Below are positions 1 through 64,000 of a stretch of DNA of 64,000 nt, one piece after another. Numbering within the stretch: the first letter of the stretch is position 1; each line of letters starts with the position of its first letter. The position numbers and the translations under genes were made by a program. The stretch spans positions 496,001 to 560,000 of the forward strand of contig NZ_RKLQ01000001.1 of assembly GCF_019599405.1 (NCBI RefSeq). Reading direction: 5' to 3'. The DNA is from Haloarcula salinisoli. Its GTDB lineage: Archaea; Halobacteriota; Halobacteria; Halobacteriales; Haloarculaceae. The notes beneath the pieces were generated by a model. It searched no databases. It had not been told where the DNA came from and saw only the letters and a program-made list of their open reading frames with translations.

Positions 1-80
1 GGTGCGTCGAAGGCGGTCTCGTACAGGGTCGCGAGTCCATCGGCGTCGTCGGTGGCGACGCCCGCGTGGTCGAACTGCAT
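1..80 (-). CDS. mce: methylmalonyl-CoA epimerase, N-terminal part (runs off the left edge)
   Basis: Minus-strand frame from the ATG at 80, open to the window edge (26 codons, starting MQFDHAGVATDDADGLATLY). The opening pattern, a beta strand with F-D-H followed by a D-x-D-A-x-x-L-A-x-x-Y helix, is that of vicinal-oxygen-chelate (glyoxalase-fold) methylmalonyl-CoA epimerases; the His is a metal ligand in that family. The enzyme interconverts (S)- and (R)-methylmalonyl-CoA in the cytoplasm, between propionyl-CoA carboxylase and the mutase. Its upstream neighbour on the same strand is the mutase large subunit, which strongly supports the call. The 503-bp gap between the two holds repeats, so they may not be co-transcribed. 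Confidence 0.85.
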   Translation of the reverse strand, partial: MQFDHAGVATDDADGLATLYETAFDA

Positions 81-199
81 GGGCGTGCTTCTCGCGGACG
101 GGTAATAGTTCGTGGCCCGGGCTCTGGGACGGTCTTTGGTTCGAGCAATGGGAGTTCGAACTGCCAGAAAGCCCCGGCACGCTAACCTCGGGGGTGGTT

Positions 200-220
200 C
201 GAGAGAGCTTCGCTCTCTCG
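200..220. repeat. 21-nt hairpin, copy 1 (9-bp stem, TTC loop)
   Basis: CGAGAGAGC-TTC-GCTCTCTCG is a perfect 9+3+9 palindrome. The same 24-nt string, starting three bases earlier with GTT, recurs at 277-300, 80 bp away. Confidence 0.9.
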
Positions 221-225
221 TCATC

Positions 226-246
226 CCGAAAATCAGAGATTTTCGG
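226..246. repeat. 21-nt hairpin (9-bp stem, AGA loop)
   Basis: CCGAAAATC-AGA-GATTTTCGG is a perfect 9+3+9 palindrome five bases after the first hairpin. Its sequence differs from the neighbours but its geometry is the same. Confidence 0.9.
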
Positions 247-279
247 AGAACTCGCTGTGCTCCTCACTACGTTGTCGTT

Positions 280-300
280 CGAGAGAGCTTCGCTCTCTCG
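280..300. repeat. 21-nt hairpin, copy 2 (9-bp stem, TTC loop)
   Basis: Identical to the hairpin at 200-220, including the preceding GTT. It is followed by the palindrome TGATCA (301-306). Confidence 0.9.
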
Positions 301-306
301 TGATCA

Positions 307-327
307 CGGAAGGCCTCTGGTCTTCCG
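307..327. repeat. 21-nt hairpin (9-bp stem with one G-T pair, TCT loop)
   Basis: CGGAAGGCC-TCT-GGTCTTCCG folds as a 9-bp stem with one G-T wobble and a 3-nt loop, the same size as the other hairpins in the element. Confidence 0.85.
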
Positions 328-583
328 AACGACGGTGCTTGCGTCGTCCGCCGTCGGTTAGCGTGCCGCCCGTTTCAGTCCCGCTCATAGCCGGTTGACC
401 GGTCAGCATGGGTGGGACTGAAAGGGGCCGCGCTCTGGACGAACCCCGACGATGCAAGGACCACAATGAACGCAGTGAATGAGGACCGCAGCGAGGCGCG
501 GGAGTTCAGAGCGCGGGGGCTTTCTGGTCGTTAGAATTCCGATTAGCTCAAGTAAACACGATCCTCCGCTCCGGGACTCCCAC

Positions 584-2266
584 CTACATCGACGAGCCGG
601 GTTGGTACTCCCCGAAGACGTCCCGGAGCACGTCACACACCTCGCCGGTCGTCGCGTAGACCTTCACCGCGTCGACGATGTAGGGCATGAGATTCTCGTC
701 GCCGCGAGCCGCTTCTCGGAGCTCCTCCAGTGCAGCCGCGACGGCGTCGTCGTCACGCTCTTCGCGGACCTCGGCGACGCTCTCCTGCTGGGCCGCTTCG
801 ACGGCCTCGTCGACCTCCTCGATATCCTGTTCGCCTTTCTCCTCGACCTCGAATTCGTTGACACCGACGATGATGCGCTCGCCGGCCTCCTGTTCGCGCT
901 GGCGCTCGAAGGCAACGTCCTGAATCTGGCGCTGGACCCACTGGTTCTCGATGGCCCGGCGCATCCCACCACGCTCGTCTACGTCCTCGATTATCTCGCG
1001 GGCCTCCTGTTCCAGTTCGTCGGTCAGGGACTCGACGTAGTAGCTGCCCGCGAGCGGGTCGATGGTGTCGGCCGCGCCCGACTCGTGGGCCAGAATCTGC
1101 TGGGTCCGCAGAGCCGTCCGGACGGACTCCTCCGTCGGCAGGCCGATGGCCTCGTCCTTGCCGTTGGTGTGGAGGCTCTGGGTCCCACCCAGGACCGCCG
1201 CCAACGCCTGGTAGGCCACCCGGACGACGTTGTTCTCTATCTGCTGGGCGGTCAGCGTCGAGCCGGCGGTCTGGGTGTGGAACTTGAGTTGCTTGGACTT
1301 GGGATTCTCGGCGTCGAAGCGCTCGTCCATGAGTTTCGCCCAGAGCCGCCGCGCCGCACGGAACTTCGCGACCTCTTCGAGAATGTTGTTGTACGACGCG
1401 AAGAAAAAGGAAAGCTGTGGGGCAAAGTCGTCGACCTCCAGCCCGGCCTCGATGGCGGCCTCGACGTACTCGATACCGTTCCCGAGCGTGAACGCGATCT
1501 CCTGGGCGGCGGTCGAGCCGGCCTCGCGGATGTGATAGCCCGAGATGGAGATGGTGTTGAAGTTCGGCGTCTCCGCGGCGCAGAACTCGAAGATGTCGGT
1601 GATGAGACGCATCGACGGTTCCGGCGGGTAGATGAAGGTGTTGCGCGCGATGTACTCTTTGAGCACGTCGTTCTGGATGGTGCCCCGCAGTTCCTCGCGG
1701 TCGACGCCCTGAACGTCGCCGACGGCGATGTACATCGCCAGCAGGACGGCCGCGGGCGCGTTGATGGTCATCGACGTCGAGACCTCGGAAAGTGGGATGC
1801 CCTCGAAGACGGTCTCCATGTCGGCCAGCGAGTCGATAGCCACGCCCGTCTTGCCTACCTCGCCCGCGGCCATCGCGTCGTCGGAGTCGTAGCCCATCTG
1901 GGTCGGCAGGTCAAAGGCCATCGAGAGGCCGGTCTGGCCCTCGTCGAGGAGATAGTTGAACCGCTCGTTGGTCTCGGCTGCGGTCCCCATTCCGGCGTAC
2001 TGGCGCATCGTCCAGAGCCGACCGCGATACCCGGTCGAGTAGACGCCGCGAGTGTAGGGCTCCCGACCGGGGAATCCCAGGTCCTCCTGATAGTTCAGGT
2101 CGGCCACGTCCGCGGGCGTGTACAGGCGGTCTACCTCCTGCCCCTCCGTGTCCGTCGTGAACCGTTCCTCCCGTTCGCCGAACCGGTCGACGGTCGGCTG
2201 GACGTCCTCTTTCTCCCACTCGGCTTTCGCCTCGCGGATCTCGTCCAGCTCCTCGGGGTCGAACAT
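584..2266 (-). CDS. methylmalonyl-CoA mutase large (substrate-binding) subunit
   Basis: Cobalamin-dependent enzyme that rearranges (R)-methylmalonyl-CoA to succinyl-CoA. 560 aa from [10 protein letters not shown]; the frame stays open 34 codons further upstream, but that stretch is basic and low-complexity, unlike the rest, and overlaps the divergent gene's promoter. Visible family motifs include [19 protein letters not shown] near residues 80-100, [17 protein letters not shown] just after, and [19 protein letters not shown] in the second half. The protein ends where bacterial mutases carry the DxHxxG cobalamin domain, so a separate small B12-binding subunit is needed; it is not in this window. 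The C-terminal acidic helices (about 460-540) link to that subunit in one-piece enzymes. The epimerase follows downstream. Confidence 0.95.
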
Positions 2267-2358
2267 GGGAAAAACGTCGGCCGGCCCGGGCTTAAGGGTT
2301 CGCGCTGTGCCTGTTTTCCCCGAGGATTCATTACGGCGTGACGCCCTATCTCCACCAA

Positions 2359-3477
2359 ATGTCAACAAAGCAATCGGTCCCGATTACGGTCGTCAGCGGG
2401 CCCCTCGGAGCGGGCAAGACGACGCTCGTCAACCGGCTGCTGGCGGACCCCGGGGACCGTCGCATCGCCGTCGTCGTCAACGATATGGGAGAGATAAACG
2501 TCGACGCGGAACTGCTCGCTGACCAGAGCGAGGACGGTATCGTCGACCTCTCGAACGGCTGTATCTGCTGCCGACTGCAGGACGACCTCGTGACCGAAAT
2601 CACCCGACTGGCCGAGGAGCGTGCGTTCGACTATCTCGTGGTTGAGGCGTCGGGCATCAGCGAACCGATATCCATCGCCCGCACGCTGACCGTCGGGACC
2701 GACGAGACCCGTCTCCCCGAGCGGTTCACGCTCGATACGACCGTCTCCGTCGTGGACGCCTACGGCTTCTGGAAGGCGTTCGACCCCGACGAATCGCTCC
2801 CCGACGGCGCGCCCGACCCGCAGCGACCGCTGACGGAGGTACTGGTCGACCAGATAGAGTTCTGTGACGTGTTGGTGCTGAACAAGTGTGACATGGTTCC
2901 CGACGCGGAGCTCGACGGCGTCGAGGCGGCCATCCGCGAACTCCAGCCCCGCGCGGCGATACACCGGACGACCTACAGCGAGGTCGACCCCGACAGGGTG
3001 CTTGCCACCGGGCGGTTCGACTTCGAGACGGCCCGGCGGCGGCAGGGGTGGAAAGAGACGCTCGTGGGGGCGGAAAGCGACTCGGCCGCTCGTGACGCGC
3101 ATGGCCACGACCACGGCGGCCTGTCCGCGGCTGACGCCCACGGCGTCGAGTCCGTCGTCTACCGACGCGAGGCGCCGTTCCACCCCGACCGTTTCGACGC
3201 GTGGCTCGACGACTGGGACGGCGACATCGTCCGGGCGAAGGGGTTCGTCTGGGTCGCGAGTCGACCCGACACCGTGCTGGGCGTGAGTCAGGCCGGTCCG
3301 GCAGTACAGGCCGGGCCAATCGGCGAGTGGGGCGCGGACGAGCCGGAGACGCGGTTCGTCGTCATCGGTCGCGAGCTCGACGGGGAGAAGCTCACCGCCG
3401 AGTTAGACGCCTGTCTCGTCGGCGAGGGCGAAGAAATTCCGGCGGCCGACGCGGACCCCTTCCCGAGAGAGACGTAA
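2359..3477 (+). CDS. CobW/P47K-family GTP-binding metallochaperone
   Basis: 372-aa G3E-family GTPase. Walker [10 protein letters not shown] is at residues 14-22, the family metal-binding CxCC motif (NGCICC) ends at residue 71, and the specificity motif NKCD follows (about residue 175). A His-rich stretch (AHGHDHGG, about 250-258) precedes the CobW C-terminal domain, as in zinc or cobalt chaperones of this family. Known relatives deliver metal ions to client enzymes or to cobalamin synthesis. It is divergent from the B12-dependent mutase gene 92 bp away, so a cobalt/B12-related role is an inference; a zinc role is equally possible. Start ATG at 2359 rather than 2338, because the product then begins just before the P-loop strand. 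Confidence 0.9.
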
Positions 3478-3636
3478 TCACGCGCCGTAGCCGACTTCCT
3501 CGCGGAGTTCGTCCCACTCCTCGTGGAAGCCGTAGGTCGACTCCGAGGTGGCACCCATCGCCCGCTGGTAGACATCGTCGTACGAAAGCAGCGCGCTCCA
3601 CTCGTCGTGGAACCGATAGCTACAGTACTGACACAT
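3478..3636 (-). CDS. 52-aa CxxC protein with a duplicated FH(D/E)EW motif
   Basis: Small ORF from ATG 3636, ending directly against the stop of the CobW gene (convergent, no gap). It begins MCQYCSYRFHDEW, so a CxxC pair is at residues 2 and 5. Two halves resemble each other: YRFHDEWSAL (7-16) and YGFHEEWDEL (35-44), each followed by acidic and tyrosine residues. Codon use is GC-rich at third positions and the product is acidic, like its neighbours. I do not recognise a family. The CxxC could bind zinc with the paired histidines, but that is speculation. Confidence 0.65.
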   Translation of the reverse strand: MCQYCSYRFHDEWSALLSYDDVYQRAMGATSESTYGFHEEWDELREEVGYGA

Positions 3637-3710
3637 AGCCGTACGTATCAGCCAGACAACTATAGGGCTGGCGACGAAACCGCGGCAAGAGGCCGCCGGC
3701 GGCGGCTCTC

Positions 3711-4868
3711 TCAGGGTTCGAGGAGTACCTTGGTGACGCCCTCTTCGCGCTCGTCGAATTTCTCGTACATCTCCGGGGCCTCTTCGATGTCCACGCGGTG
3801 AGAGACGACCCAACTGGGGTCGGCTCGTCCCTCGATGATGAGGTCACGGAGTTCGCGGTTGTAGGATTTGACGTTGCACTGCCCGGTGCCGAGCTTCTGG
3901 CCCTTCTCGAACAGGAGACCGAAGTCGATGCCGAGACGGCCCTGGGCAGCCATCTCGTCGGGCGCACCGGGGTCCTCGGGGACGTACAGTCCTGGGATTC
4001 CGAGCTCCCCCGTCGGGCGGACGGTCCGGATGAGGTCGTTGAGGACGACCGCCGGATTCTCGCGGGCGGGGTCGTAGGCGTCGTCGGCCTCTTTCTCGGG
4101 GTCGATGGCCTGGTAGCCGACGGCGTCGACGCCTTTGTCGACCGCGCCACCGTGTTCGTCTTTAATCTGCTCGACGGGGTCGCCATCCTCGAAGTTGATG
4201 GCCGTCGCGTCACAGTGCTCCTCGGCGAGGTCGAGGCGACTCGGAACGCGGTCGACCGTGTAGATCTCGGCCGCGCCCTTGATTTTTGCGCTGTAGGCGG
4301 CCATCAGGCCGACCGGGCCCGCGCCGTAGATGGCGACGGAGTCGCCGGGCTGGAGGTTCGCGAGTTCTGTCCCGTGCCACCCCGTCGGGAAGATGTCCGC
4401 GAGCAGGGCGAAGGCGTCCTCGTGCTGGTCGCCCTCGGGCAGCTGTAAGGCGTTGAAGTCCGCGTACGGGATGCGCAGCTTCTCGGCTTGGCCGCCTTTG
4501 TACGGCCCCATCGCGACGTAGCCGTAGGCGCCGCCAGCGAAGCCCGGGTTGACGTTGGTACAGAAGCCCGTGTAGCCGTCCTCGCAGTTCTCACAGTGGC
4601 CACAGGCGACGTTGAACGGGGCGACCACGCGGTCGCCCTCTTCGAGGGTGGTGACGGCGTCACCGACCTCGGTGACGATACCCATGTTCTCGTGCCCGAA
4701 GACGATGCCTGGCTCGGCGGCTGTCCGTCCCTCGTACATGTGCAGGTCGGACCCACAGATACAGGACGTCGTGATGTCGATGAGAACGTCGTTCGGGTGT
4801 TCTATCTCCGGTTCTTCTACCTCTTCGACCGCTACTTCGTGTGGCCCCTGATAGACCACGGCATTCAT
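3711..4868 (-). CDS. zinc-dependent alcohol / formaldehyde dehydrogenase (MDR superfamily)
   Basis: 385-aa NAD-linked medium-chain dehydrogenase. The N-terminal GroES-like domain carries the catalytic zinc region CICGSDLHMYEG (about 37-48) and GHE (about 60), then a four-Cys structural zinc lobe CGHCENCEDGYTGFC (about 92-106). A Rossmann fold follows with GAGPVGLMAAYSAK (about 180) and an acidic residue for NAD (VDRVP). The long loops between cofactor domain and C-terminus match the glutathione-independent formaldehyde dehydrogenase subgroup (385-400 aa), so aldehyde or alcohol oxidation is likely, with unknown substrate. Start taken at MNAVVYQGP (4868); an in-frame ATG two codons upstream (4874) is equally possible. 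Monocistronic. Confidence 0.88.
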   Translation of the reverse strand: MNAVVYQGPHEVAVEEVEEPEIEHPNDVLIDITTSCICGSDLHMYEGRTAAEPGIVFGHENMGIVTEVGDAVTTLEEGDRVVAPFNVACGHCENCEDGYTGFCTNVNPGFAGGAYGYVAMGPYKGGQAEKLRIPYADFNALQLPEGDQHEDAFALLADIFPTGWHGTELANLQPGDSVAIYGAGPVGLMAAYSAKIKGAAEIYTVDRVPSRLDLAEEHCDATAINFEDGDPVEQIKDEHGGAVDKGVDAVGYQAIDPEKEADDAYDPARENPAVVLNDLIRTVRPTGELGIPGLYVPEDPGAPDEMAAQGRLGIDFGLLFEKGQKLGTGQCNVKSYNRELRDLIIEGRADPSWVVSHRVDIEEAPEMYEKFDEREEGVTKVLLEP

Positions 4869-5158
4869 TGACATTTTATTGACACACCGTTCTGACAGTT
4901 CTCGCGAGTATATAAAAAGATGATGTACAATGCGCCGAAGCTCGGGCGGTAAGGTAGTCGTTCCTTTGCTAATGCCGGAATATATCACAATAGTTGACAG
5001 TATATGTGTGTAAGTGGGAATTCCGGAACTTCTCAGCCGCAACTGAGTGGTGAGCGGCAGGAACGACCCTCGGCGTCAGTTCGGTCCATTGGCTCTCGCT
5101 CGTATCATTAAATCGCCGACACGACGGCACGCGTCGACCACAGCCGCCGAGAGTTGGG

Positions 5159-5165
5159 TTTAAAT
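5159..5165 (+). promoter_or_regulatory. TATA-like box of the FKBP gene
   Basis: TTTAAAT lies 25-31 bases before the ATG at 5190, the spacing expected for a leaderless haloarchaeal transcript. This supports the start at 5190 over an upstream in-frame ATG at 5154, which would put the box inside the gene. Confidence 0.6.
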
Positions 5166-5189
5166 CACTCCTCGCCCGAACCAACTGAT

Positions 5190-5666
5190 ATGGAAATCGA
5201 ACGCGGGGACGGGGTAACTATCCACTACGTCGGACGGTTCGAGGACGGGAGCCTCTTCGATACCTCCCGACAGGAGGTCGCTCGCCACGAGGACCTCATC
5301 ACGGCCCAGGGCGTCCAGCCGGCCGATTACGCACCGCTTTCCTTTACCGTCGGCCGCGGCGACATCATCGAGGGCATCGAGGAGGCCCTCGTCGGGATGG
5401 CAGAGGGCGAGGAGGGGACCATCGAGGTCCCGCCCGAGAAGGCCTACGGCGAGATAGAGGAAGAGAAAATCCGTGAGTACGACCCGGAGGCCTTCGAGGA
5501 GATGGTCGGCTCGGAGCCGGAGGTCGGGCTCCACGTCGAGGCGAAAAACGAACTCCACGGCGACGTGACCGCGGTGCGCGACGAGGCCGTCGAGGTCGAC
5601 TTCAACCACGAACTCGCGGGGCGGACACTCGTCTTCGACATCGAAATCATCGACGTGCGCAAGTAG
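5190..5666 (+). CDS. FKBP-type peptidyl-prolyl cis-trans isomerase, SlyD-like
   Basis: 158-aa cytoplasmic prolyl isomerase and chaperone. The FKBP half-domain IHYVGRFEDGSLFDTS is at residues 10-25, followed by the family segment FTVGRGDIIEGIEEALVGM (about 51-69). An insert-in-flap domain (about 77-130, rich in E/Y/K) interrupts the fold, as in archaeal SlyD-like proteins, and the last strand LVFDIEIIDV closes it. There is no C-terminal metal-binding His tail like that of bacterial SlyD. Single gene with its own TATA-like box. Confidence 0.92.
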   Translation: MEIERGDGVTIHYVGRFEDGSLFDTSRQEVARHEDLITAQGVQPADYAPLSFTVGRGDIIEGIEEALVGMAEGEEGTIEVPPEKAYGEIEEEKIREYDPEAFEEMVGSEPEVGLHVEAKNELHGDVTAVRDEAVEVDFNHELAGRTLVFDIEIIDVRK

Positions 5667-5743
5667 TACGCTGTTCGCGGTGCTGACTGTTTGTACCGCC
5701 AGAGAGACAGATTCCGTCAGTCAGGCAGCACTCTCTACAATGA

Positions 5744-6328
5744 CTACCGACCGGTATCGTACTTGTAGGTCGCCTCGTCGGGGTCGATACCGAAGTCCTC
5801 GGCGGTGTCTTCGGGTTCGGGCTCCGCTTCGTGGGCCGAGGCGTTCTTGAACCGCTCGCGAAAGCGGGGCGGCACCGAGAAGTCGTCGTGGGCCACCCGG
5901 AGCGGGACAGCGTCGGGCTGGATGTTCTCGCGTTTCTCTTCGAGGCGGTCCTGCAACCGGGGCGGCAGCTCGTCGACGGCGATGGGCTCGAACCCGAACT
6001 GGGTGAGATAGCGGTCGGCGCTCGTCAGTGAGTACACCACGTCGAACCCCTCGTCGGCGGCGTACTCGACGAGGCGTTCGATGACGTGGGCACCGACGCC
6101 CTGGTCGCGCCACTCCGGGAGGACGCCGATGCTCGTGAGTTCACAGATGGGGTCGCCGTCGTCGGGCTTGTGGATTCGGATGCGTCCGAAGCCGGCCTTC
6201 CGGTCGTCGTGCTCGTCGATGGCGATGACGTAGTCGCGGGAACGGAAGTTCGTCTCGTCTAACCCCATCTCCTCGATGTGGTCCAGTAGCCAGACCTCCT
6301 CTCGGTTTTTCGCATCCCGGACGTACAT
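5744..6328 (-). CDS. GNAT-family N-acetyltransferase
   Basis: 194 aa. The GNAT core is clear: a beta strand with ELTSIGVLPEWRDQGVGAHVI (about 60-80), whose R/Q-x-x-G-x-G/A signature binds acetyl-CoA, and a later YLTQFGFEPI strand-turn (about 105-114) typical of the family. The region after residue 120 is a family-specific tail rich in charged residues ending EATYKYDTGR. The substrate is unknown. Start MYVRDAKNREEVW at 6328 chosen because the nine codons above it are Gly/Pro-rich and lack conservation hallmarks. Convergent with the FKBP gene. Confidence 0.85.
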   Translation of the reverse strand: MYVRDAKNREEVWLLDHIEEMGLDETNFRSRDYVIAIDEHDDRKAGFGRIRIHKPDDGDPICELTSIGVLPEWRDQGVGAHVIERLVEYAADEGFDVVYSLTSADRYLTQFGFEPIAVDELPPRLQDRLEEKRENIQPDAVPLRVAHDDFSVPPRFRERFKNASAHEAEPEPEDTAEDFGIDPDEATYKYDTGR

Positions 6329-6449
6329 ACCCGGAGGTTGGCCGTCCCCGTGCAAAAGGGTTTCCGGGGCCCGAAGGCAGTGACTGCGCGTGCGTTCGGG
6401 CCGCCACAGCCGGGCAATTACTTAGTCGTGTGTCACGTATTCACACGCT

Positions 6450-8519
6450 ATGGCCCCGGAGTCACTCGAAGAGCTGGACCGCGTCGTCCACGAGCCCACA
6501 CGGGCGTTCGTCGAATCGACCAACGTCTGGCAGTTCATGCAGACCTACGGTATCGAGGACTACGAGGAACTGATACGCCGGACGACGACCGATATCGACG
6601 GCGTCCCCCACAGCGGCGTCGACTGGTTCTGGGACGAACTCGTGGACTACCTCCACGTCGACTTTTTCGAGGACTACGACGCGGTCCGGGAGACCGAGAC
6701 GCGGACCGTCGAATCTGCGAGCGGCGAGCGCGAGACGTTCGACGGCCCGCAGTTCACGAACTGGTATCCCGGCGGGGAGCTGAACGCGGCTCACAACGCT
6801 GTTTCCCGCCACGCCGCGCCCGATACAGACGTCCGGAATCAGGTCGCGCTCATCTGGGAGGGCGAACCCGGCGATGTCCGGCAGGTCACGTACCACGACC
6901 TCCACGAACAGAGCAACCGGGTCGCCAACTATCTCGACTCGGTCGGCGTCGAGACGGGCGACACCGTCGGCCTCTATATGCCGATGGTCCCCGAGGTGGC
7001 CAGCATCCTCTATGGCTGTCTGAAGGCCGGAGCTATCGTCGTCCCCATCTTCTCGGGCTTTGGCGTCGACGCGACGGCGACTCGAATTGCGGACGCCGAC
7101 TGCTCGGTGCTCTTTACCGGCGACGGCTTCTACCGCCGCGGGTCGCCGGTTCATCTCAAAGACACCGCTGACGCGGCCATCAAACAAGCCCGCCAGGAGC
7201 GCGGCGGAGACGTGGTCGAACACACGGTCGTATACGAGAGAATCGGCACGGCCGACGACCCCGAGGAGACGCTCACCTGGACTCGCCGGGACGAGTGGTG
7301 GGACGAGGCCATCGCGTCCCAGTCCGACGACTACGAGGCCAAATCCCTCCCGAGCGGCCAGGAATCGATGCTGCTGTACTCCTCTGGTACCACCGGCGAA
7401 CCGAAGGGCATCGTCCACACGCACGCGGGGGCGCTGGTGCAGGCGGCCAAGGAGATCTACTTCGGCTTCGACCACAAGCCGGGCGACCGCTTTTTCTGGG
7501 TCAGCGACATCGGCTGGATGATGGGGCCGTGGACGCTGCTTGGCAACCACGCGCTGGGCGGGACTATCTTCATGTACGAGGGCGCGCCCGACCACCCGGA
7601 GCCCGACCGCTTCTGGGCGATGATAGACCGCCACGACCTGACCGTCTTCGGCGTCTCGCCCACGGCAATTCGCGCGCTGCGAAAGCAGGGCGACGAGTGG
7701 CTGGCGGGCCACGACCTGTCGTCACTGCGGCTGCTTGGCTCGACCGGCGAGCCGTGGGACCCCGAGAGCTGGCAGTGGTTCTACGACAACGTGGGCAACG
7801 GGGACTGTCCCATCATCAACATCTCTGGCGGCACGGAGATAATGGGCTGCTTTCTCATGCCGATGCCCATCCAGGAGCTCAAACCCTGCACGCTGGGTGG
7901 CCCCGGCCTCGGGATGGACATCGACATCGTCGACGAGGCCGGGCACTCTATCGCGGACACGGGCGAACGGGGCTACCTCGTCGCGCGCGACTCCTGTCCC
8001 TCGATGACCAACTCCCTGTGGCGCGGCGACCAGCGCTACGTCGAGGAGTACTGGTCCCGCTGGGACGGCCTCTGGAACCACGGCGACTGGGCCCAGAAGG
8101 ACGAGGATGGCCTCTGGTTCCTGCACGGCCGGGCCGACGACGCGCTCAACGTCGCCGGACGGAAAGTCGGCCCCGCGGAGGTCGAGGGGGCGGCGATGGA
8201 CCACCCTGCGGTCAACCAGGCCGCTGCCGTCGGTGTGCCCGACGAGACGACGGGGACTGCGGTCGTGCTCTACGCCGTCCTTGAACCCGACCACGAGCCG
8301 ACCGACGAGCACCGGGACAGCATCGCCGGGACCGTCGGCGAGGAACTCGGCAAGCCGTTCCGACCCCGGGAGGTGCTGTTCGTCGACGCGTTCCCGAAGA
8401 CCCAGAGCGGGAAGATACTCCGGCGGGCCATCGGCGGGGTGTATCGAGGGGAGGACCTGGGGGACATGTCCAGCATCGAGAATCCCGAGGCGCTAGATGC
8501 AATCGAGGATGCCCGGTAG
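6450..8519 (+). CDS. acyl-CoA synthetase (AMP-forming), acetyl-CoA-synthetase-like
   Basis: 689-aa ANL-superfamily ligase, similar in length to acetyl- or acetoacetyl-CoA synthetases. It forms acyl-AMP then acyl-CoA. Visible motifs: an Acs-type N-terminal cap with FTNWYPGGELNAAHN (about 102-116), the phosphate loop YSSGTTGEPKG (310-320), the adenine/acyl region ISGGTEIMGCF (about 455), the hinge HGRADDALNVAGRKVGPAEVE (about 555-575) and the catalytic-lysine motif PKTQSGKILRRAI near 650, whose Lys is the acetylation target in Acs enzymes. The substrate is probably a short-chain acid such as acetate or propionate, but the acyl pocket cannot be read with certainty. Either would feed the acetyl-CoA and propionyl-CoA routes of the methylaspartate cycle. 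Confidence 0.9.
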   Translation: MAPESLEELDRVVHEPTRAFVESTNVWQFMQTYGIEDYEELIRRTTTDIDGVPHSGVDWFWDELVDYLHVDFFEDYDAVRETETRTVESASGERETFDGPQFTNWYPGGELNAAHNAVSRHAAPDTDVRNQVALIWEGEPGDVRQVTYHDLHEQSNRVANYLDSVGVETGDTVGLYMPMVPEVASILYGCLKAGAIVVPIFSGFGVDATATRIADADCSVLFTGDGFYRRGSPVHLKDTADAAIKQARQERGGDVVEHTVVYERIGTADDPEETLTWTRRDEWWDEAIASQSDDYEAKSLPSGQESMLLYSSGTTGEPKGIVHTHAGALVQAAKEIYFGFDHKPGDRFFWVSDIGWMMGPWTLLGNHALGGTIFMYEGAPDHPEPDRFWAMIDRHDLTVFGVSPTAIRALRKQGDEWLAGHDLSSLRLLGSTGEPWDPESWQWFYDNVGNGDCPIINISGGTEIMGCFLMPMPIQELKPCTLGGPGLGMDIDIVDEAGHSIADTGERGYLVARDSCPSMTNSLWRGDQRYVEEYWSRWDGLWNHGDWAQKDEDGLWFLHGRADDALNVAGRKVGPAEVEGAAMDHPAVNQAAAVGVPDETTGTAVVLYAVLEPDHEPTDEHRDSIAGTVGEELGKPFRPREVLFVDAFPKTQSGKILRRAIGGVYRGEDLGDMSSIENPEALDAIEDAR

Positions 8520-8536
8520 CGGCCCGGGACGAGCCG

Positions 8537-9133
8537 CTATCGGTCGCCAGTGGTCGCCGCCCGGAGTCGCCGGACTTCCGCGCGGACCGCTTTCCAGGTG
8601 TCGAGCGACCCCGGAATCCCGTCCCTGCGCTCGCCTTTTGCCTCCCCCGCTGCCTCGGCGATTCGCTGGTGGACCGCTTTCGGCCCGTCGAGTTGCTGCA
8701 GGGTCAGCTCCGCGCCCTGGCTGCCGGCGGTGTCGACGGTCACCGTCCCATGGCCGAAGATGGTCCCGAAGATACCTTGCGAGTAGCTCGTGTTCTGTAT
8801 CTTGCTCAGACGGAGCTCCGTCACCGTCAGCGAGAGCACGCCGGTCCGGTGATAGAGCGCGGCGTCGGTCAGGACATAGCGGGTCGACCGCCGCCAGAGC
8901 CACGCCCCGCCGGCGGGCACCGCGAACACGAGCAACGCGAGGGCCACGCCGACCACGGCCGAAAGCTCCGTCGGGAGCAACCCGTTCGAGATAATCACGG
9001 CGATACTCGCGAGGACGATGAGCGCGAGGACGACGCCCCCCGCGACGCCCAGGTGGACGACCCGCTGCCGTGGCTGGCCCTGCCAGACGACGGGCTCGTC
9101 GTTCGCGGCCGGCGCCCAGTCGGGCAAGCTCAT
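8537..9133 (-). CDS. membrane PH-domain protein (bPH2/DUF304, YdbS-like), second of a pair
   Basis: 198 aa. A short cytoplasmic start DEPVVWQGQPRQRV precedes two hydrophobic segments (about 28-50 and 55-78), then a bacterial PH domain: RYVLTDAALYHRTGVLS, the SKIQNTSYSQGIFG motif (about 110-123) and a strand with TVTVDTAGSQ. This is the layout of YdbS/YdbT membrane proteins, whose function is poorly known. It overlaps the upstream PH-domain gene by 4 bp (ATGA), so the two are translationally coupled and may form one complex. Confidence 0.85.
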   Translation of the reverse strand: MSLPDWAPAANDEPVVWQGQPRQRVVHLGVAGGVVLALIVLASIAVIISNGLLPTELSAVVGVALALLVFAVPAGGAWLWRRSTRYVLTDAALYHRTGVLSLTVTELRLSKIQNTSYSQGIFGTIFGHGTVTVDTAGSQGAELTLQQLDGPKAVHQRIAEAAGEAKGERRDGIPGSLDTWKAVRAEVRRLRAATTGDR

Positions 9134-9741
9134 CGTCGGTCGGTGTTCCAGTCGCTGGTCCCGCTGTCGTCGCGGTCGTGGGCGCCAGCGCCGCTGTCGG
9201 GTCGCTCCCTGCTCGACCCGCCCTCCGCTGCGATGCGAATCGCGCGGAGCTCGGCCAGTATCTCTTCGAGGACGTCCGGCTTCGTCTCACCGTCCCCTCG
9301 GTCACGGCCGCCCTGAACCTCTTTGACCCGTCGGCTCAGTTGCTTCTGAACCTCCTGGGGGTCGTTGACACCCCGGAGCCGCATCTCGACGCCAGCGCCG
9401 CCGGCCGTGCTGATCTCGACGTTCCCGTAGCCGAGCGAGCGCCCGACGACGCCCGCGGAGAAGGAGGTGTTCTGGACTTTCTCGTACTCGACCTCCGAGA
9501 CCGACCGGCTGAGAACGCCCGTCTTCTTGTAGACGCTCTTGTCGGTTATCACGTAGTCGGTGTTCTCCCGATTGAGGTACGCACCGACGATTATCACCAA
9601 GCCGAGCCCGAAGAAGATGATGAGCGGGATACCGGTCAGATACGCGCCGTACATCGTCTCCGAGGCCGGCTTGCCCGACCAGAGAACCTCCTCGTCCGGG
9701 TCGAGCGTTAGCCAGTCGTAGCTTCCTGCGTTGCCACTCAT
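9130..9741 (-). CDS. membrane PH-domain protein (bPH2/DUF304, YdbS-like), first of a pair
   Basis: 203 aa with the same plan as the next gene: DPDEEVLWSGKPA start, one long or two short membrane segments (about 30-55), DYVITDKSVYKKTGVLSRS, the KVQNTSFSAGVVGRSLGYG motif and an EISTAGGAG strand. A charged C-terminal tail (about 160-203) is probably disordered. The start at MSGNAGSYDW (9741) places the W-SGKP motif at the usual distance from the N-terminus; the frame is open 21 codons further but without family features. Paired by 4-bp overlap with the following bPH2 gene. A third, divergent bPH2 protein lies at 11291-12199, with an MFS transporter between. Confidence 0.85.
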   Translation of the reverse strand: MSGNAGSYDWLTLDPDEEVLWSGKPASETMYGAYLTGIPLIIFFGLGLVIIVGAYLNRENTDYVITDKSVYKKTGVLSRSVSEVEYEKVQNTSFSAGVVGRSLGYGNVEISTAGGAGVEMRLRGVNDPQEVQKQLSRRVKEVQGGRDRGDGETKPDVLEEILAELRAIRIAAEGGSSRERPDSGAGAHDRDDSGTSDWNTDRR

Positions 9742-9818
9742 ATGCTCTCCTGTTCCGGTGGTCTTTTGAGTGTTTTCCCGGAATGTGGGCAGTTCACACG
9801 GCACGTTCGAGCGGAACG

Positions 9819-11009
9819 CTATCTCGTCGGTCGCTCCTCGGTGGGGAGCTCGAGCGCCAGCAGTCGCGGCAGCGCGAGCAGGGCCAGCGCGATCTCGCCG
9901 CCGCCCGCGACGAGGAACGCGGCGAGGTAGCCGAACTCACCCGCGACGAAGCCGCCGACCAGGATGCCGGTCAGGAAGCCCAGACTCCCGGCGGCGTTGA
10001 AGCCGGCCATCGCCGTCGCCCGACCGCGTTCGCCCACGAGGTCGGTGACCAGCGCCATCGTCGCCGGGGCCATCAGCGCCCCGATGACGCCGACGACGAC
10101 CATGCCGACGCCGGCCAGTTCGACGGTCGGCGCCAGCCCCACGCCGACGACTGCCAGGCCGTACAGGGCCGACCCGGCGGCGATGGGTGCCGTCCGACCG
10201 ACGCTGTCGGAAAGGACGCCGAAGGGGTACTGCAGCAGTGCGAAGGGCGCGAAAAACAGCGCGAGGACGAGCCCCGTCTCGCCCGGCGAGAGCCCGAAGG
10301 CCTCCCGGAAATACAGCGTGCCCACGAGCGCGAAGAAGCCGGCGGTCAGCCGGTCGATGAAGCCAAAGGCGTACGGAATCGCAAGTTCCGGCGTCTCGCC
10401 CAGCCGGCGCGCGGCCCGGCGCAGGCGGCCACCGTCGCCCGCCGGGGCGCGGTCGGTCACCAGCGCCGACAGCAGCGCGACCAGCAGGAAGAGCCCGCTC
10501 GCGACGTACAGCGGCAGCGTCGGCGAGACGCCGTAGAGCTGGCCGCCCAGCGGCGCCCCCAGCGCGGTCCCCGAGCCGATGGCGATGCCCGCCGCGCCCA
10601 TGTTCTTCCCGTGGCCCCCGGAGAGGTCCATCAGCATCGTCATCGACAGCGAGAAGGCGGCGATGGTCGCCGCGCCCTGGAGCGCGCGCAACAGGAGGAT
10701 TGTGGCGAAGGAGATGGACGTAACAGTCGGGAGCCACGCCAGCGCCGCGTAGAGCGCGCTGCCGGCCACGGCACCGCCGACGATGTACGGAACTCGCCGA
10801 CCGGTCCGGTCGCTGACCGCCCCCCAGACGCCGGCGAAGGCGACGAAGGCCGCAAACTCCGCCGCGAGGAACCACATACTCGCGTCGAGAACGAATCCCG
10901 CTCCCAGCGCGACGACGAGCGTATCGATGCCCGGGTAGAGCAACACCTGGGCCAGCAGGACCACGAACACGACGCTCGCGAGGACGACCCGCTCTCGGCG
11001 CTCACTCAC
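9819..11009 (-). CDS. major facilitator superfamily transporter
   Basis: 396 aa, about 12 predicted membrane helices. The MFS loop motif GVWGAVSDRTGRRVPYIVGG follows helix 2 (about 58-77), and its repeat in the second half is FGVLSDSVGRTAPIAAG (about 245-261). Start: no ATG precedes the first helix, but a GTG at 11009 (GTG-AGT-GAG, V-S-E-R-R-E-R) sits just before it, which I take as the start. The DHA/efflux-type sequence suggests drug or metabolite export; the substrate is unknown. Divergent from the small gene at 11094, with an A/T-rich shared promoter near 11034-11042. Confidence 0.85.
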   Translation of the reverse strand: MSERRERVVLASVVFVVLLAQVLLYPGIDTLVVALGAGFVLDASMWFLAAEFAAFVAFAGVWGAVSDRTGRRVPYIVGGAVAGSALYAALAWLPTVTSISFATILLLRALQGAATIAAFSLSMTMLMDLSGGHGKNMGAAGIAIGSGTALGAPLGGQLYGVSPTLPLYVASGLFLLVALLSALVTDRAPAGDGGRLRRAARRLGETPELAIPYAFGFIDRLTAGFFALVGTLYFREAFGLSPGETGLVLALFFAPFALLQYPFGVLSDSVGRTAPIAAGSALYGLAVVGVGLAPTVELAGVGMVVVGVIGALMAPATMALVTDLVGERGRATAMAGFNAAGSLGFLTGILVGGFVAGEFGYLAAFLVAGGGEIALALLALPRLLALELPTEERPTR

Positions 11010-11093
11010 ACGTACGCAGTGGGCCGGGGCGGGAAAATATATGTCGCCGTCGGGCCCCGATATCCAAGTGACTGGCGCCCGTCGGTCCCAGCG

Positions 11094-11303
11094 ATGCCGA
11101 GCGACATCGCCGACCGCGTCGTCGAGGCGGTTCGGGACGTAGCCGACGGAGATGGCTGGTGTTCGCGCGCCCAGGTGGACTCGCTGATGGGCGCGACGAC
11201 CATCGACAAGCGCGAGGTCGACCGCGCGCTGAAAATCGCCGTGGCCAACGGGCGACTGGAACAGGACGGCGACCGATACCGACCGACGGGTCAGGCGGAC
11301 TGA
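11094..11303 (+). CDS. small winged-helix-like protein
   Basis: 69 aa, starting MPSDIADRVVEAVRD. The layout is helix, then GWCSRAQVDSLMG, then a helix DKREVDRALKIAVANGRL and a strand pair QDGDRYRPT. This is the shape of a short winged-helix DNA-binding domain, but no named family is recognised. Its last 13 bp overlap the end of the convergent PH-domain gene. An AATATAT box at 11036-11042 lies about 52 bases before the ATG, so a short leader is likely. Confidence 0.7.
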   Translation: MPSDIADRVVEAVRDVADGDGWCSRAQVDSLMGATTIDKREVDRALKIAVANGRLEQDGDRYRPTGQAD

Positions 11304-12199
11304 CGCAGGTCCTGATACAGTTCGCTCGACCCGTCGACCGACCGGAGGTGAAACGGGCGCTCCCGCCACCGTAGCTCCAGCGAGACGGTTCCGACGTCGA
11401 ACGCCCGTTCCGGGACGTAACGGATGTGTTCGACACCGTCGATGTGATCTGCGATGGCGTAGGACCGTTCCGTGCCGAGGAAGATGCGCCGCCGCTCGAT
11501 GTGGTCGTCGTACACCCGGTACTCGACGCCGGCGACGTAGATGAAGTACCAGGCGGTCACGGGGAACCAGAGAGTCACACCCCACAGCCCGACGAGCGGG
11601 AGCGACAGCGGGGGGAGCGCGACCACGGCTACGCCGGCCAGCAGGGCGGTCACCGCGCCGACGCCCAGGGCCAGATAGCCGGCCACGGTGAACACGCTCG
11701 GCCCGATGCGCCGGTCGAACCGCCCCAGCGGCTCGCCGCCCTCGACCGGACGGAGCTCGTCGTACCACCGCTCGGCGTCTGCGATATCCCGCAGTGTCAT
11801 ACGGTACTTGGTGTTGTGGCGCCGGATGTCGACGACGACGTCACCGCCGCCGACCTGACTGGCGAGTGTGCCGGCCGACAGCGAGACGTAGCGGACGTCC
11901 GAGCGCGGCGCGATTCGCGTCTCCCGGTTTACCAGCCCGGACGTGACCTCGATTTTCTTCTCGTAGATCCGGTACTCCACGGTGTAGTGTCGGATGACCG
12001 CCCAGAGACACGCGACGAGGACGCCGAGACCGACCAGACCGGCTGAGAGCGACACGACTGGCGCGCCCAGCGCCCACGCGACCGGTGCCACCAGCATCGC
12101 CACGATAGTGCCGGCCAGGAGCGCTCTCGACGCGCCGTTCAGTACGCCCACGATTACGCCTGGTCTCAGAACCGCCTGTGGTGCCCCCCCGTTCCCCAT
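11291..12199 (-). CDS. membrane protein with two bacterial PH-like domains
   Basis: 302 aa starting MGNGGAPQAVLRPG. The architecture is duplicated: two membrane helices (about 20-65), a PH-like domain with EYRIYEKKIEVTSGLVNRET (about 73-92) and SDVRYVSLSAG; then two more helices (about 165-215) and a second PH-like domain with VEYRVYDDHIERRRIFLGTE (about 225-244). The sequences V-E-Y-R-x-Y and the matching strand pattern show the internal repeat. It resembles YdbT-type proteins, which are a partner class to the YdbS-type pair at 8537-9741. The start follows an A/T-rich promoter (12205-12235). Confidence 0.8.
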   Translation of the reverse strand: MGNGGAPQAVLRPGVIVGVLNGASRALLAGTIVAMLVAPVAWALGAPVVSLSAGLVGLGVLVACLWAVIRHYTVEYRIYEKKIEVTSGLVNRETRIAPRSDVRYVSLSAGTLASQVGGGDVVVDIRRHNTKYRMTLRDIADAERWYDELRPVEGGEPLGRFDRRIGPSVFTVAGYLALGVGAVTALLAGVAVVALPPLSLPLVGLWGVTLWFPVTAWYFIYVAGVEYRVYDDHIERRRIFLGTERSYAIADHIDGVEHIRYVPERAFDVGTVSLELRWRERPFHLRSVDGSSELYQDLRQSA

Positions 12200-12356
12200 A
12201 TCGTTCAGTATTAAAAGTACTAAATTAAAATTTTTGGCCGTGGATGCTGGCGCTGTCGGGTCTCGACAGGTGGCTCGCGACACTCTCGGCCACGGGACTT
12301 CGCCCGTGCAGTCGTCACAGCCAAGCTACAGGTGGCTCGCGTCCGTAGGCTTCGAC

Positions 12357-12749
12357 ATGCCCGACGCGATTTCCGACGCGGCTGTGGAACTGCTCACCAG
12401 CGGCGTCCACGTCGCCCACCTTGCGACCAGCTACGAGGACCGGCCCCACGTCGCGCCCGTCTGGTACACCTATCACGATGGCGCCATCGAAATCGTCACT
12501 ACCGGAAAGAAACTCGACAACATCCGCCGGAACCCGCGGGTCGCGCTCTCGGTGCAGGACGCCGACGAGGGCGAGGCCAACTGGGGTGTGACGCTGCGGG
12601 GCACGGCGTCCGTCGTCGACGACGACACCGAGAACCGCGAGATACGCCGGCGTATCCACGACCGCTACGGCGCCGACGAGGACGACTGGCCCGAGAACAC
12701 CGCCGTGCGAATCGCGGTCGGGTCGGCGAACCACTGGACGTACGACTAG
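12357..12749 (+). CDS. pyridoxamine 5'-phosphate oxidase-fold FMN-binding protein
   Basis: 130 aa, one split-barrel flavin domain. Family features are AHLATSYEDRPHVAPVWYTYHDGAIEIVT (split here as AHLATS, HVAPVWY, IEIVTTGKKLDNIRRNPRVAL) in the first 65 residues, where the T-x-K-x-x-N-I-R-x-N-P-R-V segment contacts FMN or F420. Length and order match small haloarchaeal PNPOx-like or F420-dependent reductases. The reaction is unknown; general flavin or F420 redox is the safest call. The first third of the gene is preceded by no clear TATA box. Confidence 0.85.
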   Translation: MPDAISDAAVELLTSGVHVAHLATSYEDRPHVAPVWYTYHDGAIEIVTTGKKLDNIRRNPRVALSVQDADEGEANWGVTLRGTASVVDDDTENREIRRRIHDRYGADEDDWPENTAVRIAVGSANHWTYD

Positions 12750-12756
12750 TCGGTCG

Positions 12757-12769
12757 AAAAAACGAAAAA
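12757..12769 (-). terminator. T-rich terminator of the CysD-like gene
   Basis: On the minus strand the run reads TTTTT-CG-TTTTTT, 32-44 bases after the CysD-like stop. Archaeal termination commonly uses such T-runs. It lies just past the stop of the convergent FMN-protein gene. Confidence 0.5.
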
Positions 12770-12800
12770 CCGCGTCGGTAGGTTGGCTCTCCGGCCGAGT

Positions 12801-13778
12801 TTACATGTAGCCGAGGTCGCGCAGGCGCTCCATCAGGTCCTCTTTGTCCTGGGCGCGGCCGGCGCGTTCGGTCGTGTTCGCCATGTCCTGCAGCCAGGCG
12901 GGCTCGTCGGCGGACTTGTCCGTCGACACTTCGCTGCCCAGCGAGCGGAAGCCGGCGAAGTACTTCGGCGAGACCGGGACGTCCTCCTTCTCGATACCCT
13001 CGGGGAGGTCGTCCTGGCCCTGGGGCACGTAGCCTTCCTCGGGGAAGCCCTCGACGGTGTCCGGCACGACGAAGTTCCAGAAGGCCTCCCAGACGTCGGG
13101 TTCGGCGAACTGGAGAATCGGCTGGATGCGGTCGTGTGGCGGGTAGATGTCGGGGTCGTGGCGCGGCGAGAAGAACGTCTCGTCGGCGCGGGACTCCTGC
13201 TCGTCCCAGCGGATACCCGAGAGGATGCCGTCGACGTCGTGCTCCTCGATGGCGTCGTTCAGCGCGACGGTCTTCAGCAGGTGGTTGCCGACGTAGGTGT
13301 CAAGCAGGAACGGGAACGAGTCCTCCTCGTACTCGAGGATGTTCCGGACGTGGTGCTGGTTGTGTTCCGAAAGCTCGGAGATGGGGATGTCGTCGCCGGG
13401 GGTCAGGCCGTTCTCGTCGACGTAGTTACCGACGTCCTCGTTGCGGGCCCAGATGACCTCGAGGTCCCACTCCTCGGCCCAGTGCTCGACGTAGTCGATG
13501 AGCTCGTCGAAGTGCTGGTAGTGGTCGATGAAGACGACCGGCGGCACTTCGAGGTCGAAGCGGTCGGCGACTTCCTTGACGAAGTACAGCGTCAGCGTGG
13601 AGTCCTTCCCGCCGGTCCACATGACGACAGGGTTCTCGTACTGTTCGAGGCCCTGCTTCGTGACCTCGATAGCCTTCTCTATCTTGTGGTTGACGGTCGG
13701 GTACTCCTCGGGTTCCTCGCCCTCGCCGTCGGTGTAGTCGACGTCGAGATAGTCGGGGAACTCGGCTGTTTCGGACAT
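12801..13778 (-). CDS. PP-loop ATP pyrophosphatase related to CysD / PAPS reductase, without cysteine
   Basis: 325 aa. The PP-loop MWTGGKDSTLTLYFVKEV (about 53-70) binds ATP and pyrophosphate. The C-terminus, YFAGFRSLGSEVSTDKSADE to a final TTERAGRAQDKE and MERLRDLGYM, matches the end of sulfate adenylyltransferase subunit CysD (R-x-L-G, then T-x-ER-x-GR, then a final E-G-Y-F-like tail). The translated protein contains no cysteine at all, which excludes the catalytic Cys of PAPS reductases. No CysN GTPase gene is nearby. Role unknown: nucleotide transfer to a sulfur compound, or a tRNA- or cofactor-linked adenylation, are possible. A promoter-like AATTATAT (13790s) precedes the ATG. Confidence 0.75.
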   Translation of the reverse strand: MSETAEFPDYLDVDYTDGEGEEPEEYPTVNHKIEKAIEVTKQGLEQYENPVVMWTGGKDSTLTLYFVKEVADRFDLEVPPVVFIDHYQHFDELIDYVEHWAEEWDLEVIWARNEDVGNYVDENGLTPGDDIPISELSEHNQHHVRNILEYEEDSFPFLLDTYVGNHLLKTVALNDAIEEHDVDGILSGIRWDEQESRADETFFSPRHDPDIYPPHDRIQPILQFAEPDVWEAFWNFVVPDTVEGFPEEGYVPQGQDDLPEGIEKEDVPVSPKYFAGFRSLGSEVSTDKSADEPAWLQDMANTTERAGRAQDKEDLMERLRDLGYM

Positions 13779-13907
13779 CGTGTAATGAGATATAATTACT
13801 GGTTGTAAGAACTTTTTGGATACGCAACCGGCGTGTTGGTGAATGACACAGAGGTTCCCCGGACAGCCGGTCCTCGCTTTTTTCCTGCCGACGGCCCTGA
13901 GGTCGCT

Positions 13908-14510
13908 ATGGGCGCTCGCCTGGCCGCAACACGGGCAATCTACCGTCGCTGGCTCCGGCTCTACGTCCCTGTGGCCGCGCTGGTGCTGGGCGTGAGCACC
14001 GTCGCCGGGTTCCTGCTCGGGAGCGCAGTTCCGGTCGAATCGCTCCCGACGACCGAGGGCGGGGGCACCGGTCCGTTCCCGGCGCTGACGACCGTCGACC
14101 TCGCCGTCAACAACCTCACGGCGCTGGTCGCGCTGTCGCTGGGGGCCGTGTCGCTGGGACTGGTCACGGTGCTGGGACTCGTCCTCAACGGACTGCTCAT
14201 CGGCGTCGTCGTCGGCATCGCCGTCCAGCAGGTCGACCCGCTCGTGGTCGCCATGCTCATCCTCCCTCACGGCGTGCTGGAGATTCCGGCGCTGCTCGTC
14301 GCCTCGGCCGTGGGCTTGCGCTTTGGCCGGCTCACGGTTCGGTACATCCGCGGGCTGGAAGAGCGGCTCCTCACTCGGCGGGACCTGCGGGAGGCGGGGT
14401 GGCTCCTCCTGTGCTCGGCGCTGCTCATCGTCGTCGCCGCCTACATCGAGGCCAATCTCACGCTCGAACTGGCCGAACGCGTCGCTGGTGAGGAACTCGT
14501 CGCTGTGTAA
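13908..14510 (+). CDS. SpoIIM-family (stage II sporulation M-like) membrane protein
   Basis: 200 aa with about five membrane helices. The first is VPVAALVLGVSTVAGFLLGS (about 20-40); after a loop come NNLTALVALSLGAVSLGLVT and a LVLNGLLIGVVVG helix, then the family hallmark LPHGVLEIPALLVASAVGLRFG (about 117-138), and a final helix near 170. The H-G-x-x-E-I-P motif is characteristic of SpoIIM/DUF95. In bacteria SpoIIM acts in peptidoglycan remodelling, which does not exist here; archaeal relatives have no known function. Start ATG 13908 sits directly before the first hydrophobic segment. Confidence 0.88.
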   Translation: MGARLAATRAIYRRWLRLYVPVAALVLGVSTVAGFLLGSAVPVESLPTTEGGGTGPFPALTTVDLAVNNLTALVALSLGAVSLGLVTVLGLVLNGLLIGVVVGIAVQQVDPLVVAMLILPHGVLEIPALLVASAVGLRFGRLTVRYIRGLEERLLTRRDLREAGWLLLCSALLIVVAAYIEANLTLELAERVAGEELVAV

Positions 14511-14540
14511 GGAGGGCGGCCGACTGCGTGGAAGCGCGGA

Positions 14541-15143
14541 TTACGAGATGAACTCGTTGTCCCGCCAGTTGACGCCTTCTTCCTCGTCCTCGTCGGCGGG
14601 GTCTTCGACGACGTTGATAGAAGCGGGGTGTTCTTCGCCGTCCACGATGCGGACGGCTTGCAGTTCGCCGTCGACAGCGGCGATGGCTGTCAGTGTGCCC
14701 TTCTCGGCGACTTTCGCCACCTCACAGAGCACCTCGAACATCGCGTACTGGAGCGCCGTGTTCTGGAGCACGGTCTCGCGGTCGCCCTTGAAGCAGGCGT
14801 ACTCGACGAGTTCGGATTCGATCTCCTCCTCTTCCTCTTCGAGCGTGCCCCATTGGGGACCGCCGCCGGCCGAGCCGGTCGAGGCAGCGCCGGGCGGGCC
14901 CATCTCCTCGGGGTCTTCCTCGTAGACGCGGTTCTCGGTAACGCTGGCTTTCAGCTGGGCCGTCGGCGTGTACTTGCTCATGCTGTCGTCTTTCGCGACG
15001 GCACTGACGATGAGCGTGTTGTTCCGACGGGTAATGTCTACGTCAGCGATTTCGGGTGGAAGGTCCGGATCTTCGAAGAAGTCGTACGCGTCTTCCAGTG
15101 GCAGTTCGAGCGTCGAGTGGAGTCTGTATACACGGCTGGTCAT
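14541..15143 (-). CDS. conserved-looking haloarchaeal protein of unknown function
   Basis: 200 aa, acidic, no membrane segment. An N-terminal region YRLHSTLELPLEDAYDFFED (5-24) and NNTLIVSAVAKDD (about 41-53) look like an alpha-beta fold; a Gly/Ala/Ser linker near 84-98 and a run of seven acidic residues (about 101-107) lead to ELVEYACFKGDRETVLQNTALQ, a helix-rich second half, and a charged tail ending WRDNEFIS. I do not recognise the family. The composition is typical of the core haloarchaeal proteome. The 271-bp region upstream carries its promoter. Confidence 0.7.
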   Translation of the reverse strand: MTSRVYRLHSTLELPLEDAYDFFEDPDLPPEIADVDITRRNNTLIVSAVAKDDSMSKYTPTAQLKASVTENRVYEEDPEEMGPPGAASTGSAGGGPQWGTLEEEEEEIESELVEYACFKGDRETVLQNTALQYAMFEVLCEVAKVAEKGTLTAIAAVDGELQAVRIVDGEEHPASINVVEDPADEDEEEGVNWRDNEFIS

Positions 15144-15178
15144 GGTTGGGAGAGTGTGTCAAGTCGTCGACGGCCGTC

Positions 15179-15198
15179 CGCTGACGCTGGTGTCAGCG
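15179..15198. promoter_or_regulatory. inverted repeat in the leader of the 14541-15143 gene
   Basis: The arms CGCTGAC and GTCAGCG are separated by GCTGGT. The repeat is 36-55 bases before the minus-strand ATG (15143); a TATA-like stretch (CATATAAGC on the minus strand) lies further upstream near 15215-15223. It could be an operator or a leader hairpin. The rest of the 271-bp gap holds one more palindrome at 15255-15273. Confidence 0.4.
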
Positions 15199-15254
15199 TA
15201 TACTACGACCCACGTGCTTATATGACCTGCCCTTCTATTCTATCAATTGGACAT

Positions 15255-15273
15255 AGTGTGTGAGTTACACACT
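15255..15273. repeat. short inverted repeat AGTGTGT-n5-ACACACT
   Basis: A perfect 7-bp pair with a 5-base spacer; an overlapping second pairing TGTGAGT/ACTCACA (15259-15277) is also possible. No gene covers it. It lies between a gene start and the end of the ferredoxin gene, both on the minus strand. Confidence 0.4.
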
Positions 15274-15414
15274 CACAGAGCGAGCGCGCGACAGGTCGGT
15301 CGACGCTGCTTCAGGGACGAGTGGCGAGTGTTCGTTCTCTCCGGTCGCCTCCTCACGGCTCGATTCGCTCACCGTTCGGACGTAACGAGGCTGTTCGGTA
15401 CACTCACAGCCCCG

Positions 15415-15732
15415 CTAGTCGTCTGCGACAGCCGCGTCGGCGTCCCCTTCGATGCTCGGCGGGTACTCCCCGCGGTCCAGTTCGAGGTCCGACGCGGGCC
15501 GAGCCATACAGGTCAGGGCGTAGTTCTCCCGCTCCTGCTCGGTAAGTCCGCGCGCGGCCGGCTGGACGACCTCGCCCGAGAGAATCTCGGCCGAACAGGC
15601 CAGACACATCCCCACGCGACAGGAGTACTCCTGGGCGATGCCCTCCTCGATGCACCGCGAGAGGATGGTCTCCTTCTCGGAGACCGTTATCTCCTCGCCG
15701 GTCCCGACGAAGGAGACGGTGTAATCGGTCAT
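15415..15732 (-). CDS. 2Fe-2S ferredoxin, plant type
   Basis: 105 aa. Four cysteines in the plant-type order: C38-x4-C43-x2-C46 in EYSCRVGMCLACSAEI, and C75 in YALTCMARP, ligate a [2Fe-2S] cluster. The N-terminal beta hairpin YTVSFVGTGEEITV and the acidic tail complete the fold. It is shorter than the main halophilic ferredoxin (about 128 aa), which has an extra acidic N-terminal insert, so it is probably a specialised electron carrier. It is divergent from a geranylgeranyl-reductase-family gene 104 bp away; such reductases need low-potential electrons, so a donor role is a reasonable inference. Confidence 0.92.
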   Translation of the reverse strand: MTDYTVSFVGTGEEITVSEKETILSRCIEEGIAQEYSCRVGMCLACSAEILSGEVVQPAARGLTEQERENYALTCMARPASDLELDRGEYPPSIEGDADAAVADD

Positions 15733-15836
15733 GCCTCCGGCTTTGCTGCCCCCCGTAAAAACTCTTTATCCCCTTTCCATGGCGTGACGCACGCGTAGTC
15801 GGAACGATTTTTGCACTTCGGCATGGACGAGACTGT

Positions 15837-17210
15837 ATGACTACACACCAGTACGACGTGGCCGTCGTCGGGGCGGGAACGTCGGGCTGTTACGCCGCCG
15901 CGACACTCGCCGACGCGGGATATAGCGTCGTCGTCGTCGAGCGCAAGGACGCCGAGGAGGCGGGCCACATCGCCTGTGGAGACGCGCTGAAGGGGGCCAG
16001 CGACTTCCCCGACGCCATCCCCAAGTCCCAGATCGAGCAGGCCTTCACCAACACCAACGTCGACCACGGGCGCTTCGAGATTCCCCAGGAGGACACGGTA
16101 CTGGAGATTCCGGTCCCGGGCGAACTGGCCGTCATCGACCGCTGGGAGTACGGCCGCTGTCTCATCGAGGGCGCCGACGACGCTGGCGCGCAGTTCCACT
16201 ACGACACCGTCGTCCAGGACGTCCGCCAGACCGACGATGGCACCGTCACCGGCCTCGAAGCCGTCCGCAAGGGCGAGCCGGTCACCTACGACGCCGAAAT
16301 CGTCATCGACGGTGCCGGCGCACTCTCTTTGCTGCAGGACAAGACCGACTTCGAGGACGCGACCTTCGACACGAACGTCCGGTACTCGCAGTTCTGTTCG
16401 GCCTATCGGGAAATCGTCGAGGTCGACGAACCCGTCGAGTGGGACGACGCCCTCGTGTTCAAGCCCACCAAGCGGTCGGCGGGGTACCTCTGGTACTTCC
16501 CGCATACGGACACGGAGATTAACGCCGGGCTCGGGTTCCAGATGAACGAGGAGCCCATGGAGCTGGTCGACGACCTCAAACGCGACCTGCGGGCCCGCAG
16601 CGAGTTCGAGGGCGCCGAGGTCACCGACAAACTCGGTGGCTCCCTGCCCACGCGCCGGCCCTACGACTCGGCGGTCGCGCCGGGCTACATGGCTGTCGGC
16701 GACGCCGCGGGCCACGTCAACCCGACGACCGGCGGCGGCATCGCCGGGGCGGCCTACGCCGGCACGTACGCCGCCGAGCAGGCTATCGACGCCATCGAGG
16801 ACGACCGGACCGACGACGAGGCGGCCCTCTGGGAGTACAACGTCCGCGTGATGAACGACTTCGGCGCACGCTTCGCGGCGCTTGACGTCTACAACATCTT
16901 CATCACGGCCTACGACATCGACGACCTGATGGCGCTGCTGGCCTCGATTCCGGGCGAGAAACTCGCCGAGGCACTCTACGGCGGTTCGACCAGCTTCGGC
17001 CTCGGTCTCAAACTCAAGATGGCCGTCAAGAGCTTCGGCCACTGGGGGACGATTCGGGACCTCTACCAGACGAAGAAGGCCGCCGACCGCCTGCTTTCCC
17101 ACTACGAGTCCTACCCCGAGGACCGGGACGGCTTCGAGGCCTGGCAACGGGAGCGAGACGCCATCATGGACGATATCTACGCGGTCACCGGCGCCGAGCC
17201 GAAGTACTGA
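15837..17210 (+). CDS. geranylgeranyl reductase family flavoprotein (isoprenoid-lipid double-bond reductase)
   Basis: 457 aa. The FAD-binding GxGxxG variant VVGAGTSGCYAAATLADAG is at residues 10-28 with the acidic E36 for ribose; the second FAD motif GYMAVGDAAGHVNPTTGGGI (about 282-301) is intact. The ACGDALKG segment near residue 47 corresponds to the conserved Cys region of archaeal geranylgeranyl reductases. The family saturates the geranylgeranyl chains of archaeal membrane lipids or of menaquinone side chains. A paralogue with another substrate cannot be excluded, as haloarchaea carry several such genes. Divergent ferredoxin gene upstream. Confidence 0.88.
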   Translation: MTTHQYDVAVVGAGTSGCYAAATLADAGYSVVVVERKDAEEAGHIACGDALKGASDFPDAIPKSQIEQAFTNTNVDHGRFEIPQEDTVLEIPVPGELAVIDRWEYGRCLIEGADDAGAQFHYDTVVQDVRQTDDGTVTGLEAVRKGEPVTYDAEIVIDGAGALSLLQDKTDFEDATFDTNVRYSQFCSAYREIVEVDEPVEWDDALVFKPTKRSAGYLWYFPHTDTEINAGLGFQMNEEPMELVDDLKRDLRARSEFEGAEVTDKLGGSLPTRRPYDSAVAPGYMAVGDAAGHVNPTTGGGIAGAAYAGTYAAEQAIDAIEDDRTDDEAALWEYNVRVMNDFGARFAALDVYNIFITAYDIDDLMALLASIPGEKLAEALYGGSTSFGLGLKLKMAVKSFGHWGTIRDLYQTKKAADRLLSHYESYPEDRDGFEAWQRERDAIMDDIYAVTGAEPKY

Positions 17211-17450
17211 GACGAACCGTCGGCGTCTCGTGGTCGAGCTGTCGGCGCTTGGCTGCAGTCGGGACCAGTCCGGTGTTTCTGTACGTGGCCCTACCCTCGT
17301 CCGGGACTGCTGGTTCGGTTGCGCCGGCCGAAGTGGCACGGCAGCCCATTCCGGTGGTGGGCGCCTTCCGAGGCGGTCGCGCCCACCGGACGATACATTC
17401 GATATCGCAGCTTCCGAAAGAAAGATAAGGTCACTTTTGCCACACGTTGT

Positions 17451-19751
17451 ATGGGTGACGAGGGACAGATACCAGTGAGCCGCCGCCAGGTGGTGCAGGG
17501 TATTGGGGCAGCGGGGCTGCTCTCGGGACTCGGTTCGACGGCGACCGGGAGCCAGGCCACGAGCGGGGGCGGGTCGGCGTCGTGGTCGCAGTACGCTGCC
17601 GACGCCGCCAACACCGGCTACGTTCCCGGTGTCACGGGACCGACCGACAACACCGAACAGTGGCGGTTCCCCGAGTTACCGGGGTTCCGGTCGCCGCCTG
17701 CGGGTGCCGATGGGACCGTTTACGTCGGTACCGGCCGGGGAGTTCTCGCGCTTTCGGCGACTGATGGGTCGGTGGACTGGGAGTTCGATACGGCGGCCGC
17801 AGTCACTGAAGCCCCGACAGTGGCGTCTGGGACCGTCTATGTCACCTGCTCCGATAGCCAGGTGTACGCGCTGGACGCGGCCGACGGCAGCGAACAGTGG
17901 GCGACGGACACTGCTCATCCCGAGGGAACGACGCCGACTGTCGCCGGGGGCACCGTCTACGTCGCTAGCGGGGACGAAAACGTGTACGCACTGGACCAGG
18001 CCGATGGGAGCGTCCAGTGGGCCTTCGAAACCGACGAGCAGGTGTTCGACAGCCCAGCCGTCGTCGACGGGACAGTCGCTGTCAAGACGAAAGCGGAGAC
18101 TGTATACGGCCTGCACGTAAGCGACGGGACCGTTCGATGGACTTTCGAGCGGGAGTCTCTGAGTGATCTCGTATCGGCACCGTCCGACGGAACCGTCTAC
18201 GTCGCGAGCGGAGACGACATCCTGTACGCGCTGGACGCGGCCGACGGCACCGAGCGGTGGACCCGGAGGAACCGAGGTGGGTCACCGTATCCGGAAACGG
18301 TGGCTGATGGGACGCTCTACACCAGTATGGCCGACAGCCTGTACGCGCTAGACGCGGCCGATGGCAACGAGCAATGGGTCGACGAGACGGTCGAGACGCT
18401 CGGCAGTGTGGCCGTGGCCGATGGAACCCTCTACGTGGTGACATACGACGAAGTTCTGTACGCGCTGGATCTGGCAGACGGGACGCAGCTGTGGACCGTC
18501 AGTCTGCCGGCGGAGTTCGACGGCGGGCTAGCTGCGTTCGATGGCCGCGTCTACGTCACGCGCTCGCTGGATAGCCTGGTCGCTATCGACGCGTCATCCG
18601 GTACCGAACAGTGGGACATCGAGACCGAGGCGGACGAATACTCGTCACCAGTGGTGGCTGATGGAACCGTCTACGTCGGCGGCTCCGAGACCGTTCGCGC
18701 CTTGGACGCGACCGACGGTACCGAGCAGTGGAGTGCAGAGACACCGGGTACCGTAGCCGGACCAGTGGCAGTCGCTGACGGAACTGTCTACGCGGTGACC
18801 GAAGTGGGAACCGTATACGCGCTCGACGCGACGGACGGCACCGAGCAATGGGCCGTTCAGCTCGCCGAAACCGATATCCCACCGACGGTGGCCGACGGGA
18901 CGGTGTACGTCTGCTGTTGGGACAAGCAGCTGTACGCCCTGGGTGGGGACGACGGGTCCCAGCAGTGGGCCGTCTCGACTAGCAGGAGCGCTCGCGGACC
19001 ACCTGCGGTAGCCGACGGGACCGTCTACGTTCGAGACAATAACTCCCGGGTGTACGCGATAGATGCCACAGACGGCACCCAACAGTGGGTCGAGTGGGGG
19101 CCTCTGGAGTTCTATTCGGCACTGACAGTCGCGAATGGACTCGTCTACGTCGGTAGCTACGAGGGGGGTATCTACGCGCTGGACCCAGCGGATGGGTCGG
19201 ACGTATGGGAGCAGCCAGACACTGGAGATATCTCGGGGTCACCGACTGTCGTCGGATGCAGTGTCTACATCAGCCGCGAGAGTGGGGCCAGGGATTCGTT
19301 CCTCGCGCTCGATGCAGCCACCGGCGAGCAACAGTGGACGGAGACGGCCGAGGGCAATCTGGGGTCCCTCTCGGTGGCCGCCAACGCACTGTACACCAGC
19401 TCCGGCGGAGATATCCACGCCGACGACCTGACCGATGGGACGCGCCTGTGGACCTTCGAGACGGGCGATTACGTGTCGGGGTCGGTCGCGGTCGGCCAGG
19501 GGACGGTGTACGCGTCGAGTGATGACGGTCTCGTGTACGCCATCGGGGAGGGTTCGGAAGCGACGACCACTCCGACCGGGGAGACGGCTGGGGGCTCCTG
19601 TGGGTCGCTCGGGAGGGCAACCGGGGCGACATCGCCGACTCCAGACCGTGCGGTGACCGTCGGCGCCGGGCCCGGGTTCGGCGTTCTGACCGGTGGGCTG
19701 GGGGCGCTGGGTTACGCGCTCTATCGGTCCGTTACAGCCGACGACGACTAA
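17451..19751 (+). CDS. secreted PQQ-like beta-propeller repeat protein with Tat signal and C-terminal PGF-type anchor
   Basis: 766 aa. The N-terminus has a twin-arginine signal (SRRQVVQGIGAAGLL, about residues 6-20). About 15 repeats of roughly 40 residues follow, each with DGTVYV then YALDAADGTEQW-like endings, the blade motif of BamB/PQQ-dehydrogenase propellers; two rings of about eight blades are likely. No enzyme residues for PQQ were identified. Near the end a Thr/Gly linker is followed by GAGPGFGVLTGGLGALGYAL and charged residues, resembling the PGF-CTERM sorting signal cut by archaeosortase and lipid-anchored. Likely cell-surface scaffold or binding protein. DNA repeats are imperfect, so gene conversion or copy-number change is possible. 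Confidence 0.88.
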   Translation: MGDEGQIPVSRRQVVQGIGAAGLLSGLGSTATGSQATSGGGSASWSQYAADAANTGYVPGVTGPTDNTEQWRFPELPGFRSPPAGADGTVYVGTGRGVLALSATDGSVDWEFDTAAAVTEAPTVASGTVYVTCSDSQVYALDAADGSEQWATDTAHPEGTTPTVAGGTVYVASGDENVYALDQADGSVQWAFETDEQVFDSPAVVDGTVAVKTKAETVYGLHVSDGTVRWTFERESLSDLVSAPSDGTVYVASGDDILYALDAADGTERWTRRNRGGSPYPETVADGTLYTSMADSLYALDAADGNEQWVDETVETLGSVAVADGTLYVVTYDEVLYALDLADGTQLWTVSLPAEFDGGLAAFDGRVYVTRSLDSLVAIDASSGTEQWDIETEADEYSSPVVADGTVYVGGSETVRALDATDGTEQWSAETPGTVAGPVAVADGTVYAVTEVGTVYALDATDGTEQWAVQLAETDIPPTVADGTVYVCCWDKQLYALGGDDGSQQWAVSTSRSARGPPAVADGTVYVRDNNSRVYAIDATDGTQQWVEWGPLEFYSALTVANGLVYVGSYEGGIYALDPADGSDVWEQPDTGDISGSPTVVGCSVYISRESGARDSFLALDAATGEQQWTETAEGNLGSLSVAANALYTSSGGDIHADDLTDGTRLWTFETGDYVSGSVAVGQGTVYASSDDGLVYAIGEGSEATTTPTGETAGGSCGSLGRATGATSPTPDRAVTVGAGPGFGVLTGGLGALGYALYRSVTADDD

Positions 19752-19790
19752 CCGGGAACCGACGGCGAGTTAGAACCCCGAGAGGCTAGA

Positions 19791-19798
19791 TTTAAATA
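19791..19798 (+). promoter_or_regulatory. TATA-like box of the lipoprotein gene
   Basis: TTTAAATA lies 25-32 bases before the ATG at 19823, as for a leaderless transcript. Confidence 0.55.
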
Positions 19799-19822
19799 AA
19801 CTATCCACGAGAGCGTACGATA

Positions 19823-20836
19823 ATGGACCTGCGTCGCAGACAGCTGTGCAAATACGTGGTGGTCAGTGGACTCGCGGGGGGTGCTGGGTGTCAGACGAGC
19901 GGGCCGGCCGTAGAGACTGTCGAAGAACCGGATTCGGATTCGGATTTGGACGCCAACGAGCCGGTAAAGACCATCGATCGTGAGTTCGGTGAGGCTGTCC
20001 GGCTCAAGAGCGGCGACGGCGAGCAACTCGCCGTGACTCCTACGAACGCACGCCTGGCAAGCGTCTTCTTCGAAGGTGAGTCGGCCGATATCAGCAGCGT
20101 GGAACCCGAAACGAGGGGGCAGGTCTTTCTGGAGATAGCGATCGACGTCGAGAACACTGGCGGGGGCGTCACCGATTTACCCGACGAGATATCGTTCCGG
20201 GCCGATGGGAGCGAGTACGGCTTCGACGAGTACGCCAATCCGCGAGGGAGCTACGATGAACTCGAAAACATCTCGCCAGGATCGACCTACGAGGCATTGG
20301 TAACCTTCGAGATTCCTGTCACTGCCTCGGAGGGCGAGTTGGTTCTCTCGTCGGAACATTCGTTCGACACGATCGTAAACTGGTCGCTCGACCTCGATAC
20401 TGTGACCCGGGACCCCGGGGACTACACCGACCTCTCCATCGGGACCGGTGTCACAGTCGGGCGGACGGGCCCGCAGTTCTCGTTTACCGTCGCGTCGGTT
20501 GAAACGATGCAGGAGTACACCTACACCAGCAGCGGGCAGTCGGAGACACACGTGGCCGACGACGGGAAGCAGTTCGTCCGCGTGACCGTCAGCGCGGAGA
20601 ACACCGGCACGGGTCGGGTGAAGCTTCCACGGCCGAGCGTGTTCACCCTCATCGCGGGCTCGTCGCAGTACGAACACAGCGCGTACGGGGTGCGGGGCGA
20701 GACGTACACCGGGGGGTTGCTCTCGGAGGGGGTACAGACGGAGGCCGAGTTACTGTTCGAGATACCGGAGGACCACGACCCGTCGCGAGTCGAAATCGAA
20801 CTCGTCGACGGGCTCCTCGGAACCTGGACCGTCTGA
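19823..20836 (+). CDS. predicted secreted lipoprotein with two immunoglobulin-like (DUF4352-like) domains
   Basis: 337 aa. The N-terminus is LRRRQLCKYVVVSGLAGGAGC: a twin-arginine-like pair, a short hydrophobic stretch and a lipobox L-A-G-G-A-G-C with Cys at 23, giving a lipid-anchored surface protein probably exported by Tat. After an acidic Asp/Ser spacer come two similar beta domains: GQVFLEIAIDVENTGGG (about 93-109) and KQFVRVTVSAENTGTG (about 250-265). The V-x-V-x-x-E-N-T-G pattern is typical of DUF4352-type domains. Function unknown; possibly solute or surface binding. Confidence 0.8.
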   Translation: MDLRRRQLCKYVVVSGLAGGAGCQTSGPAVETVEEPDSDSDLDANEPVKTIDREFGEAVRLKSGDGEQLAVTPTNARLASVFFEGESADISSVEPETRGQVFLEIAIDVENTGGGVTDLPDEISFRADGSEYGFDEYANPRGSYDELENISPGSTYEALVTFEIPVTASEGELVLSSEHSFDTIVNWSLDLDTVTRDPGDYTDLSIGTGVTVGRTGPQFSFTVASVETMQEYTYTSSGQSETHVADDGKQFVRVTVSAENTGTGRVKLPRPSVFTLIAGSSQYEHSAYGVRGETYTGGLLSEGVQTEAELLFEIPEDHDPSRVEIELVDGLLGTWTV

Positions 20837-20913
20837 CGGCCCCTTCACTCTGGCTCGGCGGTGTGTCCGCCAGCCGACTGTGCTCCTGTCCTTCCCAGTG
20901 TGTCGCCCGTTTA

Positions 20914-22173
20914 CTAGAGCCGCTCGATTGCGCCCGCCAGTACGTCCACACCGATTGCCAGCGACCGCTCGTCCACGTCGAAGGTCGGCGTGTGGTGGCC
21001 GCCGGGGTGGTTGGTGCCGATACCGACGTAGCTGGCCCGCCCCCCGTTCTCCTGGACGCGGTCCATCAGATAGGTCGCGTCCTCGCTCCCGCCCAGCGGC
21101 GCGCTGTGTAGAACACGCTCGACCCCATCGACGCCTTCGGCCACCGCATAGACCACGTCCGCCAGTTCCGCATCGCTCTCGGCGCTGGGAGCCTCCGCAA
21201 CCGTCTCCATCGCCGACTCACAGTCGTGCATCCCGGCGGCGTGTTCGACGACCGAGTCGGCGCGCTCGCTCATGTACTCCATCAGCCGGGTCGTCTCGCC
21301 CCGGACTTCCCCCTCGATAGTCGCCGACTCGGGAACGATGTTGGTCGCTGTCCCGCCCGAGACGACGCCCGCGTTGACGCGGGTCGCACCGTCCTCGTGA
21401 CGGCGGATGGCGTGGAGGTTCTGTACCGCTGTCGCCAGCGCCTGGACGGCGTCCCGACCGGCCGCCGGGTGGCCCCCCGCGTGGGCCGACTCGCCCCTGA
21501 ACGCGGCTTCGAACTGTCGGACCGCCAGAAAGCCGTTCACGCCGGCGACCACCTCGCCCGTCGGGTGGTCCAGTCCGACGTGGACCGAGAGGAGGTGGTC
21601 CACGTCGTCGAGTACCCCGGCCTCGGCGACCGCGCTGGCGCCCCCGATGACCTCCTCGGCGGGCTGGAAGAGCACGTGGACGGTCCCCGGGAACTCGCTC
21701 TCGGCGACGGCTTCGAGGACGCCGACGCCGATGGCCGCGTGGGCGTCGTGGCCGCAGGCGTGCATATACCCCTCGTTGCCCGAGCGAAACCCCCCCTCGG
21801 CCGGCGCGTGTGTCGCCGCCGTCGATTCGGTAATCGGCAAGGCGTCGATATCGACCCGCAGCGCGACCGTGGGGCCGTCGCCGCGCTCGACGGTCGCGAG
21901 TGCGCCGGTGAACCCGCCCGCGCACTGCTCCAGCACGTCCTCGCGGGCGCCCGCCGCTCGCGCGCGGTCGTGCCACTCGCCGAGTGTATCCTCGTCGGGG
22001 ACCGCCATCCGCGCGTCGGCCGCCAGAATCTCGGGGCCGACCAGCAGTTCGTCGACGCCGATACGCTCTACTTCCTCGACGATACGACTCGTCGTCCAGT
22101 ACTCACACCAGGCCGGTTCCGGGTGGCGGTGTAGCTCCCGTCGCAGGGCTACCGGCCGTTCGTATCGCTCCAT
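20914..22173 (-). CDS. M20-family amidohydrolase (AbgA/IAA-amino-acid hydrolase-like)
   Basis: 419-aa dinuclear-metal peptidase/amidohydrolase. Metal-binding segments: ELHRHPEPAWCEYWT at the N-terminus, YMHACGHDAHAAIGVG (about 133-148) with the bridging Cys/His pair, and FQPAEEVIGGASA (about 165-178) with the catalytic Glu pair. The dimerisation domain FRGESAHAGGHPAAGRDAV interrupts it, and the final HHTPTFDVDE His ligand is present. The subfamily cleaves amide-linked amino acids such as p-aminobenzoyl-glutamate or N-acyl amino acids. The N-terminal region with PDEDTLGEWHDRARAAG is longer than in typical hippurate hydrolases, like AbgA. The exact substrate is unknown. Confidence 0.88.
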   Translation of the reverse strand: MERYERPVALRRELHRHPEPAWCEYWTTSRIVEEVERIGVDELLVGPEILAADARMAVPDEDTLGEWHDRARAAGAREDVLEQCAGGFTGALATVERGDGPTVALRVDIDALPITESTAATHAPAEGGFRSGNEGYMHACGHDAHAAIGVGVLEAVAESEFPGTVHVLFQPAEEVIGGASAVAEAGVLDDVDHLLSVHVGLDHPTGEVVAGVNGFLAVRQFEAAFRGESAHAGGHPAAGRDAVQALATAVQNLHAIRRHEDGATRVNAGVVSGGTATNIVPESATIEGEVRGETTRLMEYMSERADSVVEHAAGMHDCESAMETVAEAPSAESDAELADVVYAVAEGVDGVERVLHSAPLGGSEDATYLMDRVQENGGRASYVGIGTNHPGGHHTPTFDVDERSLAIGVDVLAGAIERL

Positions 22174-22200
22174 ACCGGCCCGACGGGGCGGGAGCCCTTA

Positions 22201-22530
22201 TCACCCGCTGCCGGGCTGGGTCTGTTGCTCGATGTCGGCCTCGACGTGGACCTCCGGCGGGAACGCCTCGGCGGTCACCTCGCGGGCGAACGTCTCGTAG
22301 CCGACGATATCGATGGTACGCTCGTAGACGGTGTAGTTCCACGGGTCGAAGCGACCGCCGTCGGGCCCCAGCGTCTTCGACTGGGGGACGCGCAGGTCGC
22401 GTGGCTGTTTCGGACGCGGGCCTTTCAGCTCCACGCCCTTGCGCTCGGCGCGAGCTTTGATATCCGCCACGACGTCGTCGAGGCGGTGGCGGTCCCCACT
22501 CGTGAGGGTCAGAGTCGTGACGTACGGCAT
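22201..22530 (-). CDS. uS10-like ribosomal protein paralogue
   Basis: 109 aa from MPYVTTLTLTSGDRHRLD. It has the uS10 fold order: beta strand TTLTLTSGDR, helix LDDVVADIKARAERKGVEL, the loop GPRPKQPRDLRVPQSK (the RNA- and NusB-binding loop in ribosomal S10), and YTVYERTIDIVGYETFAREVT. The main archaeal S10 gene usually sits next to EF-1alpha (tuf/rps10), which is absent here, so this is a paralogue (uS10/mL48-like). It may be an alternative or stress ribosomal protein or a repurposed RNA-binding protein. The following 259 bp up to the Nudix gene hold only promoters. Confidence 0.75.
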   Translation of the reverse strand: MPYVTTLTLTSGDRHRLDDVVADIKARAERKGVELKGPRPKQPRDLRVPQSKTLGPDGGRFDPWNYTVYERTIDIVGYETFAREVTAEAFPPEVHVEADIEQQTQPGSG

Positions 22531-22770
22531 TGGGAGTGAGGAGAGTGGCGACCACCAAAAGCCCAGCCTTTCGCGCCCGGTATCCGACGGCGCCATCCGG
22601 AACCGGGACAGCGCGACCCATCCGAGGGCCGCTCTATGCACGGGATACCGCGGAGTAATCGGTGGATACTGGCTGTCCGCGACTGGACGATTTCACCGAC
22701 AGTCGCTCGATTCTTCCCGCTTGGCGGCTGTTCTCCCCCCGCGCTCGTCTCCGATATTCTCTTAAGTACC

Positions 22771-22787
22771 CGTGATGTAAAATCACG
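22771..22787. promoter_or_regulatory. palindromic operator-like site before the Nudix gene
   Basis: CGTGAT-GTAAA-ATCACG, a perfect 6-bp inverted repeat with 5-base spacer, ends two bases before the ATG at 22790. An A/T-rich stretch (TATTCTCTTAAG, 22755-22766) lies just upstream. A site here would cover the start of transcription and of translation, so repressor binding is plausible. Confidence 0.5.
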
Positions 22788-22789
22788 TA

Positions 22790-23227
22790 ATGATAGAGGC
22801 CACGAGCGCGGGAGCCATCCTCTTTCGCGATACGCGTGGCCGGCGGGAGTACCTCCTGCTCAAGAGCCGACCCGGGGACTGGGAGTTTCCCAAGGGCGGC
22901 GTCGAGGGCGAGGAAGAGCTCCAGCAGACCGCCATACGCGAAGTGAAAGAGGAGGCCGGAATCGGCGATTTCCGGCTCTTGGACGGTTTCCGCGAGGACT
23001 ACGACTACGTGTTCGAGGCGAACGGCAACACCATCCACAAGACGGTCCACCTGTTCGTCGCGAAGTCCTTCGAAGCATCGGCAGAGCTGTCGACAGAGCA
23101 TCGGGACCTGCAGTGGCGCGACTACGAGCAGGCCATCAACACCGTCACACAGGACGGCCCCCGCGAGATACTGGAACAGGCCCACGAGTTCCTCGACGAC
23201 CGCGAGGACGAGGATACCGAGGAGTGA
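22790..23227 (+). CDS. Nudix hydrolase, Ap4A-pyrophosphatase-like
   Basis: 145 aa. The full Nudix box is present: G36-x5-E42-x7-R50-E51-V-x-E54-E55-x-G57-I58, coordinating Mg2+ for hydrolysis of a nucleoside diphosphate linked to X. The short N-terminus EATSAGAILFRDTRGRREYLLL and W31-E-F-P-K-G resemble diadenosine-tetraphosphate hydrolases. The ending DDREDEDTEE is an acidic tail. House-cleaning role in the cytoplasm is likely. Confidence 0.9.
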   Translation: MIEATSAGAILFRDTRGRREYLLLKSRPGDWEFPKGGVEGEEELQQTAIREVKEEAGIGDFRLLDGFREDYDYVFEANGNTIHKTVHLFVAKSFEASAELSTEHRDLQWRDYEQAINTVTQDGPREILEQAHEFLDDREDEDTEE

Positions 23228-23312
23228 GGCTCCTCGCGGGCTCACAGGCGATAGCGGTGGGGCTGTCTCACGGCACCTCGAAGCTACGACCGAATAGACA
23301 GACTCCGGCGCG

Positions 23313-23759
23313 TTACCCTTTCACGACGTAGGTACTGGCCGCCATATCACCGACGCGCTGCTCGTCGTCGTTCATCGCGATGAGCGCCATGCCCAGGATG
23401 TACGCGGTCGGAAGAATGTCGATGAACCGGAGCAAGTTCCGGATGGCGGACTCACCCATACTGATGGCCCCGCCGTCCTCGCTGACGACACGAATACTCA
23501 GCAGTTTCTTGCCGACGGTGTAGCCGTACACCCCTTCCATCACGATGAAGTACCCGGTAAAGACGAGCCCGAGGAGCAGTTGCACCAGGAGGTAGAGTAT
23601 CGTTCCCATCACACCATCCGCGATGAGACCGACGATGACAAACAGCGGAATGAAAATCACCATGAGGACGAGACCTACCAGAGTTGCGTCGATGAGCCAC
23701 GCGCCGATACGACTGCCGAGACCGGCTAGCTGGCCGACTGAACCCGAAGTTGTTGCCAT
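23313..23759 (-). CDS. RDD-family membrane protein, copy 1 of 4
   Basis: 148 aa. Starts MATTSGSVGQLAGLGSRIG; the family R-x-x-A/G-x-x-I-D signature is GSRIGAWLIDATLV (about 15-28). Two or three helices follow (about 25-50, 58-80, 85-95), then a loop GYTVGKKLLSIRVVSEDGG and SMGESAIRNLLRFIDILP, the RDD core. The C-terminus DMAASTYVVKG is shared with the other copies. RDD proteins are small membrane proteins of mostly unknown role (transport or osmotic functions have been suggested for some). It has its own promoter (TTTATAC on the minus strand near 23790). Confidence 0.85.
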   Translation of the reverse strand: MATTSGSVGQLAGLGSRIGAWLIDATLVGLVLMVIFIPLFVIVGLIADGVMGTILYLLVQLLLGLVFTGYFIVMEGVYGYTVGKKLLSIRVVSEDGGAISMGESAIRNLLRFIDILPTAYILGMALIAMNDDEQRVGDMAASTYVVKG

Positions 23760-23890
23760 ATGATAGGCAAGCGCTATTCGAACGGGTATAAATGTTCGTC
23801 GTAGGAACAGATACCTGACGGCGACGCCTCGAACCGTTCTCAGAAGACCTGTGAGGGGGAGCTGTGGACTCGCCGCCGACCAGGGTTCGA

Positions 23891-24340
23891 CTACCCTTTG
23901 ACGACGTAGGTACTGGCTGCCATATCACCCAGGCGCTGTTCGTCGTCGTTGATAGCGATGAGCGCGATACCGACGAGGTACAGGGTCGGCAGCGCGTCGA
24001 CAACCCGGAGGATGTTCCTGATTGCGGACTCGCCGAACCCGATTTTGCTGCCGTTCTCACCGACGACACGGATACTCATCAGCTTCTTCCCGACGGTGTA
24101 GCCGTACATCCCTTCCATCACGATGAAGTAGGCAAAGACGACCAGTGGGATGAGCAACTGAACGATGAGTAAGAGGCCGGCCCCCGCCGGCCCCGTCTCC
24201 CCGCCGACGCCGATGAGGAAAAACAGTGGGAAGACGATGATACCGCCGACGATCCCCGTGAGAATCGAGTCGATTAAGAACGCGACGATACGGCTACCGA
24301 GACCTGCCAGCTGACCGGGGCTACCCGAAGTTGTGGCCAT
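23891..24340 (-). CDS. RDD-family membrane protein, copy 2 of 4
   Basis: 149 aa, MATTSGSPGQLAGLGSRI start. This is the copy closest to copy 1: both keep GYTVGKKL-SIRVV, ESAIRN-LR, and D-DEQR-GDMAASTYVVKG. Three predicted helices. Upstream A/T-rich box TTTTTATTT (minus strand, near 24367-24375) serves as promoter. The 131-bp gap to copy 1 holds nothing else. Confidence 0.85.
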   Translation of the reverse strand: MATTSGSPGQLAGLGSRIVAFLIDSILTGIVGGIIVFPLFFLIGVGGETGPAGAGLLLIVQLLIPLVVFAYFIVMEGMYGYTVGKKLMSIRVVGENGSKIGFGESAIRNILRVVDALPTLYLVGIALIAINDDEQRLGDMAASTYVVKG

Positions 24341-24513
24341 ACAGTATTTGCAACTTAAGTCAGCAAATAAAAATATTTCGCACGACCGGGACGAGTCTTA
24401 CTATCTCAAAACCGCTGCTCCAGCGCCTCGATCACGGAGACGCCGGTCGGGACACTCCGTCTCAGCCAGCAGGCCGGGTGGGGCTCCGGGCAAGCCACAG
24501 CGACGCCCGTCGG

Positions 24514-24963
24514 TCAGGCGCGAACGACGTAGGTGTTTGCTGCCATATCGCCGAGTCGCTGTTCGTCCTCGTCGTACAGTATCAGGCCGATGCCCAGCAG
24601 ATAGGCAACCGGGAGGTTGTCCGCGATGAGCACGAGATTCCGTACCGTGGCCTCTTTCCAGCCGATGTCGCCGCCGGCCTCCGTGACCACACTGATATCT
24701 AGCAGCTTCTTCCCGGGCGTGTACCCGTACAGTCCCTCGAAAACGATGCGGTAGCCGAAGAACCCGACCGTGACGACCAGGTTGAAGACAACGTAGGCTG
24801 CCAGGAGTATGCTTGGCTCAGCGGTCGATAGAAGTAGCAGGGCCGGAACGGCGACAATCAGGGCCATTGCGAACGCAAAGAGCATCGTGTCGATGAAGAA
24901 CGCGGCTGCACGTTTCCCGAGTCCAGCGAGCTGTCGTGCCTCCGGTTCGGTGGCTGTGTCCAT
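24514..24963 (-). CDS. RDD-family membrane protein, copy 3 of 4 (most diverged)
   Basis: 149 aa, starting MDTATEPEARQLAGLGKRA. It keeps GKRAAAFFIDTMLF, GYTPGKKLLDISVVTEAGG, KEATVRNLVLIADNLP and DEQRLGDMAANTYVVRA, but differs from copies 1 and 2 in the N-terminus and first helices, so it is the most diverged. I chose ATG 24963 because the frame above it is read-through of unrelated sequence. A TTTTATTAC box is 22-30 bases before it. Confidence 0.85.
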   Translation of the reverse strand: MDTATEPEARQLAGLGKRAAAFFIDTMLFAFAMALIVAVPALLLLSTAEPSILLAAYVVFNLVVTVGFFGYRIVFEGLYGYTPGKKLLDISVVTEAGGDIGWKEATVRNLVLIADNLPVAYLLGIGLILYDEDEQRLGDMAANTYVVRA

Positions 24964-25086
24964 GTCGATTTCGGTGTGATGGACGAGTAATAAAACTGTC
25001 TGGACGCTGCTGTCGGTGTCATATCCGGTCCTGGGTTCTCGGGCGCCACGGATACATTCACATTGGCGACCCGCCAACCGGCCTCT

Positions 25087-25156
25087 GTGTCGTCCGATTC
25101 GGTGTTCGCGTTCGAGCTGCGTTAGTGGGCCGAGCGGGAGTGGTCGCCTGCCCCGT
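25087..25156 (+). pseudogene. relic of the 5' end of the 25943 gene (DUF5787-like)
   Basis: Bases 25047-25156 align with 25909-26020, covering the promoter-proximal region and first codons of the intact gene. In frame the relic reads VSSDSVFAFELR then TAG (25123), versus VSSDSEFAFELR in the gene. Beyond a 6-bp in-frame deletion and a CAG-to-TAG change it continues as WAEREW, identical to the intact protein, and then homology ends. The start codon equivalent is lost. It is downstream of RDD copy 4 and upstream of copy 3, mirroring the real gene's place next to copy 4. Confidence 0.85.
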
Positions 25157-25190
25157 CGTTCGCTTTCGGTGTGCCGACGAGCCCGGATAG

Positions 25191-25655
25191 CTACTCCTTC
25201 ACCACGTAGGAGTTGGCCGCCATGTCGCCGAGGCGCTGTTCGTCGTCGCTCACGGCGATGAGTAGGTAACCGATGACGTACCACACCGGCAGGACGGGCA
25301 GGACGTCGATGAACCGGAAGACGTTCCGGATGGCGGATTTCCCCATGCTGATTTGCCCGCCGCTCTCGTCGACGACACGGATGCTCGCAGCCTTCTTGCC
25401 GATAGTGGTGCCGAAGAGCCCCTCCAATATCACGTGGTACCCGACGTGGCCGATGACAATATAGAGGTGGGCGCCAAGAAAGAATAGGGAGCCAAGGTCC
25501 GCCACGACACTCTCAACCATGTCGCGGAACAAGAACGTTATCAGGACAGTCAGAATGAACAAGACGATGTTCGTCAGCATGAAGTCGATGACCATGGCAC
25601 CGATGCGACTGCGGCGGCTGGCCAGCTCGCCGGCCGCGCTCGAAGTTGTTGCCAT
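25191..25655 (-). CDS. RDD-family membrane protein, copy 4 of 4
   Basis: 154 aa, starting MATTSSAAGELASRRSRIG. It keeps RRSRIGAMVIDFML, IGKKAASIRVVDESGG, SMGKSAIRNVFRFIDVLP and DDEQRLGDMAANSYVVKE, with two central helices. It is divergent from the DUF5787-like gene 287 bp away; a similar but broken arrangement lies at copy 3. The A/T-rich segment near 25656-25685 contains its promoter. Confidence 0.85.
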   Translation of the reverse strand: MATTSSAAGELASRRSRIGAMVIDFMLTNIVLFILTVLITFLFRDMVESVVADLGSLFFLGAHLYIVIGHVGYHVILEGLFGTTIGKKAASIRVVDESGGQISMGKSAIRNVFRFIDVLPVLPVWYVIGYLLIAVSDDEQRLGDMAANSYVVKE

Positions 25656-25779
25656 ATAATAACTGAAACTTTGGACGGAAAATATAAACATTCCCATTGT
25701 GATGTTGACAGTAACCGAAACGGGTGGGCTATACTAGACACTGAATATCAATGCACACCCGACCACACGACAGCGGTCA

Positions 25780-25833
25780 CGAGAGACACCGCTAGCGTCT
25801 CTCGAACCACCCATCAGAAACTGAAGGTTTCTG
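25780..25833. repeat. two hairpins before the DUF5787-like gene
   Basis: CGAGAGAC (25780-25787) pairs with GTCTCTCG (25797-25804), loop ACCGCTAGC; CAGAAAC (25815-25821) pairs with GTTTCTG (25827-25833), loop TGAAG. They lie in the 287-bp gap between RDD copy 4 and the next gene and resemble the hairpins at 200-246 in style and order. A further inverted repeat GTAGAA-n8-TTCTAC (25869-25888) is 55 bases before the GTG. Confidence 0.65.
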
Positions 25834-25942
25834 AGGACGGCGTGGTCGGTGTGTGAACTCTTTCAATTGTAGAATAGTATAGTTCTACCAACAGGTTCGC
25901 CACAGTGGGACGGATACATTCACAAGCGCGAGCCGCGAACCC

Positions 25943-27004
25943 GTGCCTGTGTCGTCCGATTCGGAGTTCGCGTTCGAACTGCGCGTCTGTCAGTGGGCCG
26001 AACGCGAGTGGACGCCCGAGCGTGCGGACTCGGTCGTCGTGGTCGCCCGTCAACTCGGCACCCAGTACCGCCGCTGGGACACGCTGGTGCTCGAATGCGA
26101 CCCCGAGGGACTCCAGGCCCGCGGCGCGTTCGGCGCCGACGCGTTCGATTCGGACCACCTGCACGTCCTCGAACACGCCCCGGCCGAGTGGACGTTCTAT
26201 CGCGACGCCCTCCCCGACCCCGGCTACCCGTGGCGCTACGTCCGGGAATCGATTCACGAACTGGCCGACCGGGAGGCCTTAGACACCAGAAAGCGCGGCC
26301 GGCGCATCGAGATTCGTCGCACGCGGCCGTATCCGGACTGGGTTCGCCGCGTCGTCGCCATCGAGAACAAGCCCGACCTCACCGCCAGCGCCGCCCGCGA
26401 CCTGGCTGGGCAACTAGAGCGGGACGTGGCGCTGGGACTGGCCGACGAGGTGTGGGTCGCGACCGAAGCCACGGACGAGCGTGTCGAACCTATCTTGCTC
26501 GCGGACTTCCCGCCCGAGGCCGGCGTGCTGACGGTCGACACCGACGCGGGCACCGCCGAAACCGTCTGGGAGCCCCGATCGCTCGACGTCGACGGGCACG
26601 GGACCCGCATCACCGACCGGCCCGGCGACGACTACAGCGCTGCCCGCTTCGAGTACGTCGATCCCGACTGGAAGGCCGGCAAACGGCGCGCCATCGCCGA
26701 ACGGGCCTACGAACGGGGATGGCGCAGCTACGCCGACACGATGCGACCGGACTGCCGGCACTTCGAGCTTCGGGCCGACGAGACCGGCGTCTCGCCGTAC
26801 TGCGTGGCCAAAGAACGGACACCGACCGCCCGGGAGTGTCGGGCCGGCTGTGGCTCCTTCGAGCCCGAGCCGCCGGTGTGGCGGACGAACGGCTGGCCCA
26901 TCGAGGGCGGTCCCGGTGCGGCCACCAAGCGACTGCTCGCGCGGCGGCGACGCGAGCGCCGACCCGGGCTCGAATACCTACTCGTCGCGGACCTCGACGT
27001 CTAG
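25943..27004 (+). CDS. DUF5787-like protein; possible PD-(D/E)XK nuclease with Cys cluster
   Basis: 353 aa from GTG 25943. No named function. Sequence features suggest a nuclease fold: P131-D132 followed by E141-N-K143 (RRVVAIENKPDL), then Q157 in LAGQLERD, the P-D-x8-E-x-K...Q order of RecB/Cas4-type nucleases. Five cysteines are placed as C16 (FELRVCQW), C271, C287, C299 and C303 (DCRHFEL ... SPYC ... ECRAGC); Cas4/AddB-type nucleases bind a 4Fe-4S cluster with one N-terminal and three C-terminal cysteines. Fold and cluster are inferences. A broken 5' copy lies at 25087. It overlaps the convergent DUF5797-like gene by 27 bp. Confidence 0.75.
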   Translation: MPVSSDSEFAFELRVCQWAEREWTPERADSVVVVARQLGTQYRRWDTLVLECDPEGLQARGAFGADAFDSDHLHVLEHAPAEWTFYRDALPDPGYPWRYVRESIHELADREALDTRKRGRRIEIRRTRPYPDWVRRVVAIENKPDLTASAARDLAGQLERDVALGLADEVWVATEATDERVEPILLADFPPEAGVLTVDTDAGTAETVWEPRSLDVDGHGTRITDRPGDDYSAARFEYVDPDWKAGKRRAIAERAYERGWRSYADTMRPDCRHFELRADETGVSPYCVAKERTPTARECRAGCGSFEPEPPVWRTNGWPIEGGPGAATKRLLARRRRERRPGLEYLLVADLDV

Positions 27005-27457
27005 GTCCTCACGCGCCACTGCCAGCCGGAAGGTCGGCACCGTCTTCTGGACCGTCTCGACGATGCCCATGTCGGCGAGGCTCCGCAGCGCCGACCGCAC
27101 GTCGTCGACCTCGGGGTCCTCGCCGGCCGCCCGCACCGCCTGGAGCGTCGCGACGACGCTCTGGGGCTCCTCGTCGGGCCCGGCCAGCACCTCGACGACA
27201 GTCCCCTGCAGCGGTGAGACAGTCATCGTCTGGACGCGCTCGGAGTCCTCGCCGTCGATGAGCGCCGTCGCCTCCGGCGTGGCGCAGATGAGGCTGTTCT
27301 CGTTGCGGTAGTAGTACTCCTTGAGCTCCGATTCGAGGTACTGGTGGACCTCGCTCCCGCTGTCCATGCCCCACAGTTCCTGTAGCTCGCCGTTCTTCGT
27401 CGGCTGGTTTTCGACGATGTCGGCGAGCCGCTCCGTTGCCTCCTCCGAGAGGGTCAT
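26978..27457 (-). CDS. DUF5797-like winged-helix protein, haloarchaeal
   Basis: 159 aa. It begins MTLSEEATERLADIVENQPT with helix-turn-helix-like GELQELWGMDSGSEVHQYLESELKEYYYRNEN (residues 23-54), where the E-V-x-x-Y-L-x-x-E-L-K-x-Y-Y-Y-R segment is the hallmark I associate with DUF5797. A second small domain (about 80-150) has a helix-loop-strand pattern DVRSALRSLADMGIVETVQKTVPTFRL, also winged-helix-like. It may be a DNA-binding or transcription-related protein. Its end overlaps the convergent gene. Confidence 0.75.
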   Translation of the reverse strand: MTLSEEATERLADIVENQPTKNGELQELWGMDSGSEVHQYLESELKEYYYRNENSLICATPEATALIDGEDSERVQTMTVSPLQGTVVEVLAGPDEEPQSVVATLQAVRAAGEDPEVDDVRSALRSLADMGIVETVQKTVPTFRLAVAREDLDVEVRDE

Positions 27458-27545
27458 CGCTTCCCCCTAGTCGCACCGGTGTAACAAGGGTTCTGGAGTC
27501 GGCCAGGGAAGATACTTGACCGTTCAGCCCTTCGGTCGACTAGGT

Positions 27546-29123
27546 ATGCGCTCACTCCCCGCCAGCCCTCGCGCACTCCGCGCGGTCGCCCTCTCGCTGT
27601 TGCTCGTCGTCTCGGCCGCCGCCTTCGGGACGGCGGCGGTCGGTTCGGCCGCCGCTGCCGACGCCCGGGTCACGCTGACCGACACCACGGTCACGCCGGC
27701 GACGCCGACCGCCGGCGCGCCCATCACCGCCGAGACGACGCTCCGGCTCTCGGCCGGGAGCGACACGTCGATGACTGTCGACGAAGTCAGGGTCGTCGAC
27801 CCGAGTGACGGTGACGCGGTGCTGGGGACGGCCACCGACCTCGGCCGTCTCTCACCCGGTGAGACGCTCGACGTTCCCGTCACGTTCACCGTCAACGAGT
27901 CCGGGTCACGGGACCTCCAGCTGGTCGCCGTCGGGACCGACAGCGACGGGGACCGAACCGAGGCGACCCGGCCCCTGACCGTCGGCGTCGAGCCCGGGGC
28001 CCCACAGGTCGAAGTCGAGACCGACCAGGTCGTCGCCGGCGCGGAGTCGACCGTGCAGGCGACCGTCTCGAACCCGACCACGGCACCGCTTCGCGGGGTC
28101 GAGGTGACCGTGGCCGGCGGTGAGAGTCGACAAACGGTACCGACGCTCGCTGCGGGGGCGTCCGAGACCGTGAACCTCACCGCCGTCGTCCCTGACACCG
28201 GTGACGGGACGGTCGAGGTTCGGACGCGGTACATCACGCCCAACGGGGTCGAACGGGAGTCGGTCACCTCGGCCCCGGTGACAGTCGAGTCGCTCAGCAC
28301 CGACGTGGGTATCCGCGTCCAGCGACCACAGAACGACGACACCCAGCAGGCCGCCGGGGACCTCACGGGGCTGCTGGGCGGGGGCGGTTCGAGTGCGCTC
28401 CAGTCCCAGTCCGAGTCGGAGGACGGGTCGAGCGGTGACCGCGTCGACGTGACGGTGACGAACTTCGGCAACACACCCGTCGACGAGGTCGTGCTCACCG
28501 CCGAGGATAGCGACGGGGCCCGGCTGAGTTCCGTCGGTCGGTTCGCGCTCGCGGACACGCTCTCCCCCGGCGATGAGACGACGGTCACTGTCGACCTCTC
28601 TCGCGTCCAGTCGACCGACGGCGTCCGCTTCGTCGCGAGCTACGAGTCGCCCGAGGGTCGGTCGGAGACCGCCCTGCGCTACGGCTACCGCGCCCAGCGC
28701 GGCAAGGCGAGGCTCACCGGCCTCGACGTGAGCGTCACCGAGGGCGGCCGCGTCACCGTCGACGGGAACCTCGCCAACGTCGGTGACGGCGAGGTGACCA
28801 GTGCCGTCGTCGCCGTCCAGCCCGCCGAGGGCCTCCAGCCGGCCTATCCACAGCGGGACTACTTCGTCGGCACCGTCGACGCCAGTTCCTTCGCTCCCTT
28901 CGAGTTGACCGCCCAGGCCGACGTGGAAAACGCGACCCAGGTACCTATCCAGGTGACCTACGCCGTCGACGGAGAGCAGGTCACCCGGAACGCGACCGTC
29001 CCGTTGCCACCGGCCCAGAGCGGCCCGGGCGGTGGCCCGGTCTCGCCCGGGATGGCACTCGCGATACTCCTCGGGCTGGCCGCTGCTGCCGGCGCAACCG
29101 TCTACGTCACCCGCTACCGATGA
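27546..29123 (+). CDS. secreted COG1361/CARDB-type protein of an ABC export system
   Basis: 525 aa. The signal peptide is ALRAVALSLLLVVSAAAFG with an Ala-rich cleavage region (about 10-38). Repeated immunoglobulin-like CARDB modules follow, with V-x-V-x-V-x-N-x-x-x-T-P patterns: AESTVQATVSNPTTAPLRG and GDRVDVTVTNFGNTPVDEV. A C-terminal membrane anchor SPGMALAILLGLAAAAGATVYV precedes RYR. The next two genes encode the MacB-type ATPase and permease, with 4- and 8-bp overlaps. In haloarchaea and other archaea this trio (COG1361 + COG1136 + COG0577) is common and thought to handle surface proteins, peptides or lipids; the CARDB protein stands in for a periplasmic adaptor. Confidence 0.85.
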   Translation: MRSLPASPRALRAVALSLLLVVSAAAFGTAAVGSAAAADARVTLTDTTVTPATPTAGAPITAETTLRLSAGSDTSMTVDEVRVVDPSDGDAVLGTATDLGRLSPGETLDVPVTFTVNESGSRDLQLVAVGTDSDGDRTEATRPLTVGVEPGAPQVEVETDQVVAGAESTVQATVSNPTTAPLRGVEVTVAGGESRQTVPTLAAGASETVNLTAVVPDTGDGTVEVRTRYITPNGVERESVTSAPVTVESLSTDVGIRVQRPQNDDTQQAAGDLTGLLGGGGSSALQSQSESEDGSSGDRVDVTVTNFGNTPVDEVVLTAEDSDGARLSSVGRFALADTLSPGDETTVTVDLSRVQSTDGVRFVASYESPEGRSETALRYGYRAQRGKARLTGLDVSVTEGGRVTVDGNLANVGDGEVTSAVVAVQPAEGLQPAYPQRDYFVGTVDASSFAPFELTAQADVENATQVPIQVTYAVDGEQVTRNATVPLPPAQSGPGGGPVSPGMALAILLGLAAAAGATVYVTRYR

Positions 29124-29815
29124 GCTTCGAACCGCTCCAGCGAACGGCCCCGCCGCTCGCGCTGGTCGACGTGACCAAACGCTACGAGAGCGGTGGCGGT
29201 GGGGCGGTCACCGCGCTGTCTCACGTCGATTTCGCCGTCGCGAGCGGCGAGGTCGTCGCCGTCGTCGGCCCCAGCGGGAGCGGCAAGTCCACGATGCTGA
29301 ATTTGCTGGGCCTGCTGGACGAACCGACCGAGGGTAGCGTCGAGCTGCGGGGCGAAACGACCGCGGGACTCTCCGAGGCCGAACGGACCGACGCCCGGCG
29401 GGAGTCCCTGGGCTTTGTCTTCCAGGACTTTCACCTCCTGCCGACGCTGTCGGCCGTCGAGAACGTCCGGCTCCCGACGGCCTTCCTCCCCGGTGACGCC
29501 ACCGAGCGGGCCCGGGAGCTGCTCGAACTCGTCGGCCTGGGCGACCGGCTCGACCACACGCCCGACGAGCTCTCGGGCGGCCAGAAACAGCGCGTCGCCA
29601 TCGCGCGGGCGCTGGTCAACGAGCCCGACGTGTTGCTGGCCGACGAGCCGACGGGCAATCTCGACCGGGACACCGGCACCGCTATCTTAGAGGAGATTCG
29701 CCGCATCACCGACGAGGCCGGCGTCGGCGTCGTCGCCGTCACCCACGACGACCTCGTCACCGACTACGCCGATCGGACCGTAGAACTCGTCGACGGGGTG
29801 TTGCGCGATGTCTGA
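29120..29815 (+). CDS. ABC transporter ATP-binding protein, MacB/LolD type
   Basis: 231 aa. Walker [11 protein letters not shown] (about 55-64), Q-loop [17 protein letters not shown] (about 100-116), signature [15 protein letters not shown] (about 152-166), Walker [13 protein letters not shown] (about 174-185) and H-switch VTHDD (about 211-215) are all intact. The N-terminal [14 protein letters not shown] is typical of MacB/LolD ATPases that power lipoprotein or peptide mechanotransmission. It starts 4 bp before the end of the upstream gene and overlaps the permease gene by 8 bp. Confidence 0.95.
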
Positions 29816-30941
29816 CCGGCGGTTCCCCGCGCTCTCGCTCGCGACCCGGAACCTCTCGCGCCAGCGGCTCCGGGCGGCCCTGGCGGCGCTTGGCATCGTC
29901 ATCGGCGTCTTCGCCGTCGTGACGCTTGGCCTGCTGGGCAACGCCCTCTCGGTGGCCGCACAGGAGGAACTGGGCGGGCTGGGCGACCAGGTCATCGTCA
30001 GCCCGGCCGAGGAGAGCGGGCGCGAGACGCTGGATAGCCGCGACGTGGCGGCGGTCCGGCGGGCCGCCGACGGCCGGGGCACCGTCGTCCCGCTGCAGTC
30101 GACCGGCGGGACGGTCCGGGGGACCGGGGGGCAGTCGTTCGCCCAGATATACGGCACCGAGAACCCACAGGCTCTCTTTGGCAACGGCAGCGGCGCCGTC
30201 CCCTCGTCCCACCGCCAGGGCGCGCTCGTCGGGTCGGGCCTCGCCGACGACCTGAACCTCCGACCGGGCAGTACTATCACCGTCGAGCAAAACGAGTACC
30301 GCGTCGTCGGCGTCCTCCCCCCGGTCGAGGGCATCTCGCCGCTCCAGCCCGACTCCGCGGTCGTGCTCCCGCCCAGTGAGTTCGCCAGCGACGGCGTCTC
30401 GCAGGTGGTCGTCCGCGCGAACTCCCCCGAAGACGCTCGCGCGGTCGCGGGTGGGGTCCGCGACCAGCTCAACAGCCGCCAGCAGCGGGTCAGCGTCTTC
30501 TCGCTGACGAGCGTGCTCGACCGCATCTCGGAATTTTTCAACCTGCTGAACGGCTTCTTGCTGGCTATCGCCGGTATCTCGCTGGTCGTCGCCGGCGTCA
30601 GCATCTTCAACGTGATGCTGATGACCGTCGCCGAGCGCCGCGGTGAGATTGGGGTGCTTCGCGCCGTCGGCATCCACCGCAAGCAGGTCCTCAGGACGCT
30701 GCTCGTCGAGGCGACGCTGCTGGGAGTGGTCGGCGGGGCCGTGGGCGCCTTGCTGGGGACCGCGACCGTCGTCGTGGTGGCGACACAGACCGAACTGCCG
30801 CTGTGGGCCGTCCTCCAGCCCGGCAACGTCTTCGTTCCCCTCGGTGCCTTCGCATTCGGCGTCCTCATCGCACTCGTCGGGGGGCTGTATCCCGCCTATC
30901 GCGCCGCCTGGGAGCCGCCCGTCGAAGCGCTTCGGGGGTGA
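29808..30941 (+). CDS. ABC transporter permease, MacB/FtsX family
   Basis: 377 aa. The MacB core: helix LRAALAALGIVIGVFAVVTLG (about 21-41), a large extracellular MacB-PCD domain with SLQSTGGTVRG-like strands (about 90-200), then three helices at the C-terminus, including ISLVVAGVSIFNVMLMTVAERRGEIGVLRAVG (about 263-294), where the conserved E-R-x-x-E-I-G-x-x-R-A-x-G coupling helix meets the ATPase. It ends with the YPAYRAAWEPPVEALRG motif, the FtsX-family C-terminus. Function: energy-coupled export or surface remodelling together with the two upstream genes. Confidence 0.93.
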   Translation: MSDRRFPALSLATRNLSRQRLRAALAALGIVIGVFAVVTLGLLGNALSVAAQEELGGLGDQVIVSPAEESGRETLDSRDVAAVRRAADGRGTVVPLQSTGGTVRGTGGQSFAQIYGTENPQALFGNGSGAVPSSHRQGALVGSGLADDLNLRPGSTITVEQNEYRVVGVLPPVEGISPLQPDSAVVLPPSEFASDGVSQVVVRANSPEDARAVAGGVRDQLNSRQQRVSVFSLTSVLDRISEFFNLLNGFLLAIAGISLVVAGVSIFNVMLMTVAERRGEIGVLRAVGIHRKQVLRTLLVEATLLGVVGGAVGALLGTATVVVVATQTELPLWAVLQPGNVFVPLGAFAFGVLIALVGGLYPAYRAAWEPPVEALRG

Positions 30942-31036
30942 GTGTCAGACTTCGCTGTCATGGCTGTTGGGCCGTGCTGAAACCCGTGCCGAGAAACAGT
31001 GAGTAGCAGAGGAGAGATTTTGGGCCCTCTGGACGC

Positions 31037-31252
31037 TTACCCTTGCGTAATGTCGATCGAGTAGTCCGACTGGAGTGCTATCTTCCCGAGTTCGTAGAGT
31101 CCCACGACAGCGAGTAGCACCCCTCCAAGCGAAGGAAATACGCCATTCGGAACCAGTACCGCGTACAGTCCAAAGAACAGAGCAATCAGTCCGAATATCG
31201 TGCCGACAATCCGCCCCCTCGTTCCGTGGAGTGTTTTCCACGTTATACCCAT
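31037..31252 (-). CDS. small two-helix membrane protein
   Basis: 71 aa. MGITWKTLHGTRGRIVGTIFGLIALFFGLY begins a hydrophobic helix (about 15-34), a short V-P-N-G-V-F-P turn, and LGGVLLAVVGLYELGKIAL forms a second. A charged tail ends the protein. No family recognised; the codon pattern and hydrophobicity look real. On the minus strand, its gene stands apart from the neighbours. Confidence 0.6.
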   Translation of the reverse strand: MGITWKTLHGTRGRIVGTIFGLIALFFGLYAVLVPNGVFPSLGGVLLAVVGLYELGKIALQSDYSIDITQG

Positions 31253-31356
31253 ATCGACAGCTGTGTTTTGTCACACCTATCATCCTGTCGAACGAAAGGT
31301 TAGTGAGCAGTATCGCCGACCCCAGCAGTCCGTCGGCTGCGAGAATCCCTCGGGCA

Positions 31357-31391
31357 GTCGGCGCGGAGCGCCGACGACGCCGAGTCGTCGG
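31357..31391. repeat. two short hairpins between small genes
   Basis: GTCGGCGC-GGA-GCGCCGAC (31357-31375) is an 8+3+8 palindrome and overlaps CCGACGAC-GCCGA-GTCGTCGG (31371-31391). They lie in the 213-bp gap between the 31037 and 31466 genes. The style matches the other hairpins in this window. Confidence 0.75.
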
Positions 31392-31465
31392 GGGTTTCTG
31401 ATTGGTCTGCCCCAACGCTGTGGCTGTCTGTGCGGACGAACGACAGCTACCAGCAAACCGCCGTC

Positions 31466-31711
31466 CTAGAGGTCTTTCGCGACTCGAAGTTCCGTGTCGG
31501 TAACCGTCTCGACGGACTCGGCGGGGACCTCGATGTCGTCGTCGTCGGCGTCACCGAAGCCAAAGCCCTGGATGATGGCCTCGCCGATGTCCGGGTCGGG
31601 TTCGACGTAGGCGACCTGTGCGTCGGTGTCCACTTCGGTGACGATGCCGATCTGCTCGGCTTCGATGTCCATGAGGTACTTCCCCTCGTCTTCGGTGGAT
31701 AGGACTGACAT
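31466..31711 (-). CDS. acidic haloarchaeal protein of unknown function
   Basis: 81 aa, strongly acidic. Its start is MSVLSTEDEGKYLMDIEAEQ, followed by a beta-rich IGIVTEVDTDAQVAYVEPDP, an acidic stretch GDADDDDIEVP and a final VETVTDTELRVAKDL. The strand pattern looks like a small beta barrel (PRC-barrel-like) but no family is certain. It lies upstream, on the same strand, of the Mut7-C gene and the rest of the six-gene operon, though downstream of it in transcription, with a 51-bp gap. Confidence 0.7.
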   Translation of the reverse strand: MSVLSTEDEGKYLMDIEAEQIGIVTEVDTDAQVAYVEPDPDIGEAIIQGFGFGDADDDDIEVPAESVETVTDTELRVAKDL

Positions 31712-31762
31712 ACAATCTCCTCTCTCGGCGGCGAAATAAATATCTGGGTAATCTTCACCGGG

Positions 31763-32218
31763 CTACACGTCAGCGAGCGTCTCGGCCACGTCGTTCCAGT
31801 GGCTCCCTTTCCAGAAGTGTTGCCCGCAGTCTCGGCAGCGCCAGATGTCCGTCTCTGCGGGGTCGGGCGCGTATTCGGGCGTCGGCTCGGTGCGGTCGAC
31901 GCGTTCGACGGGCGCGTTGCAGGTGCCACAGTGGGCGGGTTCGGGCGACAGCTCCAGGTCGAACCCGGCCGCGGCCAGCTCCCGCAGCTGGTCGGGTACG
32001 TCCCGTCTCGTGAGCAGGACGGCGTCGTCGACTTGCCGGGCCAGTCCCTCGTCGCGGGTCACCAGCCGCCGGCCCTCGGTCTCGGCCAGCGCGAGCAGGG
32101 CCTCGTCGGCCTCGGCGTCGCGGTCCAGCGCGTAAGCGGTGTCGTAGCCACACATCCGCAGGTACGTCGCCAGCTTCCCCAGCATCGCGTCCAGCACGAG
32201 GGGCTCCCCTTTAGCCAT
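31763..32218 (-). CDS. Mut7-C RNase-domain protein with zinc ribbon
   Basis: 151 aa, last gene of the six-gene operon. The PIN-like Mut7-C domain begins EPLVLDAMLGKLATYLRMCGYDTAYALD with Asp pair D10 and D32, then RRLVTRDEGLA (about 50-60), the RNase core. A zinc ribbon follows: C97-x2-C100 (HCGTCN) and C129-x2-C132 (CRDCGQHFWKGSHW), as in archaeal DUF5615-related Mut7-C proteins. Function: probably an RNA or stress-linked nuclease; experimental knowledge of archaeal members is thin. It overlaps polX by 8 bp. Confidence 0.88.
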   Translation of the reverse strand: MAKGEPLVLDAMLGKLATYLRMCGYDTAYALDRDAEADEALLALAETEGRRLVTRDEGLARQVDDAVLLTRRDVPDQLRELAAAGFDLELSPEPAHCGTCNAPVERVDRTEPTPEYAPDPAETDIWRCRDCGQHFWKGSHWNDVAETLADV

Positions 32219-33953
32219 CGAGGAACTCCCGCAGTTCGTCAGCCGAGCGGGTGTTGAGCACGTCTCCGGCCTCGGCCCACCCGCGCCGGGCCGTGTGGAC
32301 GCCGTAGGTTATCTGCTCGAAGCTCCCCGGGCTGTGGGCGTCGGTGTCGATAGCGATGGTCGCGCCGGCGTCGACGGCCGCCTTGACCGCGTAGCCGTCC
32401 AGGTCCAGCCGGGCGGGGCTGGCGTTGACCTCCAGAGCGGTGCCGGCGTCGGCGGCCGCCGTCGCAAGTCGGTCGATATCGACGTCCAGCCCGCTGCGGC
32501 GGTTGAGGTAGCGACCCGTCGGATGGCCGATGATGTCGACCTCGGGGTGTTCGGCCGCCGCGACCAGCCGGTCCGTGCCGTCGCCGTCCAGCGCGGCGTG
32601 GGGCGAGGCGACCACCAGGTCCAGCTCGGCCAGCACGTCGTCGGCCACCGAAATCTCGCCGTCCGCGGCGATGTTGGCCTCGACGCCGCTGAAGACGTCG
32701 ATGTCGGCTTCGCTCGCGACCGACTCCACTTCGGCTACTTGCTCGCGCAGGGTCTCGTCGTCGATGCCGACGCCGCCGACCATTCCCGGGCCGGTGGCGT
32801 GGTCCGTAATCGCGATGTAGTCGTGGCCGAACACGGCGGCGCCCTCGACCATCTCCGCGACGGTGTTGCCCCCGTCGGACCACTCGCTGTGGGTGTGGAG
32901 GTCGCCGCGAACGTCGGCCTCGACCAGCAGGTCCGGCAGGTCGCCGTCGGCGGCCGCCGCCACTTCGCCGCGGTTCTCGCGCATCTCGGGGGGTACCCAC
33001 GCCATGTCCAGCGCCTCGTAGACGCCCTCCTCTGTCTCGCCCGCGACGCGCTCGCCGGCCCGCTGGTGGTCCTCTTCGTCGCCGACCTCGGACACATCGA
33101 AGACGCCGTACTCGTTGACCTTCAGGTCCCGTTCGATGGCGCGGTTCCGGACCGCGACGTTGTGGTCCTTGCTGCCGGTGAAATACTGCAGCGCCGCGCC
33201 GAACTCCTCGGGCACCACGACCCGCAAATCGACCCGGAGGCCGCCGGCCCGGACCGAGGCCTTGGTCTCGCCGGCCTCGATGACGCCCTCGACTTCTGGC
33301 CAGTCGGTGAAGGCGTCGACGACGCGCTCCCCCTCGGCACTCCCGACCAGCACGTCCACGTCGCCGATGGTGGGTCGCCAGCGCCGCAGCGACCCGCCCA
33401 GCGCACAGCGCTCGACGGCGTCGATATCGGCGACGTACTGCCTGGCCTGCTCGCCGTAGGGGTGGGCCGTCCCGAGCAGCGTGCGAGCGTGGGCTTCGCG
33501 GGCGAACTCGATGTTGTCGAGGATGTTCTGTTCGGTCTTCGCGCCGAAGCCCTTGATATCCTGTATCTCCCCCGCTTCGGCGGCGGCTTCGAGTTCGTCG
33601 AGCGTCGTGATACCGAGTTCCTCGTACAGCGAGCCGACGGTCTTGGGCCCGACGCCCTCGACGGCGGTCAGCGCGGCCATGTCGACGGGGAGTTCCTCGC
33701 GGAGTTCGCCCAGTTCCTCGATTTCCCCCGTCTCGAAGTACTCGACGACCTTCGAGGAGATGGCGTCGCCGACCCCATCTATCTCGCCGACGGCCTCGGC
33801 CCCTTCGGCGGCCAGTCCCTCGATGTCGCCGGGGTGGTCGCGGATGTTCTCCGCGGCCCGGCGGTAGGCCCGTGGCTTGTACTCTACCCCCTTTGCGTCC
33901 AGCAGGTCGGCGAACTCCTCGAGCAGCGTGGCGATTTCGTCGTTTCGGCTCAT
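32211..33953 (-). CDS. polX: DNA polymerase/3'-5' exonuclease PolX
   Basis: 580 aa, the usual length for archaeal PolX. From the N-terminus: helix-hairpin-helix domain with ALTAVEGVGPKTVGSLYEELG (about 92-112), polymerase palm with GSLRRWRPTIGDVDVLVG (about 183-200; GS-x11-D-V-D metal motif), and a C-terminal PHP exonuclease domain with DLHTHSEWSDGGN (about 349-361) and further His/Asp motifs near 400-560 (ITDHA, HPTGRYL, NASPARLD). Repairs gaps in base-excision repair. Overlaps the DUF5788-like gene by 4 bp and Mut7-C by 8 bp, so all are coupled. Confidence 0.95.
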   Translation of the reverse strand: MSRNDEIATLLEEFADLLDAKGVEYKPRAYRRAAENIRDHPGDIEGLAAEGAEAVGEIDGVGDAISSKVVEYFETGEIEELGELREELPVDMAALTAVEGVGPKTVGSLYEELGITTLDELEAAAEAGEIQDIKGFGAKTEQNILDNIEFAREAHARTLLGTAHPYGEQARQYVADIDAVERCALGGSLRRWRPTIGDVDVLVGSAEGERVVDAFTDWPEVEGVIEAGETKASVRAGGLRVDLRVVVPEEFGAALQYFTGSKDHNVAVRNRAIERDLKVNEYGVFDVSEVGDEEDHQRAGERVAGETEEGVYEALDMAWVPPEMRENRGEVAAAADGDLPDLLVEADVRGDLHTHSEWSDGGNTVAEMVEGAAVFGHDYIAITDHATGPGMVGGVGIDDETLREQVAEVESVASEADIDVFSGVEANIAADGEISVADDVLAELDLVVASPHAALDGDGTDRLVAAAEHPEVDIIGHPTGRYLNRRSGLDVDIDRLATAAADAGTALEVNASPARLDLDGYAVKAAVDAGATIAIDTDAHSPGSFEQITYGVHTARRGWAEAGDVLNTRSADELREFLDG

Positions 33954-34405
33954 CGCCGCCCCCTGCTGGCCCGGCCGGTCCCCGAATCGGCGTCCTCGTG
34001 GCCCAGCGCCTTCCGCAGGAAGGACATCCAGCGTTTCTTGTCGGCCGTCTCCTGTGCCTTCGCCTCGTCCTCGAGATTCGCCGGCCCGAGCTGTTCGAGG
34101 GCGTTCAGCGCCCGGTCGATACCGATGATGGCCTCGACGAGTTCCTCGCCCTCGGCGTAGCTCAGCTCACCGTCTTCCAGTCGTTGCTTGCGCTGGAGTC
34201 GCTCCCGGCGGAGGTTCTTCTTCGCCTCGGTGACTCGCTCGCGCTCGCCGCGTGGCACCGTCTCCCTGCGCTTGATTTCGAAGACGAACGACTGCAGGTC
34301 GATGCGCTCGCCCTGGACGGTGATCTCGTCGGGGATTGTCACACCGACGGTCGCACCCTCCCGTTCGATGCGCTCTAGCAGTTGTTTGCGCTCGAACTCT
34401 TGCAC
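33950..34405 (-). CDS. DUF5788-like haloarchaeal protein, helical
   Basis: 151 aa from GTG 34405, five bases after the stop of the glycosyltransferase gene; the frame continues upstream but inside that gene, so this start is preferred. The sequence is helical and charged: QEFERKQLLERIEREGATVG, a short DEITVQGERIDLQSFVFEIKRRETV beta part, then RRERLQRKQRLEDGELSYAEGEELVEAIIGIDRALNALEQL (long coiled-coil-like helix, about 70-125, split here) and a basic tail. Fourth gene of the operon, function unknown; DUF5788 is my best family guess. Its place directly before polX suggests a nucleic-acid-related role. Confidence 0.75.
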   Translation of the reverse strand: MQEFERKQLLERIEREGATVGVTIPDEITVQGERIDLQSFVFEIKRRETVPRGERERVTEAKKNLRRERLQRKQRLEDGELSYAEGEELVEAIIGIDRALNALEQLGPANLEDEAKAQETADKKRWMSFLRKALGHEDADSGTGRASRGRR

Positions 34406-34409
34406 TACC

Positions 34410-35909
34410 CTACTGTTCGACCTCGGGGTCCTTACCCGCTTCGCTCGGGTCCCCGCTCTTGCCCGCCTCGGCACTGTCCTCGGGGTCTCGGTCGTGGCTC
34501 TCGAATCCGCTGCGCTCCATCCGCCCCCACGAGTCCACGCCGGCGAGGTACTCGAACAGCCCTCGCCACGCGATGTAGGCTTTCCACTGGCGGAACCCGA
34601 TATTCTCGACCGTTCCGTACCAAAGCAGCAGGACCGTCTGCCAGACGGAGCCGTACCGCCGATACGTCGACACCTCGCTGTAGATACTGAACCAGGAGAG
34701 GCCCACTCCGAAGACGCTCGTGAGCAGGAAGAAGATGGCGAACACGTAGGGCTCGGTGAGGCCCAGCAACACCAGCGGCACCAACAACAGATAGCCCAGT
34801 CCCTCCATGAGCCGGCCGATAGTTTCGACGAACAGGAAAAACGGGAGGGCGTACAGCCCGACGCGGCCGTATTTGGGCCGACCGATCATATCGCGGTGCA
34901 TGACGAGGGTCTCGACCATCCCTCGATACCAGCGCCGGCGCTGGCGACCCAGCACCGAGAGTGTCTCCGGGACTTGCGTCCAGGCCACCGGCTCCGGGAC
35001 GAACTCCACCGCGTACTCCTGTCCGGTCTCGACCAGATGTCTGTGTATCCGCACGACGAACTCGAAGTCCTCCGTCACTGTCCCCTCCCGGTAGCCCCCG
35101 ATTTCGCGGGCCAGGTCCGTCTTGAACACGCCGAAGGCGCCGGAGATGATGATGAGGCTCCGCAGCCGGTCCAGCCCGAGCCGGCCCGAGTAGAACGCGC
35201 GGAGATACTCCATCACCTGGAGGCCGACGACCGGGTTCGTGGGCATCCGGACGTCACGTATCTGCCCGTGCTCGACCGTACACTGGTTCGCGACACGGAC
35301 GGTCCCGCCGGAGGCGACGATGGTCTCCGGGCGTTCGAGAAACGGCGTGACGACTTTCAACAGCGCGTCCCTGTCGATTATCGTATCGGCGTCGACAGCA
35401 CAGAACAGCTCCTTGTCCGTCAGCCAGAGGCCGGCGTTGAGCGCGTCGCTTTTGCCCCCGTTTGCCTTGTCGACGACAGTCAGGTTCTCGTGTGTCATCG
35501 ACCGGTAGACCGCTGTGATCGGCTCCGACGGAACGTCGAACGGAATCTCCGCGTCCATCTCGACGAGGTCGTACGCCGATTGCAGTTCGGCCAGCGTCCC
35601 GTCGGTCGAGCCGTCGTTGACGACGATAATCTCCTTCTCCGTGTATTCGAGCGTCAGAAACGACCGGACGCTCTCCTCGATAGTCGCGGCTTCGTTGTAC
35701 GCCGGGACGAGAATCGCGATGCCGGGCAGGAACGGGCTCCCGAGCTCGTCGTACGGTGGCTCCCAGCTGGCCTCGCGGGACCGACTGCGAAGCTCCCACA
35801 GCGCGAGCACGTGGATGAGCAAGTAGTTGGCGTTGAGAAGCGCGAAGTAGGCTATCGCGACGAGCCCGAACGCGTTGATGGCGTCGACGACCGAAGCGAC
35901 CGATGTCAT
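34410..35909 (-). CDS. membrane glycosyltransferase family 2 (BcsA/hyaluronan-synthase-like)
   Basis: 499 aa. One helix at residues 10-40, then a GT-A domain with ILVPAYNEAATIEESV (about 68-83), VVNDGSTDGT (about 96-105), the metal DxD at CAVDADTII (about 167-175), TEDFEFVVRIHR (about 288-299) and the QRRRW acceptor motif (about 338-342). Three or four C-terminal helices (about 370-430) form a channel in the membrane, as in processive polysaccharide synthases. It ends in a charged tail. Probably makes or extends a cell-surface polysaccharide. No PilZ domain is present; the operon instead supplies a HEAT protein and a response regulator. Confidence 0.92.
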   Translation of the reverse strand: MTSVASVVDAINAFGLVAIAYFALLNANYLLIHVLALWELRSRSREASWEPPYDELGSPFLPGIAILVPAYNEAATIEESVRSFLTLEYTEKEIIVVNDGSTDGTLAELQSAYDLVEMDAEIPFDVPSEPITAVYRSMTHENLTVVDKANGGKSDALNAGLWLTDKELFCAVDADTIIDRDALLKVVTPFLERPETIVASGGTVRVANQCTVEHGQIRDVRMPTNPVVGLQVMEYLRAFYSGRLGLDRLRSLIIISGAFGVFKTDLAREIGGYREGTVTEDFEFVVRIHRHLVETGQEYAVEFVPEPVAWTQVPETLSVLGRQRRRWYRGMVETLVMHRDMIGRPKYGRVGLYALPFFLFVETIGRLMEGLGYLLLVPLVLLGLTEPYVFAIFFLLTSVFGVGLSWFSIYSEVSTYRRYGSVWQTVLLLWYGTVENIGFRQWKAYIAWRGLFEYLAGVDSWGRMERSGFESHDRDPEDSAEAGKSGDPSEAGKDPEVEQ

Positions 35910-37078
35910 GGCTTGCGCCCGTCCGCTATTTTACGGTCGGCCAGCACCCACTGCAGCGCCGTATCTATCTCGGCGTCGGGCAGCCGCGGGTCCGTCGGCC
36001 CCAAAGCCTGACGGTCGGTGAGTTCCCGCATCGCCGCGACACGGACGCGCGAGCTCGGGTCACTGACCGCCATCGACTTGAGTTCCCAGATGCCGGCCTC
36101 GTCGCTCCAGGAGCCCAGCATCTCACAGACGGCCCGGCGCACGGTCGGTGCAGCGTCGGCTATCAGTTCCGCCCGGGGCACCTGCTCACGGATGTCCTCG
36201 CGCCAGCCGTAGTGGACGAACGCCCGAGCGGTGGCCGCTCGGACGTCCGGTGATTCGTGGTCGAACAGCGCCAGGAGCCACGCAGTCGGCGCGTCCGCTG
36301 GAAGCATGGCGAACTCCCGGAGTACCAGCAGCACTTGCAGGGTCACCGTCGTCGACCACTCGTCGACGTGGTCGGCGGCGTACTCGAACAGCGCCGTCGG
36401 GTCCCCCTCGTGGAGACGATACAGCGTGTCGACGCCGAAACTGGTCATCGGACGGTCCGGCCTCGAAAGCAGCAGTTCGGTCCCGACTCGTGGCGCGTCA
36501 GCGTGGTCGGTCTCGTACAGGAGGCGAGCGGCCGCCGCACGGACCGTCGGGTCGCGCTGGCAGTGGGCACGGACGAACGTCGTCTCGACGGGCTGGTCCA
36601 GCACTGTCAGCCACTTCAGCCCCAGCAACCGCTCGTGTCTCGTTCCGTCTCGAACCGCGGCCATCGCCTCTGACGGTATCCCCAGCGCACGGCCGGCGTC
36701 CCGGAGATGGCGGCGCTCCGTCCCGTCGAGTTTCCGGAGGAAGCTATCGACTTCGTCCCGCAGGAGCTCCCGTTCGGTCTCGTCGAGGCTCGCTATCCAA
36801 CCGGTCCAGTCCGGGTCGTCCGCTGCCAGGCGCTCGAAGAGTCCGTCCCTGACCGCTGGTCGGTGCCGTTCTCGATGGCGGTCATTGCGCGAGCGGATCC
36901 AGACGTAAACCAGGGTGACAACTTCTATCGCCAGCAGAAACAGGCCAAGCAGGATACCGAGTACCAGCGCGAAGATAAGCGGTTCGTCCAGTCGGCTGAG
37001 CAGCAGGTCGATACGCCGCGGTCCCGGCTGGGTTCCGGCCTGTGCGAGTAGCCCGGCGACCACACTGCTGGCAGTCAT
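35906..37078 (-). CDS. membrane-anchored HEAT-repeat protein
   Basis: 390 aa. One N-terminal helix PLIFALVLGILLGLFLLAIEVV (about 33-54), then a soluble alpha-helical solenoid: helix pairs with L-x-x-L-x-x-D and R-x-A-A-A-R-L-L (about 155-385), such as DPTVRAAAARLLYETDH, SPDVRAATARAFVHYG, and SSRVRVAAMRELTDR, each about 30-45 residues, HEAT/PBS-lyase-type repeats. HEAT proteins bind other proteins. It sits between the response regulator and the glycosyltransferase with 4-bp overlaps on both sides, so a scaffold linking signal input to the enzyme is a reasonable inference. Confidence 0.85.
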   Translation of the reverse strand: MTASSVVAGLLAQAGTQPGPRRIDLLLSRLDEPLIFALVLGILLGLFLLAIEVVTLVYVWIRSRNDRHRERHRPAVRDGLFERLAADDPDWTGWIASLDETERELLRDEVDSFLRKLDGTERRHLRDAGRALGIPSEAMAAVRDGTRHERLLGLKWLTVLDQPVETTFVRAHCQRDPTVRAAAARLLYETDHADAPRVGTELLLSRPDRPMTSFGVDTLYRLHEGDPTALFEYAADHVDEWSTTVTLQVLLVLREFAMLPADAPTAWLLALFDHESPDVRAATARAFVHYGWREDIREQVPRAELIADAAPTVRRAVCEMLGSWSDEAGIWELKSMAVSDPSSRVRVAAMRELTDRQALGPTDPRLPDAEIDTALQWVLADRKIADGRKP

Positions 37079-37482
37079 TCCAGTACCGTGCGGATACGAG
37101 CGGCGAGCCCTCGCGGGCTGAACGGCTTCTCGACGTAGTGGTTCGCGCCCGAATCGAAGCCGGTGACGACGTCTTCCTCTCGGGTTCGTGACGTGAGTAT
37201 GATGACCGGGACGTCGGCGAGTCGTTCGCTCTCACGGATCTTCCCCAGTAGTTCGAACCCGCCGTGGCCGGGCATCATCACGTCGAGGACGATGAGGTCG
37301 GGTGTCGCCATCTCCAGAAGACAGTCCCAGCACTTCGCCCCGTCGGCACACGTCGTCACCTCGTACCCCTCCGACTCGAGGCTGAACTCCAGCATCTGGC
37401 GGATATCTCCGTCGTCGTCCGCACAGACGATATGCGGAGCGTCTGGGCTACTCCCCTCCCCGTTTGCCAGTGTTTCGTTCAT
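37075..37482 (-). CDS. single-domain response regulator (CheY-like), first gene of the operon
   Basis: 135 aa. Receiver fold: acidic pocket IVCADDDGD (residues 18-26), phospho-acceptor D67 in LIVLDVMMPG, then the T/S switch ILTSRT (about 95-100) and K118 in YVEKPFSP. No output domain, so it acts by protein contact. Start at MNETLANGEG (37482); an earlier in-frame ATG (37530) would add 16 residues. Its 4-bp overlap with the HEAT gene indicates translational coupling. The cognate kinase is not in the window. Confidence 0.9.
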   Translation of the reverse strand: MNETLANGEGSSPDAPHIVCADDDGDIRQMLEFSLESEGYEVTTCADGAKCWDCLLEMATPDLIVLDVMMPGHGGFELLGKIRESERLADVPVIILTSRTREEDVVTGFDSGANHYVEKPFSPRGLAARIRTVLE

Positions 37483-37705
37483 TGTTTCCCCCGTCGGTCG
37501 AACTTCTATCCCCGTCGGACCGATGCTCACCCGCTCAAGCGTACGACCATCCCGCGGCGACTGACCCGTTCCGAACGTCGGTCCAGCAAGCTCGCTCCGC
37601 CTTTGCAGTTCAGGCTATACAAAGATATCTGGATAACGTAATAAAAGTGGTGGGGTATACGCTGGGCTGGTCACAGCCCTGTCAACTGTCGTTCCAGGAT
37701 GAGCG

Positions 37706-37713
37706 ATATAAAC
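37706..37713 (+). promoter_or_regulatory. TATA-like box of the rhomboid gene
   Basis: ATATAAAC is 37-44 bases before the ATG at 37750, so a leader of about 10-15 bases is expected. An ATG at 37699 would fall upstream of this box. Confidence 0.5.
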
Positions 37714-37749
37714 ACAACCCCTTTGCACCGCCCACCCCAACTACCGCCA

Positions 37750-38685
37750 ATGTCGGAGTGTGACGTCTGCGGGAAGCAAGAGAACATGCCCTACCAGTGC
37801 GGGCACTGCGGGGGGACCTACTGCGCCGAGCACCGGTTGCCCGAGGCCCACGACTGCCCGGGGCTGGACAACTGGAACGACCCGAAGGGAGTGTTCGACA
37901 GCGGGTTCGACGACTCCGTCGACGGCGGCTCGTCGGGCGGTTCGGGCGGCGTGGCCGACCGCTTTGGGGTCAATACCGGTCCCGGGGGGCCGTTGGCGTA
38001 CTTCCGCGGCAACATGACCTACGTGTTCCTGGCCACCATGGCCATCGTCTTCGTGTTGCAACACGTCGTCTTGCTGACGCTTGGGGTTCGAGCTCATCAG
38101 TTCCTCTTCGTCATCCATCCCCAGAACCCGGAGTACGTCTGGACCTGGGTGACGTCTATCTTCTCGCACGCGCCCTTTAGCCTCAGCCACATCGCGCTGA
38201 ACGGCCTCGTCATCTACTTCTTCGGGCGACTGGCCGAGCGCCAGATGGGGTCGAAGAAGTTCACGCTGTTTTTCATCGGTTCCGGGGTCCTCGCTGGCCT
38301 CGGCCAGATAGGAATCCAGATGCTTCAGGGGGGGACCACGGGCGCACTCGGGGCGAGCGGTGCTGCCCTGGCAATCCTCGGCTTCGTCACCGTCCTGAAC
38401 CCGGACCTCACCGTCTATCTGTACTTCCTGCTTCCGGTGCCTATCTGGGCCATCACCGGCTTCTACGCGATTATCAGTATCGCCGGTGTGCTGGCACCAG
38501 GCGCGGGTATTCTCGGCGGAAACGTTGGTCATGCGGCCCATCTCGCCGGTCTCGTCATCGGGCTCTGGTACGGTAAGCGCATCAAGGACCGGACGCGTAT
38601 CCCGAACCAGATTCAGTTCGGCGGCCGCCGTGGCGGTGGCGGTCCCGGTGGCCCAGGCGGGCCCGGCGGTCGCGGTCCGTTCTGA
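37750..38685 (+). CDS. rhomboid intramembrane serine protease with N-terminal AN1-type zinc finger
   Basis: 311 aa. The zinc finger occupies residues 4-36: C4-x2-C7, C17-x2-C20, C25-x2-H28, H34-x-C36, the AN1 order. A Ser/Gly linker (59-70) leads to about six membrane helices. The active site is G-A-S-G, Ser203 in TTGALGASGAALAIL, with His264 or His261 in GHAAHLAGLV and Asn151 in the SHIALNGLVIYFFG helix as oxyanion residue. Ends in a G/P-rich tail. Cleaves substrates inside membranes; AN1 domains are often ubiquitin- or zinc-linked. Ends TGATG on the endonuclease V gene. Confidence 0.93.
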   Translation: MSECDVCGKQENMPYQCGHCGGTYCAEHRLPEAHDCPGLDNWNDPKGVFDSGFDDSVDGGSSGGSGGVADRFGVNTGPGGPLAYFRGNMTYVFLATMAIVFVLQHVVLLTLGVRAHQFLFVIHPQNPEYVWTWVTSIFSHAPFSLSHIALNGLVIYFFGRLAERQMGSKKFTLFFIGSGVLAGLGQIGIQMLQGGTTGALGASGAALAILGFVTVLNPDLTVYLYFLLPVPIWAITGFYAIISIAGVLAPGAGILGGNVGHAAHLAGLVIGLWYGKRIKDRTRIPNQIQFGGRRGGGGPGGPGGPGGRGPF

Positions 38686-39506
38686 TGGACATCGTTCGTC
38701 CGGAGTTCGTCCCGGACCCCTCGCTCTCGACCGCCGAGATGGAGGCCCTGCAACGTGATATCGCCGAGGCGGCGGTCTTTGCGGACGAGTTCGCGTTCGA
38801 CCCCGATGCCGTCTCGCTGGACGGGCCGGCCGGACAGCAGACGCTCGGCGAGCGACCAGCCAGTGTCGCCGATGACACCGCGACCGAGGGCGCCGACCAG
38901 CCCCTCGTCGCCGGCGTCGACCAGGCCTTCGTCGGCGACCGCGCGATATCGGCCATCGTCGTCCTGCGGGGCCGCGAGGTCATAGAGCGGGTCTATGCGG
39001 TCGAACCGACGGAGATTCCGTACGTCCCCGGCCTCCTCTCCTTTCGCGAGGGCGGGGCCATCCTCGCGGCCTTTTCAGCGCTGGAGCACGTGCCCGATAT
39101 CGTCTTCGTCGACGGCAGCGGCCGCATCCACTACCGCGAGGCGGGACTGGCGACGCACATCGGGGTCACGCTGGATGTCCCAGCTATCGGCGTCGCGAAG
39201 AACCTGCTGTGTGGTCGACCACGGGAGTCACTGGACCGAAAGCTCCCCGAGGGCGCCCGCGTCGCCATCGAGGCCGACGCCGAGGTCGAGACTGCTACTG
39301 ATGGACCCATCATCGGCTACGCCGTCCAGAGCCGACAGTACGACTCGTCGAGTCAGTACATCAATCCGCTCGTCGTCAGCCCCGGCCACCGGGTCAGCGC
39401 GGCGACCGCGGCCGACCTCGTGGTGGCGACGGCGGCGGGGTACAAACTCCCCGAGCCGACGCGGCTCGCCGACGCCTACGCCGACTCGGTGAAAGGCGAC
39501 CTGTGA
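38685..39506 (+). CDS. nfi: endonuclease V (deoxyinosine-specific)
   Basis: 273 aa. Cuts DNA (and in some organisms RNA) near inosine to start repair of deaminated adenine. Visible motifs: AGVDQAFVGDRAISAIVVLRG (about 75-95, metal-binding Asp), YVPGLLSFREG (about 115-125), VFVDGSGRIHYREAGLATHIGV (about 144-165, catalytic D and H region) and the PAIGVAKNLLCG segment (about 167-178). A coding start overlaps the rhomboid stop by one base (TGATG). The 60-residue N-terminal part is longer than in bacterial Nfi, as in archaeal orthologues. Confidence 0.93.
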   Translation: MDIVRPEFVPDPSLSTAEMEALQRDIAEAAVFADEFAFDPDAVSLDGPAGQQTLGERPASVADDTATEGADQPLVAGVDQAFVGDRAISAIVVLRGREVIERVYAVEPTEIPYVPGLLSFREGGAILAAFSALEHVPDIVFVDGSGRIHYREAGLATHIGVTLDVPAIGVAKNLLCGRPRESLDRKLPEGARVAIEADAEVETATDGPIIGYAVQSRQYDSSSQYINPLVVSPGHRVSAATAADLVVATAAGYKLPEPTRLADAYADSVKGDL

Positions 39507-39566
39507 GGCGTTCGTCGCGGCGCCGAACGGGGGAAGCTTAATTGCCCGGGGTGAGACGGCCCTCGT

Positions 39567-40391
39567 ATGGCCAAGACGGTGCTGATAACCGGTGCCTCCT
39601 CGGGCATCGGCCGCGCGACAGCCGAGGCGTTTCTGGACGACGACTGGCAGGTCTGGGCGACCGCCCGCGACGAGGACGACGTCGCGGCGCTGGCCGAGGC
39701 CGGCTGTGAGACGGCCGAACTCGACGTGACCAACGCTCGGGAGTGCGAGCGCGTCGTCGAGGACGTCGTCGAGGCGGCCGGGCGCATCGACTGCCTGGTG
39801 AACAACGCCGGCTACGCCCACTTTGGCGCCGTCGAGGACGTCTCGACGGAGGACCTCGAAAAACAGTTCGACGTGAACCTCTATGGCCCGCACCGACTGA
39901 TTCGGGAAGTCATGCCCCACATGCGGGCCCGGGAGTCGGGCGCAATCATCAACGTCTCCAGTGTCGCTGGCAAGCTCTCCCTGCCGGGCCAGGGCGGATA
40001 CGCGGCCTCGAAGTTCGCACTGGAAGGGCTGAGCGACGCGCTCCGTGTCGAGGCCGGCGAGTACGACGTCGACGTGGTGCTCGTCGAACCGGGCCCGGTC
40101 GAGACGAACTTCTACGACCGCGCCCAGGACGAACAGGAGAGCAACGACCACACCGGCGCCTACGACTGGCTCTCCACCGCCCGCGAGGACTCTCGGCTGG
40201 CCGGGATTCAGGACGCCCTCTCGGTCACCCCCGGAACGGTCGCGCTGACGATTCGGGACGCCGCGAACGCGAGCGACCCCGACCCGCGTTACCCCGTCGG
40301 CGAAGGGGCGAAACTCCTCCTCATGGCCAGACACCTCCCGGGGCGCTGGCGGGACGCCGCATTCGGCGTGATTCGGAAACTGTCGAGCTAA
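39567..40391 (+). CDS. short-chain dehydrogenase/reductase (SDR)
   Basis: 274 aa. Rossmann NAD(P) motif ITGASSGIGRATAE (about 7-20), NNAG (about 76-79), catalytic Ser in VSSVAGKLSLPGQGGYAASK with Y-x3-K (Tyr/Lys about 149-153), and the PGPVET motif. A classical SDR of about 250 residues with a short extra tail. The substrate is unknown. Downstream lies a 35-bp repeat array shared with the end of the convergent ArsA gene. Confidence 0.9.
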   Translation: MAKTVLITGASSGIGRATAEAFLDDDWQVWATARDEDDVAALAEAGCETAELDVTNARECERVVEDVVEAAGRIDCLVNNAGYAHFGAVEDVSTEDLEKQFDVNLYGPHRLIREVMPHMRARESGAIINVSSVAGKLSLPGQGGYAASKFALEGLSDALRVEAGEYDVDVVLVEPGPVETNFYDRAQDEQESNDHTGAYDWLSTAREDSRLAGIQDALSVTPGTVALTIRDAANASDPDPRYPVGEGAKLLLMARHLPGRWRDAAFGVIRKLSS

Positions 40392-40407
40392 GGGGAGCGC
40401 TCCGCTT

Positions 40408-40535
40408 CAGTCGAGACAGGCCGCGACCACGGGTGGGACTGTCAGTCGAGACAGGCCGCGACCACGGGTGGGACTGTCAGTCGAGACAGGCCGCGACCAC
40501 GGGTGGGACTGTCAGTCCAGACAGGCCGCGACCAC
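40408..40535. repeat. three-and-a-part tandem repeat of 35 bp copied from the end of the ArsA gene
   Basis: The 35-bp unit (first 20 bases CAGTCGAGACAGGCCGCGAC) occurs at 40408-40442, 40443-40477 and 40478-40512 without change. A fourth partial copy (40513-40535) differs by one base and is the genuine 3' end of the ArsA-type gene. Each unit thus carries the ArsA stop region plus GGGTGGGACTG, which is also in the element near 410-420. It fills the gap to the SDR gene. Confidence 0.95.
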
Positions 40536-41621
40536 CGAGAGCAGGCGTTCGCCGTGGACCTCGTCGGCGAAGAGGGGCACCCGTTTGACTTCGTGGCCTC
40601 GGAAGAGGTCCTGGGCCGCCGCTATTGCGTCCTGCTGGACCTCCCACCGACGGGCACAGAACTCACAGTGGTCGACGTTGGGTCCGGGGATGTCGACCTC
40701 GCGACCCAGCACTTCGCTGGGCTCTTGCATCACCCGGTTGACGACGATAGTGCTGACGGGAATCTCGAAGTCGGTGAGCTGGGCGAGCAGGCGCTCCGAT
40801 TCCATCACCGACAGGGTCTCGGGCACCATCACGATTCGGAAGTCGGTGCGGGTGGGGTCCCGCAGGATGGCCCGCAGGCGCTCGATGCGCTCGGAGAGTT
40901 CCTCCAGGTCCTGGATGCCGGACTCCGTATCGACGTCGTCGCCGCCGCCGAACATGCCTTTCATCGAGTCCATCATCCCGGAGAAGCGCTCGCGGAGCTT
41001 CAGAATCGTCCCGACCATCGAGTCCATCGTCTCGGGTAGTTCCAGCAGCCGGAGGGTGTGACCGGTCGGCGCGGTGTCGATGACGACGCGGTCGAACCGG
41101 TCGTCGTCGGTGTAGTCCAGCAGGAGCCGCATCGCTGCCGCTTCGTCCGCGCCAGGCATCGAACCGCCCAGCAGCCCGTCTTCGCCGCCGATGGGATTGT
41201 CGCTCTCTCCGTTCATCGGACCGGAAGCGTCGCCGCCCATCGGACCGGAAGCGTCGCCTCCCATGGGACCCCCACCGCCGAGCATCCCACCGAGACCGCC
41301 CAGGGCGTTGTCTTCCATTCCAAGGGGCCCCTCGCCCATCGCGGCCTCGGGGTCGATTTCGGCGGCGTAAAGCGGGATATCTTCTCGGATGCGTGTCGGC
41401 TCGGCGGGGATATCGGTCTCCAGCGTGTCAGAAAGCGAGTGGGCGGGGTCCGTCGAGACGACCAGCGTCGCCGTGTCGTCCCGTGCCGACGCCAGCGCGG
41501 TGGCTGCGGCACACGTAGTCTTCCCGACGCCGCCTTTCCCACCGTACAGCACGTATTCGGGTGCGTCGACACCGGTCGGTGCGTCGATCTCGTCGACTGT
41601 CTCGACGTCCAGATTGCTCAT
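40512..41621 (-). CDS. ArsA/Get3-type ATPase
   Basis: 369 aa. Deviant Walker A KGGVGKTT (29-36), switch I STDPAHSLSDTL (about 50-61), switch II VIDTAPTGHTLRLL (about 185-198), and a C-terminal C319-x2-C322 zinc-binding pair typical of Get3/TRC40 homodimers. A Met/Gly-rich insert (about 105-160) contains the repeat GPMGGDAS, encoded by two 24-bp units at 41214-41261; another Met-rich helix MMDSMKGMFGG (about 230) resembles the tail-anchor-binding region. Likely carries hydrophobic membrane-protein tails, rather than arsenite. The frame extends upstream but without conservation; start MSNLDVET at 41621. Confidence 0.88.
   Translation of the reverse strand: MSNLDVETVDEIDAPTGVDAPEYVLYGGKGGVGKTTCAAATALASARDDTATLVVSTDPAHSLSDTLETDIPAEPTRIREDIPLYAAEIDPEAAMGEGPLGMEDNALGGLGGMLGGGGPMGGDASGPMGGDASGPMNGESDNPIGGEDGLLGGSMPGADEAAAMRLLLDYTDDDRFDRVVIDTAPTGHTLRLLELPETMDSMVGTILKLRERFSGMMDSMKGMFGGGDDVDTESGIQDLEELSERIERLRAILRDPTRTDFRIVMVPETLSVMESERLLAQLTDFEIPVSTIVVNRVMQEPSEVLGREVDIPGPNVDHCEFCARRWEVQQDAIAAAQDLFRGHEVKRVPLFADEVHGERLLSVVAACLD
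41214..41261. repeat. two 24-bp tandem repeats within the ArsA/Get3 gene
   Basis: Two 24-bp units (CATCGGACCGGAAGCGTCGC start) differ at one base and encode GPMGGDAS twice. They add eight residues each to the Met/Gly-rich insert, so copy number may vary between strains. Confidence 0.85.
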
Positions 41622-41725
41622 ACCCCAGGCTACGCTTCCGGCCTTGAGTAGTTCCCGGAAAAGGGCGCGACAGTGACCCATCGCTGTCGCGCGAGGTTCC
41701 ACGCGCCCAGTGGCGCAGGCGAACC

Positions 41726-41887
41726 CTACTGTCTCGAGGAACGCGCTTCGCGGACCTCGGCGCCGTCACGGAGTTTGTCCTCGCAGTTCGGGCAGACTCT
41801 CGGTCCGTGTGCTTCGGAGGCTTCCGGTGTAAACACCCGCACGTACTGCTCAGTTACGAATTCGCCGCAGTTCTGACACTCGGGCAT
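41726..41887 (-). CDS. 53-aa double-CxxC zinc-finger protein (DUF7563-like)
   Basis: Starts MPECQNCGEFVTEQYVRVF at ATG 41887. Two CxxC pairs, C4-x2-C7 and C32-x2-C35 (RVCPNCEDK), form one zinc site, with an acidic middle and a final EAREARSSRQ-like tail. It resembles the small haloarchaeal DUF7563 proteins. The gene is too short for most gene finders. A possible T-rich promoter region is upstream (41905-41930). Role unknown: a single zinc knuckle suggests RNA or protein binding. Confidence 0.75.
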   Translation of the reverse strand: MPECQNCGEFVTEQYVRVFTPEASEAHGPRVCPNCEDKLRDGAEVREARSSRQ

Positions 41888-41977
41888 CCCTTGTAACACT
41901 CTAATAATGATGTAAATGCTTTTTGTTTACGGCCAACGAGGGGAGTTACAAACCGCGCTTAGCCGACCAACTGCCCG

Positions 41978-44419
41978 TTAACCGTGGTTTCGCCAGAACG
42001 ACTCCAGCTGCGGGGCGAGAAAGTCGGGTGTCATTCGCGTGAACTCCTCGCGTTCGCCCTCGGGGAGAAAGTCGTAGACGGAGTGGCGGCCGTCGGGGGT
42101 GTAGCGCCGGCCGACGAACGCCCGGACGCCCACCTCGTCGGCCCCGCGGATGACCCGACCGATGGCCTGGCGCGCCCGCCGCACCGCGGGGACCGTCAGG
42201 GCGTACTCGAAGGCGTTGTCCTCGCCGAACGTGTCGCCGTAGGCCCGCTGGACCGCCCGAATTCGGGGCGAGCCGATGTTGACGAGCGGGACGCCGACGA
42301 CGGCGCAGGTCGACAGTTTCGCGCCGTCGTAGTCGACGCCCTCGGTGAGTGTCCCGCGCGTCGACGTGACAAGCACCTTGCCCTCGCCCGCGAAGAAGGA
42401 CTGTTTGGTCCGGTCGGTCTCCTCGTTGCTGGAGGACTCGTCGACCAGGACCGGCTTCTCGACGGCGTCCTGCAGGTAGGCGCCGGCCCAGCGAGCCTCC
42501 CGGTAGTTCGGCATGGCTATCATGACGTTCCCGGGTGAGCGGGCAAGCGCCCGGAGCGCCTGGGCGTACTCGTCACGCGTGGGGTTCCAGTTCTCGCCCA
42601 GCGGTTTCATATCGCCGGGGTTCCCGCGGTTGCGCGCCGTGAAAGGGCGCGCGTCGACGAGATACGACGCTCGATTCTCCGGCGGGAACGGGAGGTCGTA
42701 GGTCACCGAGCGCACAGGTCTGGTCGGCGAGTCGTCGTCTTCGTCGTCGACGGCCTGCTCGGCCAGTCCGTCGAGCCCGGCGACCTTCGTGAACACGTCT
42801 AGCGGTTCGAGCGTCGCGCTCATCACGCAGCCCCCGCCGAGTTCGTCGAAGACGTCACGCAAGGCCAGCGCGGGCATGCAGTTGTAAAAGAGCAGTCCGG
42901 GCGTGTAGACGGCCTCGTAGTCGGCGTCGGTGGCCCGACGCTGGTCGGGCGAGTGTTCCAGTTCGATTTCCCGGAGGAACGTCGAGTGGTCCCGTTCCCA
43001 CCAGTGGCCACAGATAGCGCCGACGGCGGCACAGACGGGCTGGCGGGTCAATCCGAGCTGGTCGATGGCGTCCTCGACGGCGGCGCCTATCTGTCCGAGC
43101 GAGCGCCACAGCCCGCCGTCGTACCCCTTCTGCTCGGCCCACTCCGTGAGTTCGTCTCGTTCGACGCTGTCGGGGTCCCGCAGGGGTATCTCTCGGTCGT
43201 GTTCGGGGAGCATCGAGGGGTCCGCGCGCCACCCCTCGTGTTCGCTATCCAGGAACGATTCGACGCGGTCGTCGACCCAGCGTTCGAGGTCGGCGTAGAA
43301 CTTCCGGGCGCGGTCCACGGCTTCGAGGGGGACTTCCCGCGCGGAGAGTACCTCCCGGACCTGTTCCTTGTGGTCGGCGGTCTGCTGGGCGCGCTGGACC
43401 AGCAGGTCACAGTCGTTGCGTGCCTGGGTAATCGTCTGTTTGCCCAGCCGGTCCGACAGCAGGTCACGGACCCGCTCCTCCAGGCGGTGGGCCTCGTCGA
43501 CGACGACGAACGTCTGGTCGTCGAGAATCGCCGACAGCAGCGGCCGGGAGTTCGGGTCGAAGAGGTGGTTGTAGTTGCCGACGACCACGTCGGCTTCCTC
43601 CAGCATGACGCTCATCACCCGGTGGGGGCAGGTCCCCCGTTCGACGGCCGCCGGCAGGTAGTCGTCGATGGTGACGACGTTGTTCGGGCCTGCCGAGAAG
43701 TCCACGGGCGACCCCTTGTTCCGGGCGTACCAGTCGGCCTCGAACGGGCAATAGAGCGGTTCGTCGCCCTCGGCCATCGACTCGGGAGCGGTGGGCTGGC
43801 TCGGCCGGTACGGTGAGGCCGCGCCCGCGGTGGCGAGCGTGTCCTCGCCCAGCGTCGTCTGGGAGGCGGCATCGGGACGAGCCGCCGCGGCGAGCTTGCT
43901 GCCAAGCTGTGGGTCCCACCACTGCTCGTCCTCGTCGACCTCGTTCTCGATGGCCGTGTCCGCGACGGCCGCCCCGTCCCCGCGCCCGTCGTCCTCGACG
44001 AGTCTCGCCGTGGCTTCCCGCAGGTCCTCACAGCGGTCGTGGGTGCTCGCGTCGTCGGGGAACTTCCCTTCGCGCCCGTAGGGACAGAGGTCCCGCTTGC
44101 CGACGAGCGAGATGCCATCGAAGGGCTCTTCGATGCCGGCGTTTAGCGTCCGCAGGTCGTCGACGAACTGCTGGAGCTGCTGTTTGACCGGGGTGACGAC
44201 GACGATACGGTCGTAGAGGTCGGTGTCCCGGACGAGGTGGGCGCCGGCGGTCAGGGCGGCCATCGTCTTCCCGGTGCCACAGGGGCCTTCCATCGCGAGA
44301 AAGCCACGGGACTTCCCGGTCTCGATGACCCGTTCGATGGCGTCGGCCTGGTTACCGTATGGCTCCTCGAACCCGAAGTACGTGCGCCACGCCTCGCTCT
44401 CTGGAGCCGATTCCCGCAT
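41978..44419 (-). CDS. Fe-S superfamily 2 DNA helicase (XPD/DinG-like)
   Basis: 813 aa. N-terminal Q-like PYGNQADAIERVIETG, then Walker A GPCGTGKT (about 45-52). The Fe-S domain cysteines are C-P-Y-G (about 110) with C-E-D-L (about 127), then CPFEADW (about 235) and CPHRVM (about 265); the spacing is wide, like haloarchaeal XPD-related helicases. DEAH motif VVDEAHRLEERV (about 304-315), motif IV-VI at the end with STRGTLTEGVDYDGAKLS and RQAIGRVIRGADEVG (about 750). 5'-3' DNA unwinding in repair or recombination is the family role. Divergent from the NHL gene by 103 bp. Start at MRESAPESEAW because earlier codons are G/P-rich. Confidence 0.92.
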   Translation of the reverse strand: MRESAPESEAWRTYFGFEEPYGNQADAIERVIETGKSRGFLAMEGPCGTGKTMAALTAGAHLVRDTDLYDRIVVVTPVKQQLQQFVDDLRTLNAGIEEPFDGISLVGKRDLCPYGREGKFPDDASTHDRCEDLREATARLVEDDGRGDGAAVADTAIENEVDEDEQWWDPQLGSKLAAAARPDAASQTTLGEDTLATAGAASPYRPSQPTAPESMAEGDEPLYCPFEADWYARNKGSPVDFSAGPNNVVTIDDYLPAAVERGTCPHRVMSVMLEEADVVVGNYNHLFDPNSRPLLSAILDDQTFVVVDEAHRLEERVRDLLSDRLGKQTITQARNDCDLLVQRAQQTADHKEQVREVLSAREVPLEAVDRARKFYADLERWVDDRVESFLDSEHEGWRADPSMLPEHDREIPLRDPDSVERDELTEWAEQKGYDGGLWRSLGQIGAAVEDAIDQLGLTRQPVCAAVGAICGHWWERDHSTFLREIELEHSPDQRRATDADYEAVYTPGLLFYNCMPALALRDVFDELGGGCVMSATLEPLDVFTKVAGLDGLAEQAVDDEDDDSPTRPVRSVTYDLPFPPENRASYLVDARPFTARNRGNPGDMKPLGENWNPTRDEYAQALRALARSPGNVMIAMPNYREARWAGAYLQDAVEKPVLVDESSSNEETDRTKQSFFAGEGKVLVTSTRGTLTEGVDYDGAKLSTCAVVGVPLVNIGSPRIRAVQRAYGDTFGEDNAFEYALTVPAVRRARQAIGRVIRGADEVGVRAFVGRRYTPDGRHSVYDFLPEGEREEFTRMTPDFLAPQLESFWRNHG

Positions 44420-44491
44420 TGGAACGGGGTTGGGCGTCCCCGTATTTGAACCGCCGGGTTCGCGCCGGAACGGTTCGCACAATCAGTACTG

Positions 44492-44498
44492 TTAATAC
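44492..44498 (+). promoter_or_regulatory. TATA-like box of the NHL-repeat gene
   Basis: TTAATAC is 25-31 bases before the GTG at 44523 and supports this non-ATG start. The gap also serves the divergent helicase gene. Confidence 0.5.
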
Positions 44499-44522
44499 AA
44501 CCGTTCAACATCTTGTGACAAC

Positions 44523-46508
44523 GTGCCATCTATCCATCAGGAAACCTACGGACGGCGCGCTCCGGACCTCGCGCCGCCGTTCCCGAGGTCGGCCGACGGC
44601 GTCGGGCTCTCCACGCCGGTCGGCGTCGTGCAGGACCCCGCCGGGCGTGTCTGGGTCGCCGACGCCGGCAACAGCCGCGTGCTCGTTTTCGACCGAAATC
44701 TGGAGCGGGTGTTCGGCCAGGTCGGGTCCTTCGGGACCGCGCCCGGCGAGTTCGACCTCCCGTTCCGGCTGGCCCACCACCCGAGCGAGTCACGCGTCTT
44801 CGTCACTGACCTCGGCAATGCCAGGGTGCAGGAACTGGCCTACGGCGAGCCCGGCGAGGACGGCGTTCCAGTGACCGTCAAGCAGACGTTCGGGCCCACG
44901 ACAGACGACTTTCACCCCAACGGCATCGCGCTCGCCGAGGACGGTGACGGACTGACCGTCTTCGTCGCCGACGAGTTCTATCACGAGGACCCCGAAGACA
45001 CCCGGAGCCGCATCGTCGTCTTCGACGGCGACGGACGCGAGACCGACAGTTTCCGTGCCGTCACCCGGGAGTACGACGACCCCATCGGGCTCTACTGGCC
45101 ACAGGGCCTCGATACGGACCCCGACGGGAACCTTCTCGTCGCCAACACCGGCTACGGCCAGCAAGCGAGCGAACACGGTCGGCCGCCCTACTATGCGAAC
45201 GTGGTCCGCTGTGACCGCGAGGGCTGTGGGGTCCCGTTCCCGGCCACTGGGACCCCAGTGCTTGACGACCAGTTCGCCATCCCCAGGGCCGTGAGCTATC
45301 TGCCCGACGAGGAGCGAATCGTCGTTCCGGACATCGGCGGGGGGCACCTCTATGCCTACTCGCCCGACGGCGACCGGCGCGGGGAAATGCCGTCGGTCAT
45401 CGCCCCCGACGTCGAGGACCGCCGCTTTGGCGCTCCGATGGCCGTCACCGGATACGACCCCGGTGACGCCGACCCGACCGGCGCCATCCGCGGGCGGGTA
45501 CTGGTCACCGAGGCACTCGACCACGCCGTCTCGGCCTACCGGCTCCGCTTTGTCGCCGAGCGAAAGACACAGCTTGGGGCCGTCGACGGCTGTCGGCGCC
45601 AGCCCGGGCAGTTCGACTACGCTTCGGGGTCGGCGGTTCAGCGGGCCGGCGACCCGGTGCTGTGGGTCGGCGACGGCGGCAACGAGCGGGCCCAGCACAC
45701 CGGCCCGGGGCTGGAAGCGCCGGTCTCGCCGGCCGACCTCACGGCGAATCGGTTCCCGGCGACGCTTTCGACCTGGCACCCCGGCGACGAGACGTATCTG
45801 TTCGCCGCCGACTACACTGCCGAGGCCGACGCGTTCACTGACGACCACCAGCTCCACTGCTACCGGCTGGACGACCGCGACCCCGAACACGTCACGAGCT
45901 TCGGCGGCTGGGGGTACTTCGGCGGTGACGTCCGCCTGCCCCGCGGGATGGCCGTCGAACCGCTCGATAGCGACCGCTGCCGACTCCACGTCGCGGACTC
46001 GCTCAACGGCCGGGTCGCCTCGTGGGTCATCGACCGCCGGACCGGGGCCGTCGAGGACCACGACACCCGGGGAACGTTCGGCCACGACGCCGGCGAGTTC
46101 TGGCTCCCCTCCGACGTGGCAATCGGCCCCGAGGCCACCTACGTCGCCGACCGAAGCAACGACCGCCTCCAGTACGACGCCGGCGACGGCTGGCAGGTCG
46201 TGGGGACCGCGGGCTACGGCGACGACAGCGGCCGATTCCTCCTCCCGACGAGTCTGGCGCTGGCCGACGGCTATCTGTTCGTGGTGGACCTCGTGAACCG
46301 TGCCATCAAGGTGTTCGAGACGCTGCCCGGGGGCGGGATTCCGGACGAGCCGGTCGACGCCTTCGGCACGTTCGGCGGGCAGACCGCCGGTGGTGACCTC
46401 TGGTTCCCGGCGATGGTCTCTGCGCTGGCACACGACGACGGGGTGACCGTGCTGTTGCCAGATAGCGTGCTGAACGTCGTCTATCGGTACGAGTGGACGG
46501 CGCCGTAG
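44523..46508 (+). CDS. NHL-repeat beta-propeller protein
   Basis: 661 aa from GTG 44523. No signal peptide, so probably cytoplasmic. At least four NHL repeats are visible: VGVVQDPAGRVWVADAGNSRVLVFD (split: VWVADAGNSRV), GEFDLPFRLAHHP, RLHVADSLNGRVASW and ATYVADRSNDRLQYD, plus LSLADGYLFVVDLVNRAIKVFE at the end. Each has the V-A-D-x-x-N-x-R hallmark. The middle part (about 215-460) is a large region with less regular blades. Propellers of this type bind proteins, RNA or sugars. The partner is unknown; the shared promoter with the helicase may mean a joint role. Confidence 0.85.
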   Translation: MPSIHQETYGRRAPDLAPPFPRSADGVGLSTPVGVVQDPAGRVWVADAGNSRVLVFDRNLERVFGQVGSFGTAPGEFDLPFRLAHHPSESRVFVTDLGNARVQELAYGEPGEDGVPVTVKQTFGPTTDDFHPNGIALAEDGDGLTVFVADEFYHEDPEDTRSRIVVFDGDGRETDSFRAVTREYDDPIGLYWPQGLDTDPDGNLLVANTGYGQQASEHGRPPYYANVVRCDREGCGVPFPATGTPVLDDQFAIPRAVSYLPDEERIVVPDIGGGHLYAYSPDGDRRGEMPSVIAPDVEDRRFGAPMAVTGYDPGDADPTGAIRGRVLVTEALDHAVSAYRLRFVAERKTQLGAVDGCRRQPGQFDYASGSAVQRAGDPVLWVGDGGNERAQHTGPGLEAPVSPADLTANRFPATLSTWHPGDETYLFAADYTAEADAFTDDHQLHCYRLDDRDPEHVTSFGGWGYFGGDVRLPRGMAVEPLDSDRCRLHVADSLNGRVASWVIDRRTGAVEDHDTRGTFGHDAGEFWLPSDVAIGPEATYVADRSNDRLQYDAGDGWQVVGTAGYGDDSGRFLLPTSLALADGYLFVVDLVNRAIKVFETLPGGGIPDEPVDAFGTFGGQTAGGDLWFPAMVSALAHDDGVTVLLPDSVLNVVYRYEWTAP

Positions 46509-46513
46509 CTGCG

Positions 46514-47845
46514 CTAGGTCTCCTCGGGCGGCTCTACGGTCTCGGGTAGCGCCACCCGGACCTCCAGGACGCGGTTGTTCTCGGCCGTCTCGACGGTGAG
46601 GCTGACCCCGTCGTGGGTCACGGTCTCGCCCTCGTCGACGAGGCGTCCGGCCCGGCTCATGAGGAAGCCGGCGACGGACTCGAACTCCTCGGCCTCCGGG
46701 AACTCGGTGCCAAGCGCCTCGTTGGCCTCGTGGACGTTGAGCTCCCCGCGAACGAGTGCGGTGTGGTCGTCGAGCCACCGAATCGGCGGGGCCTCCGTCG
46801 CGGTGAGCACCTCGCCGATTATCTCCTCGACGATGTCCTCGATGGTGACGACCCCCGACGTCGTGCCGAACTCGTCGACCACGATAGCCATCCGCCGTCG
46901 CTGTGCGCGCAGCTCCGTCAGCAGGTCGTCGACCTCCTTCGTCTCCGGGACGACGACCGGCTCGCGCGTGACGGAGTGGAGGGAGTCGCCCCGGTGCTGT
47001 GCTTCCAGCAGGTCGCGGATGTGGACCACGCCGACGACGTTATCGAGCACCTCTTCGTACACCGGGAGCTGGGTGAACCCGCTGTCGAGACAGGTCTCTA
47101 TCGCCGTCTCGAGGTCCGCGTCGGCCTCGACGCCGACCACGTCGAGTCGGGGGGCCATGGTCTCCTTGACGATGCGGTTCCGGAATCGGAGCAGCCGCTG
47201 GAGCATCCGGTGTTCGGACTCGGTGAACACGCCCGCACGCTGGCCGGCCTCGATGACTTCCCGGACCTCCGCCCGCGTGACGTACGCGCTTTCCAGGTCT
47301 CCCTCGCTCCCGGTGAGTCTGTTGACCAGGCTGGTGAGCGTGTCGAACACCGCCACGAGCGGATACAGCGCCCGCTGGATGAGGCTGAGCGGTCGGGCGA
47401 TTCGGAGCGCCCACAGTTCGCTGTGTTCGACGGCGTAGGATTTGGGCGCCGTCTCGCCGAACAGCAACACCAGCGACGTGACCCCGAAGGTGGCGACGAG
47501 CACGGCCTCTCCCGGCGTGAAGTAGAAGCCAAGGAGCCCGGTCGTGATGGCCGACATGCCGATGTTGGCGATGTTGTTCCCGACGAGGATCGTCACGAGC
47601 AGCCGGCGCGGGTCCTCTTTCAGCAGCGAGAGCGTCTCGGCGCCGGGCGTCCCCGCCTCGGCCAGCGACTCGATACGGTGATCGGCCAGCGAGAAGATAG
47701 CGATTTCGGCCGAAGAGAAAAAGCCCGAGACCAGGATGAGGGCCACTATTGCCAGGGTTCCCAGGACGGTAATCGTTCCCTGCGAGGGGTCGACCAATCC
47801 GGCGAACTGTCCCACAGGTAGCGACGAGGAGAGCGAGGAGTACAT
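46514..47845 (-). CDS. CNNM/HlyC-CorC family membrane protein with CBS pair
   Basis: 443 aa from ATG 47845; the ATG 47863 would add six residues. CNNM domain (about 25-195) with three or four helices and the motif SGFFSSAEIAIFSLADHRIESLA, GNNIANIGMSAI and GETAPKSYA. Two CBS domains (about 210-340) with APRLDVVGVEADADL and VVHIRDLLEA, VDEFGTTSGVVTIEDIVEEI. A CorC-HlyC domain is at the end (about 345-435). Members are magnesium/cobalt exporters or their regulators; CNNM is the mammalian name. Adenine nucleotides usually bind the CBS pair. Confidence 0.9.
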   Translation of the reverse strand: MYSSLSSSLPVGQFAGLVDPSQGTITVLGTLAIVALILVSGFFSSAEIAIFSLADHRIESLAEAGTPGAETLSLLKEDPRRLLVTILVGNNIANIGMSAITTGLLGFYFTPGEAVLVATFGVTSLVLLFGETAPKSYAVEHSELWALRIARPLSLIQRALYPLVAVFDTLTSLVNRLTGSEGDLESAYVTRAEVREVIEAGQRAGVFTESEHRMLQRLLRFRNRIVKETMAPRLDVVGVEADADLETAIETCLDSGFTQLPVYEEVLDNVVGVVHIRDLLEAQHRGDSLHSVTREPVVVPETKEVDDLLTELRAQRRRMAIVVDEFGTTSGVVTIEDIVEEIIGEVLTATEAPPIRWLDDHTALVRGELNVHEANEALGTEFPEAEEFESVAGFLMSRAGRLVDEGETVTHDGVSLTVETAENNRVLEVRVALPETVEPPEET

Positions 47846-47937
47846 ACTGGGTGAAAGGCACAACGCTGGGTAAAATCACGGGTCTCGGCGGGTCGTCTCA
47901 GGCGGCTCTGCCAGAAAAGGGTCAATTCAGATATATG

Positions 47938-47945
47938 TTTATGTA
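47938..47945 (+). promoter_or_regulatory. TATA-like box of the DUF5789-like gene
   Basis: TTTATGTA is 22-29 bases before the ATG at 47967. Confidence 0.5.
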
Positions 47946-47966
47946 GATAGAGAACTATCGTTCGTT

Positions 47967-48272
47967 ATGAAGATAGACGAGCTACAGGCATTCCTCGAAG
48001 ACGAACTATCGTATTCGGTCTCCCACGCGTCCGTGCTCTCGCAGGTCGGGTCGGCCGAAATCGAGGCCCCCGACGCGGACGAGACGGCGACGATTTCGAC
48101 CATCATCGATGACGTCGGGCAGGAGTCGTACGACTCGGCCGATGAACTGTTCGCGACCGTCCTCGGGAACGTCAACGACGACTACATCGGACGCAAGTTC
48201 TACGACGACCGCGGTGGGAATCCAATCGACGAGCTGACCGACCGGCGGGACGAGACGGAAATGTCATTTTAA
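47967..48272 (+). CDS. DUF5789-like haloarchaeal protein
   Basis: 101 aa, acidic. It begins MKIDELQAFLEDELSYSVSHASVL, with a beta-rich SAEIEAPDADETATISTIIDDVG, and ends in the region YDSADELFATVLGNVNDDYIGRKFYDDRGG, which I associate with DUF5789. No function known. Single gene with its own TATA-like box. Confidence 0.75.
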   Translation: MKIDELQAFLEDELSYSVSHASVLSQVGSAEIEAPDADETATISTIIDDVGQESYDSADELFATVLGNVNDDYIGRKFYDDRGGNPIDELTDRRDETEMSF

Positions 48273-48342
48273 TCACTTGGCGGCGGTCAGTCCGCCCTCG
48301 CTCGCCGAAACGCCTGTCGAGCAGTTGCCAGGCTGGCACGAA

Positions 48343-48373
48343 CTTATATAAATGTACACAGGGTACTGTGTAC
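48343..48373 (+). promoter_or_regulatory. promoter and palindromic operator of vapBC
   Basis: A TATA-like ATATAAAT region (48343-48352) is followed by GTACACA-GGGTAC-TGTGTAC (48354-48373), a perfect 7-bp inverted repeat with six-base spacer that ends one base before the ATG at 48375. GTAC occurs three times within it. VapB-type antitoxins often bind such palindromes together with VapC to repress their operon. Confidence 0.65.
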
Positions 48374-48374
48374 T

Positions 48375-48605
48375 ATGGGGACGAAAACAATCTCGCTGGA
48401 CGAGGAGGCGTACGAGCGCTTGCGGGCGCACAAGCGCGAGGGCGAGAGCTTCAGCGCCGTCGTCAAACGGTTGGCCGGCGAGCGGTCCTGGCAGGAGGTC
48501 ACCGGTATCTGGGCTGGCGAGGTCGACGGGCTCGAAGCGGCGGTCGATGACGGTCGCGAACGAAGTCGGGAGCGCCGGGCCCGCATCGACGACGCACTGG
48601 AATGA
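48375..48605 (+). CDS. vapB: antitoxin, VapB/RHH type (DUF7557-like)
   Basis: 76 aa. Ribbon-helix-helix start TKTISLDEEAYERLRAHKREGESFSAVVKRL (split: TKTISLDEEAYERLRAHKRE) at residues 3-32, the usual VapB DNA-binding layout; the acidic/basic C-terminal helix (about 45-76) would wrap the toxin. It overlaps vapC by 4 bp (ATGA), standard for toxin-antitoxin operons. Confidence 0.88.
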   Translation: MGTKTISLDEEAYERLRAHKREGESFSAVVKRLAGERSWQEVTGIWAGEVDGLEAAVDDGRERSRERRARIDDALE

Positions 48606-48994
48606 TTCAGGATACCAGCTTTCTCATCGATATCCTCAACGGCGACGAGGATGCAACCGACGTTCTGGAACTCATCGAGCGCGATAACCGACCCGAAAAG
48701 GTCGCCGCCATCACGTCACTCGAACTGTACGAGGGAATCGGCCGCTCGGAGAAACCGGCCGAGGAACAGCGGCAGGTTCTGGCTGTTCTCGAGTCCAAAC
48801 ACGTGATCCCCGCCGATCACGGTATCATGAAACACGCCGGCGAATTGAGTGCGAGCCTCATCACTGCGGGCGAGCGTATCGATAGAGAGGACTGTATCAT
48901 CGCCGCGACGGCGATCCAGGAGAACGAGCCCGTGCTCACTCGGAACGCCGCGCACTTCGACCGAGTTCCCAATCTCGACGTCGAGAGCTACTGA
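48602..48994 (+). CDS. vapC: toxin, VapC PIN-domain ribonuclease
   Basis: 130 aa. PIN-domain acidic residues D4 (IQDTSFLIDIL), E41 or E44 (LELYEGIG), D97 (REDCIIAATA) and N115/D120 (LTRNAAHFDRV) are in place, so it should be an active Mg2+-dependent RNase. Known VapC toxins cut tRNA or rRNA sites. The antitoxin gene lies directly upstream. The 10-bp T/A-rich region upstream is the only promoter, so both are co-transcribed. Confidence 0.92.
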   Translation: MIQDTSFLIDILNGDEDATDVLELIERDNRPEKVAAITSLELYEGIGRSEKPAEEQRQVLAVLESKHVIPADHGIMKHAGELSASLITAGERIDREDCIIAATAIQENEPVLTRNAAHFDRVPNLDVESY

Positions 48995-49012
48995 CAGAAT
49001 CTCTCCGCGCAG

Positions 49013-50203
49013 CTAGTCGTCGCTCTCGGCGACCTCGCGGCCGCTATCTACAGTCTCCTCACCCAGCAACTCCTCGCGGTGTTCGTCCAGCAGCGGTGCC
49101 CGGCCCCGCGGTTGTGGCATCGTCTCGGACATCTTGATTGGGCTCCCGGCGATGGTCATCGGCTCGTCGGCGCCGGGCTGGCTGACATCGGCGAGCATCC
49201 CGCGGTCGTGGACGTGGGGGTCCGCGAAGATGTCGGCGGTGTTCTGGACTGGTGCGGCGGGAACGCGGCCGTCGAGTCGTTCGAGAATCTCAACCGACTC
49301 GTGGTCGCGAGTCCAGTCCGCAATCTCCGCCCGAAGTGAGTCCCGATTGGCCAGCCGGCTGGCGGCGTCCGGATAGTCGGCCGCCAGGTCGGGCCGGTCC
49401 ACCGCCTCACACAGCGTCGCCCAGTGGCCGTCGGAAAAGGCGGCGATGACGACGTAGCCGTCGCTGGCCTCGAAGGCGTCGTAGGGGAAGAGTGTGGGGT
49501 GAGAGTTGCCCTGGCGCGTGGGTGACTCGCCGTCACAGGAGTACTGGTAGACGGCGCGTTCGGCCAGCGAGACCATACAGTCGTACATCGCGGTGTCGAC
49601 GTACTGGCCCTCATCGGTGCGCTCGCGGTGATGAATCGCCGCCAGAATCCCCACCGCGTTGAGTGCGGCGGTGAAGATATCGCCGACGCCCGGGCCGACC
49701 TTCGTCGGCGGCCCGTCTTCCTGGCCGGTAATCTCCATCACGCCGCCCAACGCCTGCGCGATGAGGTCGAAGGAGGGCTGACCCTGCCGGTCCGTCTCGC
49801 CCGTGCGCGGGTCGCCGAAGCCACGAATCGAGGAGTAGATGAGCTGTGGATTGTGCTCTTTCAGCGTCTCGTAGCCACAGCCGAATTTCTCCATCGTCCC
49901 GGCTTTGAAGTTCTCGACGACCACGTCGGCCCGTTCGACCAGCGAGAGAAAGGCCTCGCGGTCGGCGTCGGTCCGGAGGTCCAGCTCCAGCGAGCGCTTG
50001 CCGCGGTTCACACTCTGGAAGTAGCCGCCGTAGGCCTCCGACTCGGCGTCGTCGACGTACGGCGGGTTCGCGCGGATGAGGTCGCCGCCGGGGCGTTCGA
50101 CCTTTACCACGTCCGCACCCATGTCCGCGAGCAACATCGTACAGTACGGCCCGGCGAGCACCTGCGTCAGGTCGAGCACCCGCAGGTCGGCAAGCGCGCT
50201 CAT
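49013..50203 (-). CDS. mct: succinyl-CoA:mesaconate CoA-transferase (family III)
   Basis: 396 aa from MSALADLRVLDL (50203). CoA-transferase family III fold: VLDLTQVLAGPYCTMLLADMG (about 8-28), GADVVKVERPGGDL, NRGKRSLELDLRT and the catalytic-Asp region KVGPGVGDIFTAA (Asp about 172). In the methylaspartate cycle this enzyme transfers CoA from succinyl-CoA to mesaconate. Divergent from the mam-mal-mch-mcl operon by 121 bp with TATA-like boxes for both. Other family III substrates are possible, but the gene neighbourhood fixes the role well. Confidence 0.85.
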   Translation of the reverse strand: MSALADLRVLDLTQVLAGPYCTMLLADMGADVVKVERPGGDLIRANPPYVDDAESEAYGGYFQSVNRGKRSLELDLRTDADREAFLSLVERADVVVENFKAGTMEKFGCGYETLKEHNPQLIYSSIRGFGDPRTGETDRQGQPSFDLIAQALGGVMEITGQEDGPPTKVGPGVGDIFTAALNAVGILAAIHHRERTDEGQYVDTAMYDCMVSLAERAVYQYSCDGESPTRQGNSHPTLFPYDAFEASDGYVVIAAFSDGHWATLCEAVDRPDLAADYPDAASRLANRDSLRAEIADWTRDHESVEILERLDGRVPAAPVQNTADIFADPHVHDRGMLADVSQPGADEPMTIAGSPIKMSETMPQPRGRAPLLDEHREELLGEETVDSGREVAESDD

Positions 50204-50246
50204 GGGCGAACCGAGTGACGGCGGGGTGATAAACTTTGGTGATAAA

Positions 50247-50298
50247 TCATTATAAATTCCTTTAGGGCGTATTATCATGAAAGACCATTAAGTTTATA
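50247..50298. promoter_or_regulatory. shared promoter region between mct and the mam operon
   Basis: On the plus strand TTTATA (50293-50298) is 27-32 bases before the mamA ATG (50325). On the minus strand TTTATAATG (50247-50255) is 44-52 bases before the mct ATG (50203). The surrounding 50-bp block is unusually A/T-rich for this genome. Both units of the pathway could thus be switched together. Confidence 0.6.
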
Positions 50299-50324
50299 CT
50301 CGCCCCGGAACCACGACAGAGCAC

Positions 50325-50765
50325 ATGCCCCGTACCGTCATCCTCGGCGTGATCGGCTCCGACGCACACGTCGTCGGTATCACGATTCTCGAGCAGGCGC
50401 TGTCGGCCGCTGGCTTCGAGGTCGTCAACCTCGGCGTCCAGACCTCACAGGCCGACTTCGTCGGCGCAGCCAAATCTCACGACGCCGAGGCGGTACTGGT
50501 ATCCTCCCTGTACGGGCACGCCCGACAGGACTGCGAGGGGTTCCACGACCGGCTCGCCGAGGCCGGCGTCGACGTGCCCACCTACGTCGGCGGGAACCTC
50601 GCCGTGGGGCAGGACGACTTCGAGAGCACGCGCGAGCAGTTCCGCGAGATGGGCTTCGACCGGGTCTTCGACGCCGAGACCGACCCGGAGGAGGCTATCG
50701 CCGCCCTGCGCCGTGACCTCAAGATAACGACCACAGAGGGCGAGCAGGTCAGGGTCGACGGCTGA
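50325..50765 (+). CDS. mamA: glutamate (methylaspartate) mutase, B12-binding subunit S
   Basis: 146 aa. Cobalamin-binding motif D13-A-H15-V-V-G18, then ITILEQALSAAGFEVVNLGVQT, SSLYGH and YVGGNL, the GlmS/MutS pattern. Together with subunit E it converts L-glutamate to L-threo-3-methylaspartate by a radical. The gene is named mamA in haloarchaeal studies; do not confuse it with glucosamine-6-phosphate synthase glmS. Two-base gap to mamB. Confidence 0.95.
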   Translation: MPRTVILGVIGSDAHVVGITILEQALSAAGFEVVNLGVQTSQADFVGAAKSHDAEAVLVSSLYGHARQDCEGFHDRLAEAGVDVPTYVGGNLAVGQDDFESTREQFREMGFDRVFDAETDPEEAIAALRRDLKITTTEGEQVRVDG

Positions 50766-50767
50766 CC

Positions 50768-52222
50768 ATGCCCCGTGATACGAAGCTGCCCGCCGACGAG
50801 CTACAGCGGGCCGCAAACGAGCTGCGCGACGACTGGCACACCGGCCGCGCCGTCGACTTCGAGGAGGCCGTCGCCTTCCACGAGTCCCTGCCGAAATCGA
50901 AGCGGTTCGCGCCGGTGCTGGAGTCGGCCGACGCGCCACTGCTCCAGCCCCGCGCCGGCGTCCCCTGTCTGGAAGCCCAGATAGACCTCCTGCGGTATCT
51001 CCAGGAGGAAGGCGGCGCCGACCTGCTGCCGACGACCATCGATTCGTACACGCGGGACAACCAGTACGAGAAAGCGGAGGAGGGGCTCGCGGCCTCCAGA
51101 AACAGCGACAGCGACGAGCTCAACGGCTTCCCCGCCGTGAATCACGGCGTCGAGGACTGCAGGCGGCTCGTCAGGGCGCTGGACGCCCCTATCGAGGTGC
51201 GCCACGGCACCCCCGACGCGCGGCTGCTGGCGATGGTCACCCTCGCGGGCGGCTTCCAGTCCTTCGAGGGCGGCCCCATCTCGTACAACATCCCCTACAC
51301 CAAACGCCACGACCTCGAGACGACCATCGAGCACTGGCAGTTCGTCGACCGGCTCTGTGGCGCCTACACGGAGCGCGGCGTCACCATCAACCGCGAGCCC
51401 TTTGGCCCCCTCACTGGCACCCTCGTCCCGCCCTGCATCGCTATCGCGGTGATGCTCATCGAGGGGCAGCTCGCGGCCACACAGGGCGTGCGCTCGCTTA
51501 CACTGGGCTACGGCCAGGTCGGCAACCTCGTCCAGGACGTGGCTGCGCTGCGGGCACTGCGGAAACTGGGCGAGGAGTACCTCCCCGACCCCGTCACCGT
51601 CACCACCGTCTTCCACGAGTGGATGGGCGGCTTCCCGCCCGACGAGGCCCGCGCCAACGGCGTCATCAGCCTCGGCGGGGCGACGGCCGCGGTCGCGAAG
51701 CCGGACAAGGTCATCACGAAGTCCGCACAGGAGTTCCAGGGCGTCCCCACGAAGGAGGCCAACGCCGCCGGCCTGCGCACCACGAGACAGCTTATCGATA
51801 TGATGATAGAGCAAGACATCGACCTCGGCGGTATCGACGACGAACAGCGGCTCATCGAGCGGGCCACGCGGGCTCTCATCGACGCCATCGAACAGGCCGG
51901 TGACGGCGACGTGGCCCGTGGCGTCGTCGCCGCCTTCGACAGCGGCGAGATGGACGTCCCCTTCGCTCCCTCCGACGCGGCGGCGGGCGCGGTCCTGCCC
52001 GCCCGTGACGACGACGGCCGCGTGCGAATTTTCAACTTCGCCGACCTCGCCCTGCCGGCGGATATCAAGGAGATTCACAAGGCGAAACTCGGCGAGCGCG
52101 CCCAGACCGAGGGCCGTGACCAGTCGTTCCGGATGGTCGCCGACGACGTCGACGCCATCAGCGACGGGAAGCTGATTGGACGACCCGCCGGTCACCGGGG
52201 AGGTGCCAGCGATGCGGATTGA
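50768..52222 (+). CDS. mamB: glutamate (methylaspartate) mutase, catalytic subunit E
   Basis: 484 aa, the family's normal length (about 480). Barrel regions: LLQPRAGVPCLEAQIDLLRYL (about 59-79), FPAVNHGVEDCRRLV (glutamate site Arg region, about 120-134), MVTLAGGFQSFEGGPISYNIPY (about 157-178), HWQFVDRLCGAY (about 190) and GGATAAVAKPDKVITKSAQE (about 305-324). It holds the glutamate substrate and the adenosyl radical. Its stop overlaps mal by 11 bp. Confidence 0.95.
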   Translation: MPRDTKLPADELQRAANELRDDWHTGRAVDFEEAVAFHESLPKSKRFAPVLESADAPLLQPRAGVPCLEAQIDLLRYLQEEGGADLLPTTIDSYTRDNQYEKAEEGLAASRNSDSDELNGFPAVNHGVEDCRRLVRALDAPIEVRHGTPDARLLAMVTLAGGFQSFEGGPISYNIPYTKRHDLETTIEHWQFVDRLCGAYTERGVTINREPFGPLTGTLVPPCIAIAVMLIEGQLAATQGVRSLTLGYGQVGNLVQDVAALRALRKLGEEYLPDPVTVTTVFHEWMGGFPPDEARANGVISLGGATAAVAKPDKVITKSAQEFQGVPTKEANAAGLRTTRQLIDMMIEQDIDLGGIDDEQRLIERATRALIDAIEQAGDGDVARGVVAAFDSGEMDVPFAPSDAAAGAVLPARDDDGRVRIFNFADLALPADIKEIHKAKLGERAQTEGRDQSFRMVADDVDAISDGKLIGRPAGHRGGASDAD

Positions 52223-53588
52223 ATCGATTCGGGCGATTCCCGGACTCTCGGGTTTCTTCTTCGACGACCAGCGGGCCATCAAAGCGGGCGCCACCCAGCG
52301 CGGGTTCGCCTACGACGGCCCGCCCAAGACCGCGGGGTTCGACAGGGTCCGCGAGGCCGGTGAGTCCCTCATCGTCGAACTCGAACTCGCCGACGGGAGC
52401 GTAGTCACCGGTGATTGTGCCGCGGTGCAGTATTCGGGCGCCGGCGGTCGGGACCCCCTCTTTCGGGCCAGCGAGTACCGGCCCGTCGTCGAGGGGACCG
52501 TCGCCGACGCGCTCCGGGGCCGGGACGCGACGCTGTTCCGGGACAACGCGGAGACGCTCGAAGCCATCGCCCCCCAGCGCTCCGGCGGCGACCGCCTGCA
52601 CACGGCGGTCCGCTACGGCGTCTCCCAGGCCCTGCTGAACGCCGCGGCCCGCGCTCGCGGCTGCACCCCCACCGACGTGCTCGCGGCGGCCTACGACACC
52701 GACCCCGCGACTGCGCCGGTCCCCGTCTTCGGCCAGTCGGGCGACGAGCGACGGACCAACGCCGAGAAGATGCTGATCAAAGGCGTTCCCGTACTTCCCC
52801 ACGGCCTGTTCAACAGCGTCGAGAAGGTCGGGGAGACGGGCGAGGGGTTGCGCGACTATCTCGCGTGGCTGGCCGACCGGGCCGACGCGCTCGGCCCCGC
52901 CAGCTACGCGCCGCGGTTCCACGTCGACGTCTACGGCATCCTCGGTGAGATATTCGGCCCGCCGTACGACCGCAGCGAGGTGACGGAGTACTTCGACTCG
53001 CTGCGCGAGGCCGCCGCGCCTTACCCGCTTCAGGTCGAGGGCCCGATGGACGCCGGGAGCCGCGAGGCCCAGATAGCACGTATGGCCGAACTCCGTGACG
53101 GACTCGCCAGTGCTGGCGTCGCCGTCGACATCGTCGCCGACGAGTGGTGCAACACGTTCGACGACGTGCGAGCGTTCGTCGACGCGGGCGCCGCCGACGT
53201 GGTCCAGATAAAGACGCCCGATCTGGGCGGTATCCAGCGCTCTGCGGAGGCAGTGCTGTACTGCGACGGCACCGACACACGCGCGTATCTCGGCGGCACC
53301 TGCAACGAGACGGTCACCTCCGCGCGGGCCTGTGCCCACGTCGCGCTGGCGACCGACGCCGCGCAAGTGCTCGCAAAGCCCGGGATGGGCTTCGACGAGG
53401 GGTTCATGGTCGTCACGAACGAGATGCGGCGGACACTCGCTCGGTCGAGCGGCGCCGCTCCGGGCCGGCCGTCTACCGACCGGCCGGGTAGCGCGGAACG
53501 AAGTTCCGCGGACCATTCGAGCGGGCAGAGCCCGCGAGAAGACGGCGATGGCGAGGCCCGGTCCACGGGGGGTGCTGGCGATGACTGA
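52212..53588 (+). CDS. mal: methylaspartate ammonia-lyase with unusual C-terminal tail
   Basis: 458 aa, against about 413 for typical enzymes. Enolase-fold enzyme forming mesaconate and ammonia from 3-methylaspartate. Visible: N-terminal capping domain, PVFGQSGDERRTNAEKMLI (about 177-195), the Mg2+ ligands D239 in HVDVYGILGEIFG and E275 in VEGPMD, and the catalytic Lys in VVQIKTPDLGGIQ (about 332-344). The normal protein ends near MVVTNEMRRTLA; about 45 residues follow (ARSSGAAPG to GGAGDD), rich in Gly/Ser/Asp, encoded by DNA with two hairpins (53492-53538). The tail removes the original stop and creates an 8-bp overlap with mch. Confidence 0.92.
   Translation: MRIESIRAIPGLSGFFFDDQRAIKAGATQRGFAYDGPPKTAGFDRVREAGESLIVELELADGSVVTGDCAAVQYSGAGGRDPLFRASEYRPVVEGTVADALRGRDATLFRDNAETLEAIAPQRSGGDRLHTAVRYGVSQALLNAAARARGCTPTDVLAAAYDTDPATAPVPVFGQSGDERRTNAEKMLIKGVPVLPHGLFNSVEKVGETGEGLRDYLAWLADRADALGPASYAPRFHVDVYGILGEIFGPPYDRSEVTEYFDSLREAAAPYPLQVEGPMDAGSREAQIARMAELRDGLASAGVAVDIVADEWCNTFDDVRAFVDAGAADVVQIKTPDLGGIQRSAEAVLYCDGTDTRAYLGGTCNETVTSARACAHVALATDAAQVLAKPGMGFDEGFMVVTNEMRRTLARSSGAAPGRPSTDRPGSAERSSADHSSGQSPREDGDGEARSTGGAGDD
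53492..53538. repeat. two hairpins inside the 3' end of mal
   Basis: CGCGGAAC-GAA-GTTCCGCG (53492-53510, 8+3+8 perfect) and CGAGCGGGC-AGA-GCCCGCGAG (53518-53538, 21 nt, six central pairs plus one outer). They lie in the non-conserved tail of mal. The 3-nt loops GAA and AGA and the 19-21-nt size match hairpins elsewhere in the window. Confidence 0.85.
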
Positions 53589-54705
53589 CTGGTCGGCGCC
53601 CGACGCCATCGACTGTGCGGACGAGCAGGTGTTTCAGACGCTGCTCGACCGCGTCGAGACCCGCGAGAAGGGTAACTACTTCGAGTACTTCGCCGAGGGC
53701 GACGAGATTCACCACGACCCTGGCCTGCGACTCAGCCAGCACGGCAACGAGGAGTGGATGGGCCAGACGCTGAACCACGACCCCGCCTACTGGCGGCCGG
53801 ACGACGCCCGCGAGCGCGGGTTCGACGAACCGCCGGCCCATCCTGACTACCTGCTGGCCTGCGTGATGGGTATCACCGTCGAGGACCTCTCGGAGAAGGG
53901 CGGCTACTTCCTCGGTCGCACCGACGTTACCTTCCACCGGACGGCCTATCCGGGCACCGAACTCGACGTGACTTCGACGGTGGTCGACACCCGAACGTCC
54001 TCCTCGCGACCCGACTACGGTATCGTCACGTGGGAGAGCGTCGGCCGGGACCGCGAGACCGGCGAGGAACTGGTCGCCTACGAGCGGACGAACATGATTC
54101 CGCGGCGGGAACCCGTCGCATCCGACGGGGGCGAGCGGCAGCGGTCAGCCGCGCGCGCCGATGGAAGTGGTGCCGTCGCCGACGAAAGTTCCCCGTCCGA
54201 GGCCGCCACGCCCGACCTGCCATCGACGCTTGTCGCGCCCGAGGGCGGCACCTTCGAGGACTTCCGCGTCGCACTGGAGCGAGCGCGGGACAACGGCGCT
54301 GCGGTCGCCTACCGTCACGAACGGGGCCGGACGATGGACGAGCGCCTCGTCGCCGGCCTCCCGCTCGCGACGCTCAACACCGCTCGCCAGCACCACAACC
54401 GAGACGTGATGGCCGACTCGCCGTCTGGCGATATCGTCGCCTACGGGGACGTGACCCGCTCCATCGCGCTGGCACACGCCCGCTCTGACGAGGCGACCTT
54501 CCGGGAACGGCGCTTCGAGAACGAGCGCTTCCACGACTTCGTCACGCTCGGGGACACGATCTACGGCTTCAGCCGCGTGCTCGACTGCGACGGCGAGGCC
54601 GGTCCCGACCACACCGGCGCGGTGACCTTCGAACACGTCGCGTTCAATCAGGACAGCACCCCGGTCTACAGCGGCCGGCGAACCGCACTCATCACCCGAC
54701 AATGA
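53581..54705 (+). CDS. mch: mesaconyl-CoA (2-methylfumaryl-CoA) hydratase
   Basis: 374 aa, double-hotdog MaoC-like hydratase. First hotdog: NYFEYFAEGDEIHHDPGLRLS (about 33-53), GYFLGRTDVTFHRTAYPGTEL (about 105-125); second: AGLPLATLNTARQHHNRDVMADS (about 257-279) and IVAYGDVTRSIALAHARSD. Converts mesaconyl-C1-CoA to beta-methylmalyl-CoA. Between the two halves is a poorly conserved linker (about 185-220) rich in Ser/Gly/Ala. Operon fourth gene; overlaps mal by 8 bp and mcl by 4 bp. Confidence 0.93.
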   Translation: MTDWSAPDAIDCADEQVFQTLLDRVETREKGNYFEYFAEGDEIHHDPGLRLSQHGNEEWMGQTLNHDPAYWRPDDARERGFDEPPAHPDYLLACVMGITVEDLSEKGGYFLGRTDVTFHRTAYPGTELDVTSTVVDTRTSSSRPDYGIVTWESVGRDRETGEELVAYERTNMIPRREPVASDGGERQRSAARADGSGAVADESSPSEAATPDLPSTLVAPEGGTFEDFRVALERARDNGAAVAYRHERGRTMDERLVAGLPLATLNTARQHHNRDVMADSPSGDIVAYGDVTRSIALAHARSDEATFRERRFENERFHDFVTLGDTIYGFSRVLDCDGEAGPDHTGAVTFEHVAFNQDSTPVYSGRRTALITRQ

Positions 54706-55742
54706 CACGACTCTGCCGAACCTTCCAGACAGCACCAGCCGCCGTTCCACGAGACAACAGCGCGAAGTTCTTAGACTCCGGTCTGACGAGCGAGGGCTTT
54801 TCCACCCCCGACTGGCTCGTCCCCGACATCGAGGACGGGACCGCCCCGTCGATGAAAGCCGAGGCGGTCGACAACATCGTGGACCGGCTTCCCGACCACG
54901 CCCCGGACTTCGCTGGTGAGATACTCCCCCGCGTCGAGTGGGCCTACGACGACCCCGAGTTCCGTGACCGGGGTACCGAACAGGTCCACCGGCTCGCGAG
55001 CGAGGTGGGCGAGCACCTCGACGGTATCGTCTTCCCGAAGGTCGGACGGGTCGAGGACGTGCGCGAGGCAGCCGGGATGCTCGCCGAGGCCGAACGCGAG
55101 GCCGGCCTCGACGACGGCGCGCTGGATATGGCTATCATCCTCGAAACCGCGCCCGCCCGCTCGGACCTGGGGGAAATCTGCGCGTTCGCGGCCGACTCGC
55201 GGCTCGCCGGCCTGGTCTTCGGGCCGGTCGATTACACGGCGGAACTGGGCGGCCGCGCGCTCCACGGCGAGCGTCCGCGCTGGGACGGCCTGCTCGAAGC
55301 GCTATCGAACGAGACCAGCGCCGCCGGCGTCGTCGCCATCGGCGGCCCCTTCGACCAGCTGTTTCACGAGCGGGCCGGCGTCACCTACTACAACGCCGAA
55401 GGGTACGCCGACCAGGTCGAACACGAGGCCACCATCGGTATCGACGGCTCGTGGTCGCTCCATCCCAAACAGACTGCCCAGGCCAACCGAATCCATATGC
55501 CCAGTACCGACGAGCTGGACCGGGACCTCACGAAGATCGAGGCGTTCAACGAGGCCAAACGCGAGGGCACCGGCGCCGTCGTCGTGGAGGGGCAGATGGT
55601 CGACGAGGCCACCTACAAGAACTTCGCCAACACCGTCCTGCAGGTGCGGGCCATCGACGAGACCCACCCCGCACAGACGGGCGAGTTCTACGACGCCGAC
55701 CTGCTGGAGCGGGCCCTCTCGGTCGAGCTGGTGTTCAACTGA
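54702..55742 (+). CDS. mcl: L-malyl-CoA/beta-methylmalyl-CoA lyase (CitE-like)
   Basis: 346 aa, HpcH/HpaI-CitE fold. Motifs: PDWLVPDIEDGTAPSMKAEA (about 36-55), the Mg2+ ligand Glu in MAIILETAPA (about 142-151), GLVFGPVDYTAELGG (about 170-184) and IDGSWSLHPKQTAQANRIH (about 246-264). Cleaves beta-methylmalyl-CoA to glyoxylate and propionyl-CoA. Glyoxylate then joins acetyl-CoA through a separate malate synthase, absent here. Last gene of the operon. Confidence 0.92.
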   Translation: MTRLCRTFQTAPAAVPRDNSAKFLDSGLTSEGFSTPDWLVPDIEDGTAPSMKAEAVDNIVDRLPDHAPDFAGEILPRVEWAYDDPEFRDRGTEQVHRLASEVGEHLDGIVFPKVGRVEDVREAAGMLAEAEREAGLDDGALDMAIILETAPARSDLGEICAFAADSRLAGLVFGPVDYTAELGGRALHGERPRWDGLLEALSNETSAAGVVAIGGPFDQLFHERAGVTYYNAEGYADQVEHEATIGIDGSWSLHPKQTAQANRIHMPSTDELDRDLTKIEAFNEAKREGTGAVVVEGQMVDEATYKNFANTVLQVRAIDETHPAQTGEFYDADLLERALSVELVFN

Positions 55743-55806
55743 GCGAGTTGTCTCACCAGAACTTCGGCGCGTTTTCGACCGAGTACGTAAGTATCGCGAG
55801 TGTCAA

Positions 55807-56268
55807 ATGGCTAACTGTATGGAAGAAATCGAACTCGGTCAGGCGACAATCGTCTACGAGGGTACCGACGGCGAGACCGTCGAGGAGACACTCGACAACG
55901 AGGAAATAGTGTACGCTCGCGACCACTGGCACGTCCACACCGGCACCGACGAGGACGGCAACGACCTGATGACACAGATTCCCAAAGAGCGCGTCCACCG
56001 GGTCGACCGGAACGTCGAGAAGTTCGAGGACCAGGCCGGGACCGTCCGCCGGCGGGTCGAATCGCTGGCCAGCGACCTCCGCGAACGGATTCCGGTCGAC
56101 GTCGGCAACGGCGGCCGCCGGGAGACGATGCAGCCCGAGACAGGTCAACAGGAGGAGGCGCGAACGATTCCCGTCGACGACGGCGGGGCACACGAGCAGG
56201 GCGCTGCGGAAGCACAATCGGACGCCGGACCCGACGTGGGGGCCGACGACGATTCCGAAGAGAAGTGA
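55807..56268 (+). CDS. haloarchaeal hypothetical protein with acidic tail
   Basis: 153 aa (alternative start at 55819, MEEIELGQAT, four codons in). A beta-rich N-terminus EEIELGQATIVYEGTDGETV, then IVYARDHWHVHTGTDEDGND, helical QIPKERVHRVDRNVEKFEDQAGT, and a disordered acidic tail after about residue 95. The fold looks like a PRC-barrel or a small beta barrel; no family is certain. Probably a separate unit from the mam operon, as 64 bp separate them. Confidence 0.65.
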   Translation: MANCMEEIELGQATIVYEGTDGETVEETLDNEEIVYARDHWHVHTGTDEDGNDLMTQIPKERVHRVDRNVEKFEDQAGTVRRRVESLASDLRERIPVDVGNGGRRETMQPETGQQEEARTIPVDDGGAHEQGAAEAQSDAGPDVGADDDSEEK

Positions 56269-56305
56269 CGCGGCGCAGATAGCCACCCGGTCGCCCACGC
56301 CGGTA

Positions 56306-57424
56306 CTATCGGAAGTACTCGACCAGCCGCTCGGCTGCCGTCTCGACCCGCGGGGTCGTCAACGAGAACCGCAGCCAGTCGGCACGGGCGTCCCCGAAGG
56401 CCGCGCCCGGCATCCCCGCGACACCGGCGTCGTCTACGAGCACCTCGGCGTTCTCGAACGTCCCCGGGAACTCCGGGAACCGGGCCAGCACGTAGAAACC
56501 ACCGTCGGGACGGGTGTAGGTTGCGCCCGTCGCGTCGAGGGCTCCACAGAACGTCTCGATGCGGGCCCGGAGCCGGTCGCGGGCGGCCTCGTAATACGCC
56601 GAATCGGTCGTCTCCATCGCCCGCTCGACGGCGTACTGTGCCGGCCGCGAGCCGCTGACGTTCGTCAGCATATGCCGCGTCGTCGCCCGGTCGACGAGCT
56701 CCCCTGTCGGGCCATCCGTCGGCGGGAAGACGGCGTAGCCCACCCGAAAGCCGGTGATGGCCATCGACTTCGAGAAGGCGTTCGTGGCGACGACGTTCGG
56801 CGAGCCGATATCGAGCGCCGAGGCGAACCGCCCCGAGTAATCGAACTGGTCGTACACCTCATCGGAGACGAGCAGGGCGTCGTTGTCCTCGGCGACGGTG
56901 GCAAAGGCCGCCATCGCGTCGGCGTCGTACACCGCGCCGGTGGGGTTGTTGGGCGAGTTGACGACGACGACCGCCGTCTCCGAACTCGCCGCCCCCCGCA
57001 CCGCGTCGGGGTCTAACCGGCCATCGTCGGCGACCGGGACGAACGTCGTCTCGGCGTCGAGGAAGTTCGCCCGGCCGGCGTAGTAGGGGTAGACCGGGTC
57101 GGCAAGCAGTATCTCCTCGCCGTCGAACTGGTCGAGGCCACCGGTCATCGCGAGGTGGTTGGCCTCGCCCGCGCCGTTCGTGACGACGATTCGGTCCGCA
57201 TCGACGCCGTGGCGATTGGCGATTCGCTCGCGGAGACCTCGGAGGCCCCGGCTCGGGGCGTACTGAAAGTCCGCCGGATCGCCGTCGGCGTACTCGCGCA
57301 GGCCCGCACGGACCCCTGCCGGGGGGTCCCAGTCCGGGCTGCCCGAGACCATGTCGACCACGTCCCGGTCGGCGCGGGCGGCGTACTGCATGACCCGGTA
57401 GAACTGCGGGGTCTCGTAATCCAT
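56306..57424 (-). CDS. PLP-dependent aminotransferase, class I/II
   Basis: 372 aa. Fold type I motifs: substrate and phosphate loops VTNGAGEANHLAMTGGLDQF, then VVVNSPNNPTGAVYDADAM (about 152-170), SDEVYDQFDYSG (about 186-197), the Schiff-base Lys in TNAFSKSMAITGFRVGYAV (about 213-231), and a final W-LRFSLTTPR with the carboxylate-binding Arg. Aspartate/aromatic-type transaminase; the substrate is not fixed. The small N-terminus MDYETPQFYRVMQYA is as in haloarchaeal homologues. Confidence 0.92.
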   Translation of the reverse strand: MDYETPQFYRVMQYAARADRDVVDMVSGSPDWDPPAGVRAGLREYADGDPADFQYAPSRGLRGLRERIANRHGVDADRIVVTNGAGEANHLAMTGGLDQFDGEEILLADPVYPYYAGRANFLDAETTFVPVADDGRLDPDAVRGAASSETAVVVVNSPNNPTGAVYDADAMAAFATVAEDNDALLVSDEVYDQFDYSGRFASALDIGSPNVVATNAFSKSMAITGFRVGYAVFPPTDGPTGELVDRATTRHMLTNVSGSRPAQYAVERAMETTDSAYYEAARDRLRARIETFCGALDATGATYTRPDGGFYVLARFPEFPGTFENAEVLVDDAGVAGMPGAAFGDARADWLRFSLTTPRVETAAERLVEYFR

Positions 57425-57465
57425 ACCGGGTCTGGGCAGGCCGACGGCCTTTGCTCTTCGGTGTG

Positions 57466-57609
57466 CTACTGTCGGATGTACAGTGTCACCAGCCCGACTA
57501 CGAGGAGGAGTATCCCCCAGAACAGGTCTGTCCCCGGCAGAAAGCCCAGCAGCAGTGTGACGATACCTGAAGAGACGAGCGACCAGCCGACCGTCGTCTG
57601 ATAGGCCAT
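57466..57609 (-). CDS. 47-aa two-helix membrane protein
   Basis: MAYQTTVGWSLVSSGIVTLL opens with one hydrophobic helix (about 8-24), a turn F-L-P-G-T-D-L-F, and GILLLVVGLVTLYI (about 32-45). High-confidence hydrophobic pattern, normal codon use, 41 bp from the aminotransferase start, same strand. Too short for most gene finders. No family recognised. Confidence 0.6.
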   Translation of the reverse strand: MAYQTTVGWSLVSSGIVTLLLGFLPGTDLFWGILLLVVGLVTLYIRQ

Positions 57610-57667
57610 ATGACACGTTTGTCGGCGAGACGGAAAGCTCTCCGGACTGTGTGTCGGTGTGGCGTCG

Positions 57668-57713
57668 CGAAAAAAGGCGCAAATCAGGCGGTCCGCGGGG
57701 TCTTCCGCCCCGC
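57668..57713 (-). terminator. hairpin and T-run after the MscS gene
   Basis: On the minus strand GCGGGG (57708-57713 side) pairs with CCCCGC (57695-57700 side) with a 7-base loop, followed by TTTTTT (57670-57675). It is 28-46 bases after the stop of the MscS gene. Confidence 0.5.
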
Positions 57714-57740
57714 TCACGTGGGCCGAGGGACCTGCCCTCG

Positions 57741-58655
57741 TTAGTCGTCCGCGACGGCACTCGACTCGGTCTGATTGACGTCCAGCGAGCCGACGACTTC
57801 GGTGTGCGGGTAGGGGAACCCGATGTCCGCTTCGTCGAAGCGGTCCATGACCGTCTCGGTGAACTTGTGCTTGACGCCGCCGGCGCCGGTCTCCTGTGGG
57901 TTGATCCACATACGGGCGTTGAAGACGATGGCGGAGTCGCCGAGGGTGGTAAGCGGCGCGGCCGGTTCCGGGTCCTCGAGCACACCGTCGATGGCGGCGG
58001 CCTCTTCGAGGAGTATCTCCCGTGCCTTGTCCACGTCCGAGCCGTAGTCGACGCCGATGTCGACCGTGACACGCCGGGTCTCGTGGGCCTGCGTGTTCTT
58101 GACGACCGCGTTCGCCAGTTCGCCGTTGGGAACCGTCAGCTGCTCGTTGTCCCACGTGTCGAGCTTCGATACACGGAGGTCTATCTCGCGGACGATACCG
58201 CCGTTACCGTTCCACTCGATGTAATCGCCGATCTCGAAGGGCTTGTCCTTCAGGATGAAGATGCCGGCGACGAAGTTCTCGATGATATCGCTTGCGGCGA
58301 AGGCAAAACCGAGGGCGAGGGCCCCAGCGATGGTCGCGAACGCGCCCAGAATCACCGGGTAGCCCGCCACGACCGCCGCGACCGCCACGGCCACGAACAG
58401 CGCGATGGTGCCGGCGATGCTCGAACCGAGGCTGACTATGGCCGGCGAGAGGTCCCGCTGGTTGAGCGTCTTGCGCGTCGCCTCCGTCAAGAATCGCTTG
58501 CCGACGATGTAGATGACGCCAAACGTTATACCGAACACCAACAGGGTGATAACGAACTCCCCGATATCACCGATCAGGTCCATGATAACCGATACGATGA
58601 ACTGGCCCGGATTATCCAGTGCTGGTGTCTGTAGTTGCAGTAGTGTCGATGTCAC
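57741..58655 (-). CDS. mechanosensitive channel, MscS family
   Basis: 304 aa. Three helices (about 20-45, 68-95, 99-125) with the pore helix GALALGFAFAASDIIENFVAGIFIL (split: ALALGFAFAASDIIENF, about 113-129), where Gly/Ala patterns form the gate. Then the MscS beta domain DYIEWNGNGGIVREIDLRVSKLDTWDNEQLTVPNGELANAVV (split: IVREIDLRVSKLDTWD) and a C-terminal alpha/beta part to about 290. Releases solutes on hypo-osmotic shock, important in a halophile. Confidence 0.93.
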   Translation of the reverse strand: MTSTLLQLQTPALDNPGQFIVSVIMDLIGDIGEFVITLLVFGITFGVIYIVGKRFLTEATRKTLNQRDLSPAIVSLGSSIAGTIALFVAVAVAAVVAGYPVILGAFATIAGALALGFAFAASDIIENFVAGIFILKDKPFEIGDYIEWNGNGGIVREIDLRVSKLDTWDNEQLTVPNGELANAVVKNTQAHETRRVTVDIGVDYGSDVDKAREILLEEAAAIDGVLEDPEPAAPLTTLGDSAIVFNARMWINPQETGAGGVKHKFTETVMDRFDEADIGFPYPHTEVVGSLDVNQTESSAVADD

Positions 58656-58758
58656 GGACCAAATATTATCTTCCAGCTACTTACCAGTATGGAGTCATAA
58701 TTTGACGGAAACACGCCACGACTGAACGCTTATTCGTCGATGGAGCGAACGGGGCCGT

Positions 58759-59265
58759 ATGAGTGACGACGACCCTATCGAACAGCGCGTCGGCGCGGCG
58801 TTGCGCGAACGCGACGAGACCCTCGCGGTCGCGGAGTCCTGTACCGGCGGGCTGGTCGGCTCGCTACTGACCGACGTGTCGGGCTCCTCGGCCTACTTCG
58901 ACCGCTCGCTGGTGACCTACTCCTACGGGGCCAAACAGGAGCTACTGGCCGTCTCTCGGGAGGCACTCGACGACCACGGTGCGGTCTCCGAGCCGGTCGC
59001 GGCCGAGATGGCCCGCGGCGTCAGAGACACCGCCGGCACGGACTGGGGCGTGGCGACGACGGGCGTGGCCGGGCCGACCGGTGGGAGCCCGGAGACCCCT
59101 GTCGGGACGGTGTATATCGCCGTCGCCAGCGCGGCACCCTGGGAGACCGGTGAATCGGGTTGTACCGTCGCCCACTACGAGTTCGACGGCTCACGAACCG
59201 AAGTGAAGGCCAAAATCGCCCGGCGCGCTCTCGCGGACCTGCTGGAGACGATTCAGTCCCAGTAG
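58759..59265 (+). CDS. nicotinamide-nucleotide amidase (CinA C-terminal domain, PncC)
   Basis: 168 aa, the CinA amidase domain only, no N-terminal pyrophosphatase domain. Motifs: AVAESCTGGLVGSLLTDVSGSS (about 23-44, split as AVAESCTGGLVGSLLTD), VTYSYGAKQELL (about 53-64) and ATTGVAGPTGGSPETPVGTVY (about 97-117, split as ATTGVAGPTGGSPETPVG). Deamidates NMN to NaMN in NAD salvage. Conserved Ser and Lys of the family are present. Confidence 0.92.
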   Translation: MSDDDPIEQRVGAALRERDETLAVAESCTGGLVGSLLTDVSGSSAYFDRSLVTYSYGAKQELLAVSREALDDHGAVSEPVAAEMARGVRDTAGTDWGVATTGVAGPTGGSPETPVGTVYIAVASAAPWETGESGCTVAHYEFDGSRTEVKAKIARRALADLLETIQSQ

Positions 59266-59302
59266 CAAGACCTTTCGGTCGGCGAATCGTCGAGACGCCT
59301 GG

Positions 59303-59809
59303 ATGAACAAGCGCGGGCACGTTCTGAACGCGGTCCTGCTGAGTATCGGGCTGGGCTACGTCCTCGACCCGTCGGGGGACGTCTCTACGTTCGCGACAAT
59401 CGCCGAGGTGTTTCTCCCGGTGGTTCTGGGCGCCCTGTTCCCGGACGTGGACACTGCCTTTGGCAAACACCGCAAGACGCTCCACAATCTGCCGGTGTTG
59501 CTCATCTTCCTGGCCCATCCGGTGTACCACGGCGGCAACCTCCAGTGGGTCTGGCTCGGTGTCCTCACTCACTACATCCTCGACATGGTGGGGTCCAGGC
59601 GGGGTATCGCGCTGTTTTACCCGGTGCTGGACACGGAGTACGGCTTGCCGACCGGGGTGACGACCTCCTCCGAGCACGCCGAGGTCGTCACCGTGGCTAT
59701 CACGATACTCGAACTCGCCGCCGTCGGCGCGTTAGTCCACGTCCTCCCGACGTACCTCCCACCGGCGGCGACGGAGCTGCTGGCAAACGCCGTCGGCTCG
59801 GTCGCCTAG
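59303..59809 (+). CDS. membrane-bound metal-dependent hydrolase (YdjM/DUF457 family)
   Basis: 168 aa, about four helices. The family metal-binding pattern is NKRGHVLNAVLLSIGLG with H6, PDVDTAFGKHRKTLHNLPVLL (about 47-67; D-x-D and H-R-K-x-x-H-N) and VLTHYILDMVGSRRGIALF (about 86-104; T-H-x-x-x-D). The region VKH is missing in none of these, so the site is complete. YdjM-like proteins are poorly known in function; some are involved in cell-surface or membrane stress. Convergent with the PHP gene; the stop codons overlap. Confidence 0.85.
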   Translation: MNKRGHVLNAVLLSIGLGYVLDPSGDVSTFATIAEVFLPVVLGALFPDVDTAFGKHRKTLHNLPVLLIFLAHPVYHGGNLQWVWLGVLTHYILDMVGSRRGIALFYPVLDTEYGLPTGVTTSSEHAEVVTVAITILELAAVGALVHVLPTYLPPAATELLANAVGSVA

Positions 59810-60567
59810 TACACTTTCACGTCGTCGAACTTGCCGCTGTAGGCCACGTGGTCCGGATGGGTCGGCGCGGTGCCCTGCAGCATGACGCGGTCGAACTTCT
59901 CCCAGCTGTTCTCGTAGCCCAGATGGGCGAACTCCAGTCCACGACGCAGCGTGTGACGGGGACCGTCACGGTGGCTGACCTGTCGTGGCGCGCTATCCCG
60001 TAGCGCCGCCGTCAGCGCCGACTCGTCGGCGACGGGCTCGTCGAAGGCCACCCACGCTTCACCGATGGTCCCCGGCAAATGGGCGTACGACGAGGCGAAC
60101 GTCGACAGCCCCGTCGCCCCCGCGAACCGCTTCGCTCGGCTGGTGTGGTGTGGCAGGTACTTGGGGTTGTACACCTCGATAGCGTCGATGGTCTCCCGGT
60201 AGGTCCGCAGCTCCTCCAGCCCGAGGCTCACCGAGAGAAAGCCCGGATGGGGGACCAGCACTGCCGCGCCCTGTCGCCGCAGTTCCGCCATCGTCCCGTC
60301 GAGTGTGAGAAAGTCGGGCACCTGCTCCTCTAAGCCGATGGCCAGCACGTGGCGCCGACGCTGCCAGGTCCCGGTGAACAGCTCCCGACCGGGGTAGACC
60401 GTGAGCTCTTCGTCGGAGAACGTCCGTGCTCTGGCTCGGATGTCCGGCAGTCGGGTGAAGTGGGGCGCGTACACCAGCGCGTCGAGGCCGCGTGCCTTCG
60501 CTCGCTGTACGACCTGCTCGTCGAGCACCTTCACGTGCAGGTCGACTGTGAACCCCTCACTCGTCAC
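59806..60567 (-). CDS. PHP-domain phosphoesterase-like protein
   Basis: 253 aa from GTG 60567 (M-T-S-E-G-F-T-V-D-L-H-V). PHP domain: VDLHVKVLDEQVVQRAKARGLDALVYAPHF (about 8-38, split as VDLHVKVLDEQVVQRAKARG), with the first metal His normally H-x-H replaced by L-H-V. Later motifs VLVPHPGFLSVSLGL (about 125), IEVYNPKYLPHHTSR (about 150), FASSYAHL and WVAFDEP. Unlike PolX's PHP domain, the first H-x-H (here H-V) is only partly kept, so catalytic activity is uncertain. Role unknown: RNase, phosphatase or DNA repair. Confidence 0.8.
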   Translation of the reverse strand: MTSEGFTVDLHVKVLDEQVVQRAKARGLDALVYAPHFTRLPDIRARARTFSDEELTVYPGRELFTGTWQRRRHVLAIGLEEQVPDFLTLDGTMAELRRQGAAVLVPHPGFLSVSLGLEELRTYRETIDAIEVYNPKYLPHHTSRAKRFAGATGLSTFASSYAHLPGTIGEAWVAFDEPVADESALTAALRDSAPRQVSHRDGPRHTLRRGLEFAHLGYENSWEKFDRVMLQGTAPTHPDHVAYSGKFDDVKVY

Positions 60568-60668
60568 GGCAGGGGCTACCCTTGTCGCCCCATTAGGGGT
60601 TTCTATTCGCGGAAGTGTCGGTCCGCCGTGGCGAACGCTTTTATTACCGGGGTGCCTGCCTCTCTCCA

Positions 60669-60959
60669 ATGCCACGCTGGGAGTGTGCCATCGAGGGCGA
60701 CGACAGCCAGTTCGACCGCGTCGAGGAGCTCATCGTCCACCAGTCGACCGACCACGACCGCATCACCTGCAAGGTCTGTGGGACGGTCGTCCCGGACGGC
60801 TACTTCGCCATCAAGCACGCGTTCGACGAGCACTCCCGTGCCGAGTACGTCCGGGCCTACGACGCCTCCGCCGCTGAGGTCCGCCGACGCGAGAACATCA
60901 AGGAGTCCATCGAGTCCGAGGCGGACATGAACGAAGTCATCGAGCGGCTGGAAGGCTAG
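60669..60959 (+). CDS. small C2H2-like zinc-finger protein
   Basis: 96 aa. CKVCGTVVPDGYFAIKHAF (C34-x2-C37 ... H49) and DEHSRAEYV (H55) form a C2H2-type zinc finger (residues 34-55). The start MPRWECAIEGDDSQFDRVEEL also has a Cys at 6. The C-terminus is helical and charged. A TTTTATTAC box (60639-60647) precedes the ATG by 22-30 bases. Zinc-finger proteins of this size in haloarchaea are often transcription-related but largely unstudied. It overlaps the convergent gene by four bases. Confidence 0.8.
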   Translation: MPRWECAIEGDDSQFDRVEELIVHQSTDHDRITCKVCGTVVPDGYFAIKHAFDEHSRAEYVRAYDASAAEVRRRENIKESIESEADMNEVIERLEG

Positions 60960-61603
60960 GGTCGCGACCGGAGGTAGCCGCCAAGACCGACACTGACTGT
61001 CCCCAACAGCACCGACCCCAGCCGCAGGAGCGTCCCGCTGTCGGTCGCCGGGGGCGTCCCCTTCCGGACGGTCATGAGGTCGTACTTCCCAACAACCTGT
61101 CGCCGCTGTTCGAGCTGTTGTGCCGCCTCCTCGCCCCGAGTCGCTGTCTCGGGCCCGCCCGCCGCCGCGCCCTCCCGCTGTGGCGGCTCGGCTCTGATAC
61201 GGTCGACTGGCTCGTCGGGCGGTGGGAGGTCGGCGTCGTCTGGTCGCTCGATGACGACGCTGGTCAGCCGCTGGCGTACCGCTGGTTCCTCGGAACGGTT
61301 CACATCGCCCAGCTCGTCGGCACCGTCGTACGGGAACTCCGGCGCCCCCTGGCCGGCCGGCACGGTGTACTCTCCTCTGGATTCGAGCGCAGCCACGTAT
61401 ATCTCCTGGCCCCGCTCGGAGAGGTTCTCGTACCCGATGACGGTGTACCCCTGTTCGCGTAGCTCCGAGCCGTTCGACGTCGTTCCGGACCTCGTCTCGT
61501 GGTACAGCACCTGCTGGACCGGGAACAGGGCCGGCACCAACAGGGCGGCGACACCGACGATGAGCAGCACCGTCGCCGCGGTGTCGGTCAGGTCGCGGTC
61601 CAT
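60956..61603 (-). CDS. membrane-anchored protein of the ABC-2 operon
   Basis: 215 aa from ATG 61603, overlapping the permease stop by one base (TGATG); a GTG one codon up is possible. One N-terminal helix (VLLIVGVAALLVPALFPVQQVL, about 13-34) and one at the C-terminus (LLRLGSVLLGTVSVGLGGYL, about 190-210), with a soluble, probably extracytoplasmic domain between. Third gene of the operon, so it probably acts with the transporter; no family recognised. Confidence 0.8.
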   Translation of the reverse strand: MDRDLTDTAATVLLIVGVAALLVPALFPVQQVLYHETRSGTTSNGSELREQGYTVIGYENLSERGQEIYVAALESRGEYTVPAGQGAPEFPYDGADELGDVNRSEEPAVRQRLTSVVIERPDDADLPPPDEPVDRIRAEPPQREGAAAGGPETATRGEEAAQQLEQRRQVVGKYDLMTVRKGTPPATDSGTLLRLGSVLLGTVSVGLGGYLRSRP

Positions 61604-62448
61604 CACAGGTCAGCCCCCTCGAACCGCCAGTAGCCCAGAGCCAGCGGGACCGCCAGCCAGACGGCGAAGACGACCAGCGACAGTTCGTCGCCGAGATATC
61701 CCGGTAGCGTGTAGTCGGGTGGCTGCTGGAGCACTTGCCGTTCCACGTCGGTCGGGACGACCAGATTCATCGCCTTCCGGTAGGCGATGAGCGGGCTGGT
61801 GTAGAGGACGGCGTTGTAGAGGTCGACGTTCGGCTCGAACCCCAGCAGCGTCTGGTGGACGAACCGAACCAGCAGTGCGACGCTGACGCCGGGGATGACG
61901 TACAACATCACCAGCAGGAAGTACGAGCCGACCGCGGCGGCGATGGCCCGGCTCCGCTCGGCGACGATGGCCGACAGCGAGACGGCGACGGCCACGAAGA
62001 CGGCAGCATACAACAGTGAGACGGCGAACATCCCCACGACGACGCCGACGGGGAGTGCGCCGTTGCGGGCCACGGCCATCGCAGTCGCGGTGGCGAACAT
62101 GAACGCGATGCCGATAGTGACGACGCCCAGGCGGCTCGCAAGCTTCCCGAGGAACACGTCCCGGCGGCTGTTGGGCAGCCCGAGCAGGAACTTGACACCA
62201 CCGCTCTCGCGCTCGCCGGCGATAGCCATGTAGCTTGCCACGAGCGCGACGATGGGCAACAGGAGACCGAAGACCCCGCCCATGGTCCGGAACAGCCGCA
62301 CCACCGTCTCTTCCGGGCCGAGCCGATACCCCGAGAACCCGAAGGCGATGAGCGTCGTCAGCAGCCCCAGCAGTGTCATCACGGCCCAGAGGCCCCGCGA
62401 ACGGCGCGCTGCCGTGAAATCCTTGCGGGTGATGTCGCGCAGCGTCAC
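61603..62448 (-). CDS. ABC-2-type transporter permease
   Basis: 281 aa, six helices. Begins with a cytoplasmic amphipathic stretch RDITRKDFTAARRSRGLWAV and the first helix (about 20-40); the segment SYMAIAGERESGGVKFLLGLPNSRRDVFLGK (about 66-96, split as AGERESGGVKFLLGLP) is the typical cytoplasmic loop of NosY/ABC-2 permeases that contacts the ATPase. The helices at about 100-260 form the channel. Overlaps both neighbours, so the three genes form one operon. Substrate unknown. Confidence 0.9.
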   Translation of the reverse strand: MTLRDITRKDFTAARRSRGLWAVMTLLGLLTTLIAFGFSGYRLGPEETVVRLFRTMGGVFGLLLPIVALVASYMAIAGERESGGVKFLLGLPNSRRDVFLGKLASRLGVVTIGIAFMFATATAMAVARNGALPVGVVVGMFAVSLLYAAVFVAVAVSLSAIVAERSRAIAAAVGSYFLLVMLYVIPGVSVALLVRFVHQTLLGFEPNVDLYNAVLYTSPLIAYRKAMNLVVPTDVERQVLQQPPDYTLPGYLGDELSLVVFAVWLAVPLALGYWRFEGADL

Positions 62449-63380
62449 TGCTGGACCTCCTCGACCGGACGGGCGTCGTCGCGGCCGCCGGCAGTCAGGT
62501 CGTTGAACAGCGTCTCCAGGGAGACCGTCTCGGAACGGATGTCCTCGACGGTCGCACGTTCGGCGACGTGGGTGACGACGTCGACCTTCGCGGTCGGGTC
62601 GGTGCAGTCGACCACGAGTGTCCGGTCCTCGACGCTGGTCCCTGCGACACCGGCGAGCGCGTCCACACCGAGCCCGGTCGGCGACGACGCGCAGTCGAGG
62701 TGCAGGGTCGCGTGCCCGCCCGCGCTCTCGCGCAGCCCCTCGATGCTGTCGACCGCCACCAGTTCACCCTCGTTCATCACGCCGACGCGGTCGCTGACCG
62801 CCTCGACCTCCGAGAGTATGTGGCTGGAGAAGAAGACGGTCGTCCCGCCGGCCGCCCGCTCGCGGACCACGTCACGGAGCTGCTGGATGCCGTTGGGGTC
62901 CAGCCCCGTGGATGGTTCGTCCAGAATCAGCAGGTCGGGGTCGTCCACCAGCGCGATGGCGAAGGCCAGGCGCTGTTGCATCCCCTTCGAGTAGTCGCCG
63001 GCCAGCCGGTCGGCGTCGTCGGCCAGCCCCACGAGGTCGAGCAGGTCGTCCGCGTCGTCGTCGGCGCGTTTCGTCCGTATCGCCCACGAGAGATACTCCC
63101 GGCCCGTCAGCGGGTCGTCGAAGCCGTACCCCTCGGGCAGGACGCCGACCCGCTGGCGTATCGCTTCCGGGTTCGTCTGTGCGTCCCGCCCGAGCACCTC
63201 GACGCTGCCCTCGGTGGGCCGGATGAAATCCAGCAGGAGGTTGATGGTCGTCGACTTCCCGGCGCCGTTGGGACCCAGGAACCCGAACACCTCGCCCTCC
63301 TCGATGGTGAGGTTGAGGTCGTCGACGGCGACGACGTCGCCGAAGCGCTTCGTCAACCCTTTCGTTCGGATAGCAGCCAT
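62445..63380 (-). CDS. ABC-2-type transporter ATP-binding protein
   Basis: 311 aa. Walker A FLGPNGAGKSTTINLLL (about 35-51), Q-loop/ PEGYGFDDPLTGREYL region (about 84-99), signature YSKGMQQRLAFAIAL (about 129-143), Walker B LLILDEPSTGLDP (about 150-162) and H-switch SSHIL (about 183-187). The C-terminus has an extra domain (about 215-311) of the kind that regulates exporters (CcmA/NatA-type). Start at MAAIRTKGLTKRFG (63380), just before the first strand. Confidence 0.95.
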   Translation of the reverse strand: MAAIRTKGLTKRFGDVVAVDDLNLTIEEGEVFGFLGPNGAGKSTTINLLLDFIRPTEGSVEVLGRDAQTNPEAIRQRVGVLPEGYGFDDPLTGREYLSWAIRTKRADDDADDLLDLVGLADDADRLAGDYSKGMQQRLAFAIALVDDPDLLILDEPSTGLDPNGIQQLRDVVRERAAGGTTVFFSSHILSEVEAVSDRVGVMNEGELVAVDSIEGLRESAGGHATLHLDCASSPTGLGVDALAGVAGTSVEDRTLVVDCTDPTAKVDVVTHVAERATVEDIRSETVSLETLFNDLTAGGRDDARPVEEVQQ

Positions 63381-63383
63381 CGT

Positions 63384-63444
63384 GTAACTGGCCAATCACG
63401 AGTTACTGGGGTAAACTTTCTGTATAGTCAAAGGAAAATTTGAC
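63384..63444 (-). promoter_or_regulatory. two inverted repeats in the promoter of the ABC-2 operon
   Basis: GTAACT (63384-63389)/AGTTAC (63401-63406), spacer 11, and GTCAAA (63427-63432)/TTTGAC (63439-63444), spacer 6, lie 4-64 bases upstream of the ATG. An A/T-rich TATACA (minus strand, 63421-63426) lies between. They could be operators for a dimeric repressor. The rest of 63381-63719 holds the spt5 relic and further hairpins, no gene. Confidence 0.45.
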
Positions 63445-63498
63445 CGACTGCACCCGGATTGTATCGGACGCTGATGTATGTTACAGCTTCCGGGACAC

Positions 63499-63579
63499 TC
63501 ACATGTTCGCCTTCTGAGGACCGTCCAGCATTCGAATCTGTTTGCCCCGAACTGTGACGGGAATCGGGACCGTCGCCTC
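63499..63579 (-). pseudogene. relic of a second spt5 3' end
   Basis: In frame on the minus strand it reads [20 protein letters not shown], then PQKANM and TGA (63499-63501). The intact gene ends [20 protein letters not shown], then EER. Homology starts abruptly at 63579. Most base changes against the gene are at third codon positions, so this piece evolved under protein selection before it was stranded. No start or N-terminal domain remains. Confidence 0.85.
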
Positions 63580-63621
63580 ACGTTTTTCGAGGAGTGGTCG
63601 TGAGCGCAGCGAACGAAGGCT

Positions 63622-63688
63622 CGAAAGACGAGCGGAGCGAGTCTTTCGGTGGCGAAAAAGGCTGAACGCTCACTCGGTTCGCGTTCAG
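63622..63688. repeat. hairpins between the spt5 relic and spt5
   Basis: CGAAAGAC (63622-63629) pairs with GTCTTTCG (63641-63648), and CTGAACGC (63662-63669) with GCGTTCAG (63681-63688). Loops are 11 bases. They could act in termination of spt5 transcription, which ends at 63720 on the minus strand. Confidence 0.7.
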
Positions 63689-63719
63689 TGAACCGGCGAC
63701 TCCGCCGCCGGACATTTCC

Positions 63720-64000
63720 TTACCGCTCTTCGGAATCCAGCACGCGAATCTGGTCACCACGCACCGTCACCGGAATCGGGACCGTCGCCTCGTAGAGCTC
63801 GACGGTGACCTGGTCCTTGCCCTCGTCGATGCGCTGGACCTGGGCCTTCTCGCCCTTGAACGGGCCGGCGATGAGCTCGACGATGTCGCCCTCGGCGATG
63901 CCCTCCACGTCGGGTTTCGGCGAGAGGAAGTGCTCGACTTCCGCCATCGAGGACTCCCCCTGGACGACGCCGTTGGCGTGGGGGATCTCGTCGAGGATGC
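63720..64000 (-). CDS. spt5: transcription elongation factor Spt5, C-terminal part (runs off the right edge)
   Basis: Stop TAA at 63720; the frame is open through 64000, so the start is beyond the window. The last 93 codons cover the end of the NGN domain ([20 protein letters not shown] region, then [14 protein letters not shown]) and the whole KOW domain ([20 protein letters not shown], then [19 protein letters not shown]). A start at the internal ATG 63947 would remove the NGN domain, so it is rejected. Spt5, with Spt4, clamps RNA polymerase for processive elongation. A separate 3' copy lies downstream at 63499-63579. Confidence 0.95.

Follow-up and report, generated by a model that had tools for sequence, protein, structure and literature searches.

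Gene content of the locus

The window (the whole stretch of DNA that was analysed, 64,000 nucleotides of the Haloarcula salinisoli genome) carries a series of genes for a response regulator (REC), a HEAT-repeat protein (HEAT), a membrane glycosyltransferase (GT2), DUF5788, PolX and a Mut7-C protein. An earlier note on this DNA had described six tightly spaced genes, and all six are found on the minus strand (Table 1). Within the triad formed by the first three, REC and HEAT overlap by 4 bp, as do HEAT and GT2. The GT2 stop codon and the GTG at 34405, which is most likely the start of DUF5788, are 4 nt apart; further downstream, DUF5788 and PolX overlap by 4 bp and PolX and Mut7-C by 8 bp.

Table 1. 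Genes and features of the six-gene locus and its upstream flank (positions are those of the window)
Feature	Position	Strand	Match
REC, single-domain response regulator	37075..37482	-	PF00072, 8.4e-27, without other domain
REC phospho-acceptor D67	37282-37284	-	
HEAT-repeat protein, one N-terminal TM helix and alpha-solenoid	35906..37078	-	HEAT_2, 6.1e-13
HEAT TM helix, residues about 33-51	36926-36982	-	
GT2, membrane protein of processive polysaccharide synthase type	34410..35909	-	Glyco_tranf_2_3, 1.5e-21
GT2 motif DAD	35385-35393	-	
GT2 motif QRRRW	34929-34943	-	
DUF5788, first gene of DUF5788-PolX unit	33950..34405	-	PF19101, 1.6e-57
PolX, neighbour unit outside the triad	32211..33953	-	NF006375, 453 bits, above cut-off
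Mut7-C RNase-domain protein, neighbour unit	31763..32218	-	PF01927, 9e-37
AN1-zinc-finger rhomboid, other flank of insertion site	37699-38685	+	
Endonuclease V, other flank of insertion site	38685-39506	+	

The account that the earlier note gave of the individual proteins also held. PF00072 is the sole domain of REC, which had been called a receiver lacking an output domain; HEAT, described as a membrane protein, does have its one N-terminal TM helix; and Pfam finds no PilZ domain in GT2, including one of the C-terminal BcsA type. The proposed phospho-acceptor D67 is intact and, like D23 and K119, invariant in 19 haloarchaeal relatives. As a receiver domain alone with an intact phosphorylation site, REC is a single-domain response regulator.

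Conservation of the triad in haloarchaea

REC, HEAT and GT2 are a conserved triad. Among the 20 extracted haloarchaeal loci is a second triad of the same genome, at a distance of about 48 kb, and all 20 carry the three genes in the order REC-HEAT-GT2 on one strand. The earlier note had named a break-up of these genes in relatives as the finding that would count against it; this was looked for, and every locus was intact (20/20). HEAT homologues were detected in 23 of the 116 genomes of the class, with two weak matches, so that 21 have a clear HEAT protein. There are also two more diverged HEAT-GT2 pairs, one with a partial REC match (L027) and one with no REC in reach (L023). Because the arrangement recurs in many genomes, chance can be excluded for the three genes. 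Their pairwise distances co-vary (Spearman 0.82-0.87), which counts as supporting evidence only, since shared genome history contributes to the correlation.

Some haloarchaeal loci depart from the common form. In L029 of G060 (7110-8515), GT2 is split over two frames, possibly through a frameshift or a sequencing error. The C-terminal 200 or so amino acids of GT2 in L031, L033, L035, L037 and L044 are made of repeated GDGGFVWT-like units, a tail found in one haloarchaeal GT2 clade and without a Pfam match. The REC frame of L030 is 884 aa long, with no kinase domain inside.

Histidine kinase genes accompany most of the haloarchaeal triads; their usual place is just after GT2 or ahead of REC. 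Near the window triad, no kinase gene was detected within the 64-kb window. In the second triad of the same genome (L028, G000:C1:479795-482723), a PAS-GAF histidine kinase adjoins REC, and this kinase could also supply the window triad.

The triad in bacteria

We searched the genomes of 84,980 species with a GT2 profile and took the best 80 loci, which are mostly bacterial. They were chosen by GT2 sequence alone, and a HEAT gene lies directly upstream of GT2 in 72 of the 73 loci with room for one; Pfam HEAT_2 matched 51 of the 56 upstream proteins tested. Since some of the same HEAT proteins had gone into the HMM that did the counting, independent samples weigh more. There, HEAT is directly upstream of GT2 in 17/17 cases in Clostridia, 10/10 in Pseudomonadota and 29/30 in Bacteroidota, the latter two including one source of the model each (L185 and L215). 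Lower-scoring GT2 matches in the same Pseudomonadota sample had no HEAT gene upstream (0/20). In 45 of 62 loci, a same-strand receiver is located at 0.7-4 kb upstream, where about 5% would be expected from the downstream background; the other 17 loci have no REC in their immediate upstream neighbourhood.

The loci range over at least 15 named bacterial phyla plus two archaeal phyla. The unit proposed in the earlier note is borne out and, reaching across archaea and many bacterial phyla, is wider than had been supposed. Its prevalence is 18 of 196 genomes in the class of L076 and 10 of 249 in Pseudomonadota, and strong GT2 matches occur in 50 of 198 sampled Bacteroidota genomes (about a quarter). 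A quick, unrooted GT2 tree places the haloarchaeal sequences in a single clade (100) within the bacterial diversity, adjoining Gemmatimonadota and Actinomycetota (81). This placement is consistent with a single acquisition of the haloarchaeal triad from bacteria. HEAT relatives were sought in viral contigs and none were found. We also considered a defence system and set it aside, with no PADLOC hit.

Bacterial loci contain additional genes. TPR-YaiO outer-membrane barrel genes lie between REC and HEAT in L067, L078, L094, L115 and L052. In didermal bacteria the synthase gene is thus linked to a regulator and a TPR/barrel gene, as is characteristic of synthase-dependent secretion; the outer-membrane barrel has no bearing on the haloarchaeon itself. 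Proteins with the architecture Hpt-REC-GGDEF-REC, encoded directly upstream of HEAT-GT2 in L099 (6305-7933) and L052 (5981-7513), would join c-di-GMP synthesis to the REC-HEAT module. Enzymes with a sulfatase domain are fused to GT2 or encoded beside it in bacterial loci. GT2 frames of about 1140 aa occur in L113 (8971-12390) and L127 (8839-12267), and in the former the C-terminal part is a domain of the sulfatase family, which may decorate the polymer as a phospho-group transferase.

HEAT topology and proposed mechanism

All 21 haloarchaeal HEAT proteins have a single N-terminal TM helix, and 53 of 56 bacterial ones have an N-terminal TM as well. More positive charges lie after the helix than before it in 20 of the 21 haloarchaeal proteins and in 48 of the 53 bacterial ones. 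Because the positive charges mostly come after the TM helix, the HEAT solenoid should be cytosolic, and should share that side of the membrane with REC and the catalytic domain of GT2. The AlphaFold2 model of HEAT, a confident one (pLDDT 89.7), consists of a long helix at residues 32-85 and then a solenoid up to residue 387; structure comparison gave nothing more specific than generic HEAT/ARM solenoids among solved structures. HEAT and GT2 are fused into a single protein in L076, L121 and L126. Each of the three fusions has one additional TM, placed after HEAT and ahead of the first GT2 helix; without it, HEAT and the catalytic domain could not both lie in the cytosol. A fourth candidate fusion, L084, was rejected: its HEAT is read in a different frame, and the long frame is an artefact of overlap.

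We propose, at a probability of roughly 65%, that REC, HEAT and GT2 together make up a synthase-dependent polysaccharide machine under signal control. The stand-alone REC would be phosphorylated at D67 by a histidine kinase, which in relatives is often the product of an adjacent gene, and REC~P would dock onto the alpha-solenoid that HEAT, anchored in the membrane, exposes to the cytosol. HEAT would sit beside GT2 in the membrane, where binding of REC~P would allow or stimulate GT2, and the activated enzyme would polymerise and extrude a GlcNAc-containing polymer. HEAT would fill the place of the PilZ/PgaD-type c-di-GMP receptors in known synthases. In didermal bacteria, the TPR-YaiO barrel probably takes the chain through the outer membrane. 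We infer the binding steps from linkage, fusion and topology, and the direction of regulation and the polymer are likewise deductions.

The passage of a signal through HEAT is the part of this proposal that has the most serious competitor. HEAT could instead be a subunit that GT2 requires for assembly or as a scaffold, comparable to PgaD or a BcsB-type partner, and transmit no signal; REC would then act elsewhere (e.g., as a phosphate sink or within a phosphorelay) and just be co-regulated. The linkage of HEAT to GT2 is near absolute, in contrast to that of REC, and in the 17 loci with no REC nearby and in L023 HEAT may act without it; fusions, too, link HEAT to GT2, and no REC-HEAT fusion was found. 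Two observations count against the scaffold alternative: receivers occur upstream far above background, and REC distances track those of HEAT and GT2. HEAT solenoids typically bind proteins, and single-domain response regulators work through protein contact, which also fits signalling through HEAT better. We consider a purely structural role of HEAT unlikely.

Class and product of GT2

GT2 has the motifs and C-terminal helices of processive membrane GT2 synthases. An alignment of 19 sequences retains the DXD, TED and Q(Q/R)XRW motifs, and the C-terminal membrane helices, at 345-455 in the model, are conserved. The best fold matches of the model (pLDDT 76.8, medium confidence) are hyaluronan, cellulose and chitin synthases. 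GT2 falls outside PgaC/IcaA (TIGR03937) with 129 bits against a cut-off of 422.3. Neither a PgaD/IcaD partner nor a PgaB-type deacetylase was found in the operon, where the partner gene is HEAT. Upstream of the triad in four haloarchaeal loci (L033, L035, L044 and L048), genes for GlmS and a GlmU-like protein lie in divergent orientation, which points to UDP-GlcNAc; judged by these few neighbourhoods, the polymer would contain GlcNAc.

The scores of GT2 lie far below the cut-offs not only of PgaC but also of CelA and NodC, as might be expected if it made a glycolipid, or modified a protein or an envelope glycan, instead of producing a long polymer. Conservation of QRRRW, TED and the C-terminal membrane helices, the fold matches to processive synthases, and the YaiO barrel and GlmS-GlmU neighbours all make such a product improbable.

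The insertion site

The three remaining genes have a different distribution. DUF5788 is present in 116/116 genomes of the class, and PolX comes directly after it in all 30 fetched loci, which are those with DUF5788 sequences closest to that of the window and hence a sample biased towards near relatives. DUF5788-PolX is a haloarchaeal core unit. Being universal in the class, and beside PolX in every locus seen, DUF5788 may have a role related to repair. GT2 is found upstream of DUF5788 in two of the 30 loci (the own genome and G032) and in none of the other 28. Nine loci (L138, L141, L142, L145, L146, L147, L148, L150 and L152) represent the empty site, with endonuclease V and the rhomboid directly beside DUF5788-PolX and no triad between rhomboid and DUF5788. 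Conversely, PolX is in reach in only one of the 20 extracted triad loci (L047).

The six genes are therefore two units, and the junction between GT2 and DUF5788 is not conserved. The earlier note had coupled the triad to PolX and Mut7-C, which does not fit the presence of DUF5788 in every genome versus HEAT in 23 of 116, nor the 28 loci lacking GT2; the rhomboid/DUF5788 junction is, besides, undisturbed in nine loci. Its stress link is not supported either. For co-occurrence and order in other genomes, which it had put forward as a check, the REC-HEAT-GT2 part stood, whereas the six-gene order proved rare. Besides the window, that order is seen in L047 and in L050 of Natrialba hulunbeirensis, close relatives of each other, and in both Mut7-C follows PolX. 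The window cassette would have been inserted between the rhomboid and DUF5788-PolX-Mut7-C, the latter taking no functional part. The distribution of DUF5788 and the empty sites led us to reject the six-gene operon as one unit, and a single stress operon tying surface polysaccharide to DNA repair is largely refuted and highly improbable, despite the tight junctions (including the 4-nt gap before DUF5788) and the recurrence of the order in L047 and L050 with another GT2 subclade.

The GT2 proteins of L047 and L050 belong to a different haloarchaeal subclade from that of the window, at the same rhomboid/DUF5788 site. Two haloarchaeal families hence hold triads of two GT2 subclades at one site. 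The difference in subclade implies that the site was occupied twice, or that a triad was kept from an ancestor with later replacement.

Comparison with known systems

Many biofilms have a matrix of synthase-dependent polysaccharides. The post-translational switch best known for these polymers is c-di-GMP, which to our knowledge haloarchaea lack. If our proposal is true, the receiver/HEAT pair, tied to one GT2 subfamily that occurs in Bacteroidota and haloarchaea, would explain how such synthases can be switched without c-di-GMP, and the spread of the triad over haloarchaea and bacterial phyla suggests a widespread way to switch on polysaccharide production. A more general reading would make REC-HEAT-GT2 a further, pan-prokaryotic way to control synthase-dependent polysaccharides after translation, in which two-component phosphorylation acts on the synthase through a HEAT adaptor and takes the place of c-di-GMP; haloarchaea would have acquired the system once from bacteria and kept it as several paralogous cassettes. 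We regard the chances of this as evenly balanced. A search limited to the open-access literature returned no description of REC-HEAT-GT2. Polysaccharide control of this kind is apparently undescribed, and a partial prior description may exist.

Where synthase-dependent pathways are controlled post-translationally, c-di-GMP frequently takes part (PMC12802240). The same source describes EpsW of Myxococcus xanthus, a single-domain regulator that in its phosphorylated form (EpsW~P) activates EpsZ by contact; this pair is the precedent for the activation of a polysaccharide enzyme by a single-domain regulator. EpsZ is a phosphoglycosyl transferase of the Wzx/Wzy pathway to which EpsW binds directly (PMC12802240), whereas the triad has a synthase-type GT2 and a HEAT adaptor. 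The xagABCD operon of Xanthomonas (PMC3609779) is a biofilm polysaccharide operon as well, with a glycosyltransferase among its products; it is separate from pga and gum, and may prove to be a member of the triad type. PgaCD/IcaAD, too, pair a processive membrane GT2 from this superfamily with a second membrane protein, and GlcNAc precursors are likely in both systems; their partner is PgaD/IcaD and their regulator c-di-GMP, where the triad has HEAT and, as proposed, REC. With the BcsA cellulose synthase and with viral and animal hyaluronan synthases, the triad GT2 has its predicted fold and catalytic motifs in common. Unlike BcsA, it is without a PilZ domain, and its control is proposed to come from the external REC-HEAT pair.
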